Assembly (NCBI GenBank): GCA_947644195.1
Contig: CANRZB010000001.1
Span: 1-64,000, forward strand
Reading direction: 5' to 3'
Length of the DNA: 64,000 bases
Source: an uncultured Clostridium sp.
GTDB lineage: Bacteria > Bacillota > Clostridia > Lachnospirales > Lachnospiraceae
Part shown: positions 1 through 64,000 of the stretch, one piece after another
How positions within the stretch are numbered: the first letter of the stretch is position 1
Layout: every line of letters starts with the position of its first letter
The notes under the pieces: model-generated
The model's database searches: none
Seen by the model: only the letters and a program-made list of their open reading frames with translations
Told to the model about the DNA's origin: nothing
Translations under genes and position numbers: made by a program

Positions 1-1096
1 ATCCCCTTACTGCATCATAACTGGGCACTTCCGAGGTAATCCCGTATGCGCCATACTGCATAAAATAAGTATAATCCATATCATCGCCAAGTTTCGGCAA
101 GTCATATAGCCAATCCTTAGCATTATTATTAGGCGTATTAGCCTGATGCTTTTGCTCAAACTTGCTCTTTGGCATGGCAAAATACAGATAGGAATTGCCT
201 GTACGGCTATCATTTGCACCCATGTCGTCCCACGTCAAATCCATATAATAGTAAGTTTCTCCATTGTCAAAGGAAACGCAGTTCCATGCATGGGGTTCTG
301 CCTGCCCATCTTTTGTAACTTTCCCTGTTACATATACATTAGGAATATCCAGGATATTTAACAGAAAGGAAAATGCCTTAGCGTACCCTTCGCTTACCAC
401 CGCATGATGCTCCCCATCGAACACCCCCTCAATGGTGTATGCCCAATCTGCAACCTCTGAAGTACTGCCATCCGGCTGATATGCAAAATCCACATTTGAG
501 ATAATCATCTCATCCATTTCCCACACCTTATCATAGGTGAGAAAATAATATCCTGCCACATCCAAATATTTTTTTACCTCATTGGCTATCTTCTCCTTCA
601 TATCCTCTCTCTTCTGTTTGGCAGAAGCATCCTCGCCCCAATAAGACTCTCTGACAAGCGGGGCTAAATGAGTACTCGAAATATCACATTCATTCTCTAG
701 CCAAAAAAGCCCCGGATGATCCGCCTCAAAGGCGATCCACACCTGTGAAGCATCCTCCATATTCAGGTCTAAATCATTATACTGCGTGAGAAACGGCACA
801 TAGACCTTCGTTCCACCACCTATTATGTATTGTATGTATCCTCCCTCTGTCGTATTGTTTTCAAAAGTTTCCAGATCGCGTGATATCCTATCATATAAGG
901 TCTGCTGCATCTCAGAGAGACTCTGATAGCCATAATCCCCGATGCCTTGCTCAAATATTGTCTCCTTTTCTGTGCTTTTTACTGATCCCCTATCGGCAGC
1001 CTGGGCTATTGTTCCATTCGGCAGTAACAGGGTTCCTAGAACCATTGACACACTCAGGATCACCGCTATGTATTTTCTCATCCTCTTACGATTCAT
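1..1096 (-). CDS. Secreted transglutaminase-like domain protein (C-terminus truncated by window edge)
   Basis: Manual reverse translation from ATG at 1096 (upstream AGGGGAGGTAGGC RBS): MNRKRMRKYIAVILSVSMVLGTLLLPNGTIAQAA signal peptide, then ...EGVFDGEHAVVSEGYAKAFSFLL...PHAWNCVSF...YYYMDLTWDD, the transglutaminase-like core motifs. Absent from the ORF track because it runs off the window. Confidence 0.75.
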   Translation of the reverse strand, partial: MNRKRMRKYIAVILSVSMVLGTLLLPNGTIAQAADRGSVKSTEKETIFEQGIGDYGYQSLSEMQQTLYDRISRDLETFENNTTEGGYIQYIIGGGTKVYVPFLTQYNDLDLNMEDASQVWIAFEADHPGLFWLENECDISSTHLAPLVRESYWGEDASAKQKREDMKEKIANEVKKYLDVAGYYFLTYDKVWEMDEMIISNVDFAYQPDGSTSEVADWAYTIEGVFDGEHHAVVSEGYAKAFSFLLNILDIPNVYVTGKVTKDGQAEPHAWNCVSFDNGETYYYMDLTWDDMGANDSRTGNSYLYFAMPKSKFEQKHQANTPNNNAKDWLYDLPKLGDDMDYTYFMQYGAYGITSEVPSYDAVRG

Positions 1097-1462
1097 ATGC
1101 CTACCTCCCCTTCTTTTGTTGGATTTTTTCTTAACGTAATATATCAATATTTTATCATTATAGCATCCTATCTCCCTTTTGTCACTAAACCGTGTCATTC
1201 CACTTATTTCCCAGGTATTCCTCCCGAATATTTTCTACAAAAATTTTTCTAAAGGAAAAAACTCTCCTTTTATTTTTCCAATCTCAATCCTTTAATCAGA
1301 ATAAACCCATTTTCTCCCACAATGTATCCGTCATTAGCAAAAATGATAAAACAGATTTCCCGAATATCTTTCCATGACTCTCTTTTGGAAATATCCTTCA
1401 TTGCATAATCAAAAATTCCTTTTTTAATGGTAAATCAACAAATTGCTGCTGGCTGGAATTTT

Positions 1463-1897
1463 TTATTTGAACTGAACTTGTCTTATACTATCAGAAGTTT
1501 CCATAGAAAATTTCATCCTATAACCCGCATCGAAATAATTGAGCCAATTTTCAGAAGGAATATAGGAAAATAAAATCATAGAAAACTGACATCCCTCTCT
1601 TTTCTTCACTGCCGTTGGAATGATTATATCAGCGTATACAGAAGGCTCCGCTCCCCCTTCTATGACACATTGATCTCTTGGTTTTTCTCCACTATAATAA
1701 TTGGTTTGAACAATAGTTCCAGTACTGAACCCAACATTAAGTCCATAATTTTTTTCAATTGTTTGAGAAATAGGCGCACTTATATCTAATAACCAATTTG
1801 ATAATTTCTCTTTTAAATAATTTGCAGAAATTTTTATCCCTTTTTTAAGGGCATCCCACGCTATTCCAGATAATACTACAGATGTCAGTTCTTCCAT
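1463..1897 (-). CDS. Hypothetical protein, 144 aa
   Basis: ORF in an intergenic gap; sensible amino acid composition, no family recognised. Confidence 0.55.
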   Translation of the reverse strand: MEELTSVVLSGIAWDALKKGIKISANYLKEKLSNWLLDISAPISQTIEKNYGLNVGFSTGTIVQTNYYSGEKPRDQCVIEGGAEPSVYADIIIPTAVKKREGCQFSMILFSYIPSENWLNYFDAGYRMKFSMETSDSIRQVQFK

Positions 1898-1946
1898 TTA
1901 AATTTCTAAAAAACAAGTAACACACCTTTCGGTGTAGTAACGCAAA

Positions 1947-1972
1947 ACAGCGTAGCCGCAAAGCTACGCTGT
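1947..1972 (-). terminator. Hairpin downstream of the aconitase-family gene, probable terminator
   Basis: Perfect 10-bp stem ACAGCGTAGC / GCTACGCTGT with 6-nt loop; followed on the minus strand by TTTTGCG. Confidence 0.6.
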
Positions 1973-2013
1973 CTATTCATGCTTATTTCAGAAACGATAT
2001 CGGTATTACATAA

Positions 2014-4305
2014 TTACATATGCGCACGGTAATAATTAATCAGACATCCCCTGGAGATAATCTCCCGCTCATCCTCGGTCAAATCTCCCAGACGTAATTC
2101 AAATTCTTTCAAATCATCCCCAACGACATAAGCCTTAATGACATCTTCCTTATGTTCCACCGCTTTTTTGATATCTTTGACAAAGATATAATCGCCATTC
2201 TGGAACGGAATCTCATCAGGATACAAAAATGGCAACATTCCCCAGTTAATCAGGTTGGAGCGATACCGCTTGGTTGCATATTCCTTTGCAATATTGGCAA
2301 AACCGCCTAATACTTTCTGGCAGGAAGCCGCCTGCTCGCGAGCGGAACCATCCCCCGGCTTGACCGCATAAATCATACTGCCGATCTGCGTTTCCTTCGG
2401 GTCCACAGTAAATTTCTCATTAATCTTAGCAAAAACATCCTGTACTTCCGGCAGAGCAGCATAGATATCTTCTCCGGCAATCCTTGCCTTTTCCCCTAAC
2501 TGTACCGCTTTTGCTTTTCCAACATATTCCGGGTCCTTACGGGACAGGGTAAACTCTGCCAGCCCTAGAGGATTCGAACGGAACGAAGATGTCTCCCCGG
2601 ATGGAATTAATTCATCGGTCGTGGTAACCGGATCATGGATCTCGGAAACCACTTTCAATACCATGTTGTCCGTTAATGCGGACATCTCCGGCCAGTCTTT
2701 GATATTCGGGCCAAATTTGATCTCTACCGAAGGATCTGCCTTGCCCACTCCATCATAGACACGGTTCTCATAAATCGTACTGTCAAAGAAATATTTCGGT
2801 TTCTGATAGTCTACATCAATGTCGGTAGCCGCTGTCAGATATCCTTGGTTTGCAGCCGTTGCCGCAATCGAACGAGCATCCATTAAAGCGACGGAAGCAA
2901 TCTGTCCGTTGGTTACCTTAGAACCCTCACGGTTCGGGAAATTACGGGTAGAATGACGAATGGATAAACCGTTATTCGGCGGCACATCCCCGGCGCCAAA
3001 GCATGGACCACAAAACGCAGAACGCACCGTGGCTCCCGTTGCCATCAGATCCGCAATCGCTCCATTTTTCACCAGTTCCATAAATACCGGCTGGCTGGAA
3101 GGATAAACACTCAGAGAAAATTCATCGGCACCGATATTCTTTCCACGCAGAATATCCGCTGCATCACATACGTTCTCAAATCCGCCGCCGGCACAGCCAG
3201 CAATAACTCCCTGTTCCACATATAATTTTCCATGGCGAACTTTATCTTTTAACGTGTACTGAATGGCATTATTATCCAGGCTAATTGCCGCTTTTTTCTC
3301 CACATCATCCAAAATATCCATCAGATTGGCATTTAATTCCTCAATCGTATAAACATTACTTGGATGGAACGGCATCGCAATCATTGGTTTGATCTCTGAC
3401 AGATCCACCGTAACCATACCATCATAATAAGCAACTGCCTCCGGTTTTAACTCCTGATACTCCTCTGGACGTTTATGGATCTCATAAAATTCACGGATCT
3501 GCTCGTCCGTTGTCCAGATAGAGGACAGACAGGTGGTTTCCGTCGTCATAACATCCACACCGATACGGAAATCCGCTGACAGATTTGCTACACCCGGCCC
3601 CACAAATTCCATGACCTTGTTTTTGACATAACCATTCTGGAATACCGCACCGATAATCGCTAAAGCCACATCCTGCGGCCCCACACCCTTCTGTGGCTTG
3701 CCTGTCAAATAGATCGCTACCACATCCGGCTTTGCAATATCATAGGTACGGCTTAACAGCTGTTTTACTAACTCTGGCCCACCTTCTCCCATCGCCATGG
3801 TTCCCAAAGCACCATATCGGGTATGGGAATCGGAACCCAGAATCATCTTACCGCCGCCGGCTAACATCTCCCTGGCAAACTGATGGATCACTGCCTGATG
3901 CGGTGGTACATACATGCCGCCATATTTCTTGGCACAGGACAGACCAAACATATGGTCATCCTCATTGATCGTTCCGCCCACGGCACATAAACTGTTGTGA
4001 CAATTCGTTAATACATACGGCACCGGAAATTTTTCCAGTCCCGAAGCTCTGGCGGTCTGAATAATTCCCACAAAAGTAATGTCATGGGAAGTCAATTTAT
4101 CAAATTTAATCTGCAGATTTTCCATATTACCGGATGTATTGTGCGCTTCCAAAATGCGGTACGCCATAGTTCCTTTCGCAGCCTCCTCTTTTGCAGGAGC
4201 AGCGTTACCGGTCTTTGCCTGCAGTTCCTTTGCAGCTTCAGCGGTATCTTCAATAATATCCGTTCCGTGAACGAGATAGACACCATTGTCATATAGTTTA
4301 ATCAT
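2014..4305 (-). CDS. Aconitase-family hydratase (YbhJ-like)
   Basis: Start at [14 protein letters not shown] preceded by CCAAGGAGGA. Aconitase motifs: [59 protein letters not shown]. Confidence 0.85.
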
Positions 4306-4428
4306 ACGAGTCCTCCTTGGATAAGTTCCTATCATATTACAAAAGGTGAGCGCACTAAGAATACTCTCCAGTGCGCCATTGCATGTACCATAGTAACACA
4401 ATCTTAATTATTTGTCTATGCCCCGTAT

Positions 4429-5061
4429 TTACAGTTTCTTCTTACATAGATCCTGTAAACAGCACCCTTCACAGTTTGGCTTCGTCCGGGCAGAACAGAC
4501 GTCTCTGCCGTGATAGACTAATCTATGGCAGAAAGCGCTCCCCTCCTCCGGGGGAATCAGTTTCCACAGTTCCATTTCCACTTTTTTAGGATCCCGGATT
4601 CCATCCACCAGCCCCATCCGATTAACCAGACGGATACAGTGGGTATCCGTAACAATCGCAGGTTTCCCAAATACATCACCCATAATTAGATTGGCGCTTT
4701 TCCGCCCCACACCGGGCAGACGCAACAAGGCATCAAAATCCTCTGGCACCTGGCTGCCAAATTCATCCCGAAGCATCTTCATACAGGCACTGATATCTCG
4801 CGCCTTACTTTTGCCGAGCCCACACGGTCGGACAATCTCTTCAATTTCCTCCACTGCCGCTTCCGCTAACGCATCCACATCCGGGAATTTCTCATAGAGT
4901 TTCGGCACAATCTGGTTTACTCTGGCATCGGTACACTGCGCTGCCAGCCGCACACTTACCAACAATTTCCACGCTTCCCGGTCTTCTAATGTACAGTCTG
5001 CCTCTGGATACGCCTCTCGCAGGCGCTCTATGATCGCCTTTGCACGTTGTTTTTTCGTCAT
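4429..5061 (-). CDS. nth: Endonuclease III
   Basis: HhH motif LPGVGRKSANLIMGDVFGKPAIVTDTHCIRLVNRMGLV and C-terminal [4Fe-4S] cysteine cluster. Start chosen at MTKKQRAKAI with upstream GAGAAGGAG. Confidence 0.92.
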   Translation of the reverse strand: MTKKQRAKAIIERLREAYPEADCTLEDREAWKLLVSVRLAAQCTDARVNQIVPKLYEKFPDVDALAEAAVEEIEEIVRPCGLGKSKARDISACMKMLRDEFGSQVPEDFDALLRLPGVGRKSANLIMGDVFGKPAIVTDTHCIRLVNRMGLVDGIRDPKKVEMELWKLIPPEEGSAFCHRLVYHGRDVCSARTKPNCEGCCLQDLCKKKL

Positions 5062-5126
5062 CGTTTTCTCCTTCTCGCATGATATCATTTCTCATTACAC
5101 CCCCTCTTAATCCCCTTTCTATCTGC

Positions 5127-5750
5127 CTAAAAAATCCCCTCTTTTTTCTGTATAAAGACACCCTTTCTAGCCATCTTAGAAATAATTACTCCTTCATCAA
5201 ATTCACAATGCAACAAATCTTCCGGTATGATAGCTACCGGTTCGATGGAGGGAATTGCACCATTCCTGATTTCATCCATCGAAACACTGCCCGCTGATAA
5301 TTCTAACGACGTCTGTATCATACCCACAAATGGCAGCATCCAAATTTCCCGCATAAGCGTTGTTATTTTATGAAGCCTTTGATCATGGTATCGCCTCTTC
5401 CCCTCCTCGAATCTGATAAAATCATGTTCTGGAAAAATGATATGAAAAGAAAACACTTTCTTTTTCCTATCGTTAAGCATAAATACCCTTACTTCTGAAA
5501 ATCCCTCATACGCAAAGCAAATTTGCCTATAATCATGAGAATAATGTTCCGAATATCCAAGCACAAAATTACTTTCTAATTTCTTTTGATTCCATGCTAT
5601 GATACGTTCCAAGGATTCCTTTTCAAAACCGTAAAATCCGCTTAAAAATAGGAATCCTACACGTTCCAATGATTTACAAAAATCAGAAACCAAATTTCCA
5701 TAAATATTCTCTCTGTCACAATCAATTTCTACAGAAAAATAAGCTGGCAT
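5127..5750 (-). CDS. Hypothetical protein, 207 aa
   Basis: Long ORF in an otherwise uncovered region; no family recognised. Confidence 0.6.
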   Translation of the reverse strand: MPAYFSVEIDCDRENIYGNLVSDFCKSLERVGFLFLSGFYGFEKESLERIIAWNQKKLESNFVLGYSEHYSHDYRQICFAYEGFSEVRVFMLNDRKKKVFSFHIIFPEHDFIRFEEGKRRYHDQRLHKITTLMREIWMLPFVGMIQTSLELSAGSVSMDEIRNGAIPSIEPVAIIPEDLLHCEFDEGVIISKMARKGVFIQKKEGIF

Positions 5751-5954
5751 CTCTCTCTTTCAATCCCCCTGATCATTGTAAAGATCACAACCGACGGTAT
5801 ATCAATTATATCATAGCGAGATCGAAAAGCAAGAAACGCTTGCAGAGAACGGAAAAAATGGGGCGTTAAACGCAAAATACATTGCACCTGCAACGAACTT
5901 GTAGTAAAATAACTGCTAAGCGACTATGAAATGAACTTACAACGGAGGTATCAC

Positions 5955-6881
5955 ATGAAGCATTTAATCAGTCCCTTAGATCTTTCGCCGGAAGAGTTAG
6001 ACCAAATCCTATCTCTTGGGCAGCGTATTATGAAAGACCCCTCGAAATATTCCCATGTATGCGATGGAAAAAAACTTGCTACTTTATTTTATGAACCAAG
6101 CACCCGAACCCGTCTCAGTTTTGAAGCTGCTATGCTGAACCTGGGAGGCAGCGTGCTTGGTTTTTCTTCTGCCGATTCCAGTTCTGCCGCCAAAGGGGAA
6201 AGCGTGGCAGATACCATTCGCGTCATCTCCTCGTATGCGGATATCTGTGCGATGCGCCATCCCAAAGAAGGTGCTCCGACCGTAGCAGCCATGCATTCCG
6301 GGATCCCGGTCATCAATGCAGGCGATGGCGGACATAACCATCCAACCCAGACACTGACCGATCTCATCACGATCCAGACCTTGAAAGGACGTCTTGACCA
6401 TCTGACCATCGGTATGTGCGGAGATTTGAAATTCGGCCGCACGGTACATTCTCTGATCAACGCCATGGTGCGCTACCCAGGGATCCGTTTTGTGTTAATT
6501 TCCCCGGATGAACTGCGTATCCCGGACTATCTTCGCCAGGAAGTGCTCGTTGACGGCAACATTGATTTTATCGAGACAAACGAGTTAGAGAAACATATGC
6601 CGGATCTGGATATCCTGTATATGACCAGAGTGCAAAGGGAACGTTTCTTCAACGAAGAAGATTATATCCGCTTAAAAGACAGCTTTATCTTAGATGCCGC
6701 AAAGATGCGCTTTGCCAAGGAAGATATGTATGTCCTACACCCACTGCCCCGTGTCAATGAGATCTCCACGGAAGTAGACAGCGACCCAAGAGCAGTGTAC
6801 TTTTTGCAGGCAAAATATGGCGTCTATGTACGTATGGCGTTAATGATGACATTATTAGGATTGGAGGATGTAGTATGTTAA
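5955..6881 (+). CDS. pyrB: Aspartate carbamoyltransferase catalytic subunit
   Basis: [57 protein letters not shown]; start [11 protein letters not shown] with GGAGGT RBS. Confidence 0.97.
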
Positions 6882-7300
6882 ACATCGGTGGATTGAAAGA
6901 AGGCATCGTCATTGACCATATCCAGGCTGGCGGCGCTATGAAAATATATGACTATCTGAATTTAGAAAAATTGGATTGCTCGGTTGCTATTATTAAAAAT
7001 GCCCGCAGTAATAAGATGGGAAAAAAAGATATCATAAAAATTGAAGGCCCTCTTGATATTGATTTAAATGTACTGGGAGTATTGGATCATAAGATCACGA
7101 TTAACATCATCCGGGATAATGAAATTGTAGAAAAGAAAAAATTGTCCCCTCCAGAAACCGTGACTGGCATAATTAAATGTAGAAATCCCCGGTGCATTAC
7201 CTCGATTGAACAGGAATTGGCCCATTCCTTTAAGCTGACTGACCGAGAAAAACGAATCTACCGCTGTATCTACTGTGAATCAAAATTTAAAGGAAATTAA
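6875..7300 (+). CDS. pyrI: Aspartate carbamoyltransferase regulatory subunit
   Basis: [19 protein letters not shown] and Zn-binding [12 protein letters not shown]...CIYCESKF; overlaps the pyrB stop. Confidence 0.95.
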
Positions 7301-7308
7301 AACAGACG

Positions 7309-7350
7309 TCCCCCTATTTCCCATGATATCTAATCTGGAAAATAGGGGGA
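7309..7350 (+). terminator. Probable terminator after pyrI
   Basis: CCCCCTATTTCC ... GGAAAATAGGGGG near-perfect stem followed by a T-rich tract. Confidence 0.65.
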
Positions 7351-7387
7351 TATTATTCTGTCACCCTTCCCGATATGCCATCCTCTA

Positions 7388-7410
7388 ACAGTTAAGCTTT
7401 GCTTAACTGT
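7388..7410 (-). terminator. Probable terminator of the ECF sigma gene
   Basis: Perfect stem ACAGTTAAGC-TTT-GCTTAACTGT just downstream of the sigma gene stop at 7420. Confidence 0.55.
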
Positions 7411-7419
7411 GGCACAAAC

Positions 7420-7923
7420 TTATTTTCTCCTTAAGACCTCCTCTAATTTTTTCCGCCCCCGGTAATAAATTACCTTGGCAGAATTTTCTGAGATTCGAAG
7501 AATTTGTCCGATCTCCTGATAGGAAAGCTCGAAATACACCCGATAAATCATGACATCCCGATACTTTTTCCCCAACCTGCGGATTGCCATACGCAGTGCG
7601 TTCCTTTCCTCCCTGTGCAAAACAGTTTCTTCCGTGGACGCAATTCCTCCACTGTCCTGCAATAATGGCTGCTCCCAGGGAATTTCCCTGGTCTTTCTAG
7701 AAAAATATTTATAGGATACATTTTTGGCAATCTGGCAGATCCATGTCTTCACACTACAATCTCCCCGATACCGATGCAGGGATAGAAAGACCTGAAAAAA
7801 AGTTTCCTGGGTCAGTTCCTCTGCCAGTGGATAGTCCCCATTGCTCCATTTGAGCAAAAAATACAAGATATCCTGATAATATTTTTCATACAAAGATTCA
7901 AAATCCTGTTCTATTCTATTCAT
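7420..7923 (-). CDS. RNA polymerase sigma factor, ECF/sigma-70 family
   Basis: Region 2 YEKYYQDILYFLLKWSNGDYPLAEELTQETFFQVFLSLHRYRGDCSVKTWICQIAKNVSYKYFSRK and region 4 LGKKYRDVMIYRVYFELSYQEIGQILRISENSAKVIYYRGRKKL. Confidence 0.93.
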   Translation of the reverse strand: MNRIEQDFESLYEKYYQDILYFLLKWSNGDYPLAEELTQETFFQVFLSLHRYRGDCSVKTWICQIAKNVSYKYFSRKTREIPWEQPLLQDSGGIASTEETVLHREERNALRMAIRRLGKKYRDVMIYRVYFELSYQEIGQILRISENSAKVIYYRGRKKLEEVLRRK

Positions 7924-7994
7924 CGTATCCCCTCAGTAAGCTCCAGTCAAATCATTCCTTCCTGTGAAAGAAAGGAAGCATAAAAATGTACCGA

Positions 7995-8804
7995 TTACTG
8001 TTGATTCATTGCATCTGGTCCATCCTCCTCTGTCGCATCTATCACGCTGGAATCAACACCCAGCTTCGGCAGCTTTGAGGTCAGAATATACTTTCCGATA
8101 ATATCCTCACGGCCAGCACAGCCAACATATCGACTGTCATAAGAGATCTCATACTGGTCTCCCAGGAAAAAATATTGATTTTTCGGGACAGTCAATTTCA
8201 AATTCTCCGGATTTTTTTGATAACTTTCCGTTGCACCGATTCCATCATAACGTGGATCAATGCTTCCATTGACAGATAACTGCCCTTTTTTTATTTCAAT
8301 CACATCTCCCGGAATTCCTACAACCCGGTATAAACCATACAGCTGACCGGAATCCATTTGTAACATAACAATATCCCCTCGCCGAGGGCCATGCAGGAGG
8401 TAAGAAAGCTTGGAAACTAAACAGTGATCCCCATTCACAATTTTAGGTTCCATATTATCCCCTGCCATGATCAAATCTTGAAAACTCATCTGATAGGCAA
8501 GAAACAGGCTAACCGTCAACAAAATCCCTAAACAGATATTCCGCACCTTTCTTTTTTTCAATCTTTTGGAAACAGCTTGATACCTTCCCCTCTCCTCGCT
8601 TTCCTCTCCAGATAATGACACCTCTGTTTTTCTTATTTTCTGTGAATACCAGGCTGCTATCTCTTTATTTTTCTTTTGACAGGCAGGGCAATTCTCCAGA
8701 TGATCTTTGATAATTTTCTCCGTCTCTTTCCCAATATTGTGCTCCTGATACAACGGCAATAATTCTTCAATCAAAACACAATATTCCTTTTGCTTATCTT
8801 GCAT
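7995..8804 (-). CDS. Zinc-finger (anti-sigma type) domain fused to a signal-peptidase-I-like domain lacking the catalytic dyad
   Basis: N-terminal HLENCPACQ (Hx3Cx2C), one TM (NICLGILLTVSLFLAYQM), then SPase-I-like GDNMEPKIVNGD, RGDIVMLQM, LYRVVGIPGD, YFFLGDQYEISYDSRYVG. Confidence 0.85.
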   Translation of the reverse strand: MQDKQKEYCVLIEELLPLYQEHNIGKETEKIIKDHLENCPACQKKNKEIAAWYSQKIRKTEVSLSGEESEERGRYQAVSKRLKKRKVRNICLGILLTVSLFLAYQMSFQDLIMAGDNMEPKIVNGDHCLVSKLSYLLHGPRRGDIVMLQMDSGQLYGLYRVVGIPGDVIEIKKGQLSVNGSIDPRYDGIGATESYQKNPENLKLTVPKNQYFFLGDQYEISYDSRYVGCAGREDIIGKYILTSKLPKLGVDSSVIDATEEDGPDAMNQQ

Positions 8805-8880
8805 AAAAAATCCTTTCTGTTTTGAACAACTAATTCCATGTGTCTCCTAACTCTGCAGCAGAATCATTTGTGATCACATA

Positions 8881-8911
8881 GATTAGTACCTTCAAAAACA
8901 GAAAGGTTACA
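8881..8911 (-). promoter_or_regulatory. Candidate ECF-type promoter upstream of the anti-sigma/sigma pair
   Basis: Minus strand TGTAACCTTTC then GTACTAATC; 16 nt between TGTAAC and GTACTA, matching AAC-N16/17-CGT-type ECF promoter architecture. Confidence 0.45.
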
Positions 8912-8952
8912 AAAAACTTGCTCTTTTTATCAGGGAGAATTGCAAGAATTCA

Positions 8953-9684
8953 TTATATCAATTCCATAATCCGCTTTTTATAGTCCAGAAATTCTTCCGT
9001 CAGCAAAAATGACGGATCTCGTGGTTTTTTCTGTTCTATTTGAATTTCCTCTCGAATCTGTCCCGGCTGCCCGGACAGAATATAGATCCGGTCAGACAAC
9101 AAAATCGCCTCGTCAATATCATGGGTAATCAATAACGTAGATAGATGAATCCGCTCCATCACATCCAGATACCAATGGTGCATGGCACTTTTTGTCATGG
9201 TATCCAAGGCACTGAATGGCTCATCTAAGAGTGCAACCTCACCAGAAAACAGATAAGTACGAAGTAACGCTGCCCGCTGTTTCATTCCACCGGAAAGCTG
9301 CGCAGGATATTTCGCCTCATAGCCTTCCAGCCCAAATTCTTTGAAATACCGTTTCGCCTCCTGTCTGGCGGCCTGTTTCTTTACGCCCCGGATCCGTAAC
9401 GGCAGGGAAACATTATCCAATACCGTTTTGTAGGGAAACAACATATCTTTCTGAAGCATATAACTGATCTTCCCCGGTCTGCCGGTAATATTCTCCTCCT
9501 CAAGCCAGACTGACCCGGATGCAGGCTCCAGCAAACCAGCAATAATATGAAACAATGTCGTCTTACCCACTCCACTGGCACCTAACAGACTAACCAACTC
9601 CCCCTGCGCCAGATGGATCTGGATATTTTCCAGGACTTGTTTGCTGCCAAAAGCGGCAGAAACCTTTTTTACTTCCAGTTTCAT
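8953..9684 (-). CDS. thiZ: ABC transporter ATPase (ThiZ/nitrate-taurine type)
   Basis: GASGVGKTTLFHIIAGL, LSGGMKQRAALLRTYL, ALLDEPFSALD; adjacent NMT1/THI5-like SBP and TPP riboswitch. Confidence 0.85.
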   Translation of the reverse strand: MKLEVKKVSAAFGSKQVLENIQIHLAQGELVSLLGASGVGKTTLFHIIAGLLEPASGSVWLEEENITGRPGKISYMLQKDMLFPYKTVLDNVSLPLRIRGVKKQAARQEAKRYFKEFGLEGYEAKYPAQLSGGMKQRAALLRTYLFSGEVALLDEPFSALDTMTKSAMHHWYLDVMERIHLSTLLITHDIDEAILLSDRIYILSGQPGQIREEIQIEQKKPRDPSFLLTEEFLDYKKRIMELI

Positions 9685-9696
9685 TCCATTCCCCCA

Positions 9697-10752
9697 TCAT
9701 TTGGTTGCTTCCGGCAGATAAGAATTATCAAAACCTGCATTTTCAGGAATTTCATGTTCCACCAACTTCTTTTCATTCAACCAGGCATAATACCGGTTCC
9801 AACGGCTGGAATCAATCATTCCCCAGTGCTCCGCTTCAGCCAGATACTGCCCACTGAGATATTCCTGGCTGCGTTTTACTAGTGTTTCATCTAATTCCGG
9901 CGCAGCTTTTAACAAAATATCTGCTGCTTCCTGCGGATGCTCTGCCGCAAATTCATACCCTTTTTGTGCAGCAGCCAAGAAAGACTTTGCCACATCCGGC
10001 TTCTCCTTCAAAAAAGTATCATTGGCAATGATGACCGGACTATAATAGTCAAACACCGGATTCATTTCCGCAAACGGCAGATAATTTGTCTCTATCTTTT
10101 CCAATTCCAGTTTGATCCCATCCCAGCCATGATAAATCCATACACTTTCAATGTCTGCATTTAAACCAGCGATAATATCCTCTACATAGGTAGAGATCAG
10201 ATTAACCTTACCAAAATCTCCTCCATCTTCTTCCACAACATTTTTAAGTACCGCCTGCTCAATCGGAGAATCCCAGGTGGCATAACTATGTCCTTCCAAT
10301 TTTCCGGGACGGTCAATTCCTGTTTTCTTTAAGGAAACCAGGCCAGAAGTATTATGCTGTAATACCGCACCAACTGCCGTGATCGGCAACGGATTCTCAC
10401 TGCCAAAAGCAGCGGCAAGAGTATCCTGGAAATCCACGCCGAACTCTGCACCGCCAGAAGCCACCATATCGGTTGCCCCGCCATCCGGCGGCTGTACGAT
10501 CGATACCTTCAGTCCGGCATCCGCAAAATATCCTTTCTCTTCCGCAACATATAGACCGGTATGATTCGTATTCGGGGTCCAGTCTAAAACCATAGTAATC
10601 TCCGTATTTTTATGATCTGCCGAGCGGTCCGATGCAGTATCTTTCTTTCCCTGATCTGCCCCACATCCGCATAATGCAACGGCCATCACGACACATAAGA
10701 ATTTCATCCATCTTTTATTTTTCAATGTACTTTCCTCCTGTTTTTCACTCAA
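9697..10752 (-). CDS. thiY: ABC transporter substrate-binding lipoprotein, NMT1/THI5-like (ThiY)
   Basis: Cys after a hydrophobic segment (MAVALCGCGADQ); LDWTPNTNHTGLYVAEEKGYFADAGLKVSIVQPPDGGATDMVASGGAEFGVDFQ. Confidence 0.88.
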   Translation of the reverse strand: MSEKQEESTLKNKRWMKFLCVVMAVALCGCGADQGKKDTASDRSADHKNTEITMVLDWTPNTNHTGLYVAEEKGYFADAGLKVSIVQPPDGGATDMVASGGAEFGVDFQDTLAAAFGSENPLPITAVGAVLQHNTSGLVSLKKTGIDRPGKLEGHSYATWDSPIEQAVLKNVVEEDGGDFGKVNLISTYVEDIIAGLNADIESVWIYHGWDGIKLELEKIETNYLPFAEMNPVFDYYSPVIIANDTFLKEKPDVAKSFLAAAQKGYEFAAEHPQEAADILLKAAPELDETLVKRSQEYLSGQYLAEAEHWGMIDSSRWNRYYAWLNEKKLVEHEIPENAGFDNSYLPEATK

Positions 10753-10784
10753 TTACCTATTTTTTCGAACCACAACTCCCTGGC

Positions 10785-11558
10785 TCATTTCTTTTCTTCC
10801 AGCTGTTTCCATGGCATAACCGCCCTTTGCAACCAATCCACCGCTTTCATCAGAAGCAGGCTTAACGCTGTAATCAGGAAAATAACAGCAAACATTTTAT
10901 CGTAGGCATAGGATTTCTTTACTCTGGTCATATATACACCCAGACCCTGGAATCCTCCTAACCATTCCGAAATTACCGCTCCTACCACCGCATAGGAAAC
11001 CGAGATCCGCACTCCGGCAAACAAATGGCTTAACCCTCCCGGCAGCTTGATATGACGGAAGATCTGCAACCTGGAGGCCCCCATTGCCTGCATCAACCGA
11101 ACCGCATCGGGATCGGCTTCCCGAAATCCATCCAACAGCCCCACCGCAATCGGAAAAAAGGTCACGATGACGACTAATGTAATTTTGGGAGCAGTTCCAT
11201 ATCCCAACCATAGTACCAAAAGCGGGGCGATGGCCACCGTGGGTACGGTCTGGGTAATGACTAGCAGAGGATACAGGGCTCGGTAAATCACATGGCAGTA
11301 TTCCATCAGAAACGCCGCCAGAAAACCCAGCCCAATACCGATCGCCAGACCTGCAAACGCCTCCCACAAAGTAACCCAGACGTGTTGCATCAGCAGTGGA
11401 AAATCCTCTACAAAGGCACCTACCACCTCCGTCGGCGACGGAAGCATATACTCCGGCAGCACGCCTACCATATGCATCATCTGCCAGAACAACAGCAAAA
11501 CTGCAATCGCCGTCAACGGAATACAATAATCAATGATGTTTCGAAACTTTTTTCTCAA
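10785..11558 (-). CDS. thiX: ABC transporter permease (ThiX)
   Basis: BPD_transp_1 features: AYVVG-type EAA loop MGASRLQIFRHIKLPGGLSHLFAGVRISVSYAVVGAVISEWLGG. Confidence 0.85.
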   Translation of the reverse strand: MRKKFRNIIDYCIPLTAIAVLLLFWQMMHMVGVLPEYMLPSPTEVVGAFVEDFPLLMQHVWVTLWEAFAGLAIGIGLGFLAAFLMEYCHVIYRALYPLLVITQTVPTVAIAPLLVLWLGYGTAPKITLVVIVTFFPIAVGLLDGFREADPDAVRLMQAMGASRLQIFRHIKLPGGLSHLFAGVRISVSYAVVGAVISEWLGGFQGLGVYMTRVKKSYAYDKMFAVIFLITALSLLLMKAVDWLQRAVMPWKQLEEKK

Positions 11559-11826
11559 TGGTCAATACCTCGCCTTCCGGCTTATAAACAATCTTGACAT
11601 ACGTAGAAACCTGGTTACATCCTCCGGCTGCCATGGCAACCTTTTGGCATCCCGTTACGATCTCCATCAGCTGGTCATACTCTCCCTCGATCGTTGTCTC
11701 AAAGGGCCCTACATAGGTGGACAGACCAAAGCTCTTAATATACGCAATGACCTCGTCCACAATACGAATCACTTCCTCATCTTCTGTTACATTGGGTAAT
11801 ACCTGAATCGCTACACTTGCATTCAT
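11530..11826 (-). CDS. MTH1187/YkoF-type thiamine-binding protein
   Basis: MNASVAIQVLPNVTEDEEVIRIVDEVIAYIKSFGLSTYVGPFETTIEGEYDQLMEIV; in the TPP riboswitch operon. Confidence 0.85.
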   Translation of the reverse strand: MNASVAIQVLPNVTEDEEVIRIVDEVIAYIKSFGLSTYVGPFETTIEGEYDQLMEIVTGCQKVAMAAGGCNQVSTYVKIVYKPEGEVLTIEKKVSKHH

Positions 11827-11934
11827 TGTTTTTCCTCCATTCTTTTTCCTGACCTGTAAACGGCTCAGCCTGTCTTCCGGTCATCTCTTGTGAACATGTT
11901 ATCGCTGCTCTTTCCGTCGATTCTCTAAACAGAA

Positions 11935-11964
11935 AAAATCTTTGGAAATGCATCCAAAGATTTT
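11935..11964 (-). terminator. Intrinsic terminator of the TPP riboswitch expression platform
   Basis: AAAATCTTTGGA-TGCATT-TCCAAAGATTTT stem followed by a T run on the minus strand. Confidence 0.8.
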
Positions 11965-11977
11965 ACGCTCTCTTGTA

Positions 11978-12084
11978 TGCGCTTCCTTCCGCCGGTATCA
12001 ACCGGATCAAGTTCCGAGGGTCAATCTTTCGATTTCTCAGCCTTCTATAAAACCTTTCGGTTTCTTACGCAGGCTCCCCTAGCG
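11978..12084 (-). ncRNA. TPP riboswitch (THI element)
   Basis: Minus strand AGGGGAGCCTGCG...GGCTGAGAAATCGAAAGATTGACCCTCGGAACTTGATCCGGTTGATACCGGCGGAAGGAAGC: thi-box consensus. Confidence 0.96.
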
Positions 12085-12284
12085 ATCTTCCAACTATTAT
12101 ACATAACTTTTTCCAAAAGTCAAATTCTTCTTTTCTGGCGCACTATCAAAATAGAAAAAACGGGAATAGTAAAAATAGAACCCTAAAAGTCTGTCTATTG
12201 TCTTTTTCCTAAATTTATTTTATAATACGGTTCGGAAATCCATAGTCCTCTGGGACTTAAAATAGAAAGTGAACTCGATTCTAA

Positions 12285-13655
12285 ATGAAATCATTACAAC
12301 GCAATTTATCCACTACCCAGATTATTGCCCTGGGATTTTTATGTGCGATTTTACTGGGCACTTTTTTACTGATTCTGCCCTGCTCCTCTGCATCTGGAAC
12401 CGTTACCCCACCGATCGACGCTCTTTTTACTGCCACCTCTTCCGTATGCGTGACAGGATTAGTAACCGTTCCTACCTATCTACATTGGAGCCTGTTCGGT
12501 AAAATAGTCATCCTGCTACTGATCCAGTTAGGCGGTCTGGGTATCATATCCTTCACCACCGGTATTATGATGGTCATTGGTAGAAAAATCACATTGAAAG
12601 ACCGAATCTTGCTGGAGGATGCCCTTAACCTGGATACCCTGGTCGGGCTGGTCAAGTTCCTCCGAAAAATTTTCTTGGGCACCTTCTTTGTCGAACTGAT
12701 CGGCGCAATCTGTTACAGCCTGGTCTTCATTCCCCGGTATGGGATCGCTAGAGGTTCCTGGTATTCCCTGTTCCACTCTGTCTCCGCCTTCTGCAATGCG
12801 GGCATAGATATCCTGGGCGATAACAGTCTGGCAGATTATCTAACCCATCCCTGGATCAATCTTGTAACTATGCTTCTCATTATCCTGGGTGGTTTAGGAT
12901 TTATCGTCTGGTGGGATGTTTTATCCGTATGGAAACAATACCGACATTCCCATCTTCCATTCAAAAAAATTCCGGGCAAACTTCATCTTCACAGCAAAAT
13001 TGTACTTCTCACCACTCTCGCCTTACTTCTGATTGGTGCGTTATCCGTCTTTCTCCTGGAATATGACAATCCCGGTACGATCGGACTTCTCCCGGGTCCA
13101 GGCAAAATTTTGGCGGCTTTCTTTCAGTCAGTCACTACCAGAACAGCAGGATTTCTGACTGTTTCCCAATCGGCCCTTCAGGAATCAACCGTTATGATCT
13201 GTCTCATGCTCATGTTCATCGGTGGCTCCTCCATCGGTACTGCCGGGGGAATTAAAACTACCACATTTGTCCTTCTGGTACTCAGCACCAGAGCTACCGT
13301 AAAAGGTCAGGAGCATGTCGTTGTTTTCGGCCGGACGATTCCTCGTAAAACGGTACAAAAAGCGTTAGCGGTTACCAGTGTAAGTTTCCTGGTGCTATGT
13401 ATCGCCATTATAGGGATGTCAATCGCTGAACCGGACGCCTCCCTGCTTGACCTTGCCTACGAAACCACCAGCGCCATCGGCACGGTAGGTCTATCCAGAG
13501 ATCTCACATCCAGCCTGCATTTGGCCGGAAAGATCATCATCATCCTCTGCATGTACCTGGGACGAATCGGCCCGATCTCTTTAGCAATCCTGTTTAACAA
13601 CCGGGCAAAACGCACTTTGATCCAGCATCCAGAAGAAAACATTACCGTAGGATAA
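12285..13655 (+). CDS. TrkH/KtrB-family potassium uptake membrane subunit
   Basis: Pore-loop motifs FTATSSVCVTGLV, FHSVSAFCNAGIDI, QSVTTRTAGF, TSAIGTVGLS; cytosolic partner gene follows. Confidence 0.92.
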   Translation: MKSLQRNLSTTQIIALGFLCAILLGTFLLILPCSSASGTVTPPIDALFTATSSVCVTGLVTVPTYLHWSLFGKIVILLLIQLGGLGIISFTTGIMMVIGRKITLKDRILLEDALNLDTLVGLVKFLRKIFLGTFFVELIGAICYSLVFIPRYGIARGSWYSLFHSVSAFCNAGIDILGDNSLADYLTHPWINLVTMLLIILGGLGFIVWWDVLSVWKQYRHSHLPFKKIPGKLHLHSKIVLLTTLALLLIGALSVFLLEYDNPGTIGLLPGPGKILAAFFQSVTTRTAGFLTVSQSALQESTVMICLMLMFIGGSSIGTAGGIKTTTFVLLVLSTRATVKGQEHVVVFGRTIPRKTVQKALAVTSVSFLVLCIAIIGMSIAEPDASLLDLAYETTSAIGTVGLSRDLTSSLHLAGKIIIILCMYLGRIGPISLAILFNNRAKRTLIQHPEENITVG

Positions 13656-13693
13656 TAAAATAGAACTAGCAACGATAGAAAGGATGGAACAAC

Positions 13694-14344
13694 ATGTATC
13701 GGAATCAATCATTTATCATTTTCGGACTGGGCAAATTTGGTGAAAGCATCGCTACCGAACTCTCTTTGGCAGGTGCAGAAGTCTTGGCAGTAGACGCCGA
13801 TAAGGAACGGGTCCATGAAATTTCAGCGACTGTAACCCGGGCCGTCGTAGCTAATGTCTGCGATGCCGAAGCCATGCACGAACTTGGGATTTCCAATATG
13901 GATGTCGCCATCGTCGCCATTACCGGACACCTGGATGCCAGTATTCTGGCGACCATTTTCTGTAAAGAAGCGGGTGTTCCATTTATCTGTGCAAAATCCA
14001 AAGACGATATTCACACCAGAATTTTGGAAAAAGTGGGAGCCGATAAAATTATCATTCCTGAACAGGAATCCGGAATCCGAGTTGCCAGACAATTACTGAC
14101 CGGCAACATCATTGATATTGTTGAGATCTCCTCCACCATTCGTATGGCAGAGATCGCAATGCGCCCAGAATGGATCGGACATTCCTTGCGGGAACTGGAT
14201 CTGCGGAACAAGCAGAATGTCAATGTGATCGCCCTTCGCCAGAACGGAGAAATCCTGGTTACGCCCGATCCCGATCTTCCACTGAGCCAGGAAATGTCCC
14301 TACTCATTATTGCAGACCAAACTGCATTAGGAAGACTGATCTGA
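13694..14344 (+). CDS. KtrA/TrkA-family RCK potassium channel regulatory subunit
   Basis: Rossmann FIIFGLGKFGESIATELSLAGAEVLAVDADKERV plus TrkA-C domain. Confidence 0.94.
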   Translation: MYRNQSFIIFGLGKFGESIATELSLAGAEVLAVDADKERVHEISATVTRAVVANVCDAEAMHELGISNMDVAIVAITGHLDASILATIFCKEAGVPFICAKSKDDIHTRILEKVGADKIIIPEQESGIRVARQLLTGNIIDIVEISSTIRMAEIAMRPEWIGHSLRELDLRNKQNVNVIALRQNGEILVTPDPDLPLSQEMSLLIIADQTALGRLI

Positions 14345-14352
14345 GAAACTAT

Positions 14353-14380
14353 TTGCATGTTGCGGGTAATATGCTATAAT
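14353..14380 (+). promoter_or_regulatory. Candidate sigma-A promoter for greA-lysS
   Basis: TTGCAT - 16 nt - TATAAT. Confidence 0.6.
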
Positions 14381-14454
14381 AAGTTGATTTCGTAAGTAAT
14401 CACAAAGCAGAGACTTCCCTGCCTATGTGATGGAAATGATGGAGGAAAAACAAA

Positions 14455-14931
14455 ATGGCAGAAAAGAAAAACATCCTGACCGAGGAAGGTCTGGCAAAGT
14501 TAGAGGACGAATTACAAGATCTCAAGGTTATTAAACGAAAAGAAGTAGCCGCAAAAATCAAGGAAGCACGTGAGCAGGGAGACTTATCCGAGAATGCAGA
14601 GTATGACGCTGCCAAAGACGAGCAGCGTGATATCGAGATCCGCATTGAAGAAATTGAGAAAATACTGAAAAATGCGGAGATCGTTACCAGTGAAGATGTG
14701 GACGCTAATGCGATCAACATTGGTTCTACCGTTCGGATCCGGGATCTGGAATTTAACGAGGAAATGGAGTACAAAATCGTAGGTTCCACGGAAGCGGATG
14801 TTTTAGGAAATAAAATTTCAAATGAATCACCGGTTGGCGTCGCATTGATTGGATCGAAAGCAGGAGATACCATTGAGGTAGAAACGCCAAACGGAGAGAT
14901 GGTACAATACCAGATTCTTGAGATAAAGTAG
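14455..14931 (+). CDS. greA: Transcription elongation factor GreA
   Basis: LTEEGLAKLEDELQDLK...AREQGDLSENAEYDAAKDEQ...ESPVGVALIGSKAGDTIEVETPNG. Confidence 0.96.
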   Translation: MAEKKNILTEEGLAKLEDELQDLKVIKRKEVAAKIKEAREQGDLSENAEYDAAKDEQRDIEIRIEEIEKILKNAEIVTSEDVDANAINIGSTVRIRDLEFNEEMEYKIVGSTEADVLGNKISNESPVGVALIGSKAGDTIEVETPNGEMVQYQILEIK

Positions 14932-14947
14932 AAAGGGGTTAATTACA

Positions 14948-16444
14948 GTGGCAGAACAGCAAAAGAAGCAGCAGGCATCGCAAGACATCAACGCATTGCT
15001 GCAGGTCAGACGGGATAAATTAGCAAACTTACAGGAAGCGGGCAAAGATCCGTTTATTATTACGAAATACGATGTGACACATCATTCCCAGGAAATCCGG
15101 GATCAGTATGATTCCCTGGAAGGCACAGAAGTATCCATTGCAGGACGAATGATGTTTAAGCGTGTCATGGGAAAAGCATCTTTTTGTAATATCCAGGATT
15201 TACAGGGCAAAATCCAGGCATATGTTGCCAGGGATGACATTGGAGAAGACTCATACAAAGACTTCAAAAAATACGATGCCGGAGATATCTTAGGCATCCG
15301 GGGAAAAGTCTTTACTACCAAAACCGGTGAAATTTCTATCCACGCTGAGGAAGTTACCCTGCTCTCCAAGAGCCTGCAGATTCTGCCGGAAAAATATCAC
15401 GGCCTGACCGATACAGATACCCGCTATCGCCAGAGATACGTTGATCTGATTATGAATGAGGACGTCAAAGACACCTTTATCAAGAGATCTAAGATTTTAA
15501 GCAGTATCCGCCGCTATCTGGACGGACAGGGGTTCATGGAAGTAGAAACCCCAATGTTAGTATCCAATGCCGGTGGAGCCGCAGCCAGGCCATTCGAAAC
15601 GCATTTCAATGCATTAAATGAAGACCTGAAACTGCGTATCTCCCTGGAGCTCTATCTCAAGCGCCTGATCGTGGGCGGTATGGAACGCGTCTATGAAATC
15701 GGCAGAGTATTCCGAAACGAAGGACTGGATACCAGGCATAACCCAGAGTTCACTTTAATGGAACTCTATCAAGCCTATACCGACTACCATGGAATGATGG
15801 ATCTGACCGAAAACCTATACCGTCACGTTGCCAGAGAAGTAACCGGATCGGAGATCTTAACCTATGGTGAGCACGAAATGGATCTCTCAAAACCGTTTGA
15901 GCGCATTACCATGGTAGACGCCGTGAAAAAATATGCCAATGTCGATTTCAATGAAGTGGCAGATACAGAAGCAGCAAAAAAATTGGCAAAGGAACACCAC
16001 CTTGAATTTGAGGATCGACATACCAAAGGCGATATCTTGAATCTGTTCTTTGAAGAATATGTGGAGGAACATTTGATTCAACCGACGTTTGTCATGGATC
16101 ATCCGATTGAGATCTCCCCATTGACGAAAAAGAAACCGGAAAACCCTGATTATGTAGAACGGTTTGAATTCTTTATGAATGGCTGGGAAATGGCCAATGC
16201 CTATTCCGAGCTAAATGATCCGATCGACCAAAAAGAACGCTTTGAAGCCCAGGAAAAAGCATTTGCGGCCGGGGATGCGGAAGCAAACCATACGGATGAA
16301 GATTTCCTCAATGCCTTGCGGATCGGTATGCCTCCAACCGGTGGTATTGGATTTGGGATTGACCGTATGGTAATGATGATGACGAACAGTCCGGCAATTC
16401 GGGACGTACTTCTGTTCCCGACGATGAAAAGTATCGAGAAGTAA
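14948..16444 (+). CDS. lysS: Lysyl-tRNA synthetase, class II
   Basis: Class II motifs: RQRYVDLIMN, FMEVETPMLVSNAGGAAARPFETHFNAL, GIGFGIDRMVMMMTNSPAIRDVLLFPTMK. Confidence 0.97.
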   Translation: MAEQQKKQQASQDINALLQVRRDKLANLQEAGKDPFIITKYDVTHHSQEIRDQYDSLEGTEVSIAGRMMFKRVMGKASFCNIQDLQGKIQAYVARDDIGEDSYKDFKKYDAGDILGIRGKVFTTKTGEISIHAEEVTLLSKSLQILPEKYHGLTDTDTRYRQRYVDLIMNEDVKDTFIKRSKILSSIRRYLDGQGFMEVETPMLVSNAGGAAARPFETHFNALNEDLKLRISLELYLKRLIVGGMERVYEIGRVFRNEGLDTRHNPEFTLMELYQAYTDYHGMMDLTENLYRHVAREVTGSEILTYGEHEMDLSKPFERITMVDAVKKYANVDFNEVADTEAAKKLAKEHHLEFEDRHTKGDILNLFFEEYVEEHLIQPTFVMDHPIEISPLTKKKPENPDYVERFEFFMNGWEMANAYSELNDPIDQKERFEAQEKAFAAGDAEANHTDEDFLNALRIGMPPTGGIGFGIDRMVMMMTNSPAIRDVLLFPTMKSIEK

Positions 16445-16523
16445 GTACCGTAAAATCAAGGCTTTTAGAGGTTGAAAGCCAGATTATACGACCGATTTAC
16501 ACCAATAAAGAGAACACGCTATT

Positions 16524-16560
16524 AAAATCACAACCACCAATAGCCGGTGGTTGTGATTTT
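16524..16560 (+). terminator. Terminator after lysS
   Basis: AAAATCACAACCACC / GGTGGTTGTGATTTT, 15-bp perfect stem with T tail. Confidence 0.85.
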
Positions 16561-16717
16561 TCCTTTGCGTACTGTTATACTACTTTTCATATTATCACAG
16601 TTTTTACCAATATTCAAACGTAACGAGACAAAAATTTTTTTCCTTTTGTATTCGTCCGCTTTGTGATATACTATACAATAGGGTTTGAAATATTACTAAA
16701 AGAAAGGTGTAGAGAAT

Positions 16718-18625
16718 ATGGGTGAAAAAAAAGAATTTAAGCCATTTATCCCTGCTGACAAGGTTGTACCGGAAATGACACTGGTATCCCTGATCCTCGG
16801 GATTATTCTGGCGGTTGTATTTGGGGCGGCGAACGCCTATCTTGGCTTGCGTGTAGGGATGACTGTGTCAGCTTCGATTCCGGCGGCAGTGATCTCGATG
16901 GGCTTGATCCGTTTTGTATTAAGACGGGACAATATTCTGGAAAATAATATGGTGCAGACCATCGGTTCTGCTGGAGAATCTTTGGCGGCAGGTGCGATCT
17001 TTACCCTTCCGGCACTGTTTATGTGGGCGGCAGAAAGTGAAGCAATTTCCGCTCCCTCTTTTTTGGAAATATCCGTGATCGCTGTGTGCGGCGGTCTGCT
17101 TGGCGTTTTGTTTATGGTGCCGCTGCGAACGGCATTGATCGTGGAAGAACATGGTGTGCTGCCCTTTCCAGAAGGAACAGCATGTGCAGAAGTTCTGCTT
17201 GCTGGAGAAAGCGGCGGAGACAAATCAAAAGTTGTATTTTCCGGACTGGGAATTTCTGCCTTGTATAAATTGATTGCTGACGGTTTCTGTCTGTTCCCTT
17301 CCGAGGTGGCATGGGAGGTCAAACCGCTTCGTGCTGGTTTTGGCGCGGACGTGCTTCCGGCATTGGCAGGCGTTGGATTTATATGCGGTAAAAAAATTGC
17401 CTCCTATATGTTTGCCGGTGGTGTGCTGGGCTGGTTTGTCATAATCCCGCTGATCAGTCTCTTTGGTGGGGACATAGTTATGGCACCGGGTACCAAGCCG
17501 ATCTCTGCTCTGGGCGCTTCCGGTATCTGGAGTTCTTATATCCGTTATATCGGCGCCGGGGCCGTGGCCGCCGGCGGAATCATCAGTCTGGTCAAATCCA
17601 TGCCAACGATTATTAAAACATTTACCAAAGCAGTGAAAGGCTTCGGGCACAAGAATGACACCGAACTCAGAACGAATAAAGATCTGCCGCTGCCTGTCGT
17701 CATGGGCGGCGCCCTCGTGATCGCCCTTGTGATCTGGCTGCTGCCGTCTGTTCCGGTCAGCCTGATTGGTGCGCTGATCATCGTTGTATTCGGGTTTTTC
17801 TTCGCCACGGTGTCCAGCCGTATGGTGGGACTGGTCGGTTCCTCCAATAACCCGGTATCGGGAATGGCGATCGCCACGTTGCTGATCGCTACGGCGATAC
17901 TGAAAGCCACCGGGAAGACAGGATATGAAGGCATGGCATCCGCAATCTGCATTGGTACCGTAATCTGTATCGTAGCAGCAATGGCAGGAGATACCTCCCA
18001 GGATCTGAAAACCGGATATATCGTTGGCGCTACCCCAATACGCCAGCAGATCGGCGAACTGGTGGGTGCACTGGTATCTGCCCTTGCGATCGGCGGTGTT
18101 ATGTATCTGCTGAATGCAGCTTGGGGATTTGGTGAGCAACAGCTTCCGGCACCCCAGGCTACCCTGATGAAATTAGTAGTGGAAGGTGTTATGGGTGGCA
18201 CTCTCCCCTGGGGACTGGTATTCTGCGGTATCTTTATCGCAGTAGTCATCGAAGTGCTTGGACTGCCTGTGCTGCCAATCGCCATTGGACTGTATCTGCC
18301 GATCTACCTTTCTGTACCGATTTTTATCGGTGGCATGATCCGCTGGTTCTTAGAGTGGAATAAATCAGGGAAAAGCAACGAAGAAAACAAAGATGTCATC
18401 GACAGAGGCGTGCTGTACAGCTCCGGCCTGATCGCCGGGGAAGGCTTGATCGGTATCCTGCTTGCCGTATTTGCTGTGATACCATTAAAAGGCGGTAATA
18501 CACCGGCAGATTTGATCAAATTGGATACGCCACTTGGAAACGCAGGCGGCGTTGTATTCTTCCTTCTTCTGCTGGCAACAATCTTCTATTTCTCTCTTCA
18601 CACGAAGAAAAAGAATGAGGCTTAA
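16718..18625 (+). CDS. OPT-family oligopeptide transporter
   Basis: Polytopic; NAYLGLRVGMTVSASIPAAVISMG, FPEGTACAEVLLAGE, GAxxxA-rich TMs typical of the family. Confidence 0.9.
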   Translation: MGEKKEFKPFIPADKVVPEMTLVSLILGIILAVVFGAANAYLGLRVGMTVSASIPAAVISMGLIRFVLRRDNILENNMVQTIGSAGESLAAGAIFTLPALFMWAAESEAISAPSFLEISVIAVCGGLLGVLFMVPLRTALIVEEHGVLPFPEGTACAEVLLAGESGGDKSKVVFSGLGISALYKLIADGFCLFPSEVAWEVKPLRAGFGADVLPALAGVGFICGKKIASYMFAGGVLGWFVIIPLISLFGGDIVMAPGTKPISALGASGIWSSYIRYIGAGAVAAGGIISLVKSMPTIIKTFTKAVKGFGHKNDTELRTNKDLPLPVVMGGALVIALVIWLLPSVPVSLIGALIIVVFGFFFATVSSRMVGLVGSSNNPVSGMAIATLLIATAILKATGKTGYEGMASAICIGTVICIVAAMAGDTSQDLKTGYIVGATPIRQQIGELVGALVSALAIGGVMYLLNAAWGFGEQQLPAPQATLMKLVVEGVMGGTLPWGLVFCGIFIAVVIEVLGLPVLPIAIGLYLPIYLSVPIFIGGMIRWFLEWNKSGKSNEENKDVIDRGVLYSSGLIAGEGLIGILLAVFAVIPLKGGNTPADLIKLDTPLGNAGGVVFFLLLLATIFYFSLHTKKKNEA

Positions 18626-18630
18626 AAAAT

Positions 18631-18981
18631 ATGGGTAAGAAAAAAAAGCTCGCTCCAAATTATATGGATACGGTATTTATTCCCTCTCCCAGTCGCCCCT
18701 GGCGCCAGGGAGAGGACGGCATTGTCGTGATTGATGTAGAAAACAAGGGACTGCACCATCGGATTGCCCAGAAATTCTGGCACAAACCAAAGGTAAGCCA
18801 TATTTCCCTCGATGCATATGGGACGGCACTCTGGAATCTGATGGACGGCAAAAACACCGTATATGATATCATTATGGCGATGAAAGAACAGTTTCCCGGT
18901 GAAGAAGACCGAATGTTGGACCGTGTGGTAACATTTCTCGGCACACTCCAGAACCATCAGTTTATCGTTATCAAACGGTAA
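18631..18981 (+). CDS. PqqD-like protein
   Basis: SHISLDAYGTALWNLMDGKNTVYDIIMAMKEQFPGEEDRMLDRVVTFLGTLQNHQFI is PqqD-fold-like; immediately follows the OPT gene. Confidence 0.75.
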   Translation: MGKKKKLAPNYMDTVFIPSPSRPWRQGEDGIVVIDVENKGLHHRIAQKFWHKPKVSHISLDAYGTALWNLMDGKNTVYDIIMAMKEQFPGEEDRMLDRVVTFLGTLQNHQFIVIKR

Positions 18982-19011
18982 TGCGTAATAGAACCAATAA
19001 GTAGTTTAAGA

Positions 19012-19041
19012 ACTCCCCAGGTGAATCATCGCCTGGGGAGT
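19012..19041 (+). terminator. Terminator after the OPT/PqqD pair
   Basis: ACTCCCCAGG / CCTGGGGAGT then AACTTTTTAAA. Confidence 0.8.
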
Positions 19042-19073
19042 AACTTTTTAAAGGACATAAAAACTAAATTAAC

Positions 19074-21341
19074 TTACAAATATTTTCCATCTATCGTCGG
19101 CTTCAGAAATAGGGACAATAGGAATAAATACATGACAATTCCAAGAATATTTTCCCAGTATATTGAAATCGTAACATTTGCATTTAAATGGGAATTCCAC
19201 AAAAGATACACAACCACCATTCCAAGAATGACACCCAAAATAATGCCAGAAACCATATAGCTCCACACTTGTATCCAACAGATCTTTCGTACTCGTTTTG
19301 CCGTTGCACCAAGCAATCGAAGAATTCGATATTCCTCTTTTCTTGCGACTAACATTCCCTTGGCAGAATTAAGCCAGCCAATTCCAGCAATGAGAATCAA
19401 AATGAAAATAACCACCTCAATCATTGCCGTTCGTTGCCTGGAGATGATCTCCGATTGTTCCATAATCTCCTCATAGAGATACCACTGACAATCTCTATGT
19501 TCTTTTTCTAACTGATAAAATTTCTCTTTTATTTTGTCTTTATCGCCATCTAAATAAACATCAACCTGACACCCACTCTCCTCTTCCTCCAAATCCATCT
19601 GGCATAGGTTATCCCAGTCAAGAATAGCACTATGATCCCATTGATATAAGGTATCTTCTTCTACCATTTCCACCAAAATAAAGTCTTTTCTCCCACCGAA
19701 CCAATCGGAATCAATGGATACGGTATCTCCTAACTGATACCCCTTCTGTTCTGCCACAGACTCTTCCAGAATAATTCTCTGCTTTTTGGGAACTTTTTTT
19801 AAGTCTTTCCATACCTTCACGGATAGCATATCCGGTAGTTCTTCTAAATCAGCAACCGAAAATCCCCATATGGAATCATCTTTCTTCGCATGAACAGAAA
19901 ACTCGCCAAAGATAGTATAGCAACGATCTGATACTGACTGAAATCTTTCCTCTAACTGCTTGACATAAGAAAGCGTCATAGGGCGATCTGTATTCATTGT
20001 CACATAAGCTGATTTTCCCTGCATAAGACCATAATAATAACTAGTGTTATTTGCTTCTAATAACTTCATGGATGCCTGTCCTGTATAAGCCAAGGTTGTA
20101 ATCAGAGCAATAATAAAAATAATCATAAAATTCTGCCAGAATTTTGGTATCATGAGCTTTATTCCCAGATACCCCTCCGTTCCTATCAGTTTTCGCCATT
20201 CCAGGAAACGGTTTCCTTTCTTCTTTCTTCGCAATCCTGTAGAGGTTTCCTGAAATATCTGGATTGGCAATACCCTCTGTCCAAAAGTAAAGACACACAT
20301 GACAAAACCATGGAACAGCAAAAATACCGCCAATGTCATATTCCATAACACTTTCCAATTGATCACAACGGTTCCGGGAAACAACTGCATCCTTTCGTTA
20401 AACCAATTCAGTAATACTCCCGAAAACAGCGCACAGGCGCCAGCTCCCGCAAGACATCCCATGGTACTGATTGCCAAAGACATCGAGAAAAATAGGATAC
20501 TTACCTGCCATTGTTTTCCTCCCACGGTACGAATCACTGCCATATCTTTTCTATATTTACGCATATATTCCTGAAAGATACTTAATACAAACAGCCCACT
20601 CACAATAATCACAATGACAAATAAAGTAGTAATCATCCCCTTTACGATTGCCAACATTTTGTTGAACTCTTCATTCATTGCTGCATCGTATGCCTGTAAT
20701 CCTGGATGATAATTTTGGATACTATGAACAACAGCCTCTCGAAGAACATCTTCTTTGCATTGCAAAAGCAAATAATTTACCTGTTCCATATCCTGATTTC
20801 CAAGTAACTTCTGCAACTGCGTCAAATCCATAATCACTGTAGGCATCTTATTGCCAGCCATAGGGTTATCTTTCAGGACTTCGCATATTCTGAAATCTTT
20901 TCCTCCCAGTGAAAGGATCTCTCCCTCTTGCTTATCCAGACGACGCCCAAGAGAGGCAGTAATCACAATATCATCCCCATTGATATTTTTGGAATACTGA
21001 TAGAAACTCTTATTCATCTTATCATCCACCACACCAACGAGGTAGAGATCCTCGATCTCCAGCGTCCAATAACCCGACGTAACATTCGCTACTCCCGCAG
21101 TATTTTTGATAAATTCTACTTCTTCATTGGTAAACGCCTCACCACTTTCCTTGGTTACCTGGATATCAAAGTCTCCTTTTTCCTTTAATACCTGCTGCTC
21201 AAAAGCTTTTTCCGCACTACTTGAGAGCTGAAACATACTGATGCTCAAAAAACATGCAAAAAAAATGCTTAAAAATGCAGAAAAGGTCAACATTTTGCTA
21301 TTCTTTAAAAAAACCATTCCCATTCGGCATAATTTAAGCAT
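19074..21341 (-). CDS. FtsX/MacB-like ABC transporter permease, 755 aa
   Basis: Repeated FtsX-type TM bundles with large extracytoplasmic loops; paired ATPase directly upstream. Confidence 0.88.
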   Translation of the reverse strand: MLKLCRMGMVFLKNSKMLTFSAFLSIFFACFLSISMFQLSSSAEKAFEQQVLKEKGDFDIQVTKESGEAFTNEEVEFIKNTAGVANVTSGYWTLEIEDLYLVGVVDDKMNKSFYQYSKNINGDDIVITASLGRRLDKQEGEILSLGGKDFRICEVLKDNPMAGNKMPTVIMDLTQLQKLLGNQDMEQVNYLLLQCKEDVLREAVVHSIQNYHPGLQAYDAAMNEEFNKMLAIVKGMITTLFVIVIIVSGLFVLSIFQEYMRKYRKDMAVIRTVGGKQWQVSILFFSMSLAISTMGCLAGAGACALFSGVLLNWFNERMQLFPGTVVINWKVLWNMTLAVFLLFHGFVMCVFTFGQRVLPIQIFQETSTGLRRKKKGNRFLEWRKLIGTEGYLGIKLMIPKFWQNFMIIFIIALITTLAYTGQASMKLLEANNTSYYYGLMQGKSAYVTMNTDRPMTLSYVKQLEERFQSVSDRCYTIFGEFSVHAKKDDSIWGFSVADLEELPDMLSVKVWKDLKKVPKKQRIILEESVAEQKGYQLGDTVSIDSDWFGGRKDFILVEMVEEDTLYQWDHSAILDWDNLCQMDLEEEESGCQVDVYLDGDKDKIKEKFYQLEKEHRDCQWYLYEEIMEQSEIISRQRTAMIEVVIFILILIAGIGWLNSAKGMLVARKEEYRILRLLGATAKRVRKICWIQVWSYMVSGIILGVILGMVVVYLLWNSHLNANVTISIYWENILGIVMYLFLLSLFLKPTIDGKYL

Positions 21342-21352
21342 TGTATCCTTCC

Positions 21353-22111
21353 TTACCTGTTTGCCAGTTTTTGTGATTCTCTAAACGCTGCTAGAATTTC
21401 ATCCATAGAATCCTTTTTTCCATGATTCTCGTATTCCCCAAAAATACGGCCATCCTGTAAAAATAAGATTCGATCTGCATAATTTGCAATGGTGGGATCA
21501 TGCGTTACCAAAATCGTACTCTGTCCGTTTTTTTCTTTCAAATCCAGAAATATCTGCATAATTTCATATGCCGTATTGCAATCAAGATTTCCCGTCGGCT
21601 CATCGGCCAATAAGATCTTTGGGTGATTAATCAAGGCTCTTGCAATGGCAACTCTTTGTTGTTCTCCTCCGGATAGATCGGTCACCGGATTCCTTTCCTT
21701 ATCTGACAATCCCACCATTGCCAGAATCTCCCTGGTACGCTTTTGAATTTCTGTACTCTTCTCTCCGGCGAGGATAAGAGGCACAGATACATTTTCTTCC
21801 ACCGTAAAATCCTGTATCAAATGAAAAGACTGAAAAATAAAGCCAATATTTTCAGCGCGGATCCTGGTCGCATCAGTTTCTACCCCATAGTTTTCTTCCC
21901 ATGTTCCATTCAAATAAATCTCACCCTGATCCGCCCTGTCCATCGCACCAATAATATGTAATAGTGTACTCTTACCAGATCCACTACTTCCCATAATTGC
22001 CAGGATTTCACCCTTTCGTAAGGCAAAGGAAACTCCCTTTAAGGCTTCCAGTGGTTCTTTTCCATTTTGGTAAAACTTATGAATATCCTTCATTTCTATG
22101 ATATTTTTCAT
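21353..22111 (-). CDS. ABC transporter ATPase (MacB/LolD type)
   Basis: GSSGSGKSTLLHIIGAMDRADQGEIYLNG, LSGGEQQRVAIARALINHPKILLADEPTGNLD; start at MKNIIEMKDI with AGAGGA RBS. Confidence 0.94.
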   Translation of the reverse strand: MKNIIEMKDIHKFYQNGKEPLEALKGVSFALRKGEILAIMGSSGSGKSTLLHIIGAMDRADQGEIYLNGTWEENYGVETDATRIRAENIGFIFQSFHLIQDFTVEENVSVPLILAGEKSTEIQKRTREILAMVGLSDKERNPVTDLSGGEQQRVAIARALINHPKILLADEPTGNLDCNTAYEIMQIFLDLKEKNGQSTILVTHDPTIANYADRILFLQDGRIFGEYENHGKKDSMDEILAAFRESQKLANR

Positions 22112-22122
22112 GATATAATCCT

Positions 22123-23970
22123 CTACCACGAACCGCCGCCGCCACCGCCATGGCCGCCACCACTGTGTCCTCCACCGCCGTGTCCTCCGCCACCGCCGGG
22201 AGAAGAATTCATTGCTGTATTCGCCGCTTTCATTGTCTGATTCATGGAACGTTGGAAACTTGCCATATGAAACGCTGTATGATGGGAACTATGATACCAT
22301 TCCGGTGGTTCCATGGCAATGGATTCAAATTTATTCATCCACTTTTCCGATACCCCAAGCACATAGGTATAAGGCAAAATCGAATAAAAATACTTTGGAT
22401 CCTCTTCCACCAATGTTTCCAAACGGTCTTTCTCCGCTGTCTGCAAGAACTCCCGGAACCCCTGAAGATAACCCAGAATTCGGTTTCCATAATCCGTTCG
22501 TTTCGGCATATAATGCTTAAAAAACAGGATAACCAGGCAGCCCAAGATCCCATACGCACTGGCAAAACAGTAGATCGGATCCGCATAGAGCAACCCCTGG
22601 ATCACAAAGACAGAACACGATCCTCCCAGAAAGGCAAAAGACCATAGGACAAGATAGGCTTTCTGATACCACTTCCCCGGCCTCATCAAAGCACGCATAA
22701 CAATCGTTAAGATGATCCCTGCGATTCCTGATGTCATAAGGGAAGTATAGATACTTCCTGTTGCCTCCATCAGCGGATGATACAGGGACAACATCAAAGA
22801 ACCTATTGCCATCAGAATTAAAATCCAATCTTTATTGGTTGAATTTTCATAAAATAAGATATGGCTGTTTCTCTTGGAATTCATTATTCGAGTAATCTTA
22901 TTTACCGTCTTATAAAAGGTATTTTTCAAATCAGCTTTCGTCACAAAATCCCTGTTCATAAACAGGGCGTAAAAAAACATCCGCTCTACCTTATTTGTTC
23001 CGTCATATTCTCTTACTTTCCGCAAAATAAAATCACCTTTGCCAGCCTCTGCAATACTCAGATATCCTTTATCCGCCAGATAAACGATCAGAGACACAAC
23101 ATCCTCCCCGTCTACCTCACCTTTATATGCCAATGCCGTTTCCAGACTGTTCAGTGCCGCAGGTGGATGAAATTCAATGGTTTCCACCACCGGATCATCC
23201 TTCCCATAAAAATGCCAAAGCACAAAAGCCAGCGCCATGGCAAGAGTAACCATAACCATAGATGACACTGCTCCCAGCGGAAATTCCGGGCGATACATAA
23301 AGTAACCGTCCGGCAGTTCCATGCGCACAGTAAGCCCCTGTCCCGGCTGCAAAACGACAGAGGGATCCAACGTACCCACCAGAATATTATCCCTGACCTC
23401 TACCCGCAGACCATCATACAGGGTAGCGCCCTCGCTTCCATAGGACAGACCTACTTTCTCCTGATCAATCGTCGTAGGCATAATAACGGAAAACGTTACG
23501 TTGGAGATCGTTGTATCCCATCCGGTACCAATGAGATTATAGTAAAACTCATCCATATTTTTTAACGGATCTTTTCCGACAGATAAATCATAGGATAACG
23601 TATAGGACTTTTCGCCATACTGCATCTCATTCTCATCCCCTATCCGCAATCGGAAGTTTTCCCTGGACCGACTGGATTCATAGGGATCGCTGCAAGATAC
23701 ATTTTTCACTTTGGCGCGAACGCGGTTGCTGGTGCCATCCTCCCGGCTTACCGTATAGGATATTGGAATATCACGGTAGATCCCATGCCGCATATCTTCA
23801 AAAAAAACCTGAATTTCTTCCTGGATATGATAGACATTGTCCTGAGATACCTGGACTGTCACAACATATTTTGTAATATGAAATGCCTCCATAGCCTTAG
23901 CCTGCTGTACATTCCCCAGGAACAGCAGAAATACAATTCCCCATAATATGACAAAATATCTTCTCTTCAT
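22123..23970 (-). CDS. DUF2207 membrane protein with Gly/His-rich C-terminal tail
   Basis: N-terminal signal, DIYGD-like DMRHGIYRDIPISYTVSREDGTSNRVRAKVKNVSC, C-terminal SSPGGGGGHGGGGHSGGGHGGGGGGSW; paired with LemA. Confidence 0.88.
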   Translation of the reverse strand: MKRRYFVILWGIVFLLFLGNVQQAKAMEAFHITKYVVTVQVSQDNVYHIQEEIQVFFEDMRHGIYRDIPISYTVSREDGTSNRVRAKVKNVSCSDPYESSRSRENFRLRIGDENEMQYGEKSYTLSYDLSVGKDPLKNMDEFYYNLIGTGWDTTISNVTFSVIMPTTIDQEKVGLSYGSEGATLYDGLRVEVRDNILVGTLDPSVVLQPGQGLTVRMELPDGYFMYRPEFPLGAVSSMVMVTLAMALAFVLWHFYGKDDPVVETIEFHPPAALNSLETALAYKGEVDGEDVVSLIVYLADKGYLSIAEAGKGDFILRKVREYDGTNKVERMFFYALFMNRDFVTKADLKNTFYKTVNKITRIMNSKRNSHILFYENSTNKDWILILMAIGSLMLSLYHPLMEATGSIYTSLMTSGIAGIILTIVMRALMRPGKWYQKAYLVLWSFAFLGGSCSVFVIQGLLYADPIYCFASAYGILGCLVILFFKHYMPKRTDYGNRILGYLQGFREFLQTAEKDRLETLVEEDPKYFYSILPYTYVLGVSEKWMNKFESIAMEPPEWYHSSHHTAFHMASFQRSMNQTMKAANTAMNSSPGGGGGHGGGGHSGGGHGGGGGGSW

Positions 23971-24527
23971 TAGAATTTCACCTGCACATTCTGTCGTTCC
24001 GCTGTACTATCTACCTCAAACATGCGCTTGGTTTCAAAATGGAACAGACCGGCGATCAGACTGCCCGGAAACATCTGTACCGTAAAATTATACTGCTTCA
24101 CTGCCCCGTTATAGTATTTTCTGGAGTTGGAAATATCGTCCTCAATTTGGCTCAACTGCCTGCTCAGATCCAAAAAGTTCTGATTCGCTTTTAAATCTGG
24201 ATACTGCTCTGCCAATGCCATAATCTGTGGGATCATTTTTGACATAGTAGCGCCAGACTGCATCTTTTCCTCCTCCGACATATTGTCATAATTCTGGTTT
24301 CGCAACTCTACGATTTCCGCCAAGGTACTTTCCTCATGTTTCGCATACCCCTTAACGGTTTCCACCAAATTCGGAATCAAGTCAAACCGCTTCTTGAGAT
24401 AGACATCCATCGTGGCAAATGCCTCATCCACTGTAATTTTGCCACGGATCAGTTTATTATAGGTACTGATGACAAATACCAGCAATAGTACGATAACGAC
24501 AATTCCAATCATTAATCCAAATCTCAT
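23970..24527 (-). CDS. LemA family protein
   Basis: VFVISTYNKLIRGKITVDEAFATMDVYLKKRFDLIPNLVETVKGYAKHEESTLAEIVELRN; start MRFGLMIG after TGGAGGAAAGC. Confidence 0.93.
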   Translation of the reverse strand: MRFGLMIGIVVIVLLLVFVISTYNKLIRGKITVDEAFATMDVYLKKRFDLIPNLVETVKGYAKHEESTLAEIVELRNQNYDNMSEEEKMQSGATMSKMIPQIMALAEQYPDLKANQNFLDLSRQLSQIEDDISNSRKYYNGAVKQYNFTVQMFPGSLIAGLFHFETKRMFEVDSTAERQNVQVKF

Positions 24528-24580
24528 ATGCTTTCCTCCACTTTTTACCAATTCGTTATTAAGCTCCAAACATCCCTTCC

Positions 24581-26179
24581 CTATGATTCCTCCGCAAATT
24601 CCCAACCGTTCCTGCTGCCGGTTGCCACAGCCCCGTCTGATCGTGATGTCCGAAACGGCGCCACCGGCATCTGATTCGCACCAAACAACGTTACCTCCCG
24701 GTAATTCGTCCAGCAATATCTTGCATACATTGGTTGGGAAACCTCTGGAGAAGAAATCACAATTTCCTCTCCCTGTATCTGGGCATCCGCTGGATAATAC
24801 TTTCGGTCTGGCCCCGCTATTTCAAATCCGGTAATCTGGTCTGCCGTACTATGGATTCCCTGGTTAGCATAATCAAAACTGAGAATCATCTGATTCTGAC
24901 AGATCCGGTAGGAACGGTAAATCGGTCCAAATACTTCTGAATCCTCTTTCTTTCCATAAACCTGACACAATGCCTGGTCTTCCAAGCGTTCTCCGACGAG
25001 ATCTTTCCTGACCGGATGGATATTGGCAAATTCGCCCTGATCTAAAATCACAGCGATTCCAGTATTTTTAACCGTCTGGAACACACGCATCTGCGCCTCC
25101 CGAACAAACGGCCAGTTCTGATAGTCCGGTTCTCCTTCGCTCTGGAACATAGGAAGTTGGACCAGCAGAAACGGCAGGGTTTCATCCCGCCAATCCTTTC
25201 TCCACTGACGGATCAAACCGGACAGAAGTTCATAATATGTATATGGGCGATGATCGTCTTCTTCCCCCTGATAATAAAGAAAACCTGCCAGAGTATATGG
25301 CGTAATTCTCTGAATCATCGTTTCATACAACCCACATGGCCGAAATTCCGAACGAGGTCCCATCGGTCCCGGATACTGGTTCTCACCACACTGTTCCAAT
25401 GCTCCCTCCCAGGTAGGATTCTCCGCCGTTGCATAATAATGTTCCACCCTTTTCTCAAACGCTTTCTGATAGACCACATAAGCTTCTCTGGCTCTGATAT
25501 GTTCCTCTGGATCCTGCTCTGCCACAATCCGATCATAATCCTCAATATAATTCGAAATTACCCGATCATTCTCCAGTGTCTCTCTGCCAACCCAACAGGA
25601 AGCAGAAGTTCCACCCCAATTACAGCCGATTATGCCCACGGTAACATTCAAATCTTCGGCCAGTTTTTTGGCAAAATAATATCCTACCGCTGACCAGCGT
25701 CCCGCTGTCTCCGGCAGGCAAAGTTCCCATGCACTCTCCGCCTCTGCCTCATACAGAGCATCCCCAACGCAAGGAATTTTCGGCGTATAATAATAACGCA
25801 ATCTGTCATTCTGTACATTTTTGACTACTTCCGCTCCATCTTTGCTGTTTTGCAATTCCAGTTCCATATTGGACTGCCCGCCAGCCAGCCAGACCTCCCC
25901 CATCATTACATCCTGAAATACCATTTCCTCGACAGGTTTTTCCGTTCCCCCGGCAGATGCACCAGAACCGTCCGCCGCAGTTATGGTCAGTTGATACGGC
26001 CCTCCTGCACCAAGCGGTGGAAGAAGCGCCTCAAAGTTTCCATCCTCTATGACCGCCTCTACAATCTGTCCCTCCAAAGATACCGTTACCACAGCCCGAT
26101 CCGTCTTTCCCCAGACTGCGATATTTTTTCCACGTTGTAATACCATATGATCGCTGAAAATAGCTGGTAGTTGTAACAT
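24581..26179 (-). CDS. Sialate O-acetylesterase-like SGNH hydrolase
   Basis: MLQLPAIFSDHMVLQRGKNIAVWGKT, GEVWLAGGQSNMELEL, FLYYQGEEDD; start with GGAGGAGAAT RBS. Confidence 0.88.
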   Translation of the reverse strand: MLQLPAIFSDHMVLQRGKNIAVWGKTDRAVVTVSLEGQIVEAVIEDGNFEALLPPLGAGGPYQLTITAADGSGASAGGTEKPVEEMVFQDVMMGEVWLAGGQSNMELELQNSKDGAEVVKNVQNDRLRYYYTPKIPCVGDALYEAEAESAWELCLPETAGRWSAVGYYFAKKLAEDLNVTVGIIGCNWGGTSASCWVGRETLENDRVISNYIEDYDRIVAEQDPEEHIRAREAYVVYQKAFEKRVEHYYATAENPTWEGALEQCGENQYPGPMGPRSEFRPCGLYETMIQRITPYTLAGFLYYQGEEDDHRPYTYYELLSGLIRQWRKDWRDETLPFLLVQLPMFQSEGEPDYQNWPFVREAQMRVFQTVKNTGIAVILDQGEFANIHPVRKDLVGERLEDQALCQVYGKKEDSEVFGPIYRSYRICQNQMILSFDYANQGIHSTADQITGFEIAGPDRKYYPADAQIQGEEIVISSPEVSQPMYARYCWTNYREVTLFGANQMPVAPFRTSRSDGAVATGSRNGWEFAEES

Positions 26180-26468
26180 ATTCTCCTCCGTTTCTGTCCA
26201 TTCCACACGGTTCTAAACGATACTCCCCACAACATATTTTGCATTGTAACAGTCCTGATACCGTGTAATTACTTGTTGTACTAAATTCCATTATACGGGA
26301 AGAAAACGGTTTGTGCAATGTCCAGAAAAACCATTGCAATGCCGCACCGCTAATGGTATCATATTACTAGTGCAGCGTATATTAAGGTTCTAATACATTC
26401 TCTGTACTCATAGATAATATCAGCAGGCGATTCCTGCAGTCTGCTTTACACAGAAAGGAAGATCTCTT

Positions 26469-27512
26469 ATGCCACAGACAAACCGTGCTTCTCATCCGAT
26501 CCGTAATACCGTCATTACCGTTCTTATCATTGTAGCCTTTATCGGTCTATTTATCTATTCACAGTTACATAACCAGGTTACTTTATATGACGACCCAAAT
26601 ACCGAGGGAAACACCAGTGGCAATTTATTAAACGGGGGATACTTTTGTCTTTCTGACGATACCATATATTTTTCAAATTCCAACGATGACAATGCGCTCT
26701 ATTCCATGGATACCAAACTGGAAAAACTAAAGAAACTCTCCAGCGACAAGGTCAGTTATATCAATGCCGCGGGTAAATATGTATTCTATACCAGACGAAA
26801 CGACCAGAAATCATCTACGGGAGAGGGTCTGCTTTCCCTGAGTACCACGGGTTTATTCCGGATTACCAATGACGGCAAAAATCTATATAAAATATATGAC
26901 GATCCCACCCAAGTGGTAAATCTGCACGGTAATTTTATCTATTATCAGCACTATGATAAAAAAGAAGGTTTGCAGCTATACTCTGCGAAAATTGACGGTT
27001 CCAGCGATGACCAGCTCAGCGAAGAAGCTATCGCCCCTTTTGCAGTAGAAGACGGACTGATTTATTATACCGGCTGGGATACCGACCATATGATCCACTC
27101 CATGAATATCAATGGATCTGAGAAAAATATTATTTATGATGGAAACTGCACCTCCTTAATCAAGGCTGGCAGCCATCTATACTTTATGGATATGCAGCAA
27201 AACTATGCCCTTGTCCGAATCAATCCGGACGGGAGCGAACCGGAAACTCTGGTTTCCAATCGCATTGCTACCTACAATGTAGACAAAACAGAATCCACCA
27301 TCTATTATCAGGTTGATGACGGAAAAAACAACGGTTTATACCGCCTGGATTTGGAAAACAATGAGACACAGCTGTTAGCTGCAGGCGATTATAATTATCT
27401 CCATCTCATTTCCAACTACCTGTTCTACAAATCCTATAACGGTGATACCACCTATGTTATGGATCTTGCGACGGAACAGTCACAAACATTTTCTCCTAAA
27501 ACCAAGAAATAA
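26469..27512 (+). CDS. DUF5050-like beta-propeller membrane-anchored protein
   Basis: N-terminal TM anchor then repeated IYFSNSNDDNALYSM / LYKIY / IYYTGWDTDHMIHSMNINGSE blades. Confidence 0.75.
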   Translation: MPQTNRASHPIRNTVITVLIIVAFIGLFIYSQLHNQVTLYDDPNTEGNTSGNLLNGGYFCLSDDTIYFSNSNDDNALYSMDTKLEKLKKLSSDKVSYINAAGKYVFYTRRNDQKSSTGEGLLSLSTTGLFRITNDGKNLYKIYDDPTQVVNLHGNFIYYQHYDKKEGLQLYSAKIDGSSDDQLSEEAIAPFAVEDGLIYYTGWDTDHMIHSMNINGSEKNIIYDGNCTSLIKAGSHLYFMDMQQNYALVRINPDGSEPETLVSNRIATYNVDKTESTIYYQVDDGKNNGLYRLDLENNETQLLAAGDYNYLHLISNYLFYKSYNGDTTYVMDLATEQSQTFSPKTKK

Positions 27513-27521
27513 GGTAGTAAT

Positions 27522-28343
27522 CTATTCCGCTTTCCTTATTTGCTGCTCCATTTCTGTGATCGTTTTTCGAAAAACGGGATGGACGGCATAAGGAGCAATC
27601 TCTGCCAATGGTTGGAGCACAAAAGAACGTCTATGCATTTCAGGATGCGGAATCGTCAATACATCGGTATGCAGGAGGATTTCATCATACAGAAGAATAT
27701 CCACATCAATCGTCCGGGGCCCCCAATGAACTGTTCGGACACGTTTTAACTCCTCTTCTATCCTGCCAATCTGATCTAGCAGCTCTGTCGGGGTTTGCAA
27801 GGTCCACATTTCCACTGCCCCATTCAAAAAATCATCCTGCGCCACCTCTCCAACTGGTTCTGTTACCAGATATCCCGATACCACCAGGTCTCGATTCCGG
27901 GGATCACTCCGCAGCAATTCCACTGCCCGGTCCAAATTTGCCTGTTTATCCCCCAGATTCGATCCAATCCCTAAATAGACCCGATGCCATTTTCGATGTA
28001 TGGTAACCGATACGGTTTCTAACGGTATCCGTACTGGCGCCCAGGGCTTTTCGATTTCCAAATCCACCGATTGTACCAGTGGAAATTCCAGCAAAATCCG
28101 TTCTGCCAAATGTTCTGCCAATCTCTCAATCAAGCGAAACGTATGTCCCTGTGCCTCTCTGCAGATGATTTCAGATACCTGGGCATAGTTTACGGAGTCT
28201 GCCAATTCATCTGACTGTCCCGGCGTTCGGGCATCCACGCCCATCCTAACTGAGACCAGAAACTTCTGCCCTAATCTATTTTCCTCCTCCAGCACTCCGT
28301 GGTTTGCAAAAACCTCCAACCGTTTGATCTGTATTTGATCCAT
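27522..28343 (-). CDS. folKB: Bifunctional dihydroneopterin aldolase / HPPK
   Basis: FolB part MDQIQIKRLEVFANHGVLEEENRLGQKF...EKPWAPVRIPLETVSVTIHR; FolK part VYLGIGSNLGDKQANLDRAVELL...GPRTIDVDILLYD. Confidence 0.94.
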   Translation of the reverse strand: MDQIQIKRLEVFANHGVLEEENRLGQKFLVSVRMGVDARTPGQSDELADSVNYAQVSEIICREAQGHTFRLIERLAEHLAERILLEFPLVQSVDLEIEKPWAPVRIPLETVSVTIHRKWHRVYLGIGSNLGDKQANLDRAVELLRSDPRNRDLVVSGYLVTEPVGEVAQDDFLNGAVEMWTLQTPTELLDQIGRIEEELKRVRTVHWGPRTIDVDILLYDEILLHTDVLTIPHPEMHRRSFVLQPLAEIAPYAVHPVFRKTITEMEQQIRKAE

Positions 28344-28460
28344 CCTATTCTCCTACTTTCCTCGTTGCAACCTGACATGCCAAACGCTAACAGTTCATAC
28401 AGGTTCTATCTGTAGTATAAACCGTCCATCAAAGATCCTCCTATAACCAATGGCGGCCCT

Positions 28461-29366
28461 TTATTTCCAATACCATTTGCTTCCCGTGCATTTCATGATC
28501 AGCCACTTGGGAAGTCTCGTATAATGTCGTCCTAATCGAAAGCCGATCAGCTTACATCCGCATTGCAGCATGAAATATACGGTCATCAGTATATTTCCAC
28601 GTTTAATTAAATCCACAATGATATGTTTAGCATAGCCGGCCCCCTCTTTTTCCGAAGAGATTGCCGCAAAAATTTCCTCGTACTGCTTCTGGGATACCCC
28701 CAAATCAAAGTTACGGTGAAACTGCTGCATACAGGAATAATCATGAGAATGTATCACCTGCGCTTCTGCACAGTATGCCACGGAATATCCGGCATGGATC
28801 ATATGATATGCCATAATCATATCCTCATTAAAAATAGCCGGATGTACAAACCCTCCCAATTCCTCATAAAAACTGCGGCGATATAAAGCACAGACATCGG
28901 AGCAGAAATAAGTCTTAATGCCCATTTGTTCCTCATCGTCAATGGTTTTCACGATATTTTGAGGCGGGTAATTATACCCCCTAGTCATTCTCTCCAACAC
29001 ACCTGCTGCTGGTCTCGCCAGCTGTCTGGCATAGGCAATCCCTGCCTTTTCATCCTCCATCGCATGCAGAAGATGTTCTATCAAATGTGTGTCCACCGGC
29101 ATGGCATCCTGCGTCATAAATAGAATAAACTCGGATTCTGACTGACGTGCCCCCAGATCCCTGGTCCCCCCATGATCAAACTCTGCCTGCAGCACTGGAA
29201 TCACAGTAATCCGGTCATCCTGTGGCTGTAATAAAGGATCCCCTGCCTGCTTGATTGTCTGCAACAGCCAGATATGGGAAATCTCAACGGTCTGCTTCAT
29301 CAACCTGCCCAATAATTTTTGCAGTTCCTTTCCCGGCTGATATACCGGAATTACCACATCAATCAT
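28461..29366 (-). CDS. Family 2 glycosyltransferase (rhamnosyltransferase-like)
   Basis: IDVVIPVYQPGKELQKLLGRLMKQT, GARQSESEFILFMTQDAMP, GGFVHPAIFNEDMIMAYHMIHAG. Confidence 0.88.
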   Translation of the reverse strand: MIDVVIPVYQPGKELQKLLGRLMKQTVEISHIWLLQTIKQAGDPLLQPQDDRITVIPVLQAEFDHGGTRDLGARQSESEFILFMTQDAMPVDTHLIEHLLHAMEDEKAGIAYARQLARPAAGVLERMTRGYNYPPQNIVKTIDDEEQMGIKTYFCSDVCALYRRSFYEELGGFVHPAIFNEDMIMAYHMIHAGYSVAYCAEAQVIHSHDYSCMQQFHRNFDLGVSQKQYEEIFAAISSEKEGAGYAKHIIVDLIKRGNILMTVYFMLQCGCKLIGFRLGRHYTRLPKWLIMKCTGSKWYWK

Positions 29367-29404
29367 AGTTTCCTCCGTTTCCAAACATACAACATTTTCT
29401 ATAC

Positions 29405-31975
29405 TCAGGATTCTTTCGATCCTTTATCTTCCATCAACCGGGCCGCCAATGCCACTGCCTCCTGTGCATCCTTCGAATAACCATCTGCCCCGATTTCATC
29501 CGCAAATCCCTGGGTAATCACGGCTCCTCCAATCATGATACTGACATCCAGGTTTCGTTCCCTGACGAGAGCTACAACTTTTTTCATCTCCATCATCGTT
29601 GTTGTCATCAATGCAGACAGACCAATGATATCTGCCTGTTCGCGTTCGGCAGCATCGACAATCACCTCTGCCGGAACATCTTTTCCCAGATCAATGACCC
29701 GGTATCCATAATTGCGCAGCATGAGCGCCACCAGGTTTTTCCCAATATCATGGATATCATGCTCCACCGTGGCAATCACAACCGTGGCGAGTGGCTCACT
29801 TGTCCTCCCCTGCGCCAGAAGTGGTTCCAGAATACCAATCCCCTGTTCCATCGTTTCTGCACTGGAAATTAGTTGTGGCAGGAAATAGACCTGCTGCTCA
29901 AACAGTTCTCCCACATAATTGATGGCAGGAATCAGACTCCCGTCGATCATAGCCTGTGGATCCTTCCCTTCGGAAAGCGCCTCGGACACTAATGCCTGAA
30001 TCCGATTCTTTCTCCCTCTGACCACTGCCTCAAAGAGTGGATCTGTCTGACGCTCGGGAGGAATCCATTGCTTCCCGGAGGAAGAACTGCCCTTCTGCGA
30101 AACAGCAGTTGCGTCGACTTCTCCGCTGACCACCGTAACCTTATGGCGGCTGACACGATCAATATAGCGTAAATCCCCCTCCGGCTTATTCATTAACAAA
30201 TCTGCCGCATAGACAGTATGCATCAATAAATCCTGCGACGGATTGGCAATTGCCATCGTCAGTCCGGCACCAATTGCCAAAGCCATAAAGCTGCTATTGA
30301 CATAGGAACGCTCCGGCAATCCAAAGGAAATATTCGAAAGGCCACACACCGTAGCCAATCCCAATTCCTGTTTACAATAACGGATCGTTTCTAAGGTTTC
30401 CCTGGCCGCATTGGAATTCGCCCCAACGGTCGCAACCAGACCATCTACCACAATATCTTCGGGACGCAGTCCCTGTGCCACTGCCTCATTCAGGATCGTA
30501 TGGATAATGTTCTTTTTCTCCTCCAAATCCTTTGGCAAACCCTGATCCGATAATGGCAGCAAGATAAACATGGCGCCGTATTTCCTGGCAATCGGAATCA
30601 ACTTCTCAAACTTCTCTTTTTCCAGGGAAATGGAATTGATTAACGCCCGCCCCGGATAGATCCGCAGGGCAGCCTCCACCACATTCACATAACTGGAATC
30701 AATGGACAATGGAAGATCACTAACCATCGTTAGCTCCTGCACTACCTTAATCATCATTTCCTGCTCATCAATTCCGTTCATCCCCATATTGACATCCAAC
30801 ACGGCAGCTCCGGCTTCCTCCTGTGCCTCAGCAAAATCTGTAACCAGATCCAACTCTCCCCTGCGCAGCTGTTCCTGCAACTCCTTTTTCCCAGTAGGAT
30901 TGATCCGCTCTCCAATTACGAGAAACGCACTGTCCAGATCAATGTTGCGTGTGTTTCGTTCATTTGACAAAGCCCTGCGAATCGTATTCCCCCGCCTGCC
31001 TGAAAACGCTACCTGCCGCTGCAGATCATGTTTCCTTAACTGATCAGCCAACATTCCGATATGCTCTGGCGTGGTTCCACAACATCCACCTAAAATATCT
31101 GCCCCAGCCTCTACCAGTTCTATCATTCCCTGGGCATATTCTGGCGCATCCATATCATATACCGTTTTCCCTCCCTGTAGCGTTGGCAATCCGGCATTCG
31201 GTTTAGCAACAATTGGGATATCTGCATATCTTGCCATTCTTCGAACAACATCACACATCTGTTTCGGCCCAGTAGAGCAATTGACGCCCACGGCGTCCAC
31301 TCCCATCGACGTCATTACCAGCGCTGCCGTTTCTGGATCCGTACCAAATAGTGTCCTCCCATCTTCATCAAAGGTTAGTGTGACCATCACAGGGAGATTA
31401 CATACCTCACCGGCAGCAATTACCGCAGCACGACATTCCTGCAGGCTCATCATTGTCTCAACCACCAGCAAATCCACACCAGCTTCTTCCAAGGCTTGGA
31501 TCTGCTCACGGTAAATAGCAATCAATTCCTCGAATGGCAACGGTCCCATGGGTTCCACCTGCTGCCCAGTCATCGTCAGATCCCCGATCACATAGAGAGG
31601 CCGCTCTGCTGTCCTCTCTGTTTCTTTTGTAGTCTCGGTCTGTCGCTGCTTTTGCGCCCTCATTTTTTCCCTTGCTTCTGCAATTGCTTCTCGGGAAATC
31701 TGTACCAATTCCCGATTCATCTCCACCAGACGGTCCTGTAATCCATATTCTCTCAGTTTAATGCGGTTTGCAGAAAATGTTGGGGCATAGACGGCATCGG
31801 ATCCAGCCAAAATATATTCGATCTGTAGTTCCTTCAACACATCCCGATGTTCCAGAATCCATTCCTCGGGACACACCCCGGTGGGCATCCCACGCTCCTG
31901 TAAATTGGAACCGGTTGCTCCATCCAGTATTAACTTTCCCTGCATCATTCGATCTCGAAATTCCCGTTTCGTCAT
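29405..31975 (-). CDS. metH: Cobalamin-dependent methionine synthase, without C-terminal reactivation domain
   Basis: Hcy-binding GVNCSTGP / GGCCGTTPEHI, pterin-binding VIGERINPTGKKELQEQL, B12-binding DIHDIGKNLVALMLRNYGYRVIDLGKDVP; ends soon after the B12 domain. Confidence 0.93.
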   Translation of the reverse strand: MTKREFRDRMMQGKLILDGATGSNLQERGMPTGVCPEEWILEHRDVLKELQIEYILAGSDAVYAPTFSANRIKLREYGLQDRLVEMNRELVQISREAIAEAREKMRAQKQRQTETTKETERTAERPLYVIGDLTMTGQQVEPMGPLPFEELIAIYREQIQALEEAGVDLLVVETMMSLQECRAAVIAAGEVCNLPVMVTLTFDEDGRTLFGTDPETAALVMTSMGVDAVGVNCSTGPKQMCDVVRRMARYADIPIVAKPNAGLPTLQGGKTVYDMDAPEYAQGMIELVEAGADILGGCCGTTPEHIGMLADQLRKHDLQRQVAFSGRRGNTIRRALSNERNTRNIDLDSAFLVIGERINPTGKKELQEQLRRGELDLVTDFAEAQEEAGAAVLDVNMGMNGIDEQEMMIKVVQELTMVSDLPLSIDSSYVNVVEAALRIYPGRALINSISLEKEKFEKLIPIARKYGAMFILLPLSDQGLPKDLEEKKNIIHTILNEAVAQGLRPEDIVVDGLVATVGANSNAARETLETIRYCKQELGLATVCGLSNISFGLPERSYVNSSFMALAIGAGLTMAIANPSQDLLMHTVYAADLLMNKPEGDLRYIDRVSRHKVTVVSGEVDATAVSQKGSSSSGKQWIPPERQTDPLFEAVVRGRKNRIQALVSEALSEGKDPQAMIDGSLIPAINYVGELFEQQVYFLPQLISSAETMEQGIGILEPLLAQGRTSEPLATVVIATVEHDIHDIGKNLVALMLRNYGYRVIDLGKDVPAEVIVDAAEREQADIIGLSALMTTTMMEMKKVVALVRERNLDVSIMIGGAVITQGFADEIGADGYSKDAQEAVALAARLMEDKGSKES

Positions 31976-31978
31976 ATT

Positions 31979-33946
31979 CTATTCATCCTCCGACAAACTT
32001 TCCCACTGCTCCATCAACATTTCCAACCGTTCCTCATTTTGCTCTCGCTCCTTTGTAGACTCCTGCAGCAAGGCCACATTTGTTCCATTGGCGGGATCGG
32101 CTAGAATTCCATCCAATTCCTCATTGCGCAGTTCCAGGGATTCTATCTCTGCCTCGACCTTTTTGAGCTCATTAGCTATCTTCCTCCTGCGTGCCTGCTC
32201 CTCTTTCTGCTGCTGCCAGGAAGCCTGACCACCAATCGGCGCATCCTCCTGTCCCTGCACGGTTCCACTGTCTTCCGGTCCCAATTTTAGACCAGAGCCT
32301 TGCTTCCCCACATCTAAGACATTCCCGGCAGCACGTTCCACATCTTCCCGTTTCTCCAGGAAATAATCATAATTTCCAATATAATTATCAATCCTTTGAT
32401 TGGTCAAATTTATTATCCGCGTCGCCGTTGTATTGATAAAATACCGGTCATGTGACACATATAACACGGTTCCCTCGAAGTGGCGGATCGTATGTTCCAA
32501 AATTTCTTTGGAATCAATATCCAAATGGTTCGTCGGCTCATCCAATAATAAGAAATTTGCATCGGACAACATCAGTTTTGCCAAAGATACCCGTCCACGC
32601 TCCCCTCCACTTAAGGACTTAATCTGCTTAAAAACATCATCCTCTTTAAAGAGAAATGCGGCCAGCGTATTTCTGACTTCCGTGTTGTTCATTGTGGGAT
32701 AGTCATCTTGAATTTCCTCAAATAACGTTTTCTCTGGATGTAATACCTGATGCTCCTGGTCATAGTAAGCAACCTGAACATTTGTTCCAAAGCTTACTTT
32801 CCCGGCATCAGGCGGCAGCATCTCATTGAGAATCCGAAGTATGGTCGTCTTGCCGGCTCCATTATCTCCAATGATCGCAACATGCTCTCCCCGTTTTATT
32901 TCAAAGCTAATGTCCTCAAACAGGGACATCCCATCAAAACTTTTGCTGAGATGTTCCACTTGAAGTACATCGTTACCACTCTGTATCCTCGGCGTAAAGG
33001 TCAGCTTCATCTGCGTATCTTCTTCCATCGGCTTCTCAATCCGTTCGATCTTATCTAACATCTTTTCCCGGCTTTCGGCCCGCTTGATTGATTTCTCCCG
33101 ATTAAACGATTTGAGTTTTTCGATGACGGCCTCCTGATGCCGAATTTCTGCCTGCTGATTCTGATACTGCTTCATCAGGGCATCCATAATCTCCTGCCGT
33201 TTCCTGGCGTACTGGGTATAATTCCCCTGGTACATTCTCCCATGGGTCTGCCGCAGTTCAATAACCTTAGTCACAATTTTGTCCAGAAAATACCGGTCAT
33301 GCGCCACAATCAACACCGCTCCAGCATAGGCGGAAAGATAACCCTCTAACCATGCAATCGCATTGATATCCAAATGATTGGTAGGTTCGTCCAAAATAAT
33401 CAGATCCGGCGCCTGCAGTAGCATCTTCGCTAATGCCACACGGGTCTTTTCCCCCCCGGATAACGTATTGACTGGTTTGGAAAATTCCTCCTCCATAAAT
33501 CCCAGCCCTTTCAATACCCCGGTCAGTTTACTTGGATAAGAATACCCGTCTAACTGTTCAAAACGATGCCTGGCATTGTCATACTTGCGGATCAATTCTT
33601 CGAGTTCTCGGCCCTCACATTCCTCCATACGTGCCGACCAGGTACTCATCTGCTGTTCCAGCCTTGGAATTTCCGGTTTAGCATCCTGCATTTCCTCAAA
33701 AATAGTCTTTCCCGACTGATACTCCTGGTTCTGTGCCAGATACCCTACGGTAATATCTCCCCGCAGAATAACTTCTCCTTCGTCTGCCTGGATCTGACCC
33801 ATGATAATTTTTAACAGGGTAGACTTGCCCGATCCATTTATTCCGACAATCGCCGCCTTTTCCTGTTCATTGATATGAAAAGTCACATCGGATAATATCA
33901 CATCCGTACTAAATGCCTTGCTAATATGGCTGCATTGTAAAATCAT
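31979..33946 (-). CDS. ABC-F family ATPase
   Basis: Two NBDs: GINGSGKSTLLK/LSGGEKTRVALAK and GDNGAGKTTILR/LSGGERGRVSLAK; start MILQCSHISKAF. Confidence 0.94.
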   Translation of the reverse strand: MILQCSHISKAFSTDVILSDVTFHINEQEKAAIVGINGSGKSTLLKIIMGQIQADEGEVILRGDITVGYLAQNQEYQSGKTIFEEMQDAKPEIPRLEQQMSTWSARMEECEGRELEELIRKYDNARHRFEQLDGYSYPSKLTGVLKGLGFMEEEFSKPVNTLSGGEKTRVALAKMLLQAPDLIILDEPTNHLDINAIAWLEGYLSAYAGAVLIVAHDRYFLDKIVTKVIELRQTHGRMYQGNYTQYARKRQEIMDALMKQYQNQQAEIRHQEAVIEKLKSFNREKSIKRAESREKMLDKIERIEKPMEEDTQMKLTFTPRIQSGNDVLQVEHLSKSFDGMSLFEDISFEIKRGEHVAIIGDNGAGKTTILRILNEMLPPDAGKVSFGTNVQVAYYDQEHQVLHPEKTLFEEIQDDYPTMNNTEVRNTLAAFLFKEDDVFKQIKSLSGGERGRVSLAKLMLSDANFLLLDEPTNHLDIDSKEILEHTIRHFEGTVLYVSHDRYFINTTATRIINLTNQRIDNYIGNYDYFLEKREDVERAAGNVLDVGKQGSGLKLGPEDSGTVQGQEDAPIGGQASWQQQKEEQARRRKIANELKKVEAEIESLELRNEELDGILADPANGTNVALLQESTKEREQNEERLEMLMEQWESLSEDE

Positions 33947-34031
33947 CCTGTTCTCCTGTCTGTATGCCTCTCCACCCAAAGCTTTTTTCAACTTCATCAT
34001 CCTATTCTCACTTCTATTTCGCAAACATAGA

Positions 34032-35301
34032 TTACCTGCGCATACGGTCTATGGAAGCATTGACTCTCTGATACACTTCTGCTGGATCCACACCAATCTG
34101 AAACTGTCCATTCTCATATAGAATCTTCCCATTTACCATGGTTAATTTCACATTTTGCTTACTTCCACTGTATACCAGATTCTTGGCAATATGATTGAGC
34201 GGCTGCATATTCGGCTGCTGTAGGTCAATCATAATCAGATCCGCATACTTTCCAGCCGCCAGGGTATCACATTCCGGCAGGCACATGGCATGTGCACCAC
34301 CCACAGTCGCCATTCGCAGCACTTCCATGGCATCCATGGCAGCTGCATCCTCTTCCTGAAACTTTTGTAAAGCCGTTACCAGAAACATCTCCCGAAACAT
34401 ATCAAGACAATTATTGCTGGCCGGGCCGTCCGTTCCAATCGCCAGACCAATTCCCTTGTCCAGCATCTTCTGGATGGGCGCAATACCACTGGCGAGTTTC
34501 ACATTGGACGCCGGATTGGTTACCACCCAAATCTTTTTGTCCCTGCATATCTCCAGATCCTGCTCCGTCATATGGACACAATGGAAACCACCGCCGCCAT
34601 ATTCCAACAATCCTAATTGGTCAAACAAAACGGTCGGCGTTACCCCGTACCGTTCCACACACCCCTCCACTTCCTTTCTGGTTTCGGAATTGTGTGTATA
34701 AACCGGAGCTTTCCGTTTCTGGCTCAACGCTGCCATCTCTTCCAGAATCTCTCTTTTTGTATTCCGCATGAAATCCCAACTGATAAGAAATCAGAGGATC
34801 ATAATCATTAAAATGCAGGTACTCCTCCTCGATCTCTGCTACTGTCCCCCCAAAGTCATTAATGCTTCCACACAGAACTGTTCGAAATCCTGTATCCCTG
34901 GAAGCCTTAGCATTGGCTTCATTTTTCAAATACATGTCAAAGTTGGATGTAATACCACTGGTTAGATATTCCATATTTGCCAGAACCGCACACCAGTAGA
35001 CATCCTCCTCCGTCAACTTGCTCTCCATAGGAAATACCTGCTCATACAGCCATTCCTGCAGCGGCAGGTCATCCGCATACGAACGCAGAAACGTCATCGC
35101 AGAATGTGTATGGGCATTCTTAAATCCAGGCATTACCACATTCCCCTGGGCATCTATCTCCCGATCCCATTTCTCTCCCTGGCTAGGTTTTTCCGGTCCC
35201 ACATACACAATACGTTCCCCATCAATCTGGATCTCGCCCTCTATGATCTCCGTCCCCGGCTCCATCGTCAGAATCCGGGCATGATATATTCTTGTCTTCA
35301 T
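34032..35301 (-). pseudogene. mtaD: S-adenosylhomocysteine/5'-methylthioadenosine deaminase-like amidohydrolase, frameshifted
   Basis: N-terminal ORF (MKTRIYHARILTME...GFKNAHTHSAMT...LGFHAEY) and C-terminal ORF (KREILEEMAALSQKRKAPVYTHNSET...NPASNVKLASGIAPIQKMLDKGIGLAIGTDGPASNN) are contiguous homologous halves in different frames; switch near 34754-34770. Confidence 0.88.
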
Positions 35302-35322
35302 CCACTTAACTCCTCCCTGGTT

Positions 35323-36165
35323 TTATTCTTTGTGCATCGATTCATGGATCGCTTTGATGCTTTCCGTCACCAGACGCCGAAACAACGGTGCAACTCGGTC
35401 CGCCGTCTCCTGCACTTCCTTATGTGTGAGAGGAACGGGTGAAATGCCGCTTGCCAGGTTCGAAATGCAGGAAATTCCACAAATCTTCATTCCCATATGA
35501 TTCGCCGCCACCGCCTCGCAAGCGGTACTCATGCCCACAGCATCTGCACCGATCATCCGACACATTCGAATCTCGGCGGGTGACTCATAATTCGGGCCAG
35601 ACAACTGGATATAAACCCCCTCCTGCAGGGCAATGTCTTGCTGCATCGCAGTTTTGCGGATCACCTTTTGTAAATCCTTATCATAGATATTGCTCATATC
35701 TGGGAAACGCACTCCCAGATCATCCATATTCGGTCCAATCAAAGGCGATGGCACAAAATCCGAAATCTGGTCCCGGATCAGCATGAAATCTCCCGCATGA
35801 AATTCCCCGTTAATACCTCCGGATGCATTGGTCAGGAATAAGACCTTTGCTCCCATGAGTTTCATTAACCGAATCGGCAACACGACATCAGACATTTCAT
35901 ATCCTTCATAATAGTGCACCCGTCCTTTCATACAGACCACAGGAACCTGATCCACTATTCCAAAAATATATTTCCCCTGATGTCCTGGCACAGTAGAAAC
36001 AGGAAACCCTTCCAAATCATGGTAATCCAGTTCCGCAACCACCTCAATTCCCTGCGCATAATCCCCCAGTCCAGAACCCAGCACCAACGCTACTTCCGGG
36101 GTAAAATGGATCTTCTCCTGGAATGTCTTGTAACATCTCATCAATTTCTCGTATACATCACTCAT
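35323..36165 (-). CDS. Purine-nucleoside phosphorylase (trimeric type)
   Basis: VALVLGSGLGDYAQGIE, VPGHQGKYIFG, GRVHYYEGYEMSDVVLPIRLMKLMGAK, LTNASGGIN, GPNYESPAEIRMCRMIGADAVGMST; start MSDVYEKLM. Confidence 0.94.
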   Translation of the reverse strand: MSDVYEKLMRCYKTFQEKIHFTPEVALVLGSGLGDYAQGIEVVAELDYHDLEGFPVSTVPGHQGKYIFGIVDQVPVVCMKGRVHYYEGYEMSDVVLPIRLMKLMGAKVLFLTNASGGINGEFHAGDFMLIRDQISDFVPSPLIGPNMDDLGVRFPDMSNIYDKDLQKVIRKTAMQQDIALQEGVYIQLSGPNYESPAEIRMCRMIGADAVGMSTACEAVAANHMGMKICGISCISNLASGISPVPLTHKEVQETADRVAPLFRRLVTESIKAIHESMHKE

Positions 36166-36276
36166 CGTATCCCATCCTTTCTCAAGATAATTAAAAGCCC
36201 CAACATAACTACAGGCTGCATCCACTGCCGGAAGAAACCGTTCTCCCAACCGTTCGCTGAAAAATAGCAGCCTTAG

Positions 36277-36891
36277 CTATCCGTCAATTTGTTTTAATTG
36301 AATTCGAACGATTCTGCCAACCCGCATCGCATCCGCATAAGCCAGCAGACGATCCATCTGATCTGTCCCCCGCTGTAAAAAGCGTTCAATAATCAAATGC
36401 AGCATTTCCTCCCCCACATCCGAACGAAAACGAATCGCATCGCACACACTCCGCTCCACATCATACACCCGGATCACGCCATAAGGTGTTTCCACCTCCT
36501 GCATATCCTGCTCAAAAGCCAGATCGGAATAATAATGGCGGCATACCGGAAAATTAAGCTGCATCCGGGAACGGTCTGTCTTCAATGTCGCAATGGATAA
36601 CTTTTTTGTCTCTACATCAATCAAACCATGATAATAACAGGCACTATCCGCACAAATTACCGCTCTCGGATTCACCCGGCATGCCTCAATCATCTGATAA
36701 TGCTTCGGCTTTCCATTTTTCTCATCCACCAACCAATAATGCCCGTGGGAAACCCGTTCCACAATCCCCTTATTGACCAGTTCCCTGATCTGCACCGTAG
36801 TGATCTTGGCTTCCTTTAATTCAGATGCGCTCCGGTATCCATTCCCGCTTTGAAATAATTCGATCGCTTTCTGATACGTATTTAAAAGCAT
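36277..36891 (-). CDS. AbiEi-like antitoxin-domain protein
   Basis: Winged-helix N-terminus (ASELKEAKITTVQIRELVNKGIVERVSHGHYWL) followed by AbiEi-like core (ICADSACYYHGLI...TPYGVIRVYDVERSVCDAIRFR). Confidence 0.75.
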   Translation of the reverse strand: MLLNTYQKAIELFQSGNGYRSASELKEAKITTVQIRELVNKGIVERVSHGHYWLVDEKNGKPKHYQMIEACRVNPRAVICADSACYYHGLIDVETKKLSIATLKTDRSRMQLNFPVCRHYYSDLAFEQDMQEVETPYGVIRVYDVERSVCDAIRFRSDVGEEMLHLIIERFLQRGTDQMDRLLAYADAMRVGRIVRIQLKQIDG

Positions 36892-37051
36892 AATCCTCCT
36901 CCTTTATCATCCTGCCTGTGTTAATGGCCTTGCTCCCCTGCCGTTCCATTTCAGAACAACCCTGACATAGGAATTACAATCTTAATATTTATTATATCAC
37001 TCGTTATGAAAATTGCAAGATATTCCCAGAGAGTACACAAGATGAAAAAGA

Positions 37052-37094
37052 AATCGGATAAAAGACAGATCCATCGACTATCTTTTATCCGATT
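37052..37094 (-). terminator. Terminator of the pilus operon
   Basis: AATCGGATAAAAGA / TCTTTTATCCGATT 14-bp stem, minus-strand tail TTTCTTTTTC. Confidence 0.85.
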
Positions 37095-37118
37095 CCTTAT
37101 ACAATATATTAATTTCCT

Positions 37119-40100
37119 TTAATCCAGGTCAAACATATATACATCCTTGGTAGTTCTCTGTGGAGTAACCTGATCATTAATCGCCAGATACGTTACACTT
37201 GACTTTTTCTTATTCCATATCGTCATCTTGATGTAACTGTACATTTTGACATAATTTTTGTTAAACGGTATGAAATACTGCGTGCTATCAATCAAATGCC
37301 TATTATCCGCTTCTGCAAAGATTCCTCCTGCCGGAGAAGTAATCTGATAGGTCTTCTTCTCAGCACCAGCTTTTTTCTCCCGGAATACTTCATTAATCGG
37401 TTGCGTCAACGTATTCGCATCATTATTCTTATCCGATACAAATTCCATCTTCACGCTTCGGATATTACCGCCCACTAAATTGCCATCGTAAGGGGTGAAG
37501 TAAATCTTATGCGTATCCGTATCTGTTAATATTTTTTCTCCCGTTTTATCTTCCTCGCGGTCACCCTTTGACGGATCTCCACCCGTAATATCACCAGTAC
37601 CTAAGGACGGATCGTTACTATCGCCAAAATCCATACCTGGTGCATACAAACGTACCGATAGCAAGACAACATTACCGTTCCAATTATATGGGAACAGATT
37701 CACGTATTGCAAATCATCCGTTAACGCTACCTGTGGAGAAAACGACTGCTTAAATTCGCCAATGGTCATCCTGACTACCTGTACCTGGGTAGAATCAGTA
37801 GCACCATCCACACAAGCTGTATATATTTTCCCTTGATTCCATCCATCATAACCACCACGAGTATCCAATACATATTCCGATCCATCGGACCGGTTGTTAC
37901 ACCGATAGGTAATCTGAATCACAGCATCATTACTTAAATCTTTCATCCATGTAGCATACTTGCTCTCCCAGGATACATAAGTAGAGCCTAAGGAGTTTTC
38001 CATCAAGGTAACTGGCGTCGCTGCTGGCGTTGCCGTTGGAACTGGTGTTGCATTTGGGTCCTGCGTCGGTTTTGGCGTCGGTGTCGGCGCTTTCGTTGGT
38101 GTCGGCATTGGTGTTCCCGTCGCCTGGGCAATCGGCGCTGCCCCTGCCTTATATTCTTTATAGCGGTAATCCGCAACAAACTGGGAACTTACACCGGATA
38201 CAGAGAACGAATAATTACGTTCTTCATCCGACGAATCAATTAATTTAATTTTTAACTCCTCCTCCGTCGGCGGATCCGTTGGTGCTACCGTCTCACCCGG
38301 CGCCGGTACCACTGGCAGGATTTCCAGTTTATCTGCAGTGATATATGGGTATTTATAAGATGCCTCATAAGCACCAATCAAAATATTGACAAATAACTGC
38401 ATCTCCAGCTTCGTGGTCCCACTGTTTTCCAAGGAAATACCATCGTAGAATACATTATCTACATTATACAGATAGTAGTTATTCCAGGCATCATTTGGAG
38501 AAATACCGTAGGTGGTATCCTCTTTCCCAGACAGGCAATACCAAACATCTGCCATAGGATCATTCAAATTCAACTGATAATCCTGAGAAGCATAGCCACT
38601 GATCGGAACCTGATTCTTATCTTCAAAACGGTCTAACACATCCATCCCCGGATCGGTAATAGTATACGGATAAACACAGACCGTTCCTTTATTGATCTGA
38701 CTCAAAGTATCCGTAGACTCTGTATTTGACCCATAAGCTACCGCAGAACCATCCTTCTTCTTCCAGGTATCATTCTTAAACGGTAGATACTGATTTCCGG
38801 TCTGTCCGGTTTTCGTCAGTTTATTGTAGGTATATTCCAGATTCCGATAAGCATTGTAGTCTGCGGAATCGTATTCCTCTGCTTTTCCATTCTTATCATA
38901 GGTTGCCTTGTCATTGTGCTTCTTCGTTGAATCACTGGAAGAAGAATAACGGCTTAAACCTGCACTATCCTTAAGCAGCTTTGCCACACCGTTGACTGCC
39001 GCATTATCGGAGTCATAGATGGAATTTGCTGTATAGATTACGCTGCGCCCATTCTCCGACAACCAGGATGCAAAAGCAACTGCTCCATTACTGTTATCTG
39101 CCTTTTCAAATTCTTTCCCACAACTAAACAGGTACACACCGTATTCTTTATATTGCGAAGGATAATAGTAATCCCCTCCGGAAGAGAAATTCTCCCTGGA
39201 ATTGGTAGATTCCTCATACTGGTCGGAATTCACATGTTCAAACGCATCCAGATAGCCCATCTTATCCAGGGTTGTCGCTGATTTTTTCAGTGGTATCGTT
39301 GTCACAGAGATTTCATAATCATCCAAATCTTTTGCATATTTTGCAAACAGGCTGGCACTCTTTGCCTTGGCCAATTCTTTTTCCAAATTTGCCTTGGAAG
39401 AAGTCTTGTTATACTCCTCGGTAGTTATGACTTGCAACACATTGATCTTGTTTTTCACTTTCTGATCATTCTTTTCATTCCCATTATATCTGGAAACTCC
39501 GGAAACAACCGTCTTAATGTTTTCATTATCAATGCTGAACACCTCAAACTTCCAGGCAATTGCTCCATTGGTACGTTCCGGATCAATGGTATAATTAATC
39601 GTGTACTTCGCAAGCTGTTCTCTGCCAGAGGAATCCAACGTTCCTGCCGGATACACAGCACCGGTTTCTGCATCGCTATCCCAGGTGCAAATCTCGGAAC
39701 CATCCTCCGCTTCGGTAATAATACCATCGCCATTGGTATCCACGAAAAGCCGAACACCATACTTTGTATTCTTTCCGTTTTTGACGTTCTCATCACCCGG
39801 ATAACCAATCGAAAAACCAAACGTTAATGTTTTACCTTGCAGGGTTACTTCATTGATACTTGGCTGCTTATCACTATCTAAATCATTGATGTACGGTCTT
39901 GGTGTCGTTATGGACACAGCAGCACCTTTAACTGTAGTTGATACGATATTTGAGGTTTTAATATTTGTCAGGGAAACAACATTTTCCCTGGAAGTCACAT
40001 CCTCAATGAAGCCATGCATATTGGAAGATACATCCACATTCTTCTTATACAAATTCGTACTCGTACCATGATAAAGCACATCTGCAAATACTAATACATT

Positions 40101-42542
40101 ACCGGATTTTGTATAAGATTTCAGTTTCTTTACCTGCTCCTTGGTAATATCTGTACCAGCGAGACGGTAATTATTACTTCCATTTTTGATACTATCACCC
40201 ACATGGTAATACAGCTTACTGTTCAAATTGGAATCATTATACCGTGCATCCTCCTCTTCAAACCAACCACCAAGGGAACCATGGTCAAGATTGGTCATCT
40301 GGGTATTCATTTTGCCTCTACAGGTTCCTATATACACCAGATCATACTCACTTAAATCAATCTTGCTGCCGTTAAACTCTGCCGTTGTCATATGTACCGG
40401 CGGTTCAATCTCCATCTTATACTGAGATGGCGGGAACAAGGCTTTCAACGATGTTTCATTCAAGTAAAAGTCATTACCCGGCTCTATTTCCAGAGATTTA
40501 ATGGATTTTTTGGTTCGGGATCCTGTGGTATTGCTTCCACCTTTCTCATAATTCAACAGGAAGAACATAATATCCAGTGGCGATAATTTATCCTTTCCTT
40601 CATCACGATCATCAAACCATTCATGAACACCTGAGGTAAATTGCTCATCTCTGCCAAAATTATCATTGGTTCCCAGGACAAAAATCGTATTGTTACTATT
40701 ATAGATATAAGTATAGGTCAAAATCGCCTCACCAGGGAAATTCATAAACGATCCCCCGTAAAAATTGATTTTGTATTTTTCCAGCAATTCTTTTCCTGCT
40801 GCAGTTCCCCATCCATACTGATTGGTAATTCCATTAATATACGGAAGAAACGCTTCCGGACACCAGAATGTCTGTGCATCACCCTCCTGAATGGTATTAC
40901 ATCCTTTGCCGTCTATTGTCTGGATGACCGGCTGATGTGTGGATGCCAGCGGAGTATAGAATAACTGATAGAATACATCCTGGTCCATCAGCGTATCCAT
41001 GAGACAGAACTTATAGAAATTATTCTCTCTACCCCTGTTTCCACCACTATAGGATTTATTTAATGTCATTTCATCATAATTCAGAAAATAACTAGGGTCA
41101 TTATGTGGTTCGCCACCCTTGATTTCATCCATCAACGTCTTTGCCATGACAACCGGTGCATATGCATACTGATTATCTCCAGAATAATCAATTTCCGGTG
41201 TTCCTACAACAGCTCCCTTTTCATCATAATGATACTTTGTCAAACCATTGGCTTTGAAATACAGTTTTTCTGCCACTTCCCAGCCAATATCATTATTATC
41301 ATCAAAGAAGGAAGATGTCTCATTCGCCTCCGTCTTCTCATCTTTCATAAAGATTTCAAAATCTTCAGCTGCACCCACGTTTTTGTAGATACCAGACTCG
41401 GAGCTCTTATGGATCCAGATCAAATCAGAATAGTCAATATACTCTGGATGCTCCCGTAACTGTGCTGGCTCCACAGACTTAATGACAATCGAATAATTAT
41501 CTACATCCTCAATCGTCTTAATTCGGAGAGTGTAGCGCAGAAAATCATTATAGTGGACAAACTTAGATTTTGGCTTTAAGTCATTCCCCTCGTATATGGT
41601 TCCATCTTCATCGATTTGATAAACATTTGGCATAAACCAATACTCATCCTCGGTACGCTTCGTATACTCCCTGTCGCCGGAAGCATATGCACCACGCACT
41701 GTATCCAAAGAAGCATCGGCAGCAAAATCAGGTTTATTCTCCTTTTTTGCATGGAACTCATAATTCGGCGCCTCACCACCTAAGCTGACCCAGAGGAAAT
41801 CACCTTTTCCAAATTCTACCTGTTCAAATGTTGGACGTCCCTGATCATCCACGCCTGTAATATTAAAATTACCTTTTACCGCAGTTCCTGCAACTTTTTC
41901 ATAATATCCCTGAATCGTCTTTGATCCGGTCTTATGGAACCAACGATATTTATAATCGGGATTGTCCTTATCCTCTTTCGTAAACCCCTTACCTGGGTAA
42001 TCTTCATCAGCAAAACATTCCTTTACCACGGCACCCGAATTCGCCCAGCTTAAACCACCCGTCGTACCACGATAGGAATCATAGGTATCTTCTTCTCCAA
42101 TCGAACGATAATATGCCGCCTTTTCCTTGCTATAGCATCCTGCGCGGGAATAGATGTCTACTGGCTCACAGCCTTCAATCATGTAACCCATTTCACCGAA
42201 TCCCTGCCACGGAACCAGCTCCAGAACCATGAATGGATTTTCTGCGGTTCCCATAGACTTCCGGTCTCCCGATTTGGCATCCATATTAATAATTCTCATC
42301 GTGTCTTTGTCTGCATCGCTGGCAAAAGACTTAACACCATATCGTTCCGTTTCTGACTTATTCCCATCATAACTCAGAATCCCTCGAAGCGTATTCTCAT
42401 TTGCAGCTTCCGAGGTTAGAAAGTGAAATCCAAAATACGCCCCTGCCACAGCAAGACAACAGACAGCCGCAACCACCGCTGTCTTTTTGTTTCGCAGTAT
42501 ATTTCGGAAGCTAATCCTGCTTTTCTGCTTATTCCAACTCAT
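37119..42542 (-). CDS. 1,807-aa secreted/anchored pilus-locus protein (DUF5057-like) with Thr/Pro linker
   Basis: N-terminal basic stretch plus TM/signal (KKTAVVAAVCCLAVAGAYFGFHFLTSEA), NPFMVLELVPWQGFGEMGYMIEG, C-terminal TPMPTPTKAPTPTPKPTQDPNATPVPTATPAATPVT linker; last gene of the pil locus. Confidence 0.85.
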   Translation of the reverse strand: MSWNKQKSRISFRNILRNKKTAVVAAVCCLAVAGAYFGFHFLTSEAANENTLRGILSYDGNKSETERYGVKSFASDADKDTMRIINMDAKSGDRKSMGTAENPFMVLELVPWQGFGEMGYMIEGCEPVDIYSRAGCYSKEKAAYYRSIGEEDTYDSYRGTTGGLSWANSGAVVKECFADEDYPGKGFTKEDKDNPDYKYRWFHKTGSKTIQGYYEKVAGTAVKGNFNITGVDDQGRPTFEQVEFGKGDFLWVSLGGEAPNYEFHAKKENKPDFAADASLDTVRGAYASGDREYTKRTEDEYWFMPNVYQIDEDGTIYEGNDLKPKSKFVHYNDFLRYTLRIKTIEDVDNYSIVIKSVEPAQLREHPEYIDYSDLIWIHKSSESGIYKNVGAAEDFEIFMKDEKTEANETSSFFDDNNDIGWEVAEKLYFKANGLTKYHYDEKGAVVGTPEIDYSGDNQYAYAPVVMAKTLMDEIKGGEPHNDPSYFLNYDEMTLNKSYSGGNRGRENNFYKFCLMDTLMDQDVFYQLFYTPLASTHQPVIQTIDGKGCNTIQEGDAQTFWCPEAFLPYINGITNQYGWGTAAGKELLEKYKINFYGGSFMNFPGEAILTYTYIYNSNNTIFVLGTNDNFGRDEQFTSGVHEWFDDRDEGKDKLSPLDIMFFLLNYEKGGSNTTGSRTKKSIKSLEIEPGNDFYLNETSLKALFPPSQYKMEIEPPVHMTTAEFNGSKIDLSEYDLVYIGTCRGKMNTQMTNLDHGSLGGWFEEEDARYNDSNLNSKLYYHVGDSIKNGSNNYRLAGTDITKEQVKKLKSYTKSGNVLVFADVLYHGTSTNLYKKNVDVSSNMHGFIEDVTSRENVVSLTNIKTSNIVSTTVKGAAVSITTPRPYINDLDSDKQPSINEVTLQGKTLTFGFSIGYPGDENVKNGKNTKYGVRLFVDTNGDGIITEAEDGSEICTWDSDAETGAVYPAGTLDSSGREQLAKYTINYTIDPERTNGAIAWKFEVFSIDNENIKTVVSGVSRYNGNEKNDQKVKNKINVLQVITTEEYNKTSSKANLEKELAKAKSASLFAKYAKDLDDYEISVTTIPLKKSATTLDKMGYLDAFEHVNSDQYEESTNSRENFSSGGDYYYPSQYKEYGVYLFSCGKEFEKADNSNGAVAFASWLSENGRSVIYTANSIYDSDNAAVNGVAKLLKDSAGLSRYSSSSDSTKKHNDKATYDKNGKAEEYDSADYNAYRNLEYTYNKLTKTGQTGNQYLPFKNDTWKKKDGSAVAYGSNTESTDTLSQINKGTVCVYPYTITDPGMDVLDRFEDKNQVPISGYASQDYQLNLNDPMADVWYCLSGKEDTTYGISPNDAWNNYYLYNVDNVFYDGISLENSGTTKLEMQLFVNILIGAYEASYKYPYITADKLEILPVVPAPGETVAPTDPPTEEELKIKLIDSSDEERNYSFSVSGVSSQFVADYRYKEYKAGAAPIAQATGTPMPTPTKAPTPTPKPTQDPNATPVPTATPAATPVTLMENSLGSTYVSWESKYATWMKDLSNDAVIQITYRCNNRSDGSEYVLDTRGGYDGWNQGKIYTACVDGATDSTQVQVVRMTIGEFKQSFSPQVALTDDLQYVNLFPYNWNGNVVLLSVRLYAPGMDFGDSNDPSLGTGDITGGDPSKGDREEDKTGEKILTDTDTHKIYFTPYDGNLVGGNIRSVKMEFVSDKNNDANTLTQPINEVFREKKAGAEKKTYQITSPAGGIFAEADNRHLIDSTQYFIPFNKNYVKMYSYIKMTIWNKKKSSVTYLAINDQVTPQRTTKDVYMFDLD

Positions 42543-42620
42543 TTTGCAACCTCCATTCCTGTGATGAATATCCCGGTTCCATCTATCATGATCCGTTTCC
42601 GTTCATATACATTCCATTAA

Positions 42621-43274
42621 TCAAGGATACTCGACCCATTTGTTCCGAACGGTAATTCCTTCTTTCAGTTCATATTTCCGTGAACGTGCTTTCATACCAA
42701 TGGATAACATGATCGTATTATCGGGAATCTTTCCGGTTGATGCATCCGTATCAACCTCAAATTTCTCGATATAATTGCTAAACAAATGCTTCGTACACCA
42801 ATCAGCATCTGACAAGGAAGCTGTCGGAGCAGTTACCGAACTACCTGCCACACTGGGATCTGCTTCGTCCTTATCATAATACAGCTTTTTGGTCGAAGGA
42901 TCCCATACCACGATCTCCGCTCTGGTAATCCGTTTAGAAACGGAAGCCGGTACCCCCGGATCCCCTGGCACTGCCGGATCAGGAGTAACCTCCGGTGTAT
43001 AATCCTGTGTAATGTGATACAGTGTAAGAATATGTTCCGAACCTGAATCGTCATACTCTGCATAGTTTGCAGAATACGTCATATCACGAATCTGGTTAAT
43101 CAACATCTGAGATTCCATTTGCAGGTCTAATTCATTTTTAGCACGTTGGTAGCTGTTTGTTCCTGTTTGCATAAACATGATAATAACAACCGCTACAATG
43201 GAAAATACTCCCATGGAGATCACCAATTCAACTAGTGTAAAACCATCCTCTCCTGTCCTCTGCACCGCCATCAC
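42621..43274 (-). CDS. Minor prepilin (GspJ/PilW-like)
   Basis: Class III signal TGEDG|FTLVELVISMGVFSIVAVVIIMF. Confidence 0.85.
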   Translation of the reverse strand: MMAVQRTGEDGFTLVELVISMGVFSIVAVVIIMFMQTGTNSYQRAKNELDLQMESQMLINQIRDMTYSANYAEYDDSGSEHILTLYHITQDYTPEVTPDPAVPGDPGVPASVSKRITRAEIVVWDPSTKKLYYDKDEADPSVAGSSVTAPTASLSDADWCTKHLFSNYIEKFEVDTDASTGKIPDNTIMLSIGMKARSRKYELKEGITVRNKWVEYP

Positions 43275-43283
43275 CTCCTAATT

Positions 43284-43826
43284 TCACTTGCTTACCACAT
43301 GTTTTCCTGTCATCTTCACTAAAGTAACCTTAAATTTTTCCTTGCCAGAAAATTCAATTTCTGAAATAAACTCAGAGTCCGCTTTTCCATCAAACTTAGC
43401 ATACCGATAGGCACCTGTAGCCTTATCAAACGCAATTCGAATAAAATTAGTATCTGTTAATTCCGGGTTCGTCCCAGATCCATCATCGGCTTTTACAATA
43501 ACCTGAGCTCCCCCCACTTCTGTAGCATTCGTATTTGCCTGTAATTGAGCAAGCGTTAACCCTTCATTGTCAGAAAGAATAGCTTTTATTCCATTGTTTT
43601 TGAATAGATATAAATAGATTGGCTTCTCCCTCGTCATTGTTTCTGTCTGCGCCGTACTCAATTTTGAATTAAATCGAGCGGCAGAGCGTTTGGCATTACC
43701 AGCACTAATATATCCCATAGTTACAACAATGGATCCCACTAATATAGCACTGATGGCGATCGTAATGATCATTTCCACCAGCGTAAAACCATCTTCACAT
43801 TTTTCCCACTGTTTCATCTCCATCAC
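43284..43826 (-). CDS. Minor prepilin (GspH/FimT-like)
   Basis: Class III signal EKCEDG|FTLVEMIITIAISAILVGSIVV. Confidence 0.85.
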   Translation of the reverse strand: MMEMKQWEKCEDGFTLVEMIITIAISAILVGSIVVTMGYISAGNAKRSAARFNSKLSTAQTETMTREKPIYLYLFKNNGIKAILSDNEGLTLAQLQANTNATEVGGAQVIVKADDGSGTNPELTDTNFIRIAFDKATGAYRYAKFDGKADSEFISEIEFSGKEKFKVTLVKMTGKHVVSK

Positions 43827-43834
43827 CTCCTAAT

Positions 43835-46291
43835 CTATTCCGACTCTTTCTTCCATTGCTCATAGAATACAACATCTTTTACAGCCTTATCATCCTGCCC
43901 AATCGCTGAATTCACAACTGTCTGAAAATACTTACTAAATAAATTATAGAAATAAGGTGTTGCCATGCCCTTATCTTCCGTAAACATTTTTTCTAAATGT
44001 TCACTATCGGAAGAAACCTTTACTCCGGCTGCTGCCATCGTTATATCCCCACCTGCAATAATCAAACCAGAAAAATTCTTCTCAATTTTGACATTACCTG
44101 CAGAAATGATAATCCCCTTATTCAACCCGTCCAGATTGGCTTGCTCTGTACTATTCCAGGTATATGTTTCCCCCGCTCTTGGCTCGATAATTATGACACC
44201 TGTACCACTATTATTTTTCTTTTTTTCTATTGAGCCTTTCGCTGCCATCTCTGTCGCATCAATTAACAGATTATAAACATTCGTATCATCCGCTGTGCCT
44301 GATTTAGACAAATTCACATCCTTGTTTAACAATCGGTACTGTGCACTAGAGGCTGTAACCATATCCGTTGCTTTCTGATAACTTTCCACCAGTGCCAACT
44401 GTCGTGACAAATATTCACTGTTCTTCTGTCTGGCATATTTTTGCAGCGTTGGTGAATCTACCGTAATGGATTCATTTTTAATCTTAAACGTAGTATTTCC
44501 AGCTGCAGGATCACGGTATAAAACATTACCGGAAGCACAATATACGATACTTCCGTTATTAATACGGATTCCCGATGTCCCCATATAAGCCGCATTTGTA
44601 TCTTTTACTGCCGAATAACGCGGTATAAAGTTTTGAAAATCTGGATAGAAGGAAACTAATTGTTCTTCATCCTTAAAATTCAAATAAAAATAGGTTACGT
44701 CATTGGTATCGACATTCGTATCATTACGGTAATACATCTCTAATGGTCTGCTTCCATTCAAATAATTCATGATATGAAAGGAAGAGGAACCAGTTACACT
44801 AGATATCTTTGCATCAAGTTCAGCATCAGTTGCTGTCTGAGGATCCAATCCGAACAGATACTTCATATATCCACCATAATCAAAGACATATTCTGTCGTC
44901 AGATCATCCGCATAGCGAAATGTAACAGTCCTGTTAGCCTGATCGTCATGGTTTTCTGACGGATTCCATGAAGTTGTTACAGAAGAAATCTTGATAAAAT
45001 CGCTAGGCACATAATAGGCAATTTGGGCTCCTTTCACGGATAGCGATTCTCCCATAGCAATATCTGGATTCACGATGGGATTAGAATGTTTATCTAACTC
45101 CGTTGCCTCTGTCTTCCTAGAAATAAAGGTTCTGCCCGATAAGATCAAGGTGTTCAGTCCGGAAAGATTCAAATCCGCTCCGATACCATTAACCAAGATA
45201 GAACTGCTATATTCTGACTCCGAGGAAACCGTTTTCAAATCAGCATCCCTATAGTTCTTATTGTAGTTATATCCCACATATTTACCTTCAATGGTTACAA
45301 CGTCATTTTTTCCACCAAGTTCCATATCATCCGAAACATTGCATACTGAATTTTTCAGTTCCAGTGTGTTTTTACTGTTCCCCCTCGTAAAGATATTTTC
45401 CACCCATAAATTTGCTTCCATTTTCTTTAATCCATTTAACTGAAAAGTCGAGCCACCATCCACTACCAGGTCTCCTCGGGTAATAAGTTGGTCCGCCTTG
45501 ACATCCAATTTATTGCCGCCCCGGATCAGAATACCTGTCTCCGGATCCAAAGCGCCTGATACAAAGCGCTTGACCGTTCCTGCATACATATTGCCCTCTA
45601 CAGATGCATTGGCATCAGCGATAATCTGGTTATCTGCGATCAGCGCATAATTCAAATATTCTGAACTAGTATTTGCCGCCATCGGTGGTACTGTTACTCG
45701 AATATCAGAAGTCAAAGTCGTCTTATAAGATTTCGTTCCCTCTGTCATGGATACTTTTACATTCTTAAGCAACAGCGTGTCATTTTGCATCATCAAAAAT
45801 CCATAGGACTTGCCCCCGGACAGAATTCCTGGTGCACTTGTGCCGTTGTGTGGGATATAACGGTCCACACTGCCCGCATCTTTTTCCATTAAATATTCCT
45901 GGAGAATCTCATCTTTATAGTATAATGTAGAATCCCCATAATGGCTCTTCCCGCCTGACAAATTCTCAATCATCTGCTCCAGAAATTTCTTCTGATATTT
46001 ATCCAACAAATTTGTAGAAGTTCCAGATAGAGAATCATTGTAGGAAGAAAAAGCTTCCATATAAGCATCCACAGCCGCATCGGCCGCCAAGTCTTCAACT
46101 CCCGCACGAACTTCATCCATAATGGAATCCGTATTATAAAAATTTTTCTGAGATCCTTTCTGTGCGATCTTCAGACGGATATTCGTCACTGTCAATGAGA
46201 TCACAGCCACCGCCAATAACGAAATAAACGTCATGGTAATAATCGTAAGCACCAAGGAAGAACCCTGTTCATCCTTATAGAATCGTTTCAT
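43835..46291 (-). CDS. PilX-like large pilus-associated protein, 818 aa
   Basis: N-terminus KDEQGSSLVLTIITMTFISLLAVAVISLTVTNIRL (PilX-type), then repetitive beta-rich body; within the pil locus. Confidence 0.75.
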   Translation of the reverse strand: MKRFYKDEQGSSLVLTIITMTFISLLAVAVISLTVTNIRLKIAQKGSQKNFYNTDSIMDEVRAGVEDLAADAAVDAYMEAFSSYNDSLSGTSTNLLDKYQKKFLEQMIENLSGGKSHYGDSTLYYKDEILQEYLMEKDAGSVDRYIPHNGTSAPGILSGGKSYGFLMMQNDTLLLKNVKVSMTEGTKSYKTTLTSDIRVTVPPMAANTSSEYLNYALIADNQIIADANASVEGNMYAGTVKRFVSGALDPETGILIRGGNKLDVKADQLITRGDLVVDGGSTFQLNGLKKMEANLWVENIFTRGNSKNTLELKNSVCNVSDDMELGGKNDVVTIEGKYVGYNYNKNYRDADLKTVSSESEYSSSILVNGIGADLNLSGLNTLILSGRTFISRKTEATELDKHSNPIVNPDIAMGESLSVKGAQIAYYVPSDFIKISSVTTSWNPSENHDDQANRTVTFRYADDLTTEYVFDYGGYMKYLFGLDPQTATDAELDAKISSVTGSSSFHIMNYLNGSRPLEMYYRNDTNVDTNDVTYFYLNFKDEEQLVSFYPDFQNFIPRYSAVKDTNAAYMGTSGIRINNGSIVYCASGNVLYRDPAAGNTTFKIKNESITVDSPTLQKYARQKNSEYLSRQLALVESYQKATDMVTASSAQYRLLNKDVNLSKSGTADDTNVYNLLIDATEMAAKGSIEKKKNNSGTGVIIIEPRAGETYTWNSTEQANLDGLNKGIIISAGNVKIEKNFSGLIIAGGDITMAAAGVKVSSDSEHLEKMFTEDKGMATPYFYNLFSKYFQTVVNSAIGQDDKAVKDVVFYEQWKKESE

Positions 46292-46321
46292 ACGCTCCCC
46301 GTCCTTTCTATCACATCAGAT

Positions 46322-47620
46322 CTATTGACTTTGCACCTTTGTTCCATTTACCGTTGTATAAATAGTAGCTTCATCTATGGAACCGTCTCCCTTATCTTTA
46401 TACACAGATACCTCTATTTCTGCCATCCGGTTGACTTCCGGACTCTCCAGCAATGTTTCACAATGAAACCCCGAATCAGATTGGCTCGCTGCCGGAAACA
46501 AGCTATTGATTGCAAAACCAGCACTAAATTCCACTGAAGGAGACTTTTTCAAATTAGTATAAACCTCTGAAATATAATTACAAAAATTATCGCCAGAAAC
46601 TTCATCCAACTCAGTCTTATAGGTTGGATTCAAGGTGCGATCTACCATACCGTCTGCAACCAGATACAAGCGATATTGTAAATCATCACTGCCTGTACCC
46701 GGATCCCCCAACAAAACCTTATGACTGGCGTCGGAAATTTTTATCAAATTCCCTCCCAAAACAACTTCATCATTTACCACAGTGGATGCGTCATGGAGCG
46801 GTGTATAGAATAAGAATATATTATGCATTCCCGTTCCACTCAGAACTGCTCCCTTGATATTTGTCGAATACGTCGTAGCATCCGTAATCCCAGGGATATG
46901 AGTCACACTATCTCTCCATTTATACTCATAGGAAGCAACCAGAGCAACTTTGCCAGTCTCCGCACCGGCATCATCTTTATCCGGTTCTGCCTTGATGATA
47001 ATCTTACGTTTTAAACAATTCTCCAGGGAATCAATCGTAATGGATGGGTCCCTCGGCTGTCCATTATCATCACAATGTTTTGTATATTCATGATAGAAAA
47101 AGAGCTTCGCATCTTCCATAGCTGTCGCCTTTTCCGTGATAATCATATCTTTCGCCGAATCCATTCTCGGCGCCTTTGCTTTATGATAAACCTTCTTTGT
47201 TGCGCCTGACAAATCTTTCGACTGACTCCGTGACGTAATTTTCGCCTTTATCATATAGCTTTGCTTATTCACGGAATATTGTCCCTTTACTTCATATGTA
47301 TTAGGGTCTGCCGCCGGCACTGGAGGTATCTGCTCCCAAGTAACCAGCGTTGTCGGAAATGGAGACGCTCCGGGCGGAGGGGTTACCGACAACGTCAAAT
47401 AATCGACATTATCCAGGCTCATATCCAATACTTTCAGATCCTCCAACACATTCTGCGCAGCTATAACTGCATTCTGCTGCTCTTTCATCCTAGCGCTATG
47501 GCGCATAGAATCTGTAAAATACATTAACAGAGGAACAGAGATCACTGCAAGAACAGCAATCGTAATGACCAACTCTATTAAAGTAAAACCATTATTCTCA
47601 TTTCTGATCTTATGCTTCAT
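46322..47620 (-). CDS. Minor prepilin (GspI/PilV-like), 432 aa
   Basis: Class III signal NENNG|FTLIELVITIAVLAVISVPLLMYF. Confidence 0.85.
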   Translation of the reverse strand: MKHKIRNENNGFTLIELVITIAVLAVISVPLLMYFTDSMRHSARMKEQQNAVIAAQNVLEDLKVLDMSLDNVDYLTLSVTPPPGASPFPTTLVTWEQIPPVPAADPNTYEVKGQYSVNKQSYMIKAKITSRSQSKDLSGATKKVYHKAKAPRMDSAKDMIITEKATAMEDAKLFFYHEYTKHCDDNGQPRDPSITIDSLENCLKRKIIIKAEPDKDDAGAETGKVALVASYEYKWRDSVTHIPGITDATTYSTNIKGAVLSGTGMHNIFLFYTPLHDASTVVNDEVVLGGNLIKISDASHKVLLGDPGTGSDDLQYRLYLVADGMVDRTLNPTYKTELDEVSGDNFCNYISEVYTNLKKSPSVEFSAGFAINSLFPAASQSDSGFHCETLLESPEVNRMAEIEVSVYKDKGDGSIDEATIYTTVNGTKVQSQ

Positions 47621-47644
47621 CTACCTGCTCCTCTCTTTCTTTTC

Positions 47645-48370
47645 CTAATTTCTGCTAAATAAATCTTCTTTACCAACCTGACTGGTCGTGACATTTGGAT
47701 CACGGTATTCTTTCTCTGTGCCAGTAACCGAATACATATTAATACCTATACTGCATGTTAATACTTTTTTTCCCTCTCCCCGAGTGGCAGCAATAGTTTC
47801 TATTGTCATCCGGTTCGTACTACTATTGATAAATTCAATGATTTTTTTCAATGATTCATAGTCTGTTTCACAGGTTGCCGTCACATCCGAACAATATCCT
47901 GCAAGCATCGCATTACCAGTCCCTGCCGTTTCAGAGGTGGTCTCTGCCACGTCCTGCACTGCACCATCAATCAATGCACCATTAGCAAAAAAAGGCTGAT
48001 TCATCGTAAAAGACTCTGTCTTTAATTCCAATCCTTTAACCGCCTGTTCCATCAAATCTAACTGATAAATAGCATCCTGCGTCCGCAGTTCCGGTGGATA
48101 GTTTACCAATATTTTTTCCACATCCGTTCTACATTGTTGTGTTTCCTCTTCCACCTGTGCTTTTTTAGCGACCATACCCATAAGTTTTTGAACTTCCTGC
48201 TCCAGTTGAATATTCTCTTCTACCAAAGTATTTTTCTTTTCCATCATCTTCTGGAATCCCAAAAAATATGCCAGAGCCAAAATTACGACACCCGCTACTA
48301 TAAATAATAACTTTTTATCCCGATCCGATATTTTTGCTTTATTCGCTGATCCTTCTGCCATCTCCTTCAT
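47645..48370 (-). CDS. pilO: PilO-like type IV pilus assembly protein
   Basis: Single N-terminal TM (LLFIVAGVVILALAYFLGF), coiled coil, then ferredoxin-like C-terminus; sits directly after the PilM-PilN fusion. Confidence 0.75.
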   Translation of the reverse strand: MKEMAEGSANKAKISDRDKKLLFIVAGVVILALAYFLGFQKMMEKKNTLVEENIQLEQEVQKLMGMVAKKAQVEEETQQCRTDVEKILVNYPPELRTQDAIYQLDLMEQAVKGLELKTESFTMNQPFFANGALIDGAVQDVAETTSETAGTGNAMLAGYCSDVTATCETDYESLKKIIEFINSSTNRMTIETIAATRGEGKKVLTCSIGINMYSVTGTEKEYRDPNVTTSQVGKEDLFSRN

Positions 48371-48378
48371 TCTCCTTT

Positions 48379-50070
48379 CTATTGTGCTGTCTGGCTATCC
48401 GGCTGAACTGCATCACCAGTCTGCCCTTCTTCCTCGGTCTCCGCAATAACATACTGTGCTGTTACCGTAAAGTCATATGTAATCTCATTATCATGATCAT
48501 TCATCGTTACCGTTGGTATCACAAAATTGGTTAGTGTCGTCAATTTCTTCTCCAATGTAATCAGCATCTGCGCCACAGAAATTTTGGTCTTCGTACTAAT
48601 CGTCATGGAAACCCCTTCCGAGCTAGAATTAAAATTAGTGACCATCATTTGCCGCGGCAAATTATTCTCTAACTGTTCCAACAGCTTACTTAACTGTTCA
48701 TTCTGATTCTTGGTCCCATCGTTTAACGTTTTGACTTCTTCAAATGCCTTTTTTGCTGCCGCATTTTCCTGATATACTTCATTAATATACGCCAACTGGC
48801 CCTTTTGTTCCTTAAATTTTGCATTATCTTTCTGTGCACGACTTAACTGAATCCAAGCAACCCCTACTAAAACGACCGCAGCAGCCACCATCACGCCAAA
48901 AATCAGATGCACAATCTTCATACTTTCCGCCTGGCTCTGCTTCGCCGTCATAGATTTCAAACGGAACCCTACCGGCTCAATCGCTGCACCAATCGCTGCG
49001 ATGTATTCCGTCTGATCCTGCAAACTACGCGCAAAGCCGCGGGAAAACGTAATGTTTGACAATTTCTCTAAACGACGTACCGGCAAATCCATCTCTTTCT
49101 CAAACAGGATATCAATGCCACGGATCTTGACGCCCATACCAGTAATATAGGTATGACTGAGTGAACAATCCGGGTAACGGGAATTAAAGTAATCAACGAC
49201 TCGGATTACACTGAGAAGAATTCCACCTACAGCATCCGTTACCGCTTTTCTGGCATCTCTGTTATAGTTAGAACGGCTGATCTGGTCTTCCGTCATACGG
49301 GTACTACGCACCGCTTCAATATCATCATAATCCAAAGTGGTAAAAATAATATTTTCCCGGCACAGCATCTCCATCGCTTCTGTCTGATCATGGACTCCTA
49401 ATGCCGTTTGCTCAATCATGGTATCCAAAATTGTATTCACACCATACGGTATTGTACGCTGCATGATCTGCTGGCTTTCCCGCAATACACTTACCATGGT
49501 GTTCAGAGAACCAATCTGTACGCTGACGCAGTACCCGGATCCAATATGCTTCTGTAACACCTGCATGGAACCATTACCATAGTAATCAATGGATTCCACA
49601 TGTACACCTAATGTATCTGCCAGACTGTAATAATTCTGAATCAAAGTATCCGGTGCAGCCAGAAGTAATAACTTCAAACTCTTTTTGTCTGCTTCCTTGA
49701 CAATGTCCAAAACATTATAAGCCAGAGTATATTCCTCCATATTGACTGGAAAATAATCCTGCGCTGTGGCATTAATCAAGTCACCAATCTTATTTTCCGG
49801 CACATACGGTACAACGGTCTCACGGCTGGCAATCTTGCTGGAGGCAATCGAGAAGACCACATCTTTCTCCTTGACTCCATTCTCCCGAATCTGCGCTTTA
49901 ATTAACTGCGCAATCGCATCTTTATTCTTGATATAACCATCTTCCATTGCATCCGGTGGTGTATCAAAAGAAAATGCATTATACACATGAGGATTCTTCC
50001 GCAGATAATCCACGACTACCGCCTTGGTTACCTGCTGTCCAATTTCAATACTCAATACCTTTTTTGCCAT
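48379..50070 (-). CDS. pilM: PilM-PilN fusion protein
   Basis: PilM actin-like part (VLSIEIGQQVTKAVVVDY...VFSIASSKIASRETVVPYVPENKIGDLINATAQDYFPV), then one TM (KIVHLIFGVMVAAAVVLVGVAWIQL), coiled coil and PilN-like periplasmic-type domain. Confidence 0.85.
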   Translation of the reverse strand: MAKKVLSIEIGQQVTKAVVVDYLRKNPHVYNAFSFDTPPDAMEDGYIKNKDAIAQLIKAQIRENGVKEKDVVFSIASSKIASRETVVPYVPENKIGDLINATAQDYFPVNMEEYTLAYNVLDIVKEADKKSLKLLLLAAPDTLIQNYYSLADTLGVHVESIDYYGNGSMQVLQKHIGSGYCVSVQIGSLNTMVSVLRESQQIMQRTIPYGVNTILDTMIEQTALGVHDQTEAMEMLCRENIIFTTLDYDDIEAVRSTRMTEDQISRSNYNRDARKAVTDAVGGILLSVIRVVDYFNSRYPDCSLSHTYITGMGVKIRGIDILFEKEMDLPVRRLEKLSNITFSRGFARSLQDQTEYIAAIGAAIEPVGFRLKSMTAKQSQAESMKIVHLIFGVMVAAAVVLVGVAWIQLSRAQKDNAKFKEQKGQLAYINEVYQENAAAKKAFEEVKTLNDGTKNQNEQLSKLLEQLENNLPRQMMVTNFNSSSEGVSMTISTKTKISVAQMLITLEKKLTTLTNFVIPTVTMNDHDNEITYDFTVTAQYVIAETEEEGQTGDAVQPDSQTAQ

Positions 50071-50239
50071 CTATTCTGTTCCTCCCTGTTTTTTCTCTTT
50101 ATCCACAGTAAAACTTCATCTGTTACCATTCGGTATCACATAGAAAAGTAACCTTGTTCTCAGTTTCACATCACACAAGATTCAACATATGTGCGTTTAC
50201 TGTCAAACCCTCTGGGAAATGAAACTAAATTCCACTACT

Positions 50240-51016
50240 TCATCCTGGCATCGCCAAGCCACACAGTTCCAGATACCACTGAATGACCGGTTCCCCAAAT
50301 AACATCGAAAACCAAATACCAAAGGCCAGATAAGGCCCAAACGCCAGTTTTCGGTCTGCATGGAACGCCAACACCCTTACCGAGTGAATGATAGACCCTG
50401 CCACACATCCCACAATCAATGACAGAATGATTGGTAACGTCCCCAGTGCCAATCCAGCGCCTGTCATCAGCTTGGCATCGCCGCCACCCATCGCGCGGCC
50501 AACGGATAGTAGAAAAATCATCCACAAGACTGCACTGACACATACCATACCGATGAGATGATCCCGCCAATTCGGCCAATCCAATAAGGTCACAAAAATC
50601 CCCAACACCAGGATCACATAGTTTACCTTGTTAGGAATCCGTTTTGTTCGCCAATCTATTACACTTACCACAATTAGGGCGGATGTCAGGAGACAATACA
50701 CGATGCTAGTCAAATTCCAACCGTTTGCCAAGAAAACGATTACATATAATGTCCCATTCAGTCCTTCCACCAGGGGATACTGAAGTGATAATCTGGTATT
50801 ACACTTCCTGCATCTGCCCCTTAAGATCAAAAAACTAAATAGAGGAATCAGATCATACCAACGGAGTTCATATCCGCAATGCATACAATGGGAATTTGCC
50901 AAGAGTGTCTCTTTCTTTGGTTCACGGAAAATACAAACATTTAAGAAACTTCCGATTACCAGGCCGAACAGAAACAATGTTCCATATCCCAATGTCATAA
51001 AAAGCCATTCTGGCAT
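50240..51016 (-). CDS. pilD: Prepilin peptidase
   Basis: GLVIGSFLNVCIFREP, CMHCGYELRWYDLIPLFSFLILRGRCRKC, catalytic VIDWRTKRIPN and GGGDAKLM. Confidence 0.95.
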   Translation of the reverse strand: MPEWLFMTLGYGTLFLFGLVIGSFLNVCIFREPKKETLLANSHCMHCGYELRWYDLIPLFSFLILRGRCRKCNTRLSLQYPLVEGLNGTLYVIVFLANGWNLTSIVYCLLTSALIVVSVIDWRTKRIPNKVNYVILVLGIFVTLLDWPNWRDHLIGMVCVSAVLWMIFLLSVGRAMGGGDAKLMTGAGLALGTLPIILSLIVGCVAGSIIHSVRVLAFHADRKLAFGPYLAFGIWFSMLFGEPVIQWYLELCGLAMPG

Positions 51017-51116
51017 GATCTGATCTCCTATCTGTAATGCTTATCCTTTTTCATTATTATTTCAACGTCATTCAGACACACTGAAAAAATAATACCTTCA
51101 CAAGACTTGCTACTAA

Positions 51117-51620
51117 TTAATCTTCCTCAGATGCAACAAAAGATTTAGAATTCGTCTTATCTACATTACCACTTCCATCCTTAATAAGGTATATCACAGT
51201 CTTACCTGTCGTTGCATCAACAGATATGTTAATATCCTTACCAGTAAACGCTTTTGATTTTAACTGCCCCTTTAATTTTGTATTCAAAGTAGTAATATCT
51301 GTGTTTCCAGGTCTTAATTCCAATAACTCTGTCTCTGTCTTTGCATTTGTTACATCTTTCAGTTTATCAAATGTTGTGTCTCCGCCAACACATGCCTCAC
51401 CAGACTGTGCAATGGCTGATGTAACATCTGTCAACAGTGAGCTAATTACCTGCTGATCCTTGGACTGACGAGATTTCTCCATATAAGGGATAACCTGGCT
51501 GGCTACAACACCAACTAAGATCGCCATGATTGCCATAACGATGATTAACTCTACCAGAGAGAAACCTTTTTCTTCATTTTCATGTAACTGTGTTAAATAC
51601 TTCTTAATTGCCTTCTTCAT
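51117..51620 (-). CDS. pilA: Major type IV prepilin
   Basis: ENEEKG|FSLVELIIVMAIMAILVGVVASQVIPYMEKSRQSKDQQ. Confidence 0.93.
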   Translation of the reverse strand: MKKAIKKYLTQLHENEEKGFSLVELIIVMAIMAILVGVVASQVIPYMEKSRQSKDQQVISSLLTDVTSAIAQSGEACVGGDTTFDKLKDVTNAKTETELLELRPGNTDITTLNTKLKGQLKSKAFTGKDINISVDATTGKTVIYLIKDGSGNVDKTNSKSFVASEED

Positions 51621-51695
51621 AACATTTTCTCCTTTTCTTTCTATTTATTTATTACAAGCTGTCCTTGGCAAACAGCCAATAATACAAGGGTAAAG

Positions 51696-52910
51696 TTATG
51701 CATTCTCTGCCATGTTGTAAATACTGAGCATCGGCGCCATGATCGCCAACATAATCGGCACCACCAATGCTGCCATTAACACGATAATTAATGGTTCCAT
51801 GATCGCAGATACCGCCTGTGTCGCACGTTCCACCTCTTCATCGTAGTAATCTGCTACTTTCTCTAACATTTCCTCCATATTACCCGTTTCCTCACCGATC
51901 TGCATCATATGACATAATAACGGGGGGAACACTTCGGACTGCTCCAATGGCTGGGACAGCGGAACCCCTCGCTCGACCTCTGCCTTGGCATCCTCCACCA
52001 CCACCTGGACTATTCGGTTCGTCATAATCTTAGCCACAATATCAATAGCGCCTACCATGGAAATCCCTGATGCTAACAGGGTACTCAGTGTACGTGCAAG
52101 TCTGGCACAGGCCTGTTTAATAACCATGTCACCAAACACCGGAAGTTTAATGATCAAACGTCCAAAAAACTGAGCTCCCGACTCCGTTTTCATAAAAACC
52201 CGAATTCCAATCACAATGACTGCGATCACTCCTACAAATATGTACCATCTCTTAATTAACATATTGCTCATTGCCACGACAGCCAGGGTAATCGCAGGTA
52301 GTTTTCCACCAGCCTGGTCAAAGGTCTCCTGGAACGATGGCACTACCTTAACCAGCATCAGGATGACTACACCAATAATGACAACCAACAAAATAATTGG
52401 ATAAATCATTGCCTGTGTAACCATGTTTTTAATCTTGGAATCTTTTTCAAAATGTACCGCCATACGTTCTAATGCTGTCTCTAAACTACCAGATGTCTCG
52501 CCGGCCTCCACCATGTGAATCAGGATCTTTGGAAAAACATCATCCCTGGTTCCCATCGCTCCGGCCAATGTATCACCTTTCTCCACCAGCGTCCTGACCT
52601 CCGTCAGTGCATCGTGAAGTTTCTTGTTCTCTGCCTGATCTTCTAACATTTCCAGAGCCTGTATGACGGTTACGCCGGCATGAAGGATACTCTGGAACTG
52701 TTTACAGAACAAAGCCAAGTCTCCAGATTTAACTTTACCTCCAATATTAAAACTAATCTCTTTATTTAATGCATTCGGAACGTCAACCGAGATTGGTGTC
52801 AGCCCCTGCCCTTTCAGGTTTGCTCTAGCCTGATCTAGATTATTCGCTTCAATGATGCCCTTCTTTTGCTTACCGGAATCATCCACCGCAACATAAGCAA
52901 ACTCTGCCAT
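51696..52910 (-). CDS. pilC: Type IV pilus inner-membrane platform protein (PilC/GspF)
   Basis: FAYVAVDDSGKQKKGIIEANNLDQARANLKGQGL, FCKQFQSILHAGVTVIQALEMLE, VEAGETSGSLETALERMA, MMQIGEETGNMEEMLEKVADYYDEEVE. Confidence 0.95.
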   Translation of the reverse strand: MAEFAYVAVDDSGKQKKGIIEANNLDQARANLKGQGLTPISVDVPNALNKEISFNIGGKVKSGDLALFCKQFQSILHAGVTVIQALEMLEDQAENKKLHDALTEVRTLVEKGDTLAGAMGTRDDVFPKILIHMVEAGETSGSLETALERMAVHFEKDSKIKNMVTQAMIYPIILLVVIIGVVILMLVKVVPSFQETFDQAGGKLPAITLAVVAMSNMLIKRWYIFVGVIAVIVIGIRVFMKTESGAQFFGRLIIKLPVFGDMVIKQACARLARTLSTLLASGISMVGAIDIVAKIMTNRIVQVVVEDAKAEVERGVPLSQPLEQSEVFPPLLCHMMQIGEETGNMEEMLEKVADYYDEEVERATQAVSAIMEPLIIVLMAALVVPIMLAIMAPMLSIYNMAENA

Positions 52911-53039
52911 GTGCCTCACCTATTCCTTCCCTGAAACCTTAAGTTCTTACTTCGATTATCTTATCTTCCAAATCTTCCTGCCAAATTTTCTGACACTCTT
53001 TTGACACGAAGATCATATTTTGTTCATAATTTATTAAAA

Positions 53040-53045
53040 ATTATA
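53040..53045 (-). promoter_or_regulatory. Candidate extended -10 element upstream of pilC
   Basis: Minus strand TGTTATAAT in the ~240-bp pilT-pilC gap. Confidence 0.35.
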
Positions 53046-53157
53046 ACACATTAGACTGGTTTTTTTTACATTTTTCTTGACCACTTTGTTATTTTTGTCA
53101 GTATTACACAGATTACTTGCGGTTGAATTAGCAAAAATGACGAAGAAAACATTGCAT

Positions 53158-54219
53158 TTAGAATAGTTTTTTGCGTAATGTGTCTGGATCCTGTGCAAAC
53201 TCAACTGCCTGCGTGGAATCAATCCTGCCATCCATGAAAAGTTTGAAGATTGCATCATCCATCGTAATCATACCCAAATTCTTGCTGGTCTGAATGGATG
53301 AACTGATCTGATGAGTCTTATTCTCACGAATCAGGTTCTGGATCGCCGGTGTCGTATGCATGATCTCGAACGCAGCCACACGTCCTTTCCCATCCGTTGT
53401 AGGAATCAACGATTGAGAGATAACGGAAATCAATACATTCCCCAGCTGCACACGAATCTGCTGCTGTTGATGCGGCGGAAAAACGTCAATCACACGGTCC
53501 ACCGTAGCCGCTGCGCCAATCGTATGCAGGGTAGAGAACACCAGATGGCCTGTCTCAGCGGCAGTAATCGCCGATTGGATTGTCTCCAGGTCACGCATCT
53601 CACCAACCAGAATAACATCCGGGTCTTCACGGAGCGCAGCGCGCAAACCATTGGCAAAAGACATGGTATCCATTCCAACCTCACGCTGGTTGATAATGGA
53701 ACTCTGGTGAAAATGCTCGTACTCGATCGGGTCCTCCATCGTTATAATATGTTCACAGCGTTCCCGGTTAATAATATCAATTAGGGATGCCAATGTCGTA
53801 GATTTACCACTACCGGTCGGCCCCGTTACCAACACCAAGCCACGTTTCTTTTTGGTCAGTTCCACAACAGACGGCGGCAAGCCGAGTGCATCCGCACTGG
53901 GAATCTCCGTACTGATCAGACGAATTACCGTACCCAGCGCTCCCTTCTGCTTCAGTACGTTTACACGGAATCGGCCATTGCCGGGAATGGCATGGGAGAA
54001 ATCCGCCTCTCCCTCTGCTTCCAGGCTATCCCGTAGCCGCTCCGGCACCATCGGCATAATCAATTCCGCTGTGTCCGCAGGAGTTAGCGGCTCTCTGGTA
54101 ATTTTCTGCAATGTGCCATGAACACGACATTTTGCTTCTGTACCTGCAGCCACATGCAGATCGGACGCTCCGATCTTACGTGCCTGTGCCAACAAGTCGT
54201 TGATTGTAAAACTTAGCAT
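53158..54219 (-). CDS. pilT: Type IV pilus retraction ATPase PilT
   Basis: GASDLHVAAG, GLVLVTGPTGSGKSTTLASLID, ALREDPDVILVGEMRDLETIQSAITAAETGHLVFSTLHT. Confidence 0.95.
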   Translation of the reverse strand: MLSFTINDLLAQARKIGASDLHVAAGTEAKCRVHGTLQKITREPLTPADTAELIMPMVPERLRDSLEAEGEADFSHAIPGNGRFRVNVLKQKGALGTVIRLISTEIPSADALGLPPSVVELTKKKRGLVLVTGPTGSGKSTTLASLIDIINRERCEHIITMEDPIEYEHFHQSSIINQREVGMDTMSFANGLRAALREDPDVILVGEMRDLETIQSAITAAETGHLVFSTLHTIGAAATVDRVIDVFPPHQQQQIRVQLGNVLISVISQSLIPTTDGKGRVAAFEIMHTTPAIQNLIRENKTHQISSSIQTSKNLGMITMDDAIFKLFMDGRIDSTQAVEFAQDPDTLRKKLF

Positions 54220-54405
54220 ATTTTTGTCCCCCATTCATTATTTCATTCCCGTGCCCGGATGATTGCATAACATTCCATTCCATGCCATATCAGCAACGGC
54301 TTAACATCCGTATATTTATTACGCAAATACACTGCTGAGTCACACCTATATCATGGAATAATGAAACAACCCAATACCTTCTCAGACTACGGAATTTTGA
54401 TCTTA

Positions 54406-56145
54406 CTACTCATCACCATAGGCCACACGATGTACCTCTTCAACCGTTGTGACACCTTGCAATACATATTGATTTGCAGACGTTACCAACGTCTTCATCC
54501 CTTCTCTGATTGCCTGATTCTCAATCTCCTCTGCTGATCCTCCCCGGACAATGACACGTTTGATCATATTGGATACCGGCAGGATCTCATAGATACCAAT
54601 ACGCCCCTGATAACCGGCACCGCCACACTGCATACAGTCCCCACCTCTGTTTGCCTCTGGCACCAGGATTTCCCTGCTTCGGAATTCCGGCCGAATATGC
54701 ATCTCCTCTTTTTCCAAATCAGTCAAAGGCACCATCTTTTTACACGCCGGACAAACCCGGCGCAACAAACGCTGCGCAATAACTCCAATCAATGCATCTG
54801 CTATCATGTAGCTCTCAATATCCATATCTGCCAGACGGGTAATGGTGCTGGCAGCACTATTCGTATGCAGTGTACTAACCACCAAATGACCCGTAATCGA
54901 AGCCTCTACCGCAATACTAGCTGTCTCCTGGTCTCGGATCTCACCGATCATGATAATGTCCGGATCCTGTCGCAAAATAGAACGGAGAGCAGAAGCAAAC
55001 GTCAGCCCTGCCTTTGGATTGGTCTGCACCTGGTTAATCCCGGCAAGATTTGCCTCCACCGGATCCTCTACAGTAATAATATTTACCCCGACGGTATTCA
55101 ATTCACTTAACGCCGTATATAAGGTAGTGGATTTACCACTACCAGTCGGCCCGGTTACCAGAATAATCCCATGTGGATGGGAAAGGATCTTGTCAAATTT
55201 GATCAGATCCTCCGGCTGGAACCCGAGATCTTTCTTATCCCTGGTCAACGCTTTCTTTTGCGTCAAACGCATTACGACTTTCTCACCATATACAGTTGGC
55301 AGGTTGGACACACGGAGATCGTATTCCTGACGATCCACCACTACGCTCATACGGCCGTCCTGCGGTTTCCTCTTTTCAGAAATATCCATACCGCTGACAA
55401 TTTTGATACGGGCAACCAAAGCCGGAAACAAGGTAATATCATGTTTCATCGCTTCCTGTAACACACCGTCAATACGGAAGCGGATACGAAGCTGTGTCTC
55501 CATTGGTTCAAAATGAATATCACTGGCCCTTCTATGTACTGCCTGCTCCACAATCTGATTCAGCAGTCGGACAATCGGAGCCTGTTTGATCTCCTCGGAC
55601 TCTTCCTCCTTCTGCCCCCGGTTTCCATACCGTTCATTGTGTTCCTGCGTGAACTGATCCGCCATCTTCATCGCTTCTGCGTTTCCAAAGTAACGGTCCA
55701 GAGCCTGCGCCACATCTGCAACAGTGGTAACCTTCGCCTCAATTTGCAGGCCCGTCACAATGGATAAATCGTCGATCGCCGCCAGATCCATCGGATCACT
55801 CATGGCTACTCTGACAACATTGGCATTCCCCGGCAAAAATTCGTATGGCATCAGCATATACTTGCGCAACATTCTCTCGTCCACCAATGCCAATACCTGA
55901 TCCTCAATATGATAATCAGACAGCTTAACTCGCTCCATATTCAACTGCTGGCATAAAGCATCCGCAATTCCATCCTCGGATACCATTCCCAACTCTACCA
56001 AAGTCACACCCAGTTTCTGGCGGACATCACTCTGCTGTTGTGCCTGCAACGCCTCCTGAAGCTGCTCTCTGGTAATGAGGCCTGCATCAATCAACAAATC
56101 TCCTAACCGTCTTTTACGGCGTCCTCTGGAACTAAAACTATCCAT
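54406..56145 (-). CDS. pilB: Type IV pilus extension ATPase PilB with MshEN-like N-terminal domain
   Basis: RLGDLLIDAGLITREQLQEALQAQ / KLGVTLVELGMVSEDGIADALCQQ N-terminal repeats; GPTGSGKSTTLYTAL, ILRQDPDIIMIGEIRDQETASIAVEASITGHLVVSTLHTNSA; tetracysteine C-terminal Zn site. Confidence 0.95.
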   Translation of the reverse strand: MDSFSSRGRRKRRLGDLLIDAGLITREQLQEALQAQQQSDVRQKLGVTLVELGMVSEDGIADALCQQLNMERVKLSDYHIEDQVLALVDERMLRKYMLMPYEFLPGNANVVRVAMSDPMDLAAIDDLSIVTGLQIEAKVTTVADVAQALDRYFGNAEAMKMADQFTQEHNERYGNRGQKEEESEEIKQAPIVRLLNQIVEQAVHRRASDIHFEPMETQLRIRFRIDGVLQEAMKHDITLFPALVARIKIVSGMDISEKRKPQDGRMSVVVDRQEYDLRVSNLPTVYGEKVVMRLTQKKALTRDKKDLGFQPEDLIKFDKILSHPHGIILVTGPTGSGKSTTLYTALSELNTVGVNIITVEDPVEANLAGINQVQTNPKAGLTFASALRSILRQDPDIIMIGEIRDQETASIAVEASITGHLVVSTLHTNSAASTITRLADMDIESYMIADALIGVIAQRLLRRVCPACKKMVPLTDLEKEEMHIRPEFRSREILVPEANRGGDCMQCGGAGYQGRIGIYEILPVSNMIKRVIVRGGSAEEIENQAIREGMKTLVTSANQYVLQGVTTVEEVHRVAYGDE

Positions 56146-56248
56146 AGTCCCCTCCTTCACTATCGTAATCTATCTATTAACGATCTCAGGGCATACAAAT
56201 CCCCAATTTTAACGATCCCTTTCTACAATTATAGTTAATTTTCTAAAA

Positions 56249-56740
56249 TTACGCAATACCCAACTGTCGGAAATACTGGGGAATCATTTCATCCCATGCA
56301 AATTCCAACTGCTTATCCATGGTAAATTCTGGATAGGCCACTCCGGTTACCACTGACAGATGATCCTGCTCATACCGGAAATTCAAAACCAAATCCGGGC
56401 GGTACTGCTGATACAGATCCGCCAGCCCCCTCTGTCCCAATATTTCTGCTGCCCAGCCAGTATCTGCTTTGAGAATTATTTTCATCAATGATGGCGTCTT
56501 ATCGCCTTTGATATAGGAAAATACGGTCGGTTTCATTTCTGACCACCGGACCCATTCTGACAGCAAGGCATCTTCTGCCAGCACATCACTGTCGTACCAT
56601 GCAGTATTCCGGCGTCCCCGCAGAGACATGGAAGCATAGGTGGTAATCTCCGCACTTTCCAGACAAAAGTGGTCAAAACTGTCTCGTACCAGCAAATGCA
56701 CCATCGCTAATTTAATATCAGAAATTTCTAATAAAATCAT
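56249..56740 (-). CDS. Conserved hypothetical protein (possibly DUF5721-like)
   Basis: ORF upstream of pilB with RBS AAGGA; family name recalled from memory and unverified. Confidence 0.55.
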   Translation of the reverse strand: MILLEISDIKLAMVHLLVRDSFDHFCLESAEITTYASMSLRGRRNTAWYDSDVLAEDALLSEWVRWSEMKPTVFSYIKGDKTPSLMKIILKADTGWAAEILGQRGLADLYQQYRPDLVLNFRYEQDHLSVVTGVAYPEFTMDKQLEFAWDEMIPQYFRQLGIA

Positions 56741-57020
56741 AAAATCCTTCTTTCTGTACATACTATTCCCACGACCAATGTACCGCCAGAAAATCTTCTT
56801 TTCATTTCATGGATTTCTGCGGAAACAGACATTTGGTCTTTTTCATAGAGGACACGCAGGCATCCTCTCACTGTCAATGCCTGCTGTTCACATGCATTGT
56901 GGCAAAGACAGCGAAAACTGGCTAAATCAAAGAGAAATCTGACGATTTAACCAATTTGCTGTTTTTGTCACAATTTAATAGACAGTGAAAAAACAAACAT
57001 GGAAACGAGGTGAATGATTT

Positions 57021-57215
57021 ATGAAAAAAGATGCAAAAAGTTTAAAAGCCGTTGCGGAACATTGTACCCGCTTCAGCCCAAGTGACTGCAAAAACTGTGA
57101 CTGTTCCAATTCTACAGCCAGCGGGGTGACCTGCAAAAACTGCAAGCACTATGAGGAAAAAGATGTCTGTGATCTGGATCTGTACCAGGAGATCATGAAA
57201 AACCATCATCTGTAA
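57021..57215 (+). CDS. Small Cys-rich protein, 64 aa
   Basis: Seven Cys in 64 aa (CKNCDC...CKNCKHYEEKDVC), GAGGTGAATG RBS, followed by a strong terminator. Confidence 0.65.
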   Translation: MKKDAKSLKAVAEHCTRFSPSDCKNCDCSNSTASGVTCKNCKHYEEKDVCDLDLYQEIMKNHHL

Positions 57216-57308
57216 AGACTAACCCTCACCGGCACTGGTACAACAGGTATTACTACCTGGATGCAGCAATCCATTTTTCGTCCAGGCATGCAGTAAAGCA
57301 AAATCCAT

Positions 57309-57353
57309 CCCTTGACGCAGAGTGCCAAATGGGATCTTTCTCTGCGTCAAGGG
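57309..57353 (+). terminator. Strong (probably bidirectional) terminator
   Basis: CCCTTGACGCAGAG / CTCTGCGTCAAGGG 14-bp stem with T tail on +; lies between convergent genes. Confidence 0.85.
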
Positions 57354-57363
57354 GATTTTTATA

Positions 57364-59286
57364 TTAACGACTTACATATACCACCACCGACCGGGGCGGC
57401 ACCACAGTTTTTCGTTGAATCCCCATCTGTTTCCGCCTCTTTTTCGTTTTCTTTTTCGGCTTATGGGGCGGCAATTCTGAAAATGTTTCATCATAGGTTT
57501 CCAGATATACATGCCATTCATTTCCATCTGGCAGCATGGGAAGATCAAAAGACTTTGTCTCCCAAAACATATTAAAAATGATATAAATAGAATCTGCCGG
57601 CTCTCCTTTTTCATCAGTCACGTATCTTCCACTAATGAGAATCCCCAACATTCGACTATAATTCGAAAAATCTGGACGCCAGGTCTCCAATCCATGCGCC
57701 GAGAGATCAGGCACACCACAGGAAATCGTATCCATCAGATGCATCTGTCTTCCCTGATGCAAAACCGGGTTTTCCCGACGAAAGGCAATCAACCGTTTCA
57801 CATAATCATGAATCTGTGTTTTCTGTTTTGATTCCCTCCAATTTAACCAGGTCAATGCATCGTCATGACAATATGGATTATTATTGCCCTCCTGTGTATT
57901 GCCAAATTCATCCCCCGCCAGAATCATCGGAGTTCCCTGACTGAACAACAGCATCAAAAAGGCGTTTCGGATCTGGCGCATCCGCTGGCTAACTACCGCC
58001 TGTTTTCGGCTCTTTCCCTCCACGCCGCAATTCCAACTATAATTAAATTCTGTACCATCCCTGTTATGTTCTCCGTTCGACTCATTGTGTTTGATATCAT
58101 AGGAGACAAGATCCATCATCGTAAAACCGTTGACATGTGTCATATAATTAATGACATCTGCCCCCTGCGGCTTATAATAAAACCGCCGGAAGAAAGATTC
58201 GGTCTGACCTTCATCGCTCTTTAAGAAACGTCTGGCATCATTCATAAAGCCATCGTTATACTCTGCGAGCGCATTTTCCTCATGATGCACACCGGCATCA
58301 GAAAGCGCCTGGGCATCCCAGTAGGAAGCCAGCATCTTTACTCCTGAGAGAATGGGATCCGAGGCAAGGGAAAGAGATGGCATTACCTCCGTGTTGACAC
58401 GAAATCCATCTACATGATAGTTCAAAACCCAACTCCGAAGACAATCAATCATGAGGGCAGGATTTGTTCCAGGCAGAAAATAAAAATCTAACAAAACCTC
58501 AATTCCAGCCAAATGTAAAGCTTTAATCAGAGACTTCAGTTCCTGGTCCGCCTGTTCCACGTCACTGCTGTAGGAAACTTTCGGTGCAAAATAATAGGTT
58601 TCCGATGCACCATATCCCCAATAATTTAACGTCTGTAAATCTGCTTCCACTTCCCCGCCCGGCTGATAAGATGGCTGTATCTCCTGGAATTCATAAGCTG
58701 GCAACAGCAATACCCCATTGATCCCCAGATCCTGAAGATATGGAATTTTTTGCCGAAGACCTTCAAATGTTCCCGGATGCTTGACACGAGATGTAGCATG
58801 ACGTGTATAGCCTCGAACATGCAACTGATATAGAATCATTTCAGAAAAAGGAATATGCAGTGGATGATCCGTATCCCAGTCAAAATCCCGCAAACAGATC
58901 CGTCCTCTTGTCGAAACACCTGAATTTCGCCTGCCCCAGACATTACGGCCAGTGACGGCAGCGGCATACGGATCCACAAGATCTTCCCCATCTGCTTCAT
59001 ACAAATATTCATATTCGTCTGTCAGAATCTGAGATAAGGATGCAGCAGATTCGTTAGAAGAAAGTTGACTCTCTAAGTGTAATAGAACAAAGTATACGCT
59101 GCCGACACGGTATTCATCGGTTAAAGGAATCCGATATTCCGGCTCCGGTTCTCCCAACCGGTATAATTTCAAAAAACATCGTTTCCTGTCTGGTAGATAG
59201 ATCGCAAACTGAACATCATCCTGGACCCTGGTCACTCCCAGCGGCAACGCATGACCGGGTTTTATCTTAAATTTTTGTTTTTTCAT
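57364..59286 (-). CDS. GlgX/isoamylase-like GH13 protein, probable pseudoenzyme
   Basis: CBM48-like N-terminus; GlgX family context motifs (YQLHVRGYTRH, MDLVSYDIKHNESNGEHNRDGTEFNYSWNCGVEG, AGDEFGNTQEGNNNPYCHDDALTWLNW) but catalytic motifs altered (see findings). Confidence 0.85.
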   Translation of the reverse strand: MKKQKFKIKPGHALPLGVTRVQDDVQFAIYLPDRKRCFLKLYRLGEPEPEYRIPLTDEYRVGSVYFVLLHLESQLSSNESAASLSQILTDEYEYLYEADGEDLVDPYAAAVTGRNVWGRRNSGVSTRGRICLRDFDWDTDHPLHIPFSEMILYQLHVRGYTRHATSRVKHPGTFEGLRQKIPYLQDLGINGVLLLPAYEFQEIQPSYQPGGEVEADLQTLNYWGYGASETYYFAPKVSYSSDVEQADQELKSLIKALHLAGIEVLLDFYFLPGTNPALMIDCLRSWVLNYHVDGFRVNTEVMPSLSLASDPILSGVKMLASYWDAQALSDAGVHHEENALAEYNDGFMNDARRFLKSDEGQTESFFRRFYYKPQGADVINYMTHVNGFTMMDLVSYDIKHNESNGEHNRDGTEFNYSWNCGVEGKSRKQAVVSQRMRQIRNAFLMLLFSQGTPMILAGDEFGNTQEGNNNPYCHDDALTWLNWRESKQKTQIHDYVKRLIAFRRENPVLHQGRQMHLMDTISCGVPDLSAHGLETWRPDFSNYSRMLGILISGRYVTDEKGEPADSIYIIFNMFWETKSFDLPMLPDGNEWHVYLETYDETFSELPPHKPKKKTKKRRKQMGIQRKTVVPPRSVVVYVSR

Positions 59287-59454
59287 TTCATTGCTCCATT
59301 CTATCCAGTAATTAAAACATATTTATCATCATGCTTGAAATGCCACCACCGCTCACGAAACAGAGCTGGTTTCCTGACATGTAAAATTCAATGTCTTTTG
59401 ACAATGAATAGTACCATTTTATCATAAGCCCCATAGGGTTTCAACAAAAAAACC

Positions 59455-59482
59455 TTGCAAATCAGTTTAATTCCTGTAAAAT
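59455..59482 (+). promoter_or_regulatory. Candidate sigma-A promoter for the ABC-F gene
   Basis: TTGCAA - 16 nt - TAAAAT about 40 bp upstream of the start codon. Confidence 0.45.
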
Positions 59483-59522
59483 AGTAGACGAACTAAAATA
59501 CCGTGAAGAAATGAGGTTTATT

Positions 59523-61154
59523 ATGATTCAAGCAAGTAACGTGACATTACGTCTGGGAAAAAAGGCATTATTTGAGGATGTCAACATTAAGTTTACCGAG
59601 GGAAACTGTTATGGACTGATCGGTGCGAACGGCGCCGGAAAGTCTACGTTCCTAAAAATTCTGACAGGAGAAATTGAGCCGAGCCAGGGAGAAATTATTA
59701 TTACGCCCGGCCAGCGCCTTTCTTTCCTGAAACAGGACCATTTCCAATTTGACGAATACCTTGTGCTGGATACCGTCATCATGGGAAACGAACATCTTTA
59801 TCATATTATGAAAGAAAAGGATGCCATTTATGCCAAAGAAGATTTTACGGAAGAAGATGGAATCCGGGCAAGCGAACTGGAGGCAGAATTTGCAGAACTG
59901 AACGGTTGGGAAGCAGAATCTGACGCCGCTACTCTGTTAAATGGCCTGGGAATCTCTCAAGAACTGCATAGTAAGCAGATGAGCGAGCTGACCGCCAGCG
60001 ACAAGGTAAAAATCCTGTTAGCACAGGCATTATTTGGCAACCCTGATATCTTGCTGTTGGACGAGCCAACCAACCATTTGGATCTGGATGCCATCCGGTG
60101 GTTGGAAGAATTTTTAATTAATTTTAACAATACCGTGATTGTTGTTTCTCATGACCGCTATTTCCTAAATAAAGTATGTACCCATACCGCTGATATTGAC
60201 TATGCCAAAATACAGCTTTATGCAGGAAACTATGATTTCTGGTATGAATCCAGCCAGTTGATGATTAAGCAGATGAAAGAAGCAAATAAGAAGAAAGAAG
60301 AAAAGATCAAGGAGCTGCAGGAATTTATACAACGCTTCAGCGCCAACGCTTCCAAGTCAAAACAGGCTACTTCCAGAAAACGTGCCTTAGAAAAAATTGA
60401 ACTGGATGAGATGAAACCTTCCAGCCGAAAATATCCCTATATTGATTTCCGGCCAGACCGGGAGATCGGTAATGAAGTACTAACCGTAGAGCATCTTTCT
60501 AAAACCATTGACGGCGTCAAAGTCCTGGATGATATTTCCTTTATCATCGGCCGGGAGGATAAAGTGGCATTCGTTGGAAGCAACACCATTGCCGCCACCA
60601 CCTTATTCCAGATCCTCGCGGGGGAAATGGAACCGGACGAAGGCAGCTATAAATGGGGAGTAACGACCAGTTTTTCCTATTTCCCTAAGGATAATACGGA
60701 GTTGTTCGACCGAAACGAGACCATTGTGGACTGGCTGATGCCATTTTCACCAGAAAAAGATCCTACCTATGTGCGCGGTTTCCTGGGACGTATGCTCTTT
60801 CCAGGAGAAGACGGCATTAAAAAAGTAAATGTCCTGTCCGGTGGTGAGCGCGTCCGTGTGATGCTTTCAAAAATGATGATTTTGGGGTCCAACATCCTGA
60901 TTATGGATGAGCCGACGCCGCATCTGGATATGGAATCCATCACGGCATTGAATAACGGATTAATCAAATTCCCGGGCGTGATACTCTTTACCTCCCAGGA
61001 CCACCAGTTTATCCAGACGATCGCGAACCGCATTATGGAGCTGACGCCGGGCGGCCTGATTGATAAAATCACAACCTATGATGAATATCTGGATAGCGAT
61101 GAGATGGCGAGAAAACGTCAGATTCTGACTGTACAGGCAGAGGAAGAAGATTAG
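59523..61154 (+). CDS. ABC-F family ATPase (YbiT-like)
   Basis: NBD1 GANGAGKSTFLKILTG and LLLDEPTNHLD; linker RFSANASKSKQATSRKRALEKI; NBD2 VLSGGERVRVMLSKMM and LIMDEPTPHLDMES. Confidence 0.93.
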   Translation: MIQASNVTLRLGKKALFEDVNIKFTEGNCYGLIGANGAGKSTFLKILTGEIEPSQGEIIITPGQRLSFLKQDHFQFDEYLVLDTVIMGNEHLYHIMKEKDAIYAKEDFTEEDGIRASELEAEFAELNGWEAESDAATLLNGLGISQELHSKQMSELTASDKVKILLAQALFGNPDILLLDEPTNHLDLDAIRWLEEFLINFNNTVIVVSHDRYFLNKVCTHTADIDYAKIQLYAGNYDFWYESSQLMIKQMKEANKKKEEKIKELQEFIQRFSANASKSKQATSRKRALEKIELDEMKPSSRKYPYIDFRPDREIGNEVLTVEHLSKTIDGVKVLDDISFIIGREDKVAFVGSNTIAATTLFQILAGEMEPDEGSYKWGVTTSFSYFPKDNTELFDRNETIVDWLMPFSPEKDPTYVRGFLGRMLFPGEDGIKKVNVLSGGERVRVMLSKMMILGSNILIMDEPTPHLDMESITALNNGLIKFPGVILFTSQDHQFIQTIANRIMELTPGGLIDKITTYDEYLDSDEMARKRQILTVQAEEED

Positions 61155-61184
61155 AGCACTCCTAAACATGAACTATTGAAAAAC

Positions 61185-61213
61185 GGCTGCATAATATGGT
61201 GCAGCCATTTTTC
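61185..61213 (+). terminator. Terminator after the ABC-F gene
   Basis: GGCTGCA ... TGCAGCC stem followed by ATTTTTC. Confidence 0.7.
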
Positions 61214-61314
61214 ATGCTTTTAGAGAAGATGATTCTGAAAAGATCTGTATAAAAGATTGTTTCTGATAGCCAATTCCCTTCCTAATTCGGAAATGAAAAT
61301 TTCTATTTATACAC

Positions 61315-61339
61315 AAAAAAACCACAGATCTCTCTGTGG
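61315..61339 (-). terminator. Terminator of the tRNA-Gln transcript
   Basis: Minus strand CCACAG-AGAGAT-CTGTGG followed by TTTTTTT. Confidence 0.75.
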
Positions 61340-61346
61340 CTGATAA

Positions 61347-61418
61347 CTGGGCTACAAGGATTCGAACCTTGAAATGCTGGAGTCAGAGTCCAGTGCCTTA
61401 CCATTTGGCGATAGCCCA
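61347..61418 (-). tRNA. tRNA-Gln (anticodon CUG), CCA not encoded
   Basis: Minus strand TGGGCTATCGCCAAATGGTAAGGCACTGGACTCTGACTCCAGCATTTCAAGGTTCGAATCCTTGTAGCCCAG folds as a cloverleaf; anticodon loop CTCTGAC. Confidence 0.94.
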
Positions 61419-61547
61419 TTGTTTTGCCTGCCTTACCGCAGGCACTAGTACATTATATACTAGATCATTTTTTTTTGCAAGCACTTTTTTCAAAAATTTT
61501 GATAGAATTTTACAATACATTTTATACCAAAAAATCCACCGAAAAAC

Positions 61548-63407
61548 CTACCGTTCTTCTGGATGATTCATGATTTCCCGAATACTCTGCACAATCCGTA
61601 GAATCAGATCCACCCGGCGAAACGGAGTAATCAAATAGTAACCGTCCACATAGGGCGTAATCTCTCTGGCAATCTGCGTCGAGATCTTCCAGGCCAGTTC
61701 CTCTCCCTCCGCCCGGTCTTTTTCCCGATAAGCCTCTATGATCCTTGGATCAACATCAATCCCTGCCATTTCATTATTCATGAAACAGGCATTGCGATAA
61801 CTGACAACAGGCATAATACCGCCTAAAAGTTTGACATCCAATTCCTCTCTGGCCCGCTGTAAATTTTCAAAAGCCCTGACGGTCAAAACAGGCTGTGTAA
61901 ACAAAACACTGACTCCGTTTTCCATTTTCCGTCTGGCGTGACGAAGCTGGCTGTCAAATTGCAGGGCATTAATATTTAACGCCCCACTGACCATAAACGG
62001 ATTATCCTGGAACACTTGCTGGTCCAGCGTTCGGATATGATTGGCCAAAACAGCAGAATTATAACTGAATATCGTCTTGATATCATTTCGTTCTGCTGCC
62101 GGTACCGGATCACCAGTTACTGTCAAGACATTATTGACCCCCTCAATATTCAGACCCAGTAGCAAAGCCTTGGTCGCATTCATGTTGCGGTCTCTACATG
62201 TCATATGCGGAATGACTGGTATTCCGATCTCGCGCATCACTTTGCAGGCCAGGACACTACTGTCAATCCTGGCTCTTGCAATAGGACAATCTGCAATATC
62301 AATGGCATCTACCCCTGCCTGTCGATATCTGGCAGCACCCTCCATAAAAAATCCAATCTCCGGCTCTACCGGTGGATCCAACTCCACTACCAGTACTTTT
62401 TCCCCACGCAGCAATTTTCTGGCAAAGGCATTGCGGTCATTGTTCATTGGATCGGAAGAATCTGAGTACTCCGGCTCCAGGTCTTCCCGCATGGAAGAAA
62501 CCTGAGAACGATCTCTCCCGGAAAGCGGTCTATTCTGTAATTCCTGCTGCAACGCCCGGATATCCTCCGGCCCTGTACCACAACATCCTCCCAAAATAGA
62601 AACTCCTTGTTCCGCCAATGCATGCATACTATGTGCAAAATAACCATGGCTGCTGCCAAAGTAAGTACGGTTACCAACTACCGTTGGATAACCAGCATTA
62701 GGCATGACAGTAATATATTTTCCAGCGTTCTGCACCGGTAATTTTTGAATCATTTCCGAAATATGCTTTGGCCCGGAGATACAGTTAAATCCCACCGCAT
62801 CCACCTCTGGCAACTGCAACGTATTCTGATACAGACTTCTACCGTAAAATCCACTTCGGGTAAATCCTTCCGGCGACACTCCATAAGATACCATTACAAA
62901 AGAGTCTGATATTCTCTTTTTAATATATGCGGTAACTTCTGCTAAGCCTTCCATGGAATCCATTGTCTCAAAGATAAAATAGCGGACATCCTGCTCCAGA
63001 AACCGATCTACCAGAGAAAGATATATCTCCGCTGCAGATCCTCCGTCCGGTGTCTGCACGGGTCCAATATCGGCAAATAAAAAATGCGTATTGTAGCCTC
63101 CTGCCGTTTCTGTACTGGCAATCGCCTCTCTGGCGATCTGTATCCCCCTTTGGATACTCTGCTCCATCTGGTCTGGATCCTGTGAAAAAGTAACTGGATT
63201 TGCTCCAAAAGTATTGGTTTTAATTGCCACTGCACCTGCATCCAGATAAGCACGATGGATTTCTCGAATCACTTCCGGGTGCGTTATATTTAATCTCTCA
63301 CAAATCTCCGTTTGGTATTGTGGATACTGTTCTGAGAGATACGTCCCCATGGCTCCGTCAAATAGCAACGGCTGTCCGGCCAAATATTCCCAAATGTCTT
63401 TTTTCAT
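61548..63407 (-). CDS. Bifunctional homocysteine S-methyltransferase / methylenetetrahydrofolate reductase
   Basis: Hcy MTase motifs DGAMGTYL, GFNCISGPKHI, GGCCGTGPEDI; C-terminal MTHFR motifs VVELDPPVEPE, NVLTVTGDPV, FTQPVLTVRAFENL. Confidence 0.93.
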   Translation of the reverse strand: MKKDIWEYLAGQPLLFDGAMGTYLSEQYPQYQTEICERLNITHPEVIREIHRAYLDAGAVAIKTNTFGANPVTFSQDPDQMEQSIQRGIQIAREAIASTETAGGYNTHFLFADIGPVQTPDGGSAAEIYLSLVDRFLEQDVRYFIFETMDSMEGLAEVTAYIKKRISDSFVMVSYGVSPEGFTRSGFYGRSLYQNTLQLPEVDAVGFNCISGPKHISEMIQKLPVQNAGKYITVMPNAGYPTVVGNRTYFGSSHGYFAHSMHALAEQGVSILGGCCGTGPEDIRALQQELQNRPLSGRDRSQVSSMREDLEPEYSDSSDPMNNDRNAFARKLLRGEKVLVVELDPPVEPEIGFFMEGAARYRQAGVDAIDIADCPIARARIDSSVLACKVMREIGIPVIPHMTCRDRNMNATKALLLGLNIEGVNNVLTVTGDPVPAAERNDIKTIFSYNSAVLANHIRTLDQQVFQDNPFMVSGALNINALQFDSQLRHARRKMENGVSVLFTQPVLTVRAFENLQRAREELDVKLLGGIMPVVSYRNACFMNNEMAGIDVDPRIIEAYREKDRAEGEELAWKISTQIAREITPYVDGYYLITPFRRVDLILRIVQSIREIMNHPEER

Positions 63408-63537
63408 GATAATCCCCACTCCGAAGCGTATGCAACGGGGAGATGAGATATTCGCGCTGGCGATTTCTCATCTCCCATCAAGGCTTATTTGTGACGCTCC
63501 AGCACAAATAGCCAACATAAACATGTACAACGTGACG

Positions 63538-64000
63538 TCATTGCCGACGGTATAAATGGTATTCCCCCTCCGCATGTTCCAGTTCAAAATTGGAAGAAAA
63601 AGCGCTTTCCTCAGAAATTCCATAATTATAACGTTCGCTTGGCCCAACCAGAATATAATCTACCCCATACTGATCCAGTAATGCCTGATCTGCAGGGTTG
63701 GCATACATCTGCCCCACAGCAATCTCAGCCTGCTGATATGGCATTCCATGATAATATAGGATGGAAGAAGATCCGCACACGATGTTCCGCCCCGTCAGGG
63801 AGGATATCGCATTATTGTGTCGGGTATCTGTCAGAATAACAGCATCCGGCTCCAGCACATCTTCAATATACCTGCACATTTTAAGTTCATCGGCAGGATA
63901 CAATTCATAATGTGACACAGCCTCCCGCCCCATCGTAAGAATCGCCGAGATTGTCATGATGAACAGGGAAACTGCCAATAATACTCCACGCACTACTTTT
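63538..64000 (-). CDS. C-terminal part of a membrane protein (N-terminus beyond window)
   Basis: Hydrophobic N-terminal segment followed by DAVILTDTRHNNAISSLTGRNIVCGSSSILYYHG...DYILVGPSERYNYG, resembling the soluble tail of polytopic glycosyltransferase/YfhO-like proteins. Confidence 0.6.
   Translation of the reverse strand, partial: KVVRGVLLAVSLFIMTISAILTMGREAVSHYELYPADELKMCRYIEDVLEPDAVILTDTRHNNAISSLTGRNIVCGSSSILYYHGMPYQQAEIAVGQMYANPADQALLDQYGVDYILVGPSERYNYGISEESAFSSNFELEHAEGEYHLYRRQ

Follow-up and report, generated by a model that had tools for sequence, protein, structure and literature searches.

A putative zinc anti-sigma factor whose signal peptidase ectodomain has lost its catalytic dyad in an uncultured Clostridium

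A 64,000-nucleotide stretch of DNA from an uncultured Clostridium sp. of the order Lachnospirales, here called the window, encodes a protein that appears to be a class I anti-sigma factor equipped with a sensor of a new type. Its outer part is probably a protein-cutting enzyme turned sensor. The reading favoured here, with moderate confidence, is that of a membrane zinc anti-sigma factor which uses a retired signal peptidase (SPase) ectodomain to sense a signal and releases the linked sigma factor. The first-pass annotation, partly supported here, had proposed a membrane anti-sigma factor with a repurposed signal peptidase, and the architecture, the linked ECF sigma factor and the dyad-less ectodomain agree with that proposal, which is strengthened by four further fusions and a shared promoter-like element. 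The domain make-up, the sequence-based topology, the loss of both dyad residues, the sigma-linked family and the shared element have direct support, and the case for an anti-sigma factor, as judged from sequence, is strong; we infer the sensor role of the S26 ectodomain and the identity of its ligand.

Domain architecture and membrane topology

The fusion gene (Table 1) has an ECF sigma gene, pyrI and an ABC transporter gene as neighbours. Searched separately, as the first-pass annotation had suggested, the zf-HC2 and Peptidase_S26 profiles each score above their Pfam cut-offs, zf-HC2 at residues 12–43 (E 2.8e-6, 27.7 bits, cut-off 22.2) and Peptidase_S26 over the ectodomain (E 3.3e-28, 99.2 bits, above the curated cut-off). 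The NCBIfam model of signal peptidase I, TIGR02227, gives 104.9 bits against a cut-off of 47, so that an annotation pipeline using this model would label the protein signal peptidase I. Both catalytic residues were tested and found to be missing, and for this reason the protein, which is homologous to signal peptidase, is not classed as one here. The quality of the AlphaFold model is moderate to mediocre (mean pLDDT 61, with the Ser loop below 50), and its Foldseek matches at E<=0.001 are exclusively signal peptidases or SipA.

The N-terminal Hx3Cx2C motif noticed in the first reading is present as H35x3C39x2C42 within a zf-HC2 domain that exceeds its cut-off. C9 is an addition to this motif: like H35, C39 and C42 it is invariant across the five fusions, which completes a four-ligand zinc site. 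The predicted topology is likewise that of one transmembrane segment followed by an SPase-like ectodomain, as had been described. Seven Lys or Arg residues precede the only hydrophobic segment and none follows it, which predicts an N-in/C-out orientation with the zinc domain inside and the S26 domain outside. By the same kind of prediction, all five fusions have one hydrophobic segment with positive-inside charge.

Table 1. Features of the fusion locus and loci of the related fusions
Feature	Position in window or locus	Strand	Basis or remark
Anti-sigma/pseudo-signal-peptidase fusion gene	7995..8804	(-)	Intact ORF, 269 aa; Pfam zf-HC2 and Peptidase_S26; four homologous fusions
Zinc anti-sigma (ZAS) site, residues 9-42 (C9, H35, C39, C42)	8679..8780	(-)	zf-HC2; four residues invariant in 5/5 fusions
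Single transmembrane segment, residues 90-108, predicted N-in	8481..8537	(-)	Hydropathy and K/R count
Signal peptidase I (S26) ectodomain, residues 94-240	8085..8525	(-)	Pfam; PDB sequence matches; Foldseek
Codon AAT, Asn117, catalytic Ser column	8454..8456	(-)	Complement of 8454-8456; alignment columns
Codon TAC, Tyr159, catalytic Lys column	8328..8330	(-)	Complement of 8328-8330; alignment columns
ECF sigma factor gene, 167 aa	7420..7923	(-)	Directly downstream of fusion gene; Pfam Sigma70_r2 and r4_2
ECF-type promoter-like element TTGTAACCTTT-N13-TACTAA	8883..8912	(-)	78 nt upstream of fusion gene
Sporanaerobium hydrogeniformans fusion	L002 = L045		Lachnospirales by NCBI taxonomy
G520 fusion	L060
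G461 fusion	L061
G896 fusion	L119		Another family of class Clostridia

A patchily distributed family of fusions

A search of about 1,200 Clostridia genomes, in which the large runs scored the best few candidates per genome, revealed four further fusions, and the total of five is a minimum. A scan of the genome collection with patterns from two sequences gave the Sporanaerobium protein as the sole true fusion. No full-length orthologue occurs among the 27 other members of the genus, which rules out genus-wide conservation, and no plasmid-borne relative covering 80% of the query was found. The distribution of the fusion is thus patchy. All five loci have an ECF sigma gene adjacent on the same strand. 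Gene order differs, the fusion gene preceding the sigma gene in the window and Sporanaerobium and following it in the G520, G461 and G896 loci.

The catalytic dyad and other conserved positions

The codons given in the first-pass annotation for a Ser to Asn and a Lys to Tyr change were correct. When the protein is aligned with 130 dyad-bearing SPases of the retrieved loci, Asn117 and Tyr159 occupy the two catalytic columns, which in that set are 100% Ser and Lys by selection. The letters at the Ser and Lys positions are N/Y in the window protein, S/Y in Sporanaerobium, G/K in G520 (where the loop is one residue short), S/V in G896 and S/K in G461. At least one dyad residue is therefore gone in four of the five fusions and both are gone in the window protein, while G461 has both intact. 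The claim of a dead enzyme accordingly holds for the window protein and fails as a description of the family, which the G461 fusion keeps from being defined by it; in the lineages other than G461 the dyad residues appear to have been lost piecemeal. Since Tyr at the Lys column is common to the window protein and to Sporanaerobium, a member of another genus, a local mutation or sequencing error at this position was rejected. The Ser to Asn change is unique to the window, with AAT one base from AGT, and here a local mutation or sequencing error could still be the cause.

The other hallmark positions of S26 have mostly survived. Outside the dyad, 29 positions reach at least 80% conservation in dyad-bearing SPases; 22 of them are retained by the window protein and 24 to 26 by each of the other four fusions. 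All five retain M118, R160, F212, G215, D216, D223, S224 and R225, and GD...DSR of box E is kept in the window protein. The box E Arg (GDNR; column of residue 218), which is found in 93% of dyad-bearing SPases, is absent from every fusion, G461 with its intact dyad included, and Ser221 is lost in Sporanaerobium. A tree of 80 S26 domains, which rests on few columns and has many open forks, does not reject a grouping of all five fusions in one clade (p-AU 0.97); the tree constrained in this way was the better one. The end branches are long for the window protein (1.46), Sporanaerobium (1.15) and G896 (1.7), as against about 0.7 for G520 and G461 and a median of 0.33. Combined with the dyad states, these branches suggest at least three separate losses, one in the window protein with Sporanaerobium, one in G520 and one in G896, if the intact state is ancestral.

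Other signal peptidase genes in the host genome

A dyad-bearing SPase beside rnhB (L147:1456-3321(-), G000:C35) is likely to be the housekeeping LepB and lies at the end of a frame with a charged, coiled-coil-like N-terminal extension of several hundred residues. A second, separate pseudo-signal peptidase is encoded near this lepB (L148, G000:C35:33366-33827) and is also present in most genus relatives with a captured locus (L004-L030). Across these proteins Lys is replaced by Glu, Gln, Ala or Asp and Ser, where the box is visible, by Tyr, Glu, Asn, Asp or Gly; box E has a signature like LCDNRNxGEDSRNANxGN. Its conservation across the genus implies that it is probably functional.

The linked sigma factor and its promoter-like element

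The adjacent sigma factor named in the first reading is a linked ECF sigma gene on the same strand. Its product is SigM-subfamily-like, scoring under the TIGR02950 cut-off, and is 44–48% identical to the sigma factors adjoining the Sporanaerobium, G520 and G461 fusions. The closest of the other sigma factors in the family have as partners zf-HC2-TM proteins whose C-terminal parts are unrelated, implying that the S26 domain occupies the usual slot of a sensory domain.

TGTAAC and TACTAA separated by 17 bp occur upstream of the window, Sporanaerobium, G520 and G461 operons, and the G896 upstream region has TGAAAC...GGTAGTC instead. The longer element TTGTAACyTTT-N13-TACTAA is common to the window, G520 and G461 operons, with one mismatch in Sporanaerobium. 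The full pattern with a spacing of N12-14 was found nowhere else in 267 retrieved loci, a set that takes in 59% of the host genome. In a motif scan of these 2.02 Mb of host sequence, the operon's own promoter is the best match (21.3), and the next (19.3) lies inside a gene. Matches at threshold number 74, against 90–97 in shuffled sequence. The scanned 59% therefore gave nothing convincing as a regulon beyond the operon itself, and no secretion or SPase regulon. The pattern is consistent with a sigma/anti-sigma pair that is autoregulated and, in the part scanned, has a narrow regulon.

Comparison with known systems

The window protein resembles class I zinc anti-sigma factors (ASDI/ZAS, zf-HC2, such as RsiW and RsrA; PMC7406223) in its N-terminal cytoplasmic Hx3Cx2C motif, single transmembrane helix, adjacent ECF sigma gene and C-terminal, here putative, sensory domain, but differs from them in having a signal peptidase I fold in the sensory slot. 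In a survey of class I anti-sigma factors, the C-terminal domains were usually sensory and showed conservation within groups (PMC7406223). No published example of the anti-sigma/SPase-fold architecture was found in the open-access literature.

SipA of Streptococcus pyogenes (PMC4049620; PDB 4n31, 4k8w) is likewise an SPase I fold without the catalytic Ser and Lys, having Asp and Gly in their place. It is a precedent for a dead SPase with a working cleft, as its peptide cleft is intact and pilus polymerisation depends on it (PMC4049620). An anti-sigma domain is absent from SipA, however, and the window gene adjoins a sigma gene; a SipA-like pilus role was rejected on gene context, as no pilin or sortase gene lies beside the window gene. 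The RsiV and RsiP systems of Bacillus (PMC4183432, PMC8844934) are a second precedent, as they join SPase and ECF anti-sigma control in one pathway, and RsiV is itself the receptor. In those systems the SPase is a separate active enzyme, whereas here the SPase fold lies inside the anti-sigma factor and is inactive by sequence.

Proposed mechanism and alternatives

In the favoured reading, the cytoplasmic ZAS domain would hold the neighbouring ECF sigma factor, and the outer domain would be a sensory module that has kept the signal peptidase I fold, and probably the peptide-binding cleft, and no longer cuts. A peptide-like ligand, which may be an unprocessed preprotein, a signal peptide or a peptidase-binding lipopeptide, would occupy the cleft, and the anti-sigma factor would then let go or be degraded, perhaps by regulated intramembrane proteolysis. 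Signal peptides or unprocessed preproteins, as a report of secretion stress, were the possible input put forward in the first-pass annotation. No site-2 protease was found by a strict motif scan over 59% of the host genome. The freed sigma factor would transcribe its own operon from the promoter described above. In BlaR1/MecR1-type beta-lactam receptors, an enzyme-derived extracellular domain is the receptor for what the enzyme binds, though with another fold and another output, a protease acting on a repressor rather than a sigma factor. By analogy, a more specific and rather doubtful extension is that the retired SPase is a one-component receptor for SPase substrates or for inhibitors such as arylomycin-like lipopeptides and is coupled without intermediates to an ECF sigma factor, which would extend the BlaR1 principle to the secretion machinery. 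The favoured reading is weakened by the intact dyad of G461, the restriction of the Ser to Asn change to the window, the lack of targets beyond the operon itself in the 59% scanned and the small, patchy set of five members.

The main rival, judged rather unlikely, is a built-in site-1 protease. The ectodomain would originally have been an active SPase, and in some members still be one, whose target is a partner or the anti-sigma chain to which it belongs, so that one chain joins what RsiV/SipS and RsiP/SipP split between two; dyad-less members would rely on a separate SPase. It draws on the Ser and Lys of G461 in an otherwise similar protein, on the two dyad-bearing SPases of the host genome and on the role of SPase as site-1 protease for RsiV and RsiP (PMC4183432, PMC8844934). 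Against it, both residues are missing from the window protein and one from each of three other fusions, and inspection by eye shows no obvious AxA-like site after the transmembrane segment of the window protein. It may apply to G461, and in view of this one intact homologue the ancestor may have been self-cleaving.

The long branches bear on another alternative, as they could reflect relaxed constraint and not a new role. The S26 domain may be a passive relic that merely anchors and exports the C-terminus, with the signal read elsewhere, for example by zinc-site chemistry in the cytoplasm, and a dyad that decayed since it was no longer important. This is thought unlikely. The long end branches of the Lys-less members, the loss of different residues in different lineages, the absence of Ser221 in Sporanaerobium and the absence of the box E Arg in all five are as it would predict, but most structural hallmark positions have survived deep divergence, and no domain-less member was found in searches that would not have recognised one. 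Improbable is a dead SPase domain that pairs with or competes against active SPases and so reports on or regulates them directly: besides the fusion, the host genome does encode two SPases with the dyad and, near lepB, another dead one, but there is no sign of pairing, and bacterial SPase I is generally regarded as monomeric.

Biological significance

Databases are likely to list similar fusions as 'signal peptidase I'. Because its five members range from an intact dyad through a single remaining residue to none, the series is a natural experiment on the change from protease to sensor. If the retired-peptidase sensor reading is true, the window protein would sense signal-peptide processing in Gram-positive bacteria directly, as a processing enzyme that was made into a receptor.

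Follow-up and report, generated by a model that had tools for sequence, protein, structure and literature searches.

The window analysed here, a stretch of 64,000 nucleotides that opens contig CANRZB010000001.1 of an uncultured Clostridium sp. of the Lachnospiraceae, carries on its minus strand an intact open reading frame of 640 aa with an ATG start (57364..59286), as the original prediction had it. Its product, P0001, is the representative of what we call pseudo-GlgX and combines a CBM48-like N-terminus (residues 15-108; 58963..59244, minus strand; 19.2 bits in Pfam, just under the cut-off of 22.4), a GlgX-type TIM barrel matched by Pfam as an alpha-amylase barrel yet devoid of the catalytic residues, and a C-terminal beta domain. 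The best NCBIfam model is TIGR02100 (GlgX), at 329.7 bits or about half of its cut-off of 640.9. Upstream of the gene lies a promoter-like site recognised by consensus match (TTGAAA-17-TAAAAT with extended TG; 59416..59444, minus strand), and directly past its stop follows a 14-bp hairpin and likely terminator (57309..57353, minus strand; -27 kcal/mol, z = -4.6). Since pseudo-GlgX thus has its own promoter-like site and a strong hairpin after the stop, it is probably transcribed separately from the genes 3' of it, which read as a type IV pilus/competence-like cluster (48379-56160, minus strand) with PilM-, prepilin peptidase-, pilin-, PilC-, PilT- and PilB-like ORFs. Genes resembling pilB and pilT also lie 3' of pseudo-GlgX at three other loci (L011, L012 and L017). 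A DUF5721 protein is encoded at 56249-56761 (minus strand) and adjoins pseudo-GlgX in many genomes of clade A of the family, and a similar protein is found close downstream at L018, L236 and L252. The ORF at 61548-63419 (minus strand) reads as a fused homocysteine methyltransferase / methylenetetrahydrofolate reductase.

Residues of P0001 were mapped by alignment with E. coli GlgX (L091) and 36 other full GlgX, and their conservation was counted in a larger alignment that sets 142 distinct pseudo-GlgX against 53 full GlgX, where "full" denotes the sequence criterion of intact catalytic residues. The position of the nucleophile, D336 of E. coli GlgX, is occupied by N298 (AAC; 58393..58395, minus strand) in a column that holds Asp in 53/53 full GlgX, Asn in 27/27 clade A members and Asp in none of the 142 pseudo-GlgX. 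At the acid/base position, E371 of the E. coli enzyme, P0001 carries S321 (TCC; 58324..58326, minus strand); Glu is found here in all 53 full GlgX and retained in 12/142 pseudo-GlgX. The former His-Asp pair of region IV reads V385-N386 (58129..58134, minus strand), with N386 corresponding to the stabiliser D443 of E. coli GlgX, an Asp kept by 43/142 members, and region I reads YFLPG (residues 269-273; 58468..58482, minus strand) where full GlgX has V(V/I)xNH, so that LPG stands in place of NH(T/S). All of these substitutions had been read from the letters by the original prediction and are borne out by the alignment. The complete D/E/D triad occurs in 0/142 aligned pseudo-GlgX, and two of the three acids are found together in a single member. 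Shifted but intact catalytic acids are ruled out by the alignment of the 142 pseudo-GlgX with the 53 full GlgX, and orthologs with intact residues, named by the original prediction as a refutation, do not occur within the clade. The former triad positions differ freely between pseudo-GlgX subclades; within clade A, Asn is fixed at both former Asp positions, and N275, N298 and N386 are each present in 27/27 members.

The substitutions are accompanied by two deletions that take out active-site loops, neither of which the original prediction had spotted. Between regions I and II, an ancestral deletion of 44 residues (site at 58410..58480, minus strand) leaves a spacing of 20 residues in 141/142 pseudo-GlgX and 19 in the remaining one, as compared to 64-71 in all 53 full GlgX. 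The segment between regions II and III is shortened by about 13 residues, from 41-43 in full GlgX to 29 in P0001, and one subclade of about 567-630 aa (L172-L174, L189-L205 and L208) also lacks region III and carries the motif HIDGFILNP. Given the absence of the nucleophile and of these loops from the sequence, alpha-1,6-glucosidase activity of pseudo-GlgX appears unlikely, and P0001 is almost certainly a pseudoenzyme paralogue of bacterial isoamylase/GlgX (GH13_11-like).

When about 85,000 genomes were scanned, 49 loci turned up in the same catalytically lost state, and whole-genome searches added many more. In a tree calculated with the catalytic neighbourhoods omitted, 46/46 sampled pseudo-GlgX fall into one clade (SH-aLRT 100) that groups with Firmicutes-type full GlgX, the tree being composed without plant and chlamydial sequences. 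One pseudo-GlgX clade was again recovered in a second tree to which the shortened subclade had been added; both trees are quick searches with a single support measure. The identical deletion in all members independently supports a single origin, and one clade with one common deletion accounts for the data in a way that makes multiple independent losses unnecessary. Among 250 genomes of at least 90% completeness from the family of P0001, identified as Lachnospiraceae by its named close relatives, nearly all sampled as one per genus, 200 carry pseudo-GlgX and 50 do not, which amounts to about 80% of the genera sampled, though some absences of pseudo-GlgX or GlgX from these draft genomes may be gaps. 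Most carriers (177/200) were called by a profile E-value < 1e-130, with 30 among the top ones as well as mid-range ones read directly, and the other 23 were called by reading from motifs or the alignment pattern. An order-wide sample of 294 genomes gave only four hits outside the Lachnospiraceae, all scoring in the range of full GlgX; pseudo-GlgX is confined to this family. The data are best explained by a single origin of pseudo-GlgX at or near the root of the Lachnospiraceae, in which the catalytic residues were lost and two active-site loops deleted.

Purifying selection on pseudo-GlgX is strong. Within clade A, the closest pairs whose synonymous changes can still be counted give dN/dS values of 0.05-0.12 (Nei-Gojobori); the gene in the window and its nearest relative (L011, 80% identity) are too far apart for this measure, with synonymous sites saturated (pS 0.76, pN 0.13). 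Together with the single ancient origin, the presence in about four-fifths of the genera, the invariant residues outside the pocket and the fixed Asn at both former Asp positions in clade A, these values lend good support to the earlier view that selection has favoured a non-hydrolytic role and that the gene is not in decay.

Conservation has moved away from the pocket and stayed in a region known from plant isoamylases. In maize ISA1, the mutations R504C, N561S, W578R and N628K lie away from the active site in a "border lobe", where W578 touches glucan at the secondary binding site SBS2 (PMC12510319). Rice ISA1 has R, N, W and N at the maize positions minus 11, and sequence mapping through this protein aligns them to R352, N401, W418 and N468 of P0001. 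R352 (58231..58233, minus strand; maize R504) is invariant in 142/142 pseudo-GlgX. N401 (maize N561) and W418 (maize W578, SBS2) belong to a motif spanning N401 to G424 (NESNGEHNRDGTEFNYSWNCGVEG; 58015..58086, minus strand), while N468 (maize N628) is part of a second one from G458 to D475 (GDEFGNTQEGNNNPYCHD; 57862..57915, minus strand). N401 is retained in 141/142 members with one gap, N468 in 139/142 with three gaps and W418 in 132/142, the tryptophan being missing in about 6%. Among columns whose conservation in full GlgX reaches 95% or more, pseudo-GlgX retains 5/24 in the pocket (four catalytic segments), 23/30 in the border lobe and 18/35 elsewhere, while another 12 sit in the deleted loops. 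The difference between border lobe and pocket yields a Fisher p of 8.5e-5, a descriptive value given that the segments were picked after the first conservation table. W418 is the sole stated glucan contact among these residues, and the other invariant positions of the lobe may be structural.

The AlphaFold2 model of P0001 (pLDDT 90.6, pTM 0.92) confidently predicts a GlgX/ISA1-like fold, and among solved structures it comes nearest to rice and Arabidopsis ISA1, the ISA1-ISA2 complex, TreX, Chlamydomonas ISA1 with maltoheptaose and Streptomyces GlgX; rice ISA2 ranks lower (TM 0.74). Pseudo-GlgX is homologous over its whole length to bacterial GlgX/isoamylase (TIGR02100, CAZy GH13_11), especially to the full GlgX of Firmicutes, with which it has in common the CBM48-barrel-beta architecture and the border-lobe motifs NGExNRDG, SWNCGxEG and GDExGxxQxGNNNxYCxD. 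It differs from them in lacking the nucleophile and usually the acid/base, in the two deleted loops and in falling short of the TIGR02100 cut-off of 641 with 330 bits. The Streptomyces venezuelae GlgX (7u3a and related structures) that matches the fold of P0001 is, unlike what is expected of pseudo-GlgX, an active enzyme. It is regulated by c-di-GMP, and PMC9530166 reports that the residues involved are conserved in streptomycetes but neither in TreX nor in E. coli GlgX. As they are reported for streptomycetes only, c-di-GMP sensing was set aside as an analogy for pseudo-GlgX.

The nearest parallel is ISA2 of plants and algae, likewise a GH13_11 paralogue of related fold that lost its catalytic residues once, has been retained lineage-wide under selection and occurs alongside glucan storage (PMC12510319). 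Plant ISA2 descends from an Archaeplastida/Chlamydiae isoamylase clade (PMC12510319), whereas pseudo-GlgX groups with bacterial, Firmicutes-type full GlgX in the first tree above, a position by which its origin is apparently independent. The two also differ in their binding sites: plant ISA2 has no SBS2 and keeps two SBS1 tryptophans, while pseudo-GlgX keeps the SBS2 Trp and has loop deletions. With W418 missing in about 6% of members and SBS2 absent from plant ISA2, the analogy is one of mechanism and not part for part. Apart from the plant work, the literature searched, which covered few subscription papers, held no description of an inactive bacterial GlgX or GH13_11 protein. Non-catalytic isoamylase paralogues are already known from plants; what appears to be new here is a bacterial one of apparently independent origin that characterises a whole family.

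The glycogen synthesis gene glgA is nearly universal among the surveyed genomes, with hits in 246/250 including the one carrying P0001, which also has two glgB. Neither a full GlgX, the second and active copy that the original prediction proposed to look for, nor any other intracellular debranching enzyme was recognised in this genome. Its only type I pullulanase has an ORF beginning with a signal-peptide-like stretch and looks exported, and the genome further encodes maltodextrin-glucosidase-like and TreS-like proteins and gives a weak GDE_C match. Across the family, 85/250 genomes have a full GlgX (78 with and seven without pseudo-GlgX), 43 have neither, and no full GlgX was found in 122/200 pseudo-GlgX carriers. 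Pseudo-GlgX is dispensable for making glycogen, as 41 genera with glgA have neither it nor full GlgX.

This distribution bears on a function as obligate inactive partner of an active GlgX, in which heteromers would tune activity or specificity in the way of ISA2 and ISA1. The pattern is already known in plants, and pseudo-GlgX is indeed more frequent in genomes with full GlgX (78/85) than in those without (122/165; Fisher p = 0.0007, uncorrected for relatedness). However, the 122 carriers in which no full GlgX was found, the genome of P0001 among them, mean that such a partnership cannot be the general function; we consider it quite improbable for the family, though it could hold true in genera that have both genes, and the lack of an active partner in most carriers sets pseudo-GlgX apart from plant ISA2. 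A rival reading places the role outside glycogen metabolism, with the barrel as a platform for binding proteins or ligands and tied to conserved neighbours. Candidates are the ABC-F ATPases, exonuclease III and DUF5662 as well as DUF5721 and the pilus genes in the genus of P0001. Genes that recur next to pseudo-GlgX family-wide, as read at L219-L258 and at clade B loci, encode Uup- and YbiT-like ABC-F ATPases, exonuclease III, UvrD, GltX, TraX, DUF5662, LuxS and TrpS. Of these, ABC-F, exonuclease III, TraX and DUF5662 count in favour of this reading, as does the lack of any glycogen gene close by. Yet these housekeeping neighbours vary by clade and resemble ordinary shared gene order, the hairpin separates pseudo-GlgX from the pilus cluster in the window, and the residues conserved in pseudo-GlgX are those of the glucan-binding lobe, which leaves this explanation unlikely. 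A function based on an operon was discarded on the same grounds of housekeeping neighbours that differ between clades, and these neighbours offer no hint of a metabolic role. In the shortened subclade, a sugar-binding-protein-like gene lies directly 5' in 7/8 members placed in L239-L246.

A new catalytic activity through other residues would fit the specific conservation of N275, N298 and N386 in the clade A pocket, but there is no new polar pocket residue among the family-specific conserved positions, the former triad positions are free to vary between subclades and the shortened subclade does without region III altogether, so that we regard this possibility as very doubtful. For a decaying gene or an artefact of assembly or annotation, the loss of catalytic residues is the only point in favour and nothing further; the same state recurs in independent genomes and assemblies with intact ORFs, invariant residues and low dN/dS, and we take selection and distribution together to rule this explanation out.

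We therefore favour, at a probability of roughly 0.55, the reading that pseudo-GlgX as a whole is best explained as an independently arisen protein that binds glucan without catalysis and serves glycogen metabolism as a scaffold or regulator. Against it weigh the housekeeping rather than glycogen genes beside pseudo-GlgX, its dispensability for making glycogen and the absence of W418 from some members. Of the function originally proposed, the non-hydrolytic part is well supported, while glycan binding or regulation is a reasonable extrapolation from the kept border lobe, the SBS2 Trp and the predicted ISA1/GlgX-like fold. Judging from these sequence features, pseudo-GlgX probably binds alpha-glucan; by analogy with plants, it may serve as a scaffold or regulator of glycogen structure or turnover, to which we give slightly less than an even chance. 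ISA1 variants without detectable activity still alter the ratio of soluble to insoluble glucan, and enzyme recruitment or the bringing together of chains have been discussed as routes for inactive ISA1 (PMC12510319). Because the relevant lobe is retained, pseudo-GlgX could act similarly on bacterial glycogen: alpha-glucan chains of intracellular glycogen would be held uncut at the border-lobe site (SBS2), and the protein would organise or mask the outer chains or tether other glycogen enzymes, much as has been proposed for non-catalytic ISA1/ISA2 assemblies on plant glucans. More tentatively, a non-catalytic isoamylase that defines the lineage may have evolved independently in the Lachnospiraceae, one that attaches to glycogen by its border lobe and controls architecture or turnover without cutting, mostly with no active GlgX as partner. 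If true, a major family of gut anaerobes would have its own bacterial counterpart to the non-catalytic function of ISA in plants.

Pseudo-GlgX amounts to a natural experiment, with catalysis taken away and something else retained, and offers a tractable bacterial test of the proposal from plants that isoamylases also play a structural part for which hydrolysis is not needed. The family matters for annotation as well: all 45 A1 members match TIGR02100, and no NCBIfam model dedicated to them was found. Automatic annotation would label hundreds of pseudo-GlgX as glycogen debranching enzymes, so that debranching capacity would be miscounted in genomes and metagenomes of the Lachnospiraceae and glycogen pathways wrongly reconstructed. 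Genomes like that of P0001, with glgA and two glgB but no recognised GlgX, further raise the question by which route their intracellular glycogen is debranched. A relative from the same genus that also carries pseudo-GlgX encodes a tandem pair of full GlgX-like genes (G018:C502:1310-5412), the second of which contains an internal TAA.
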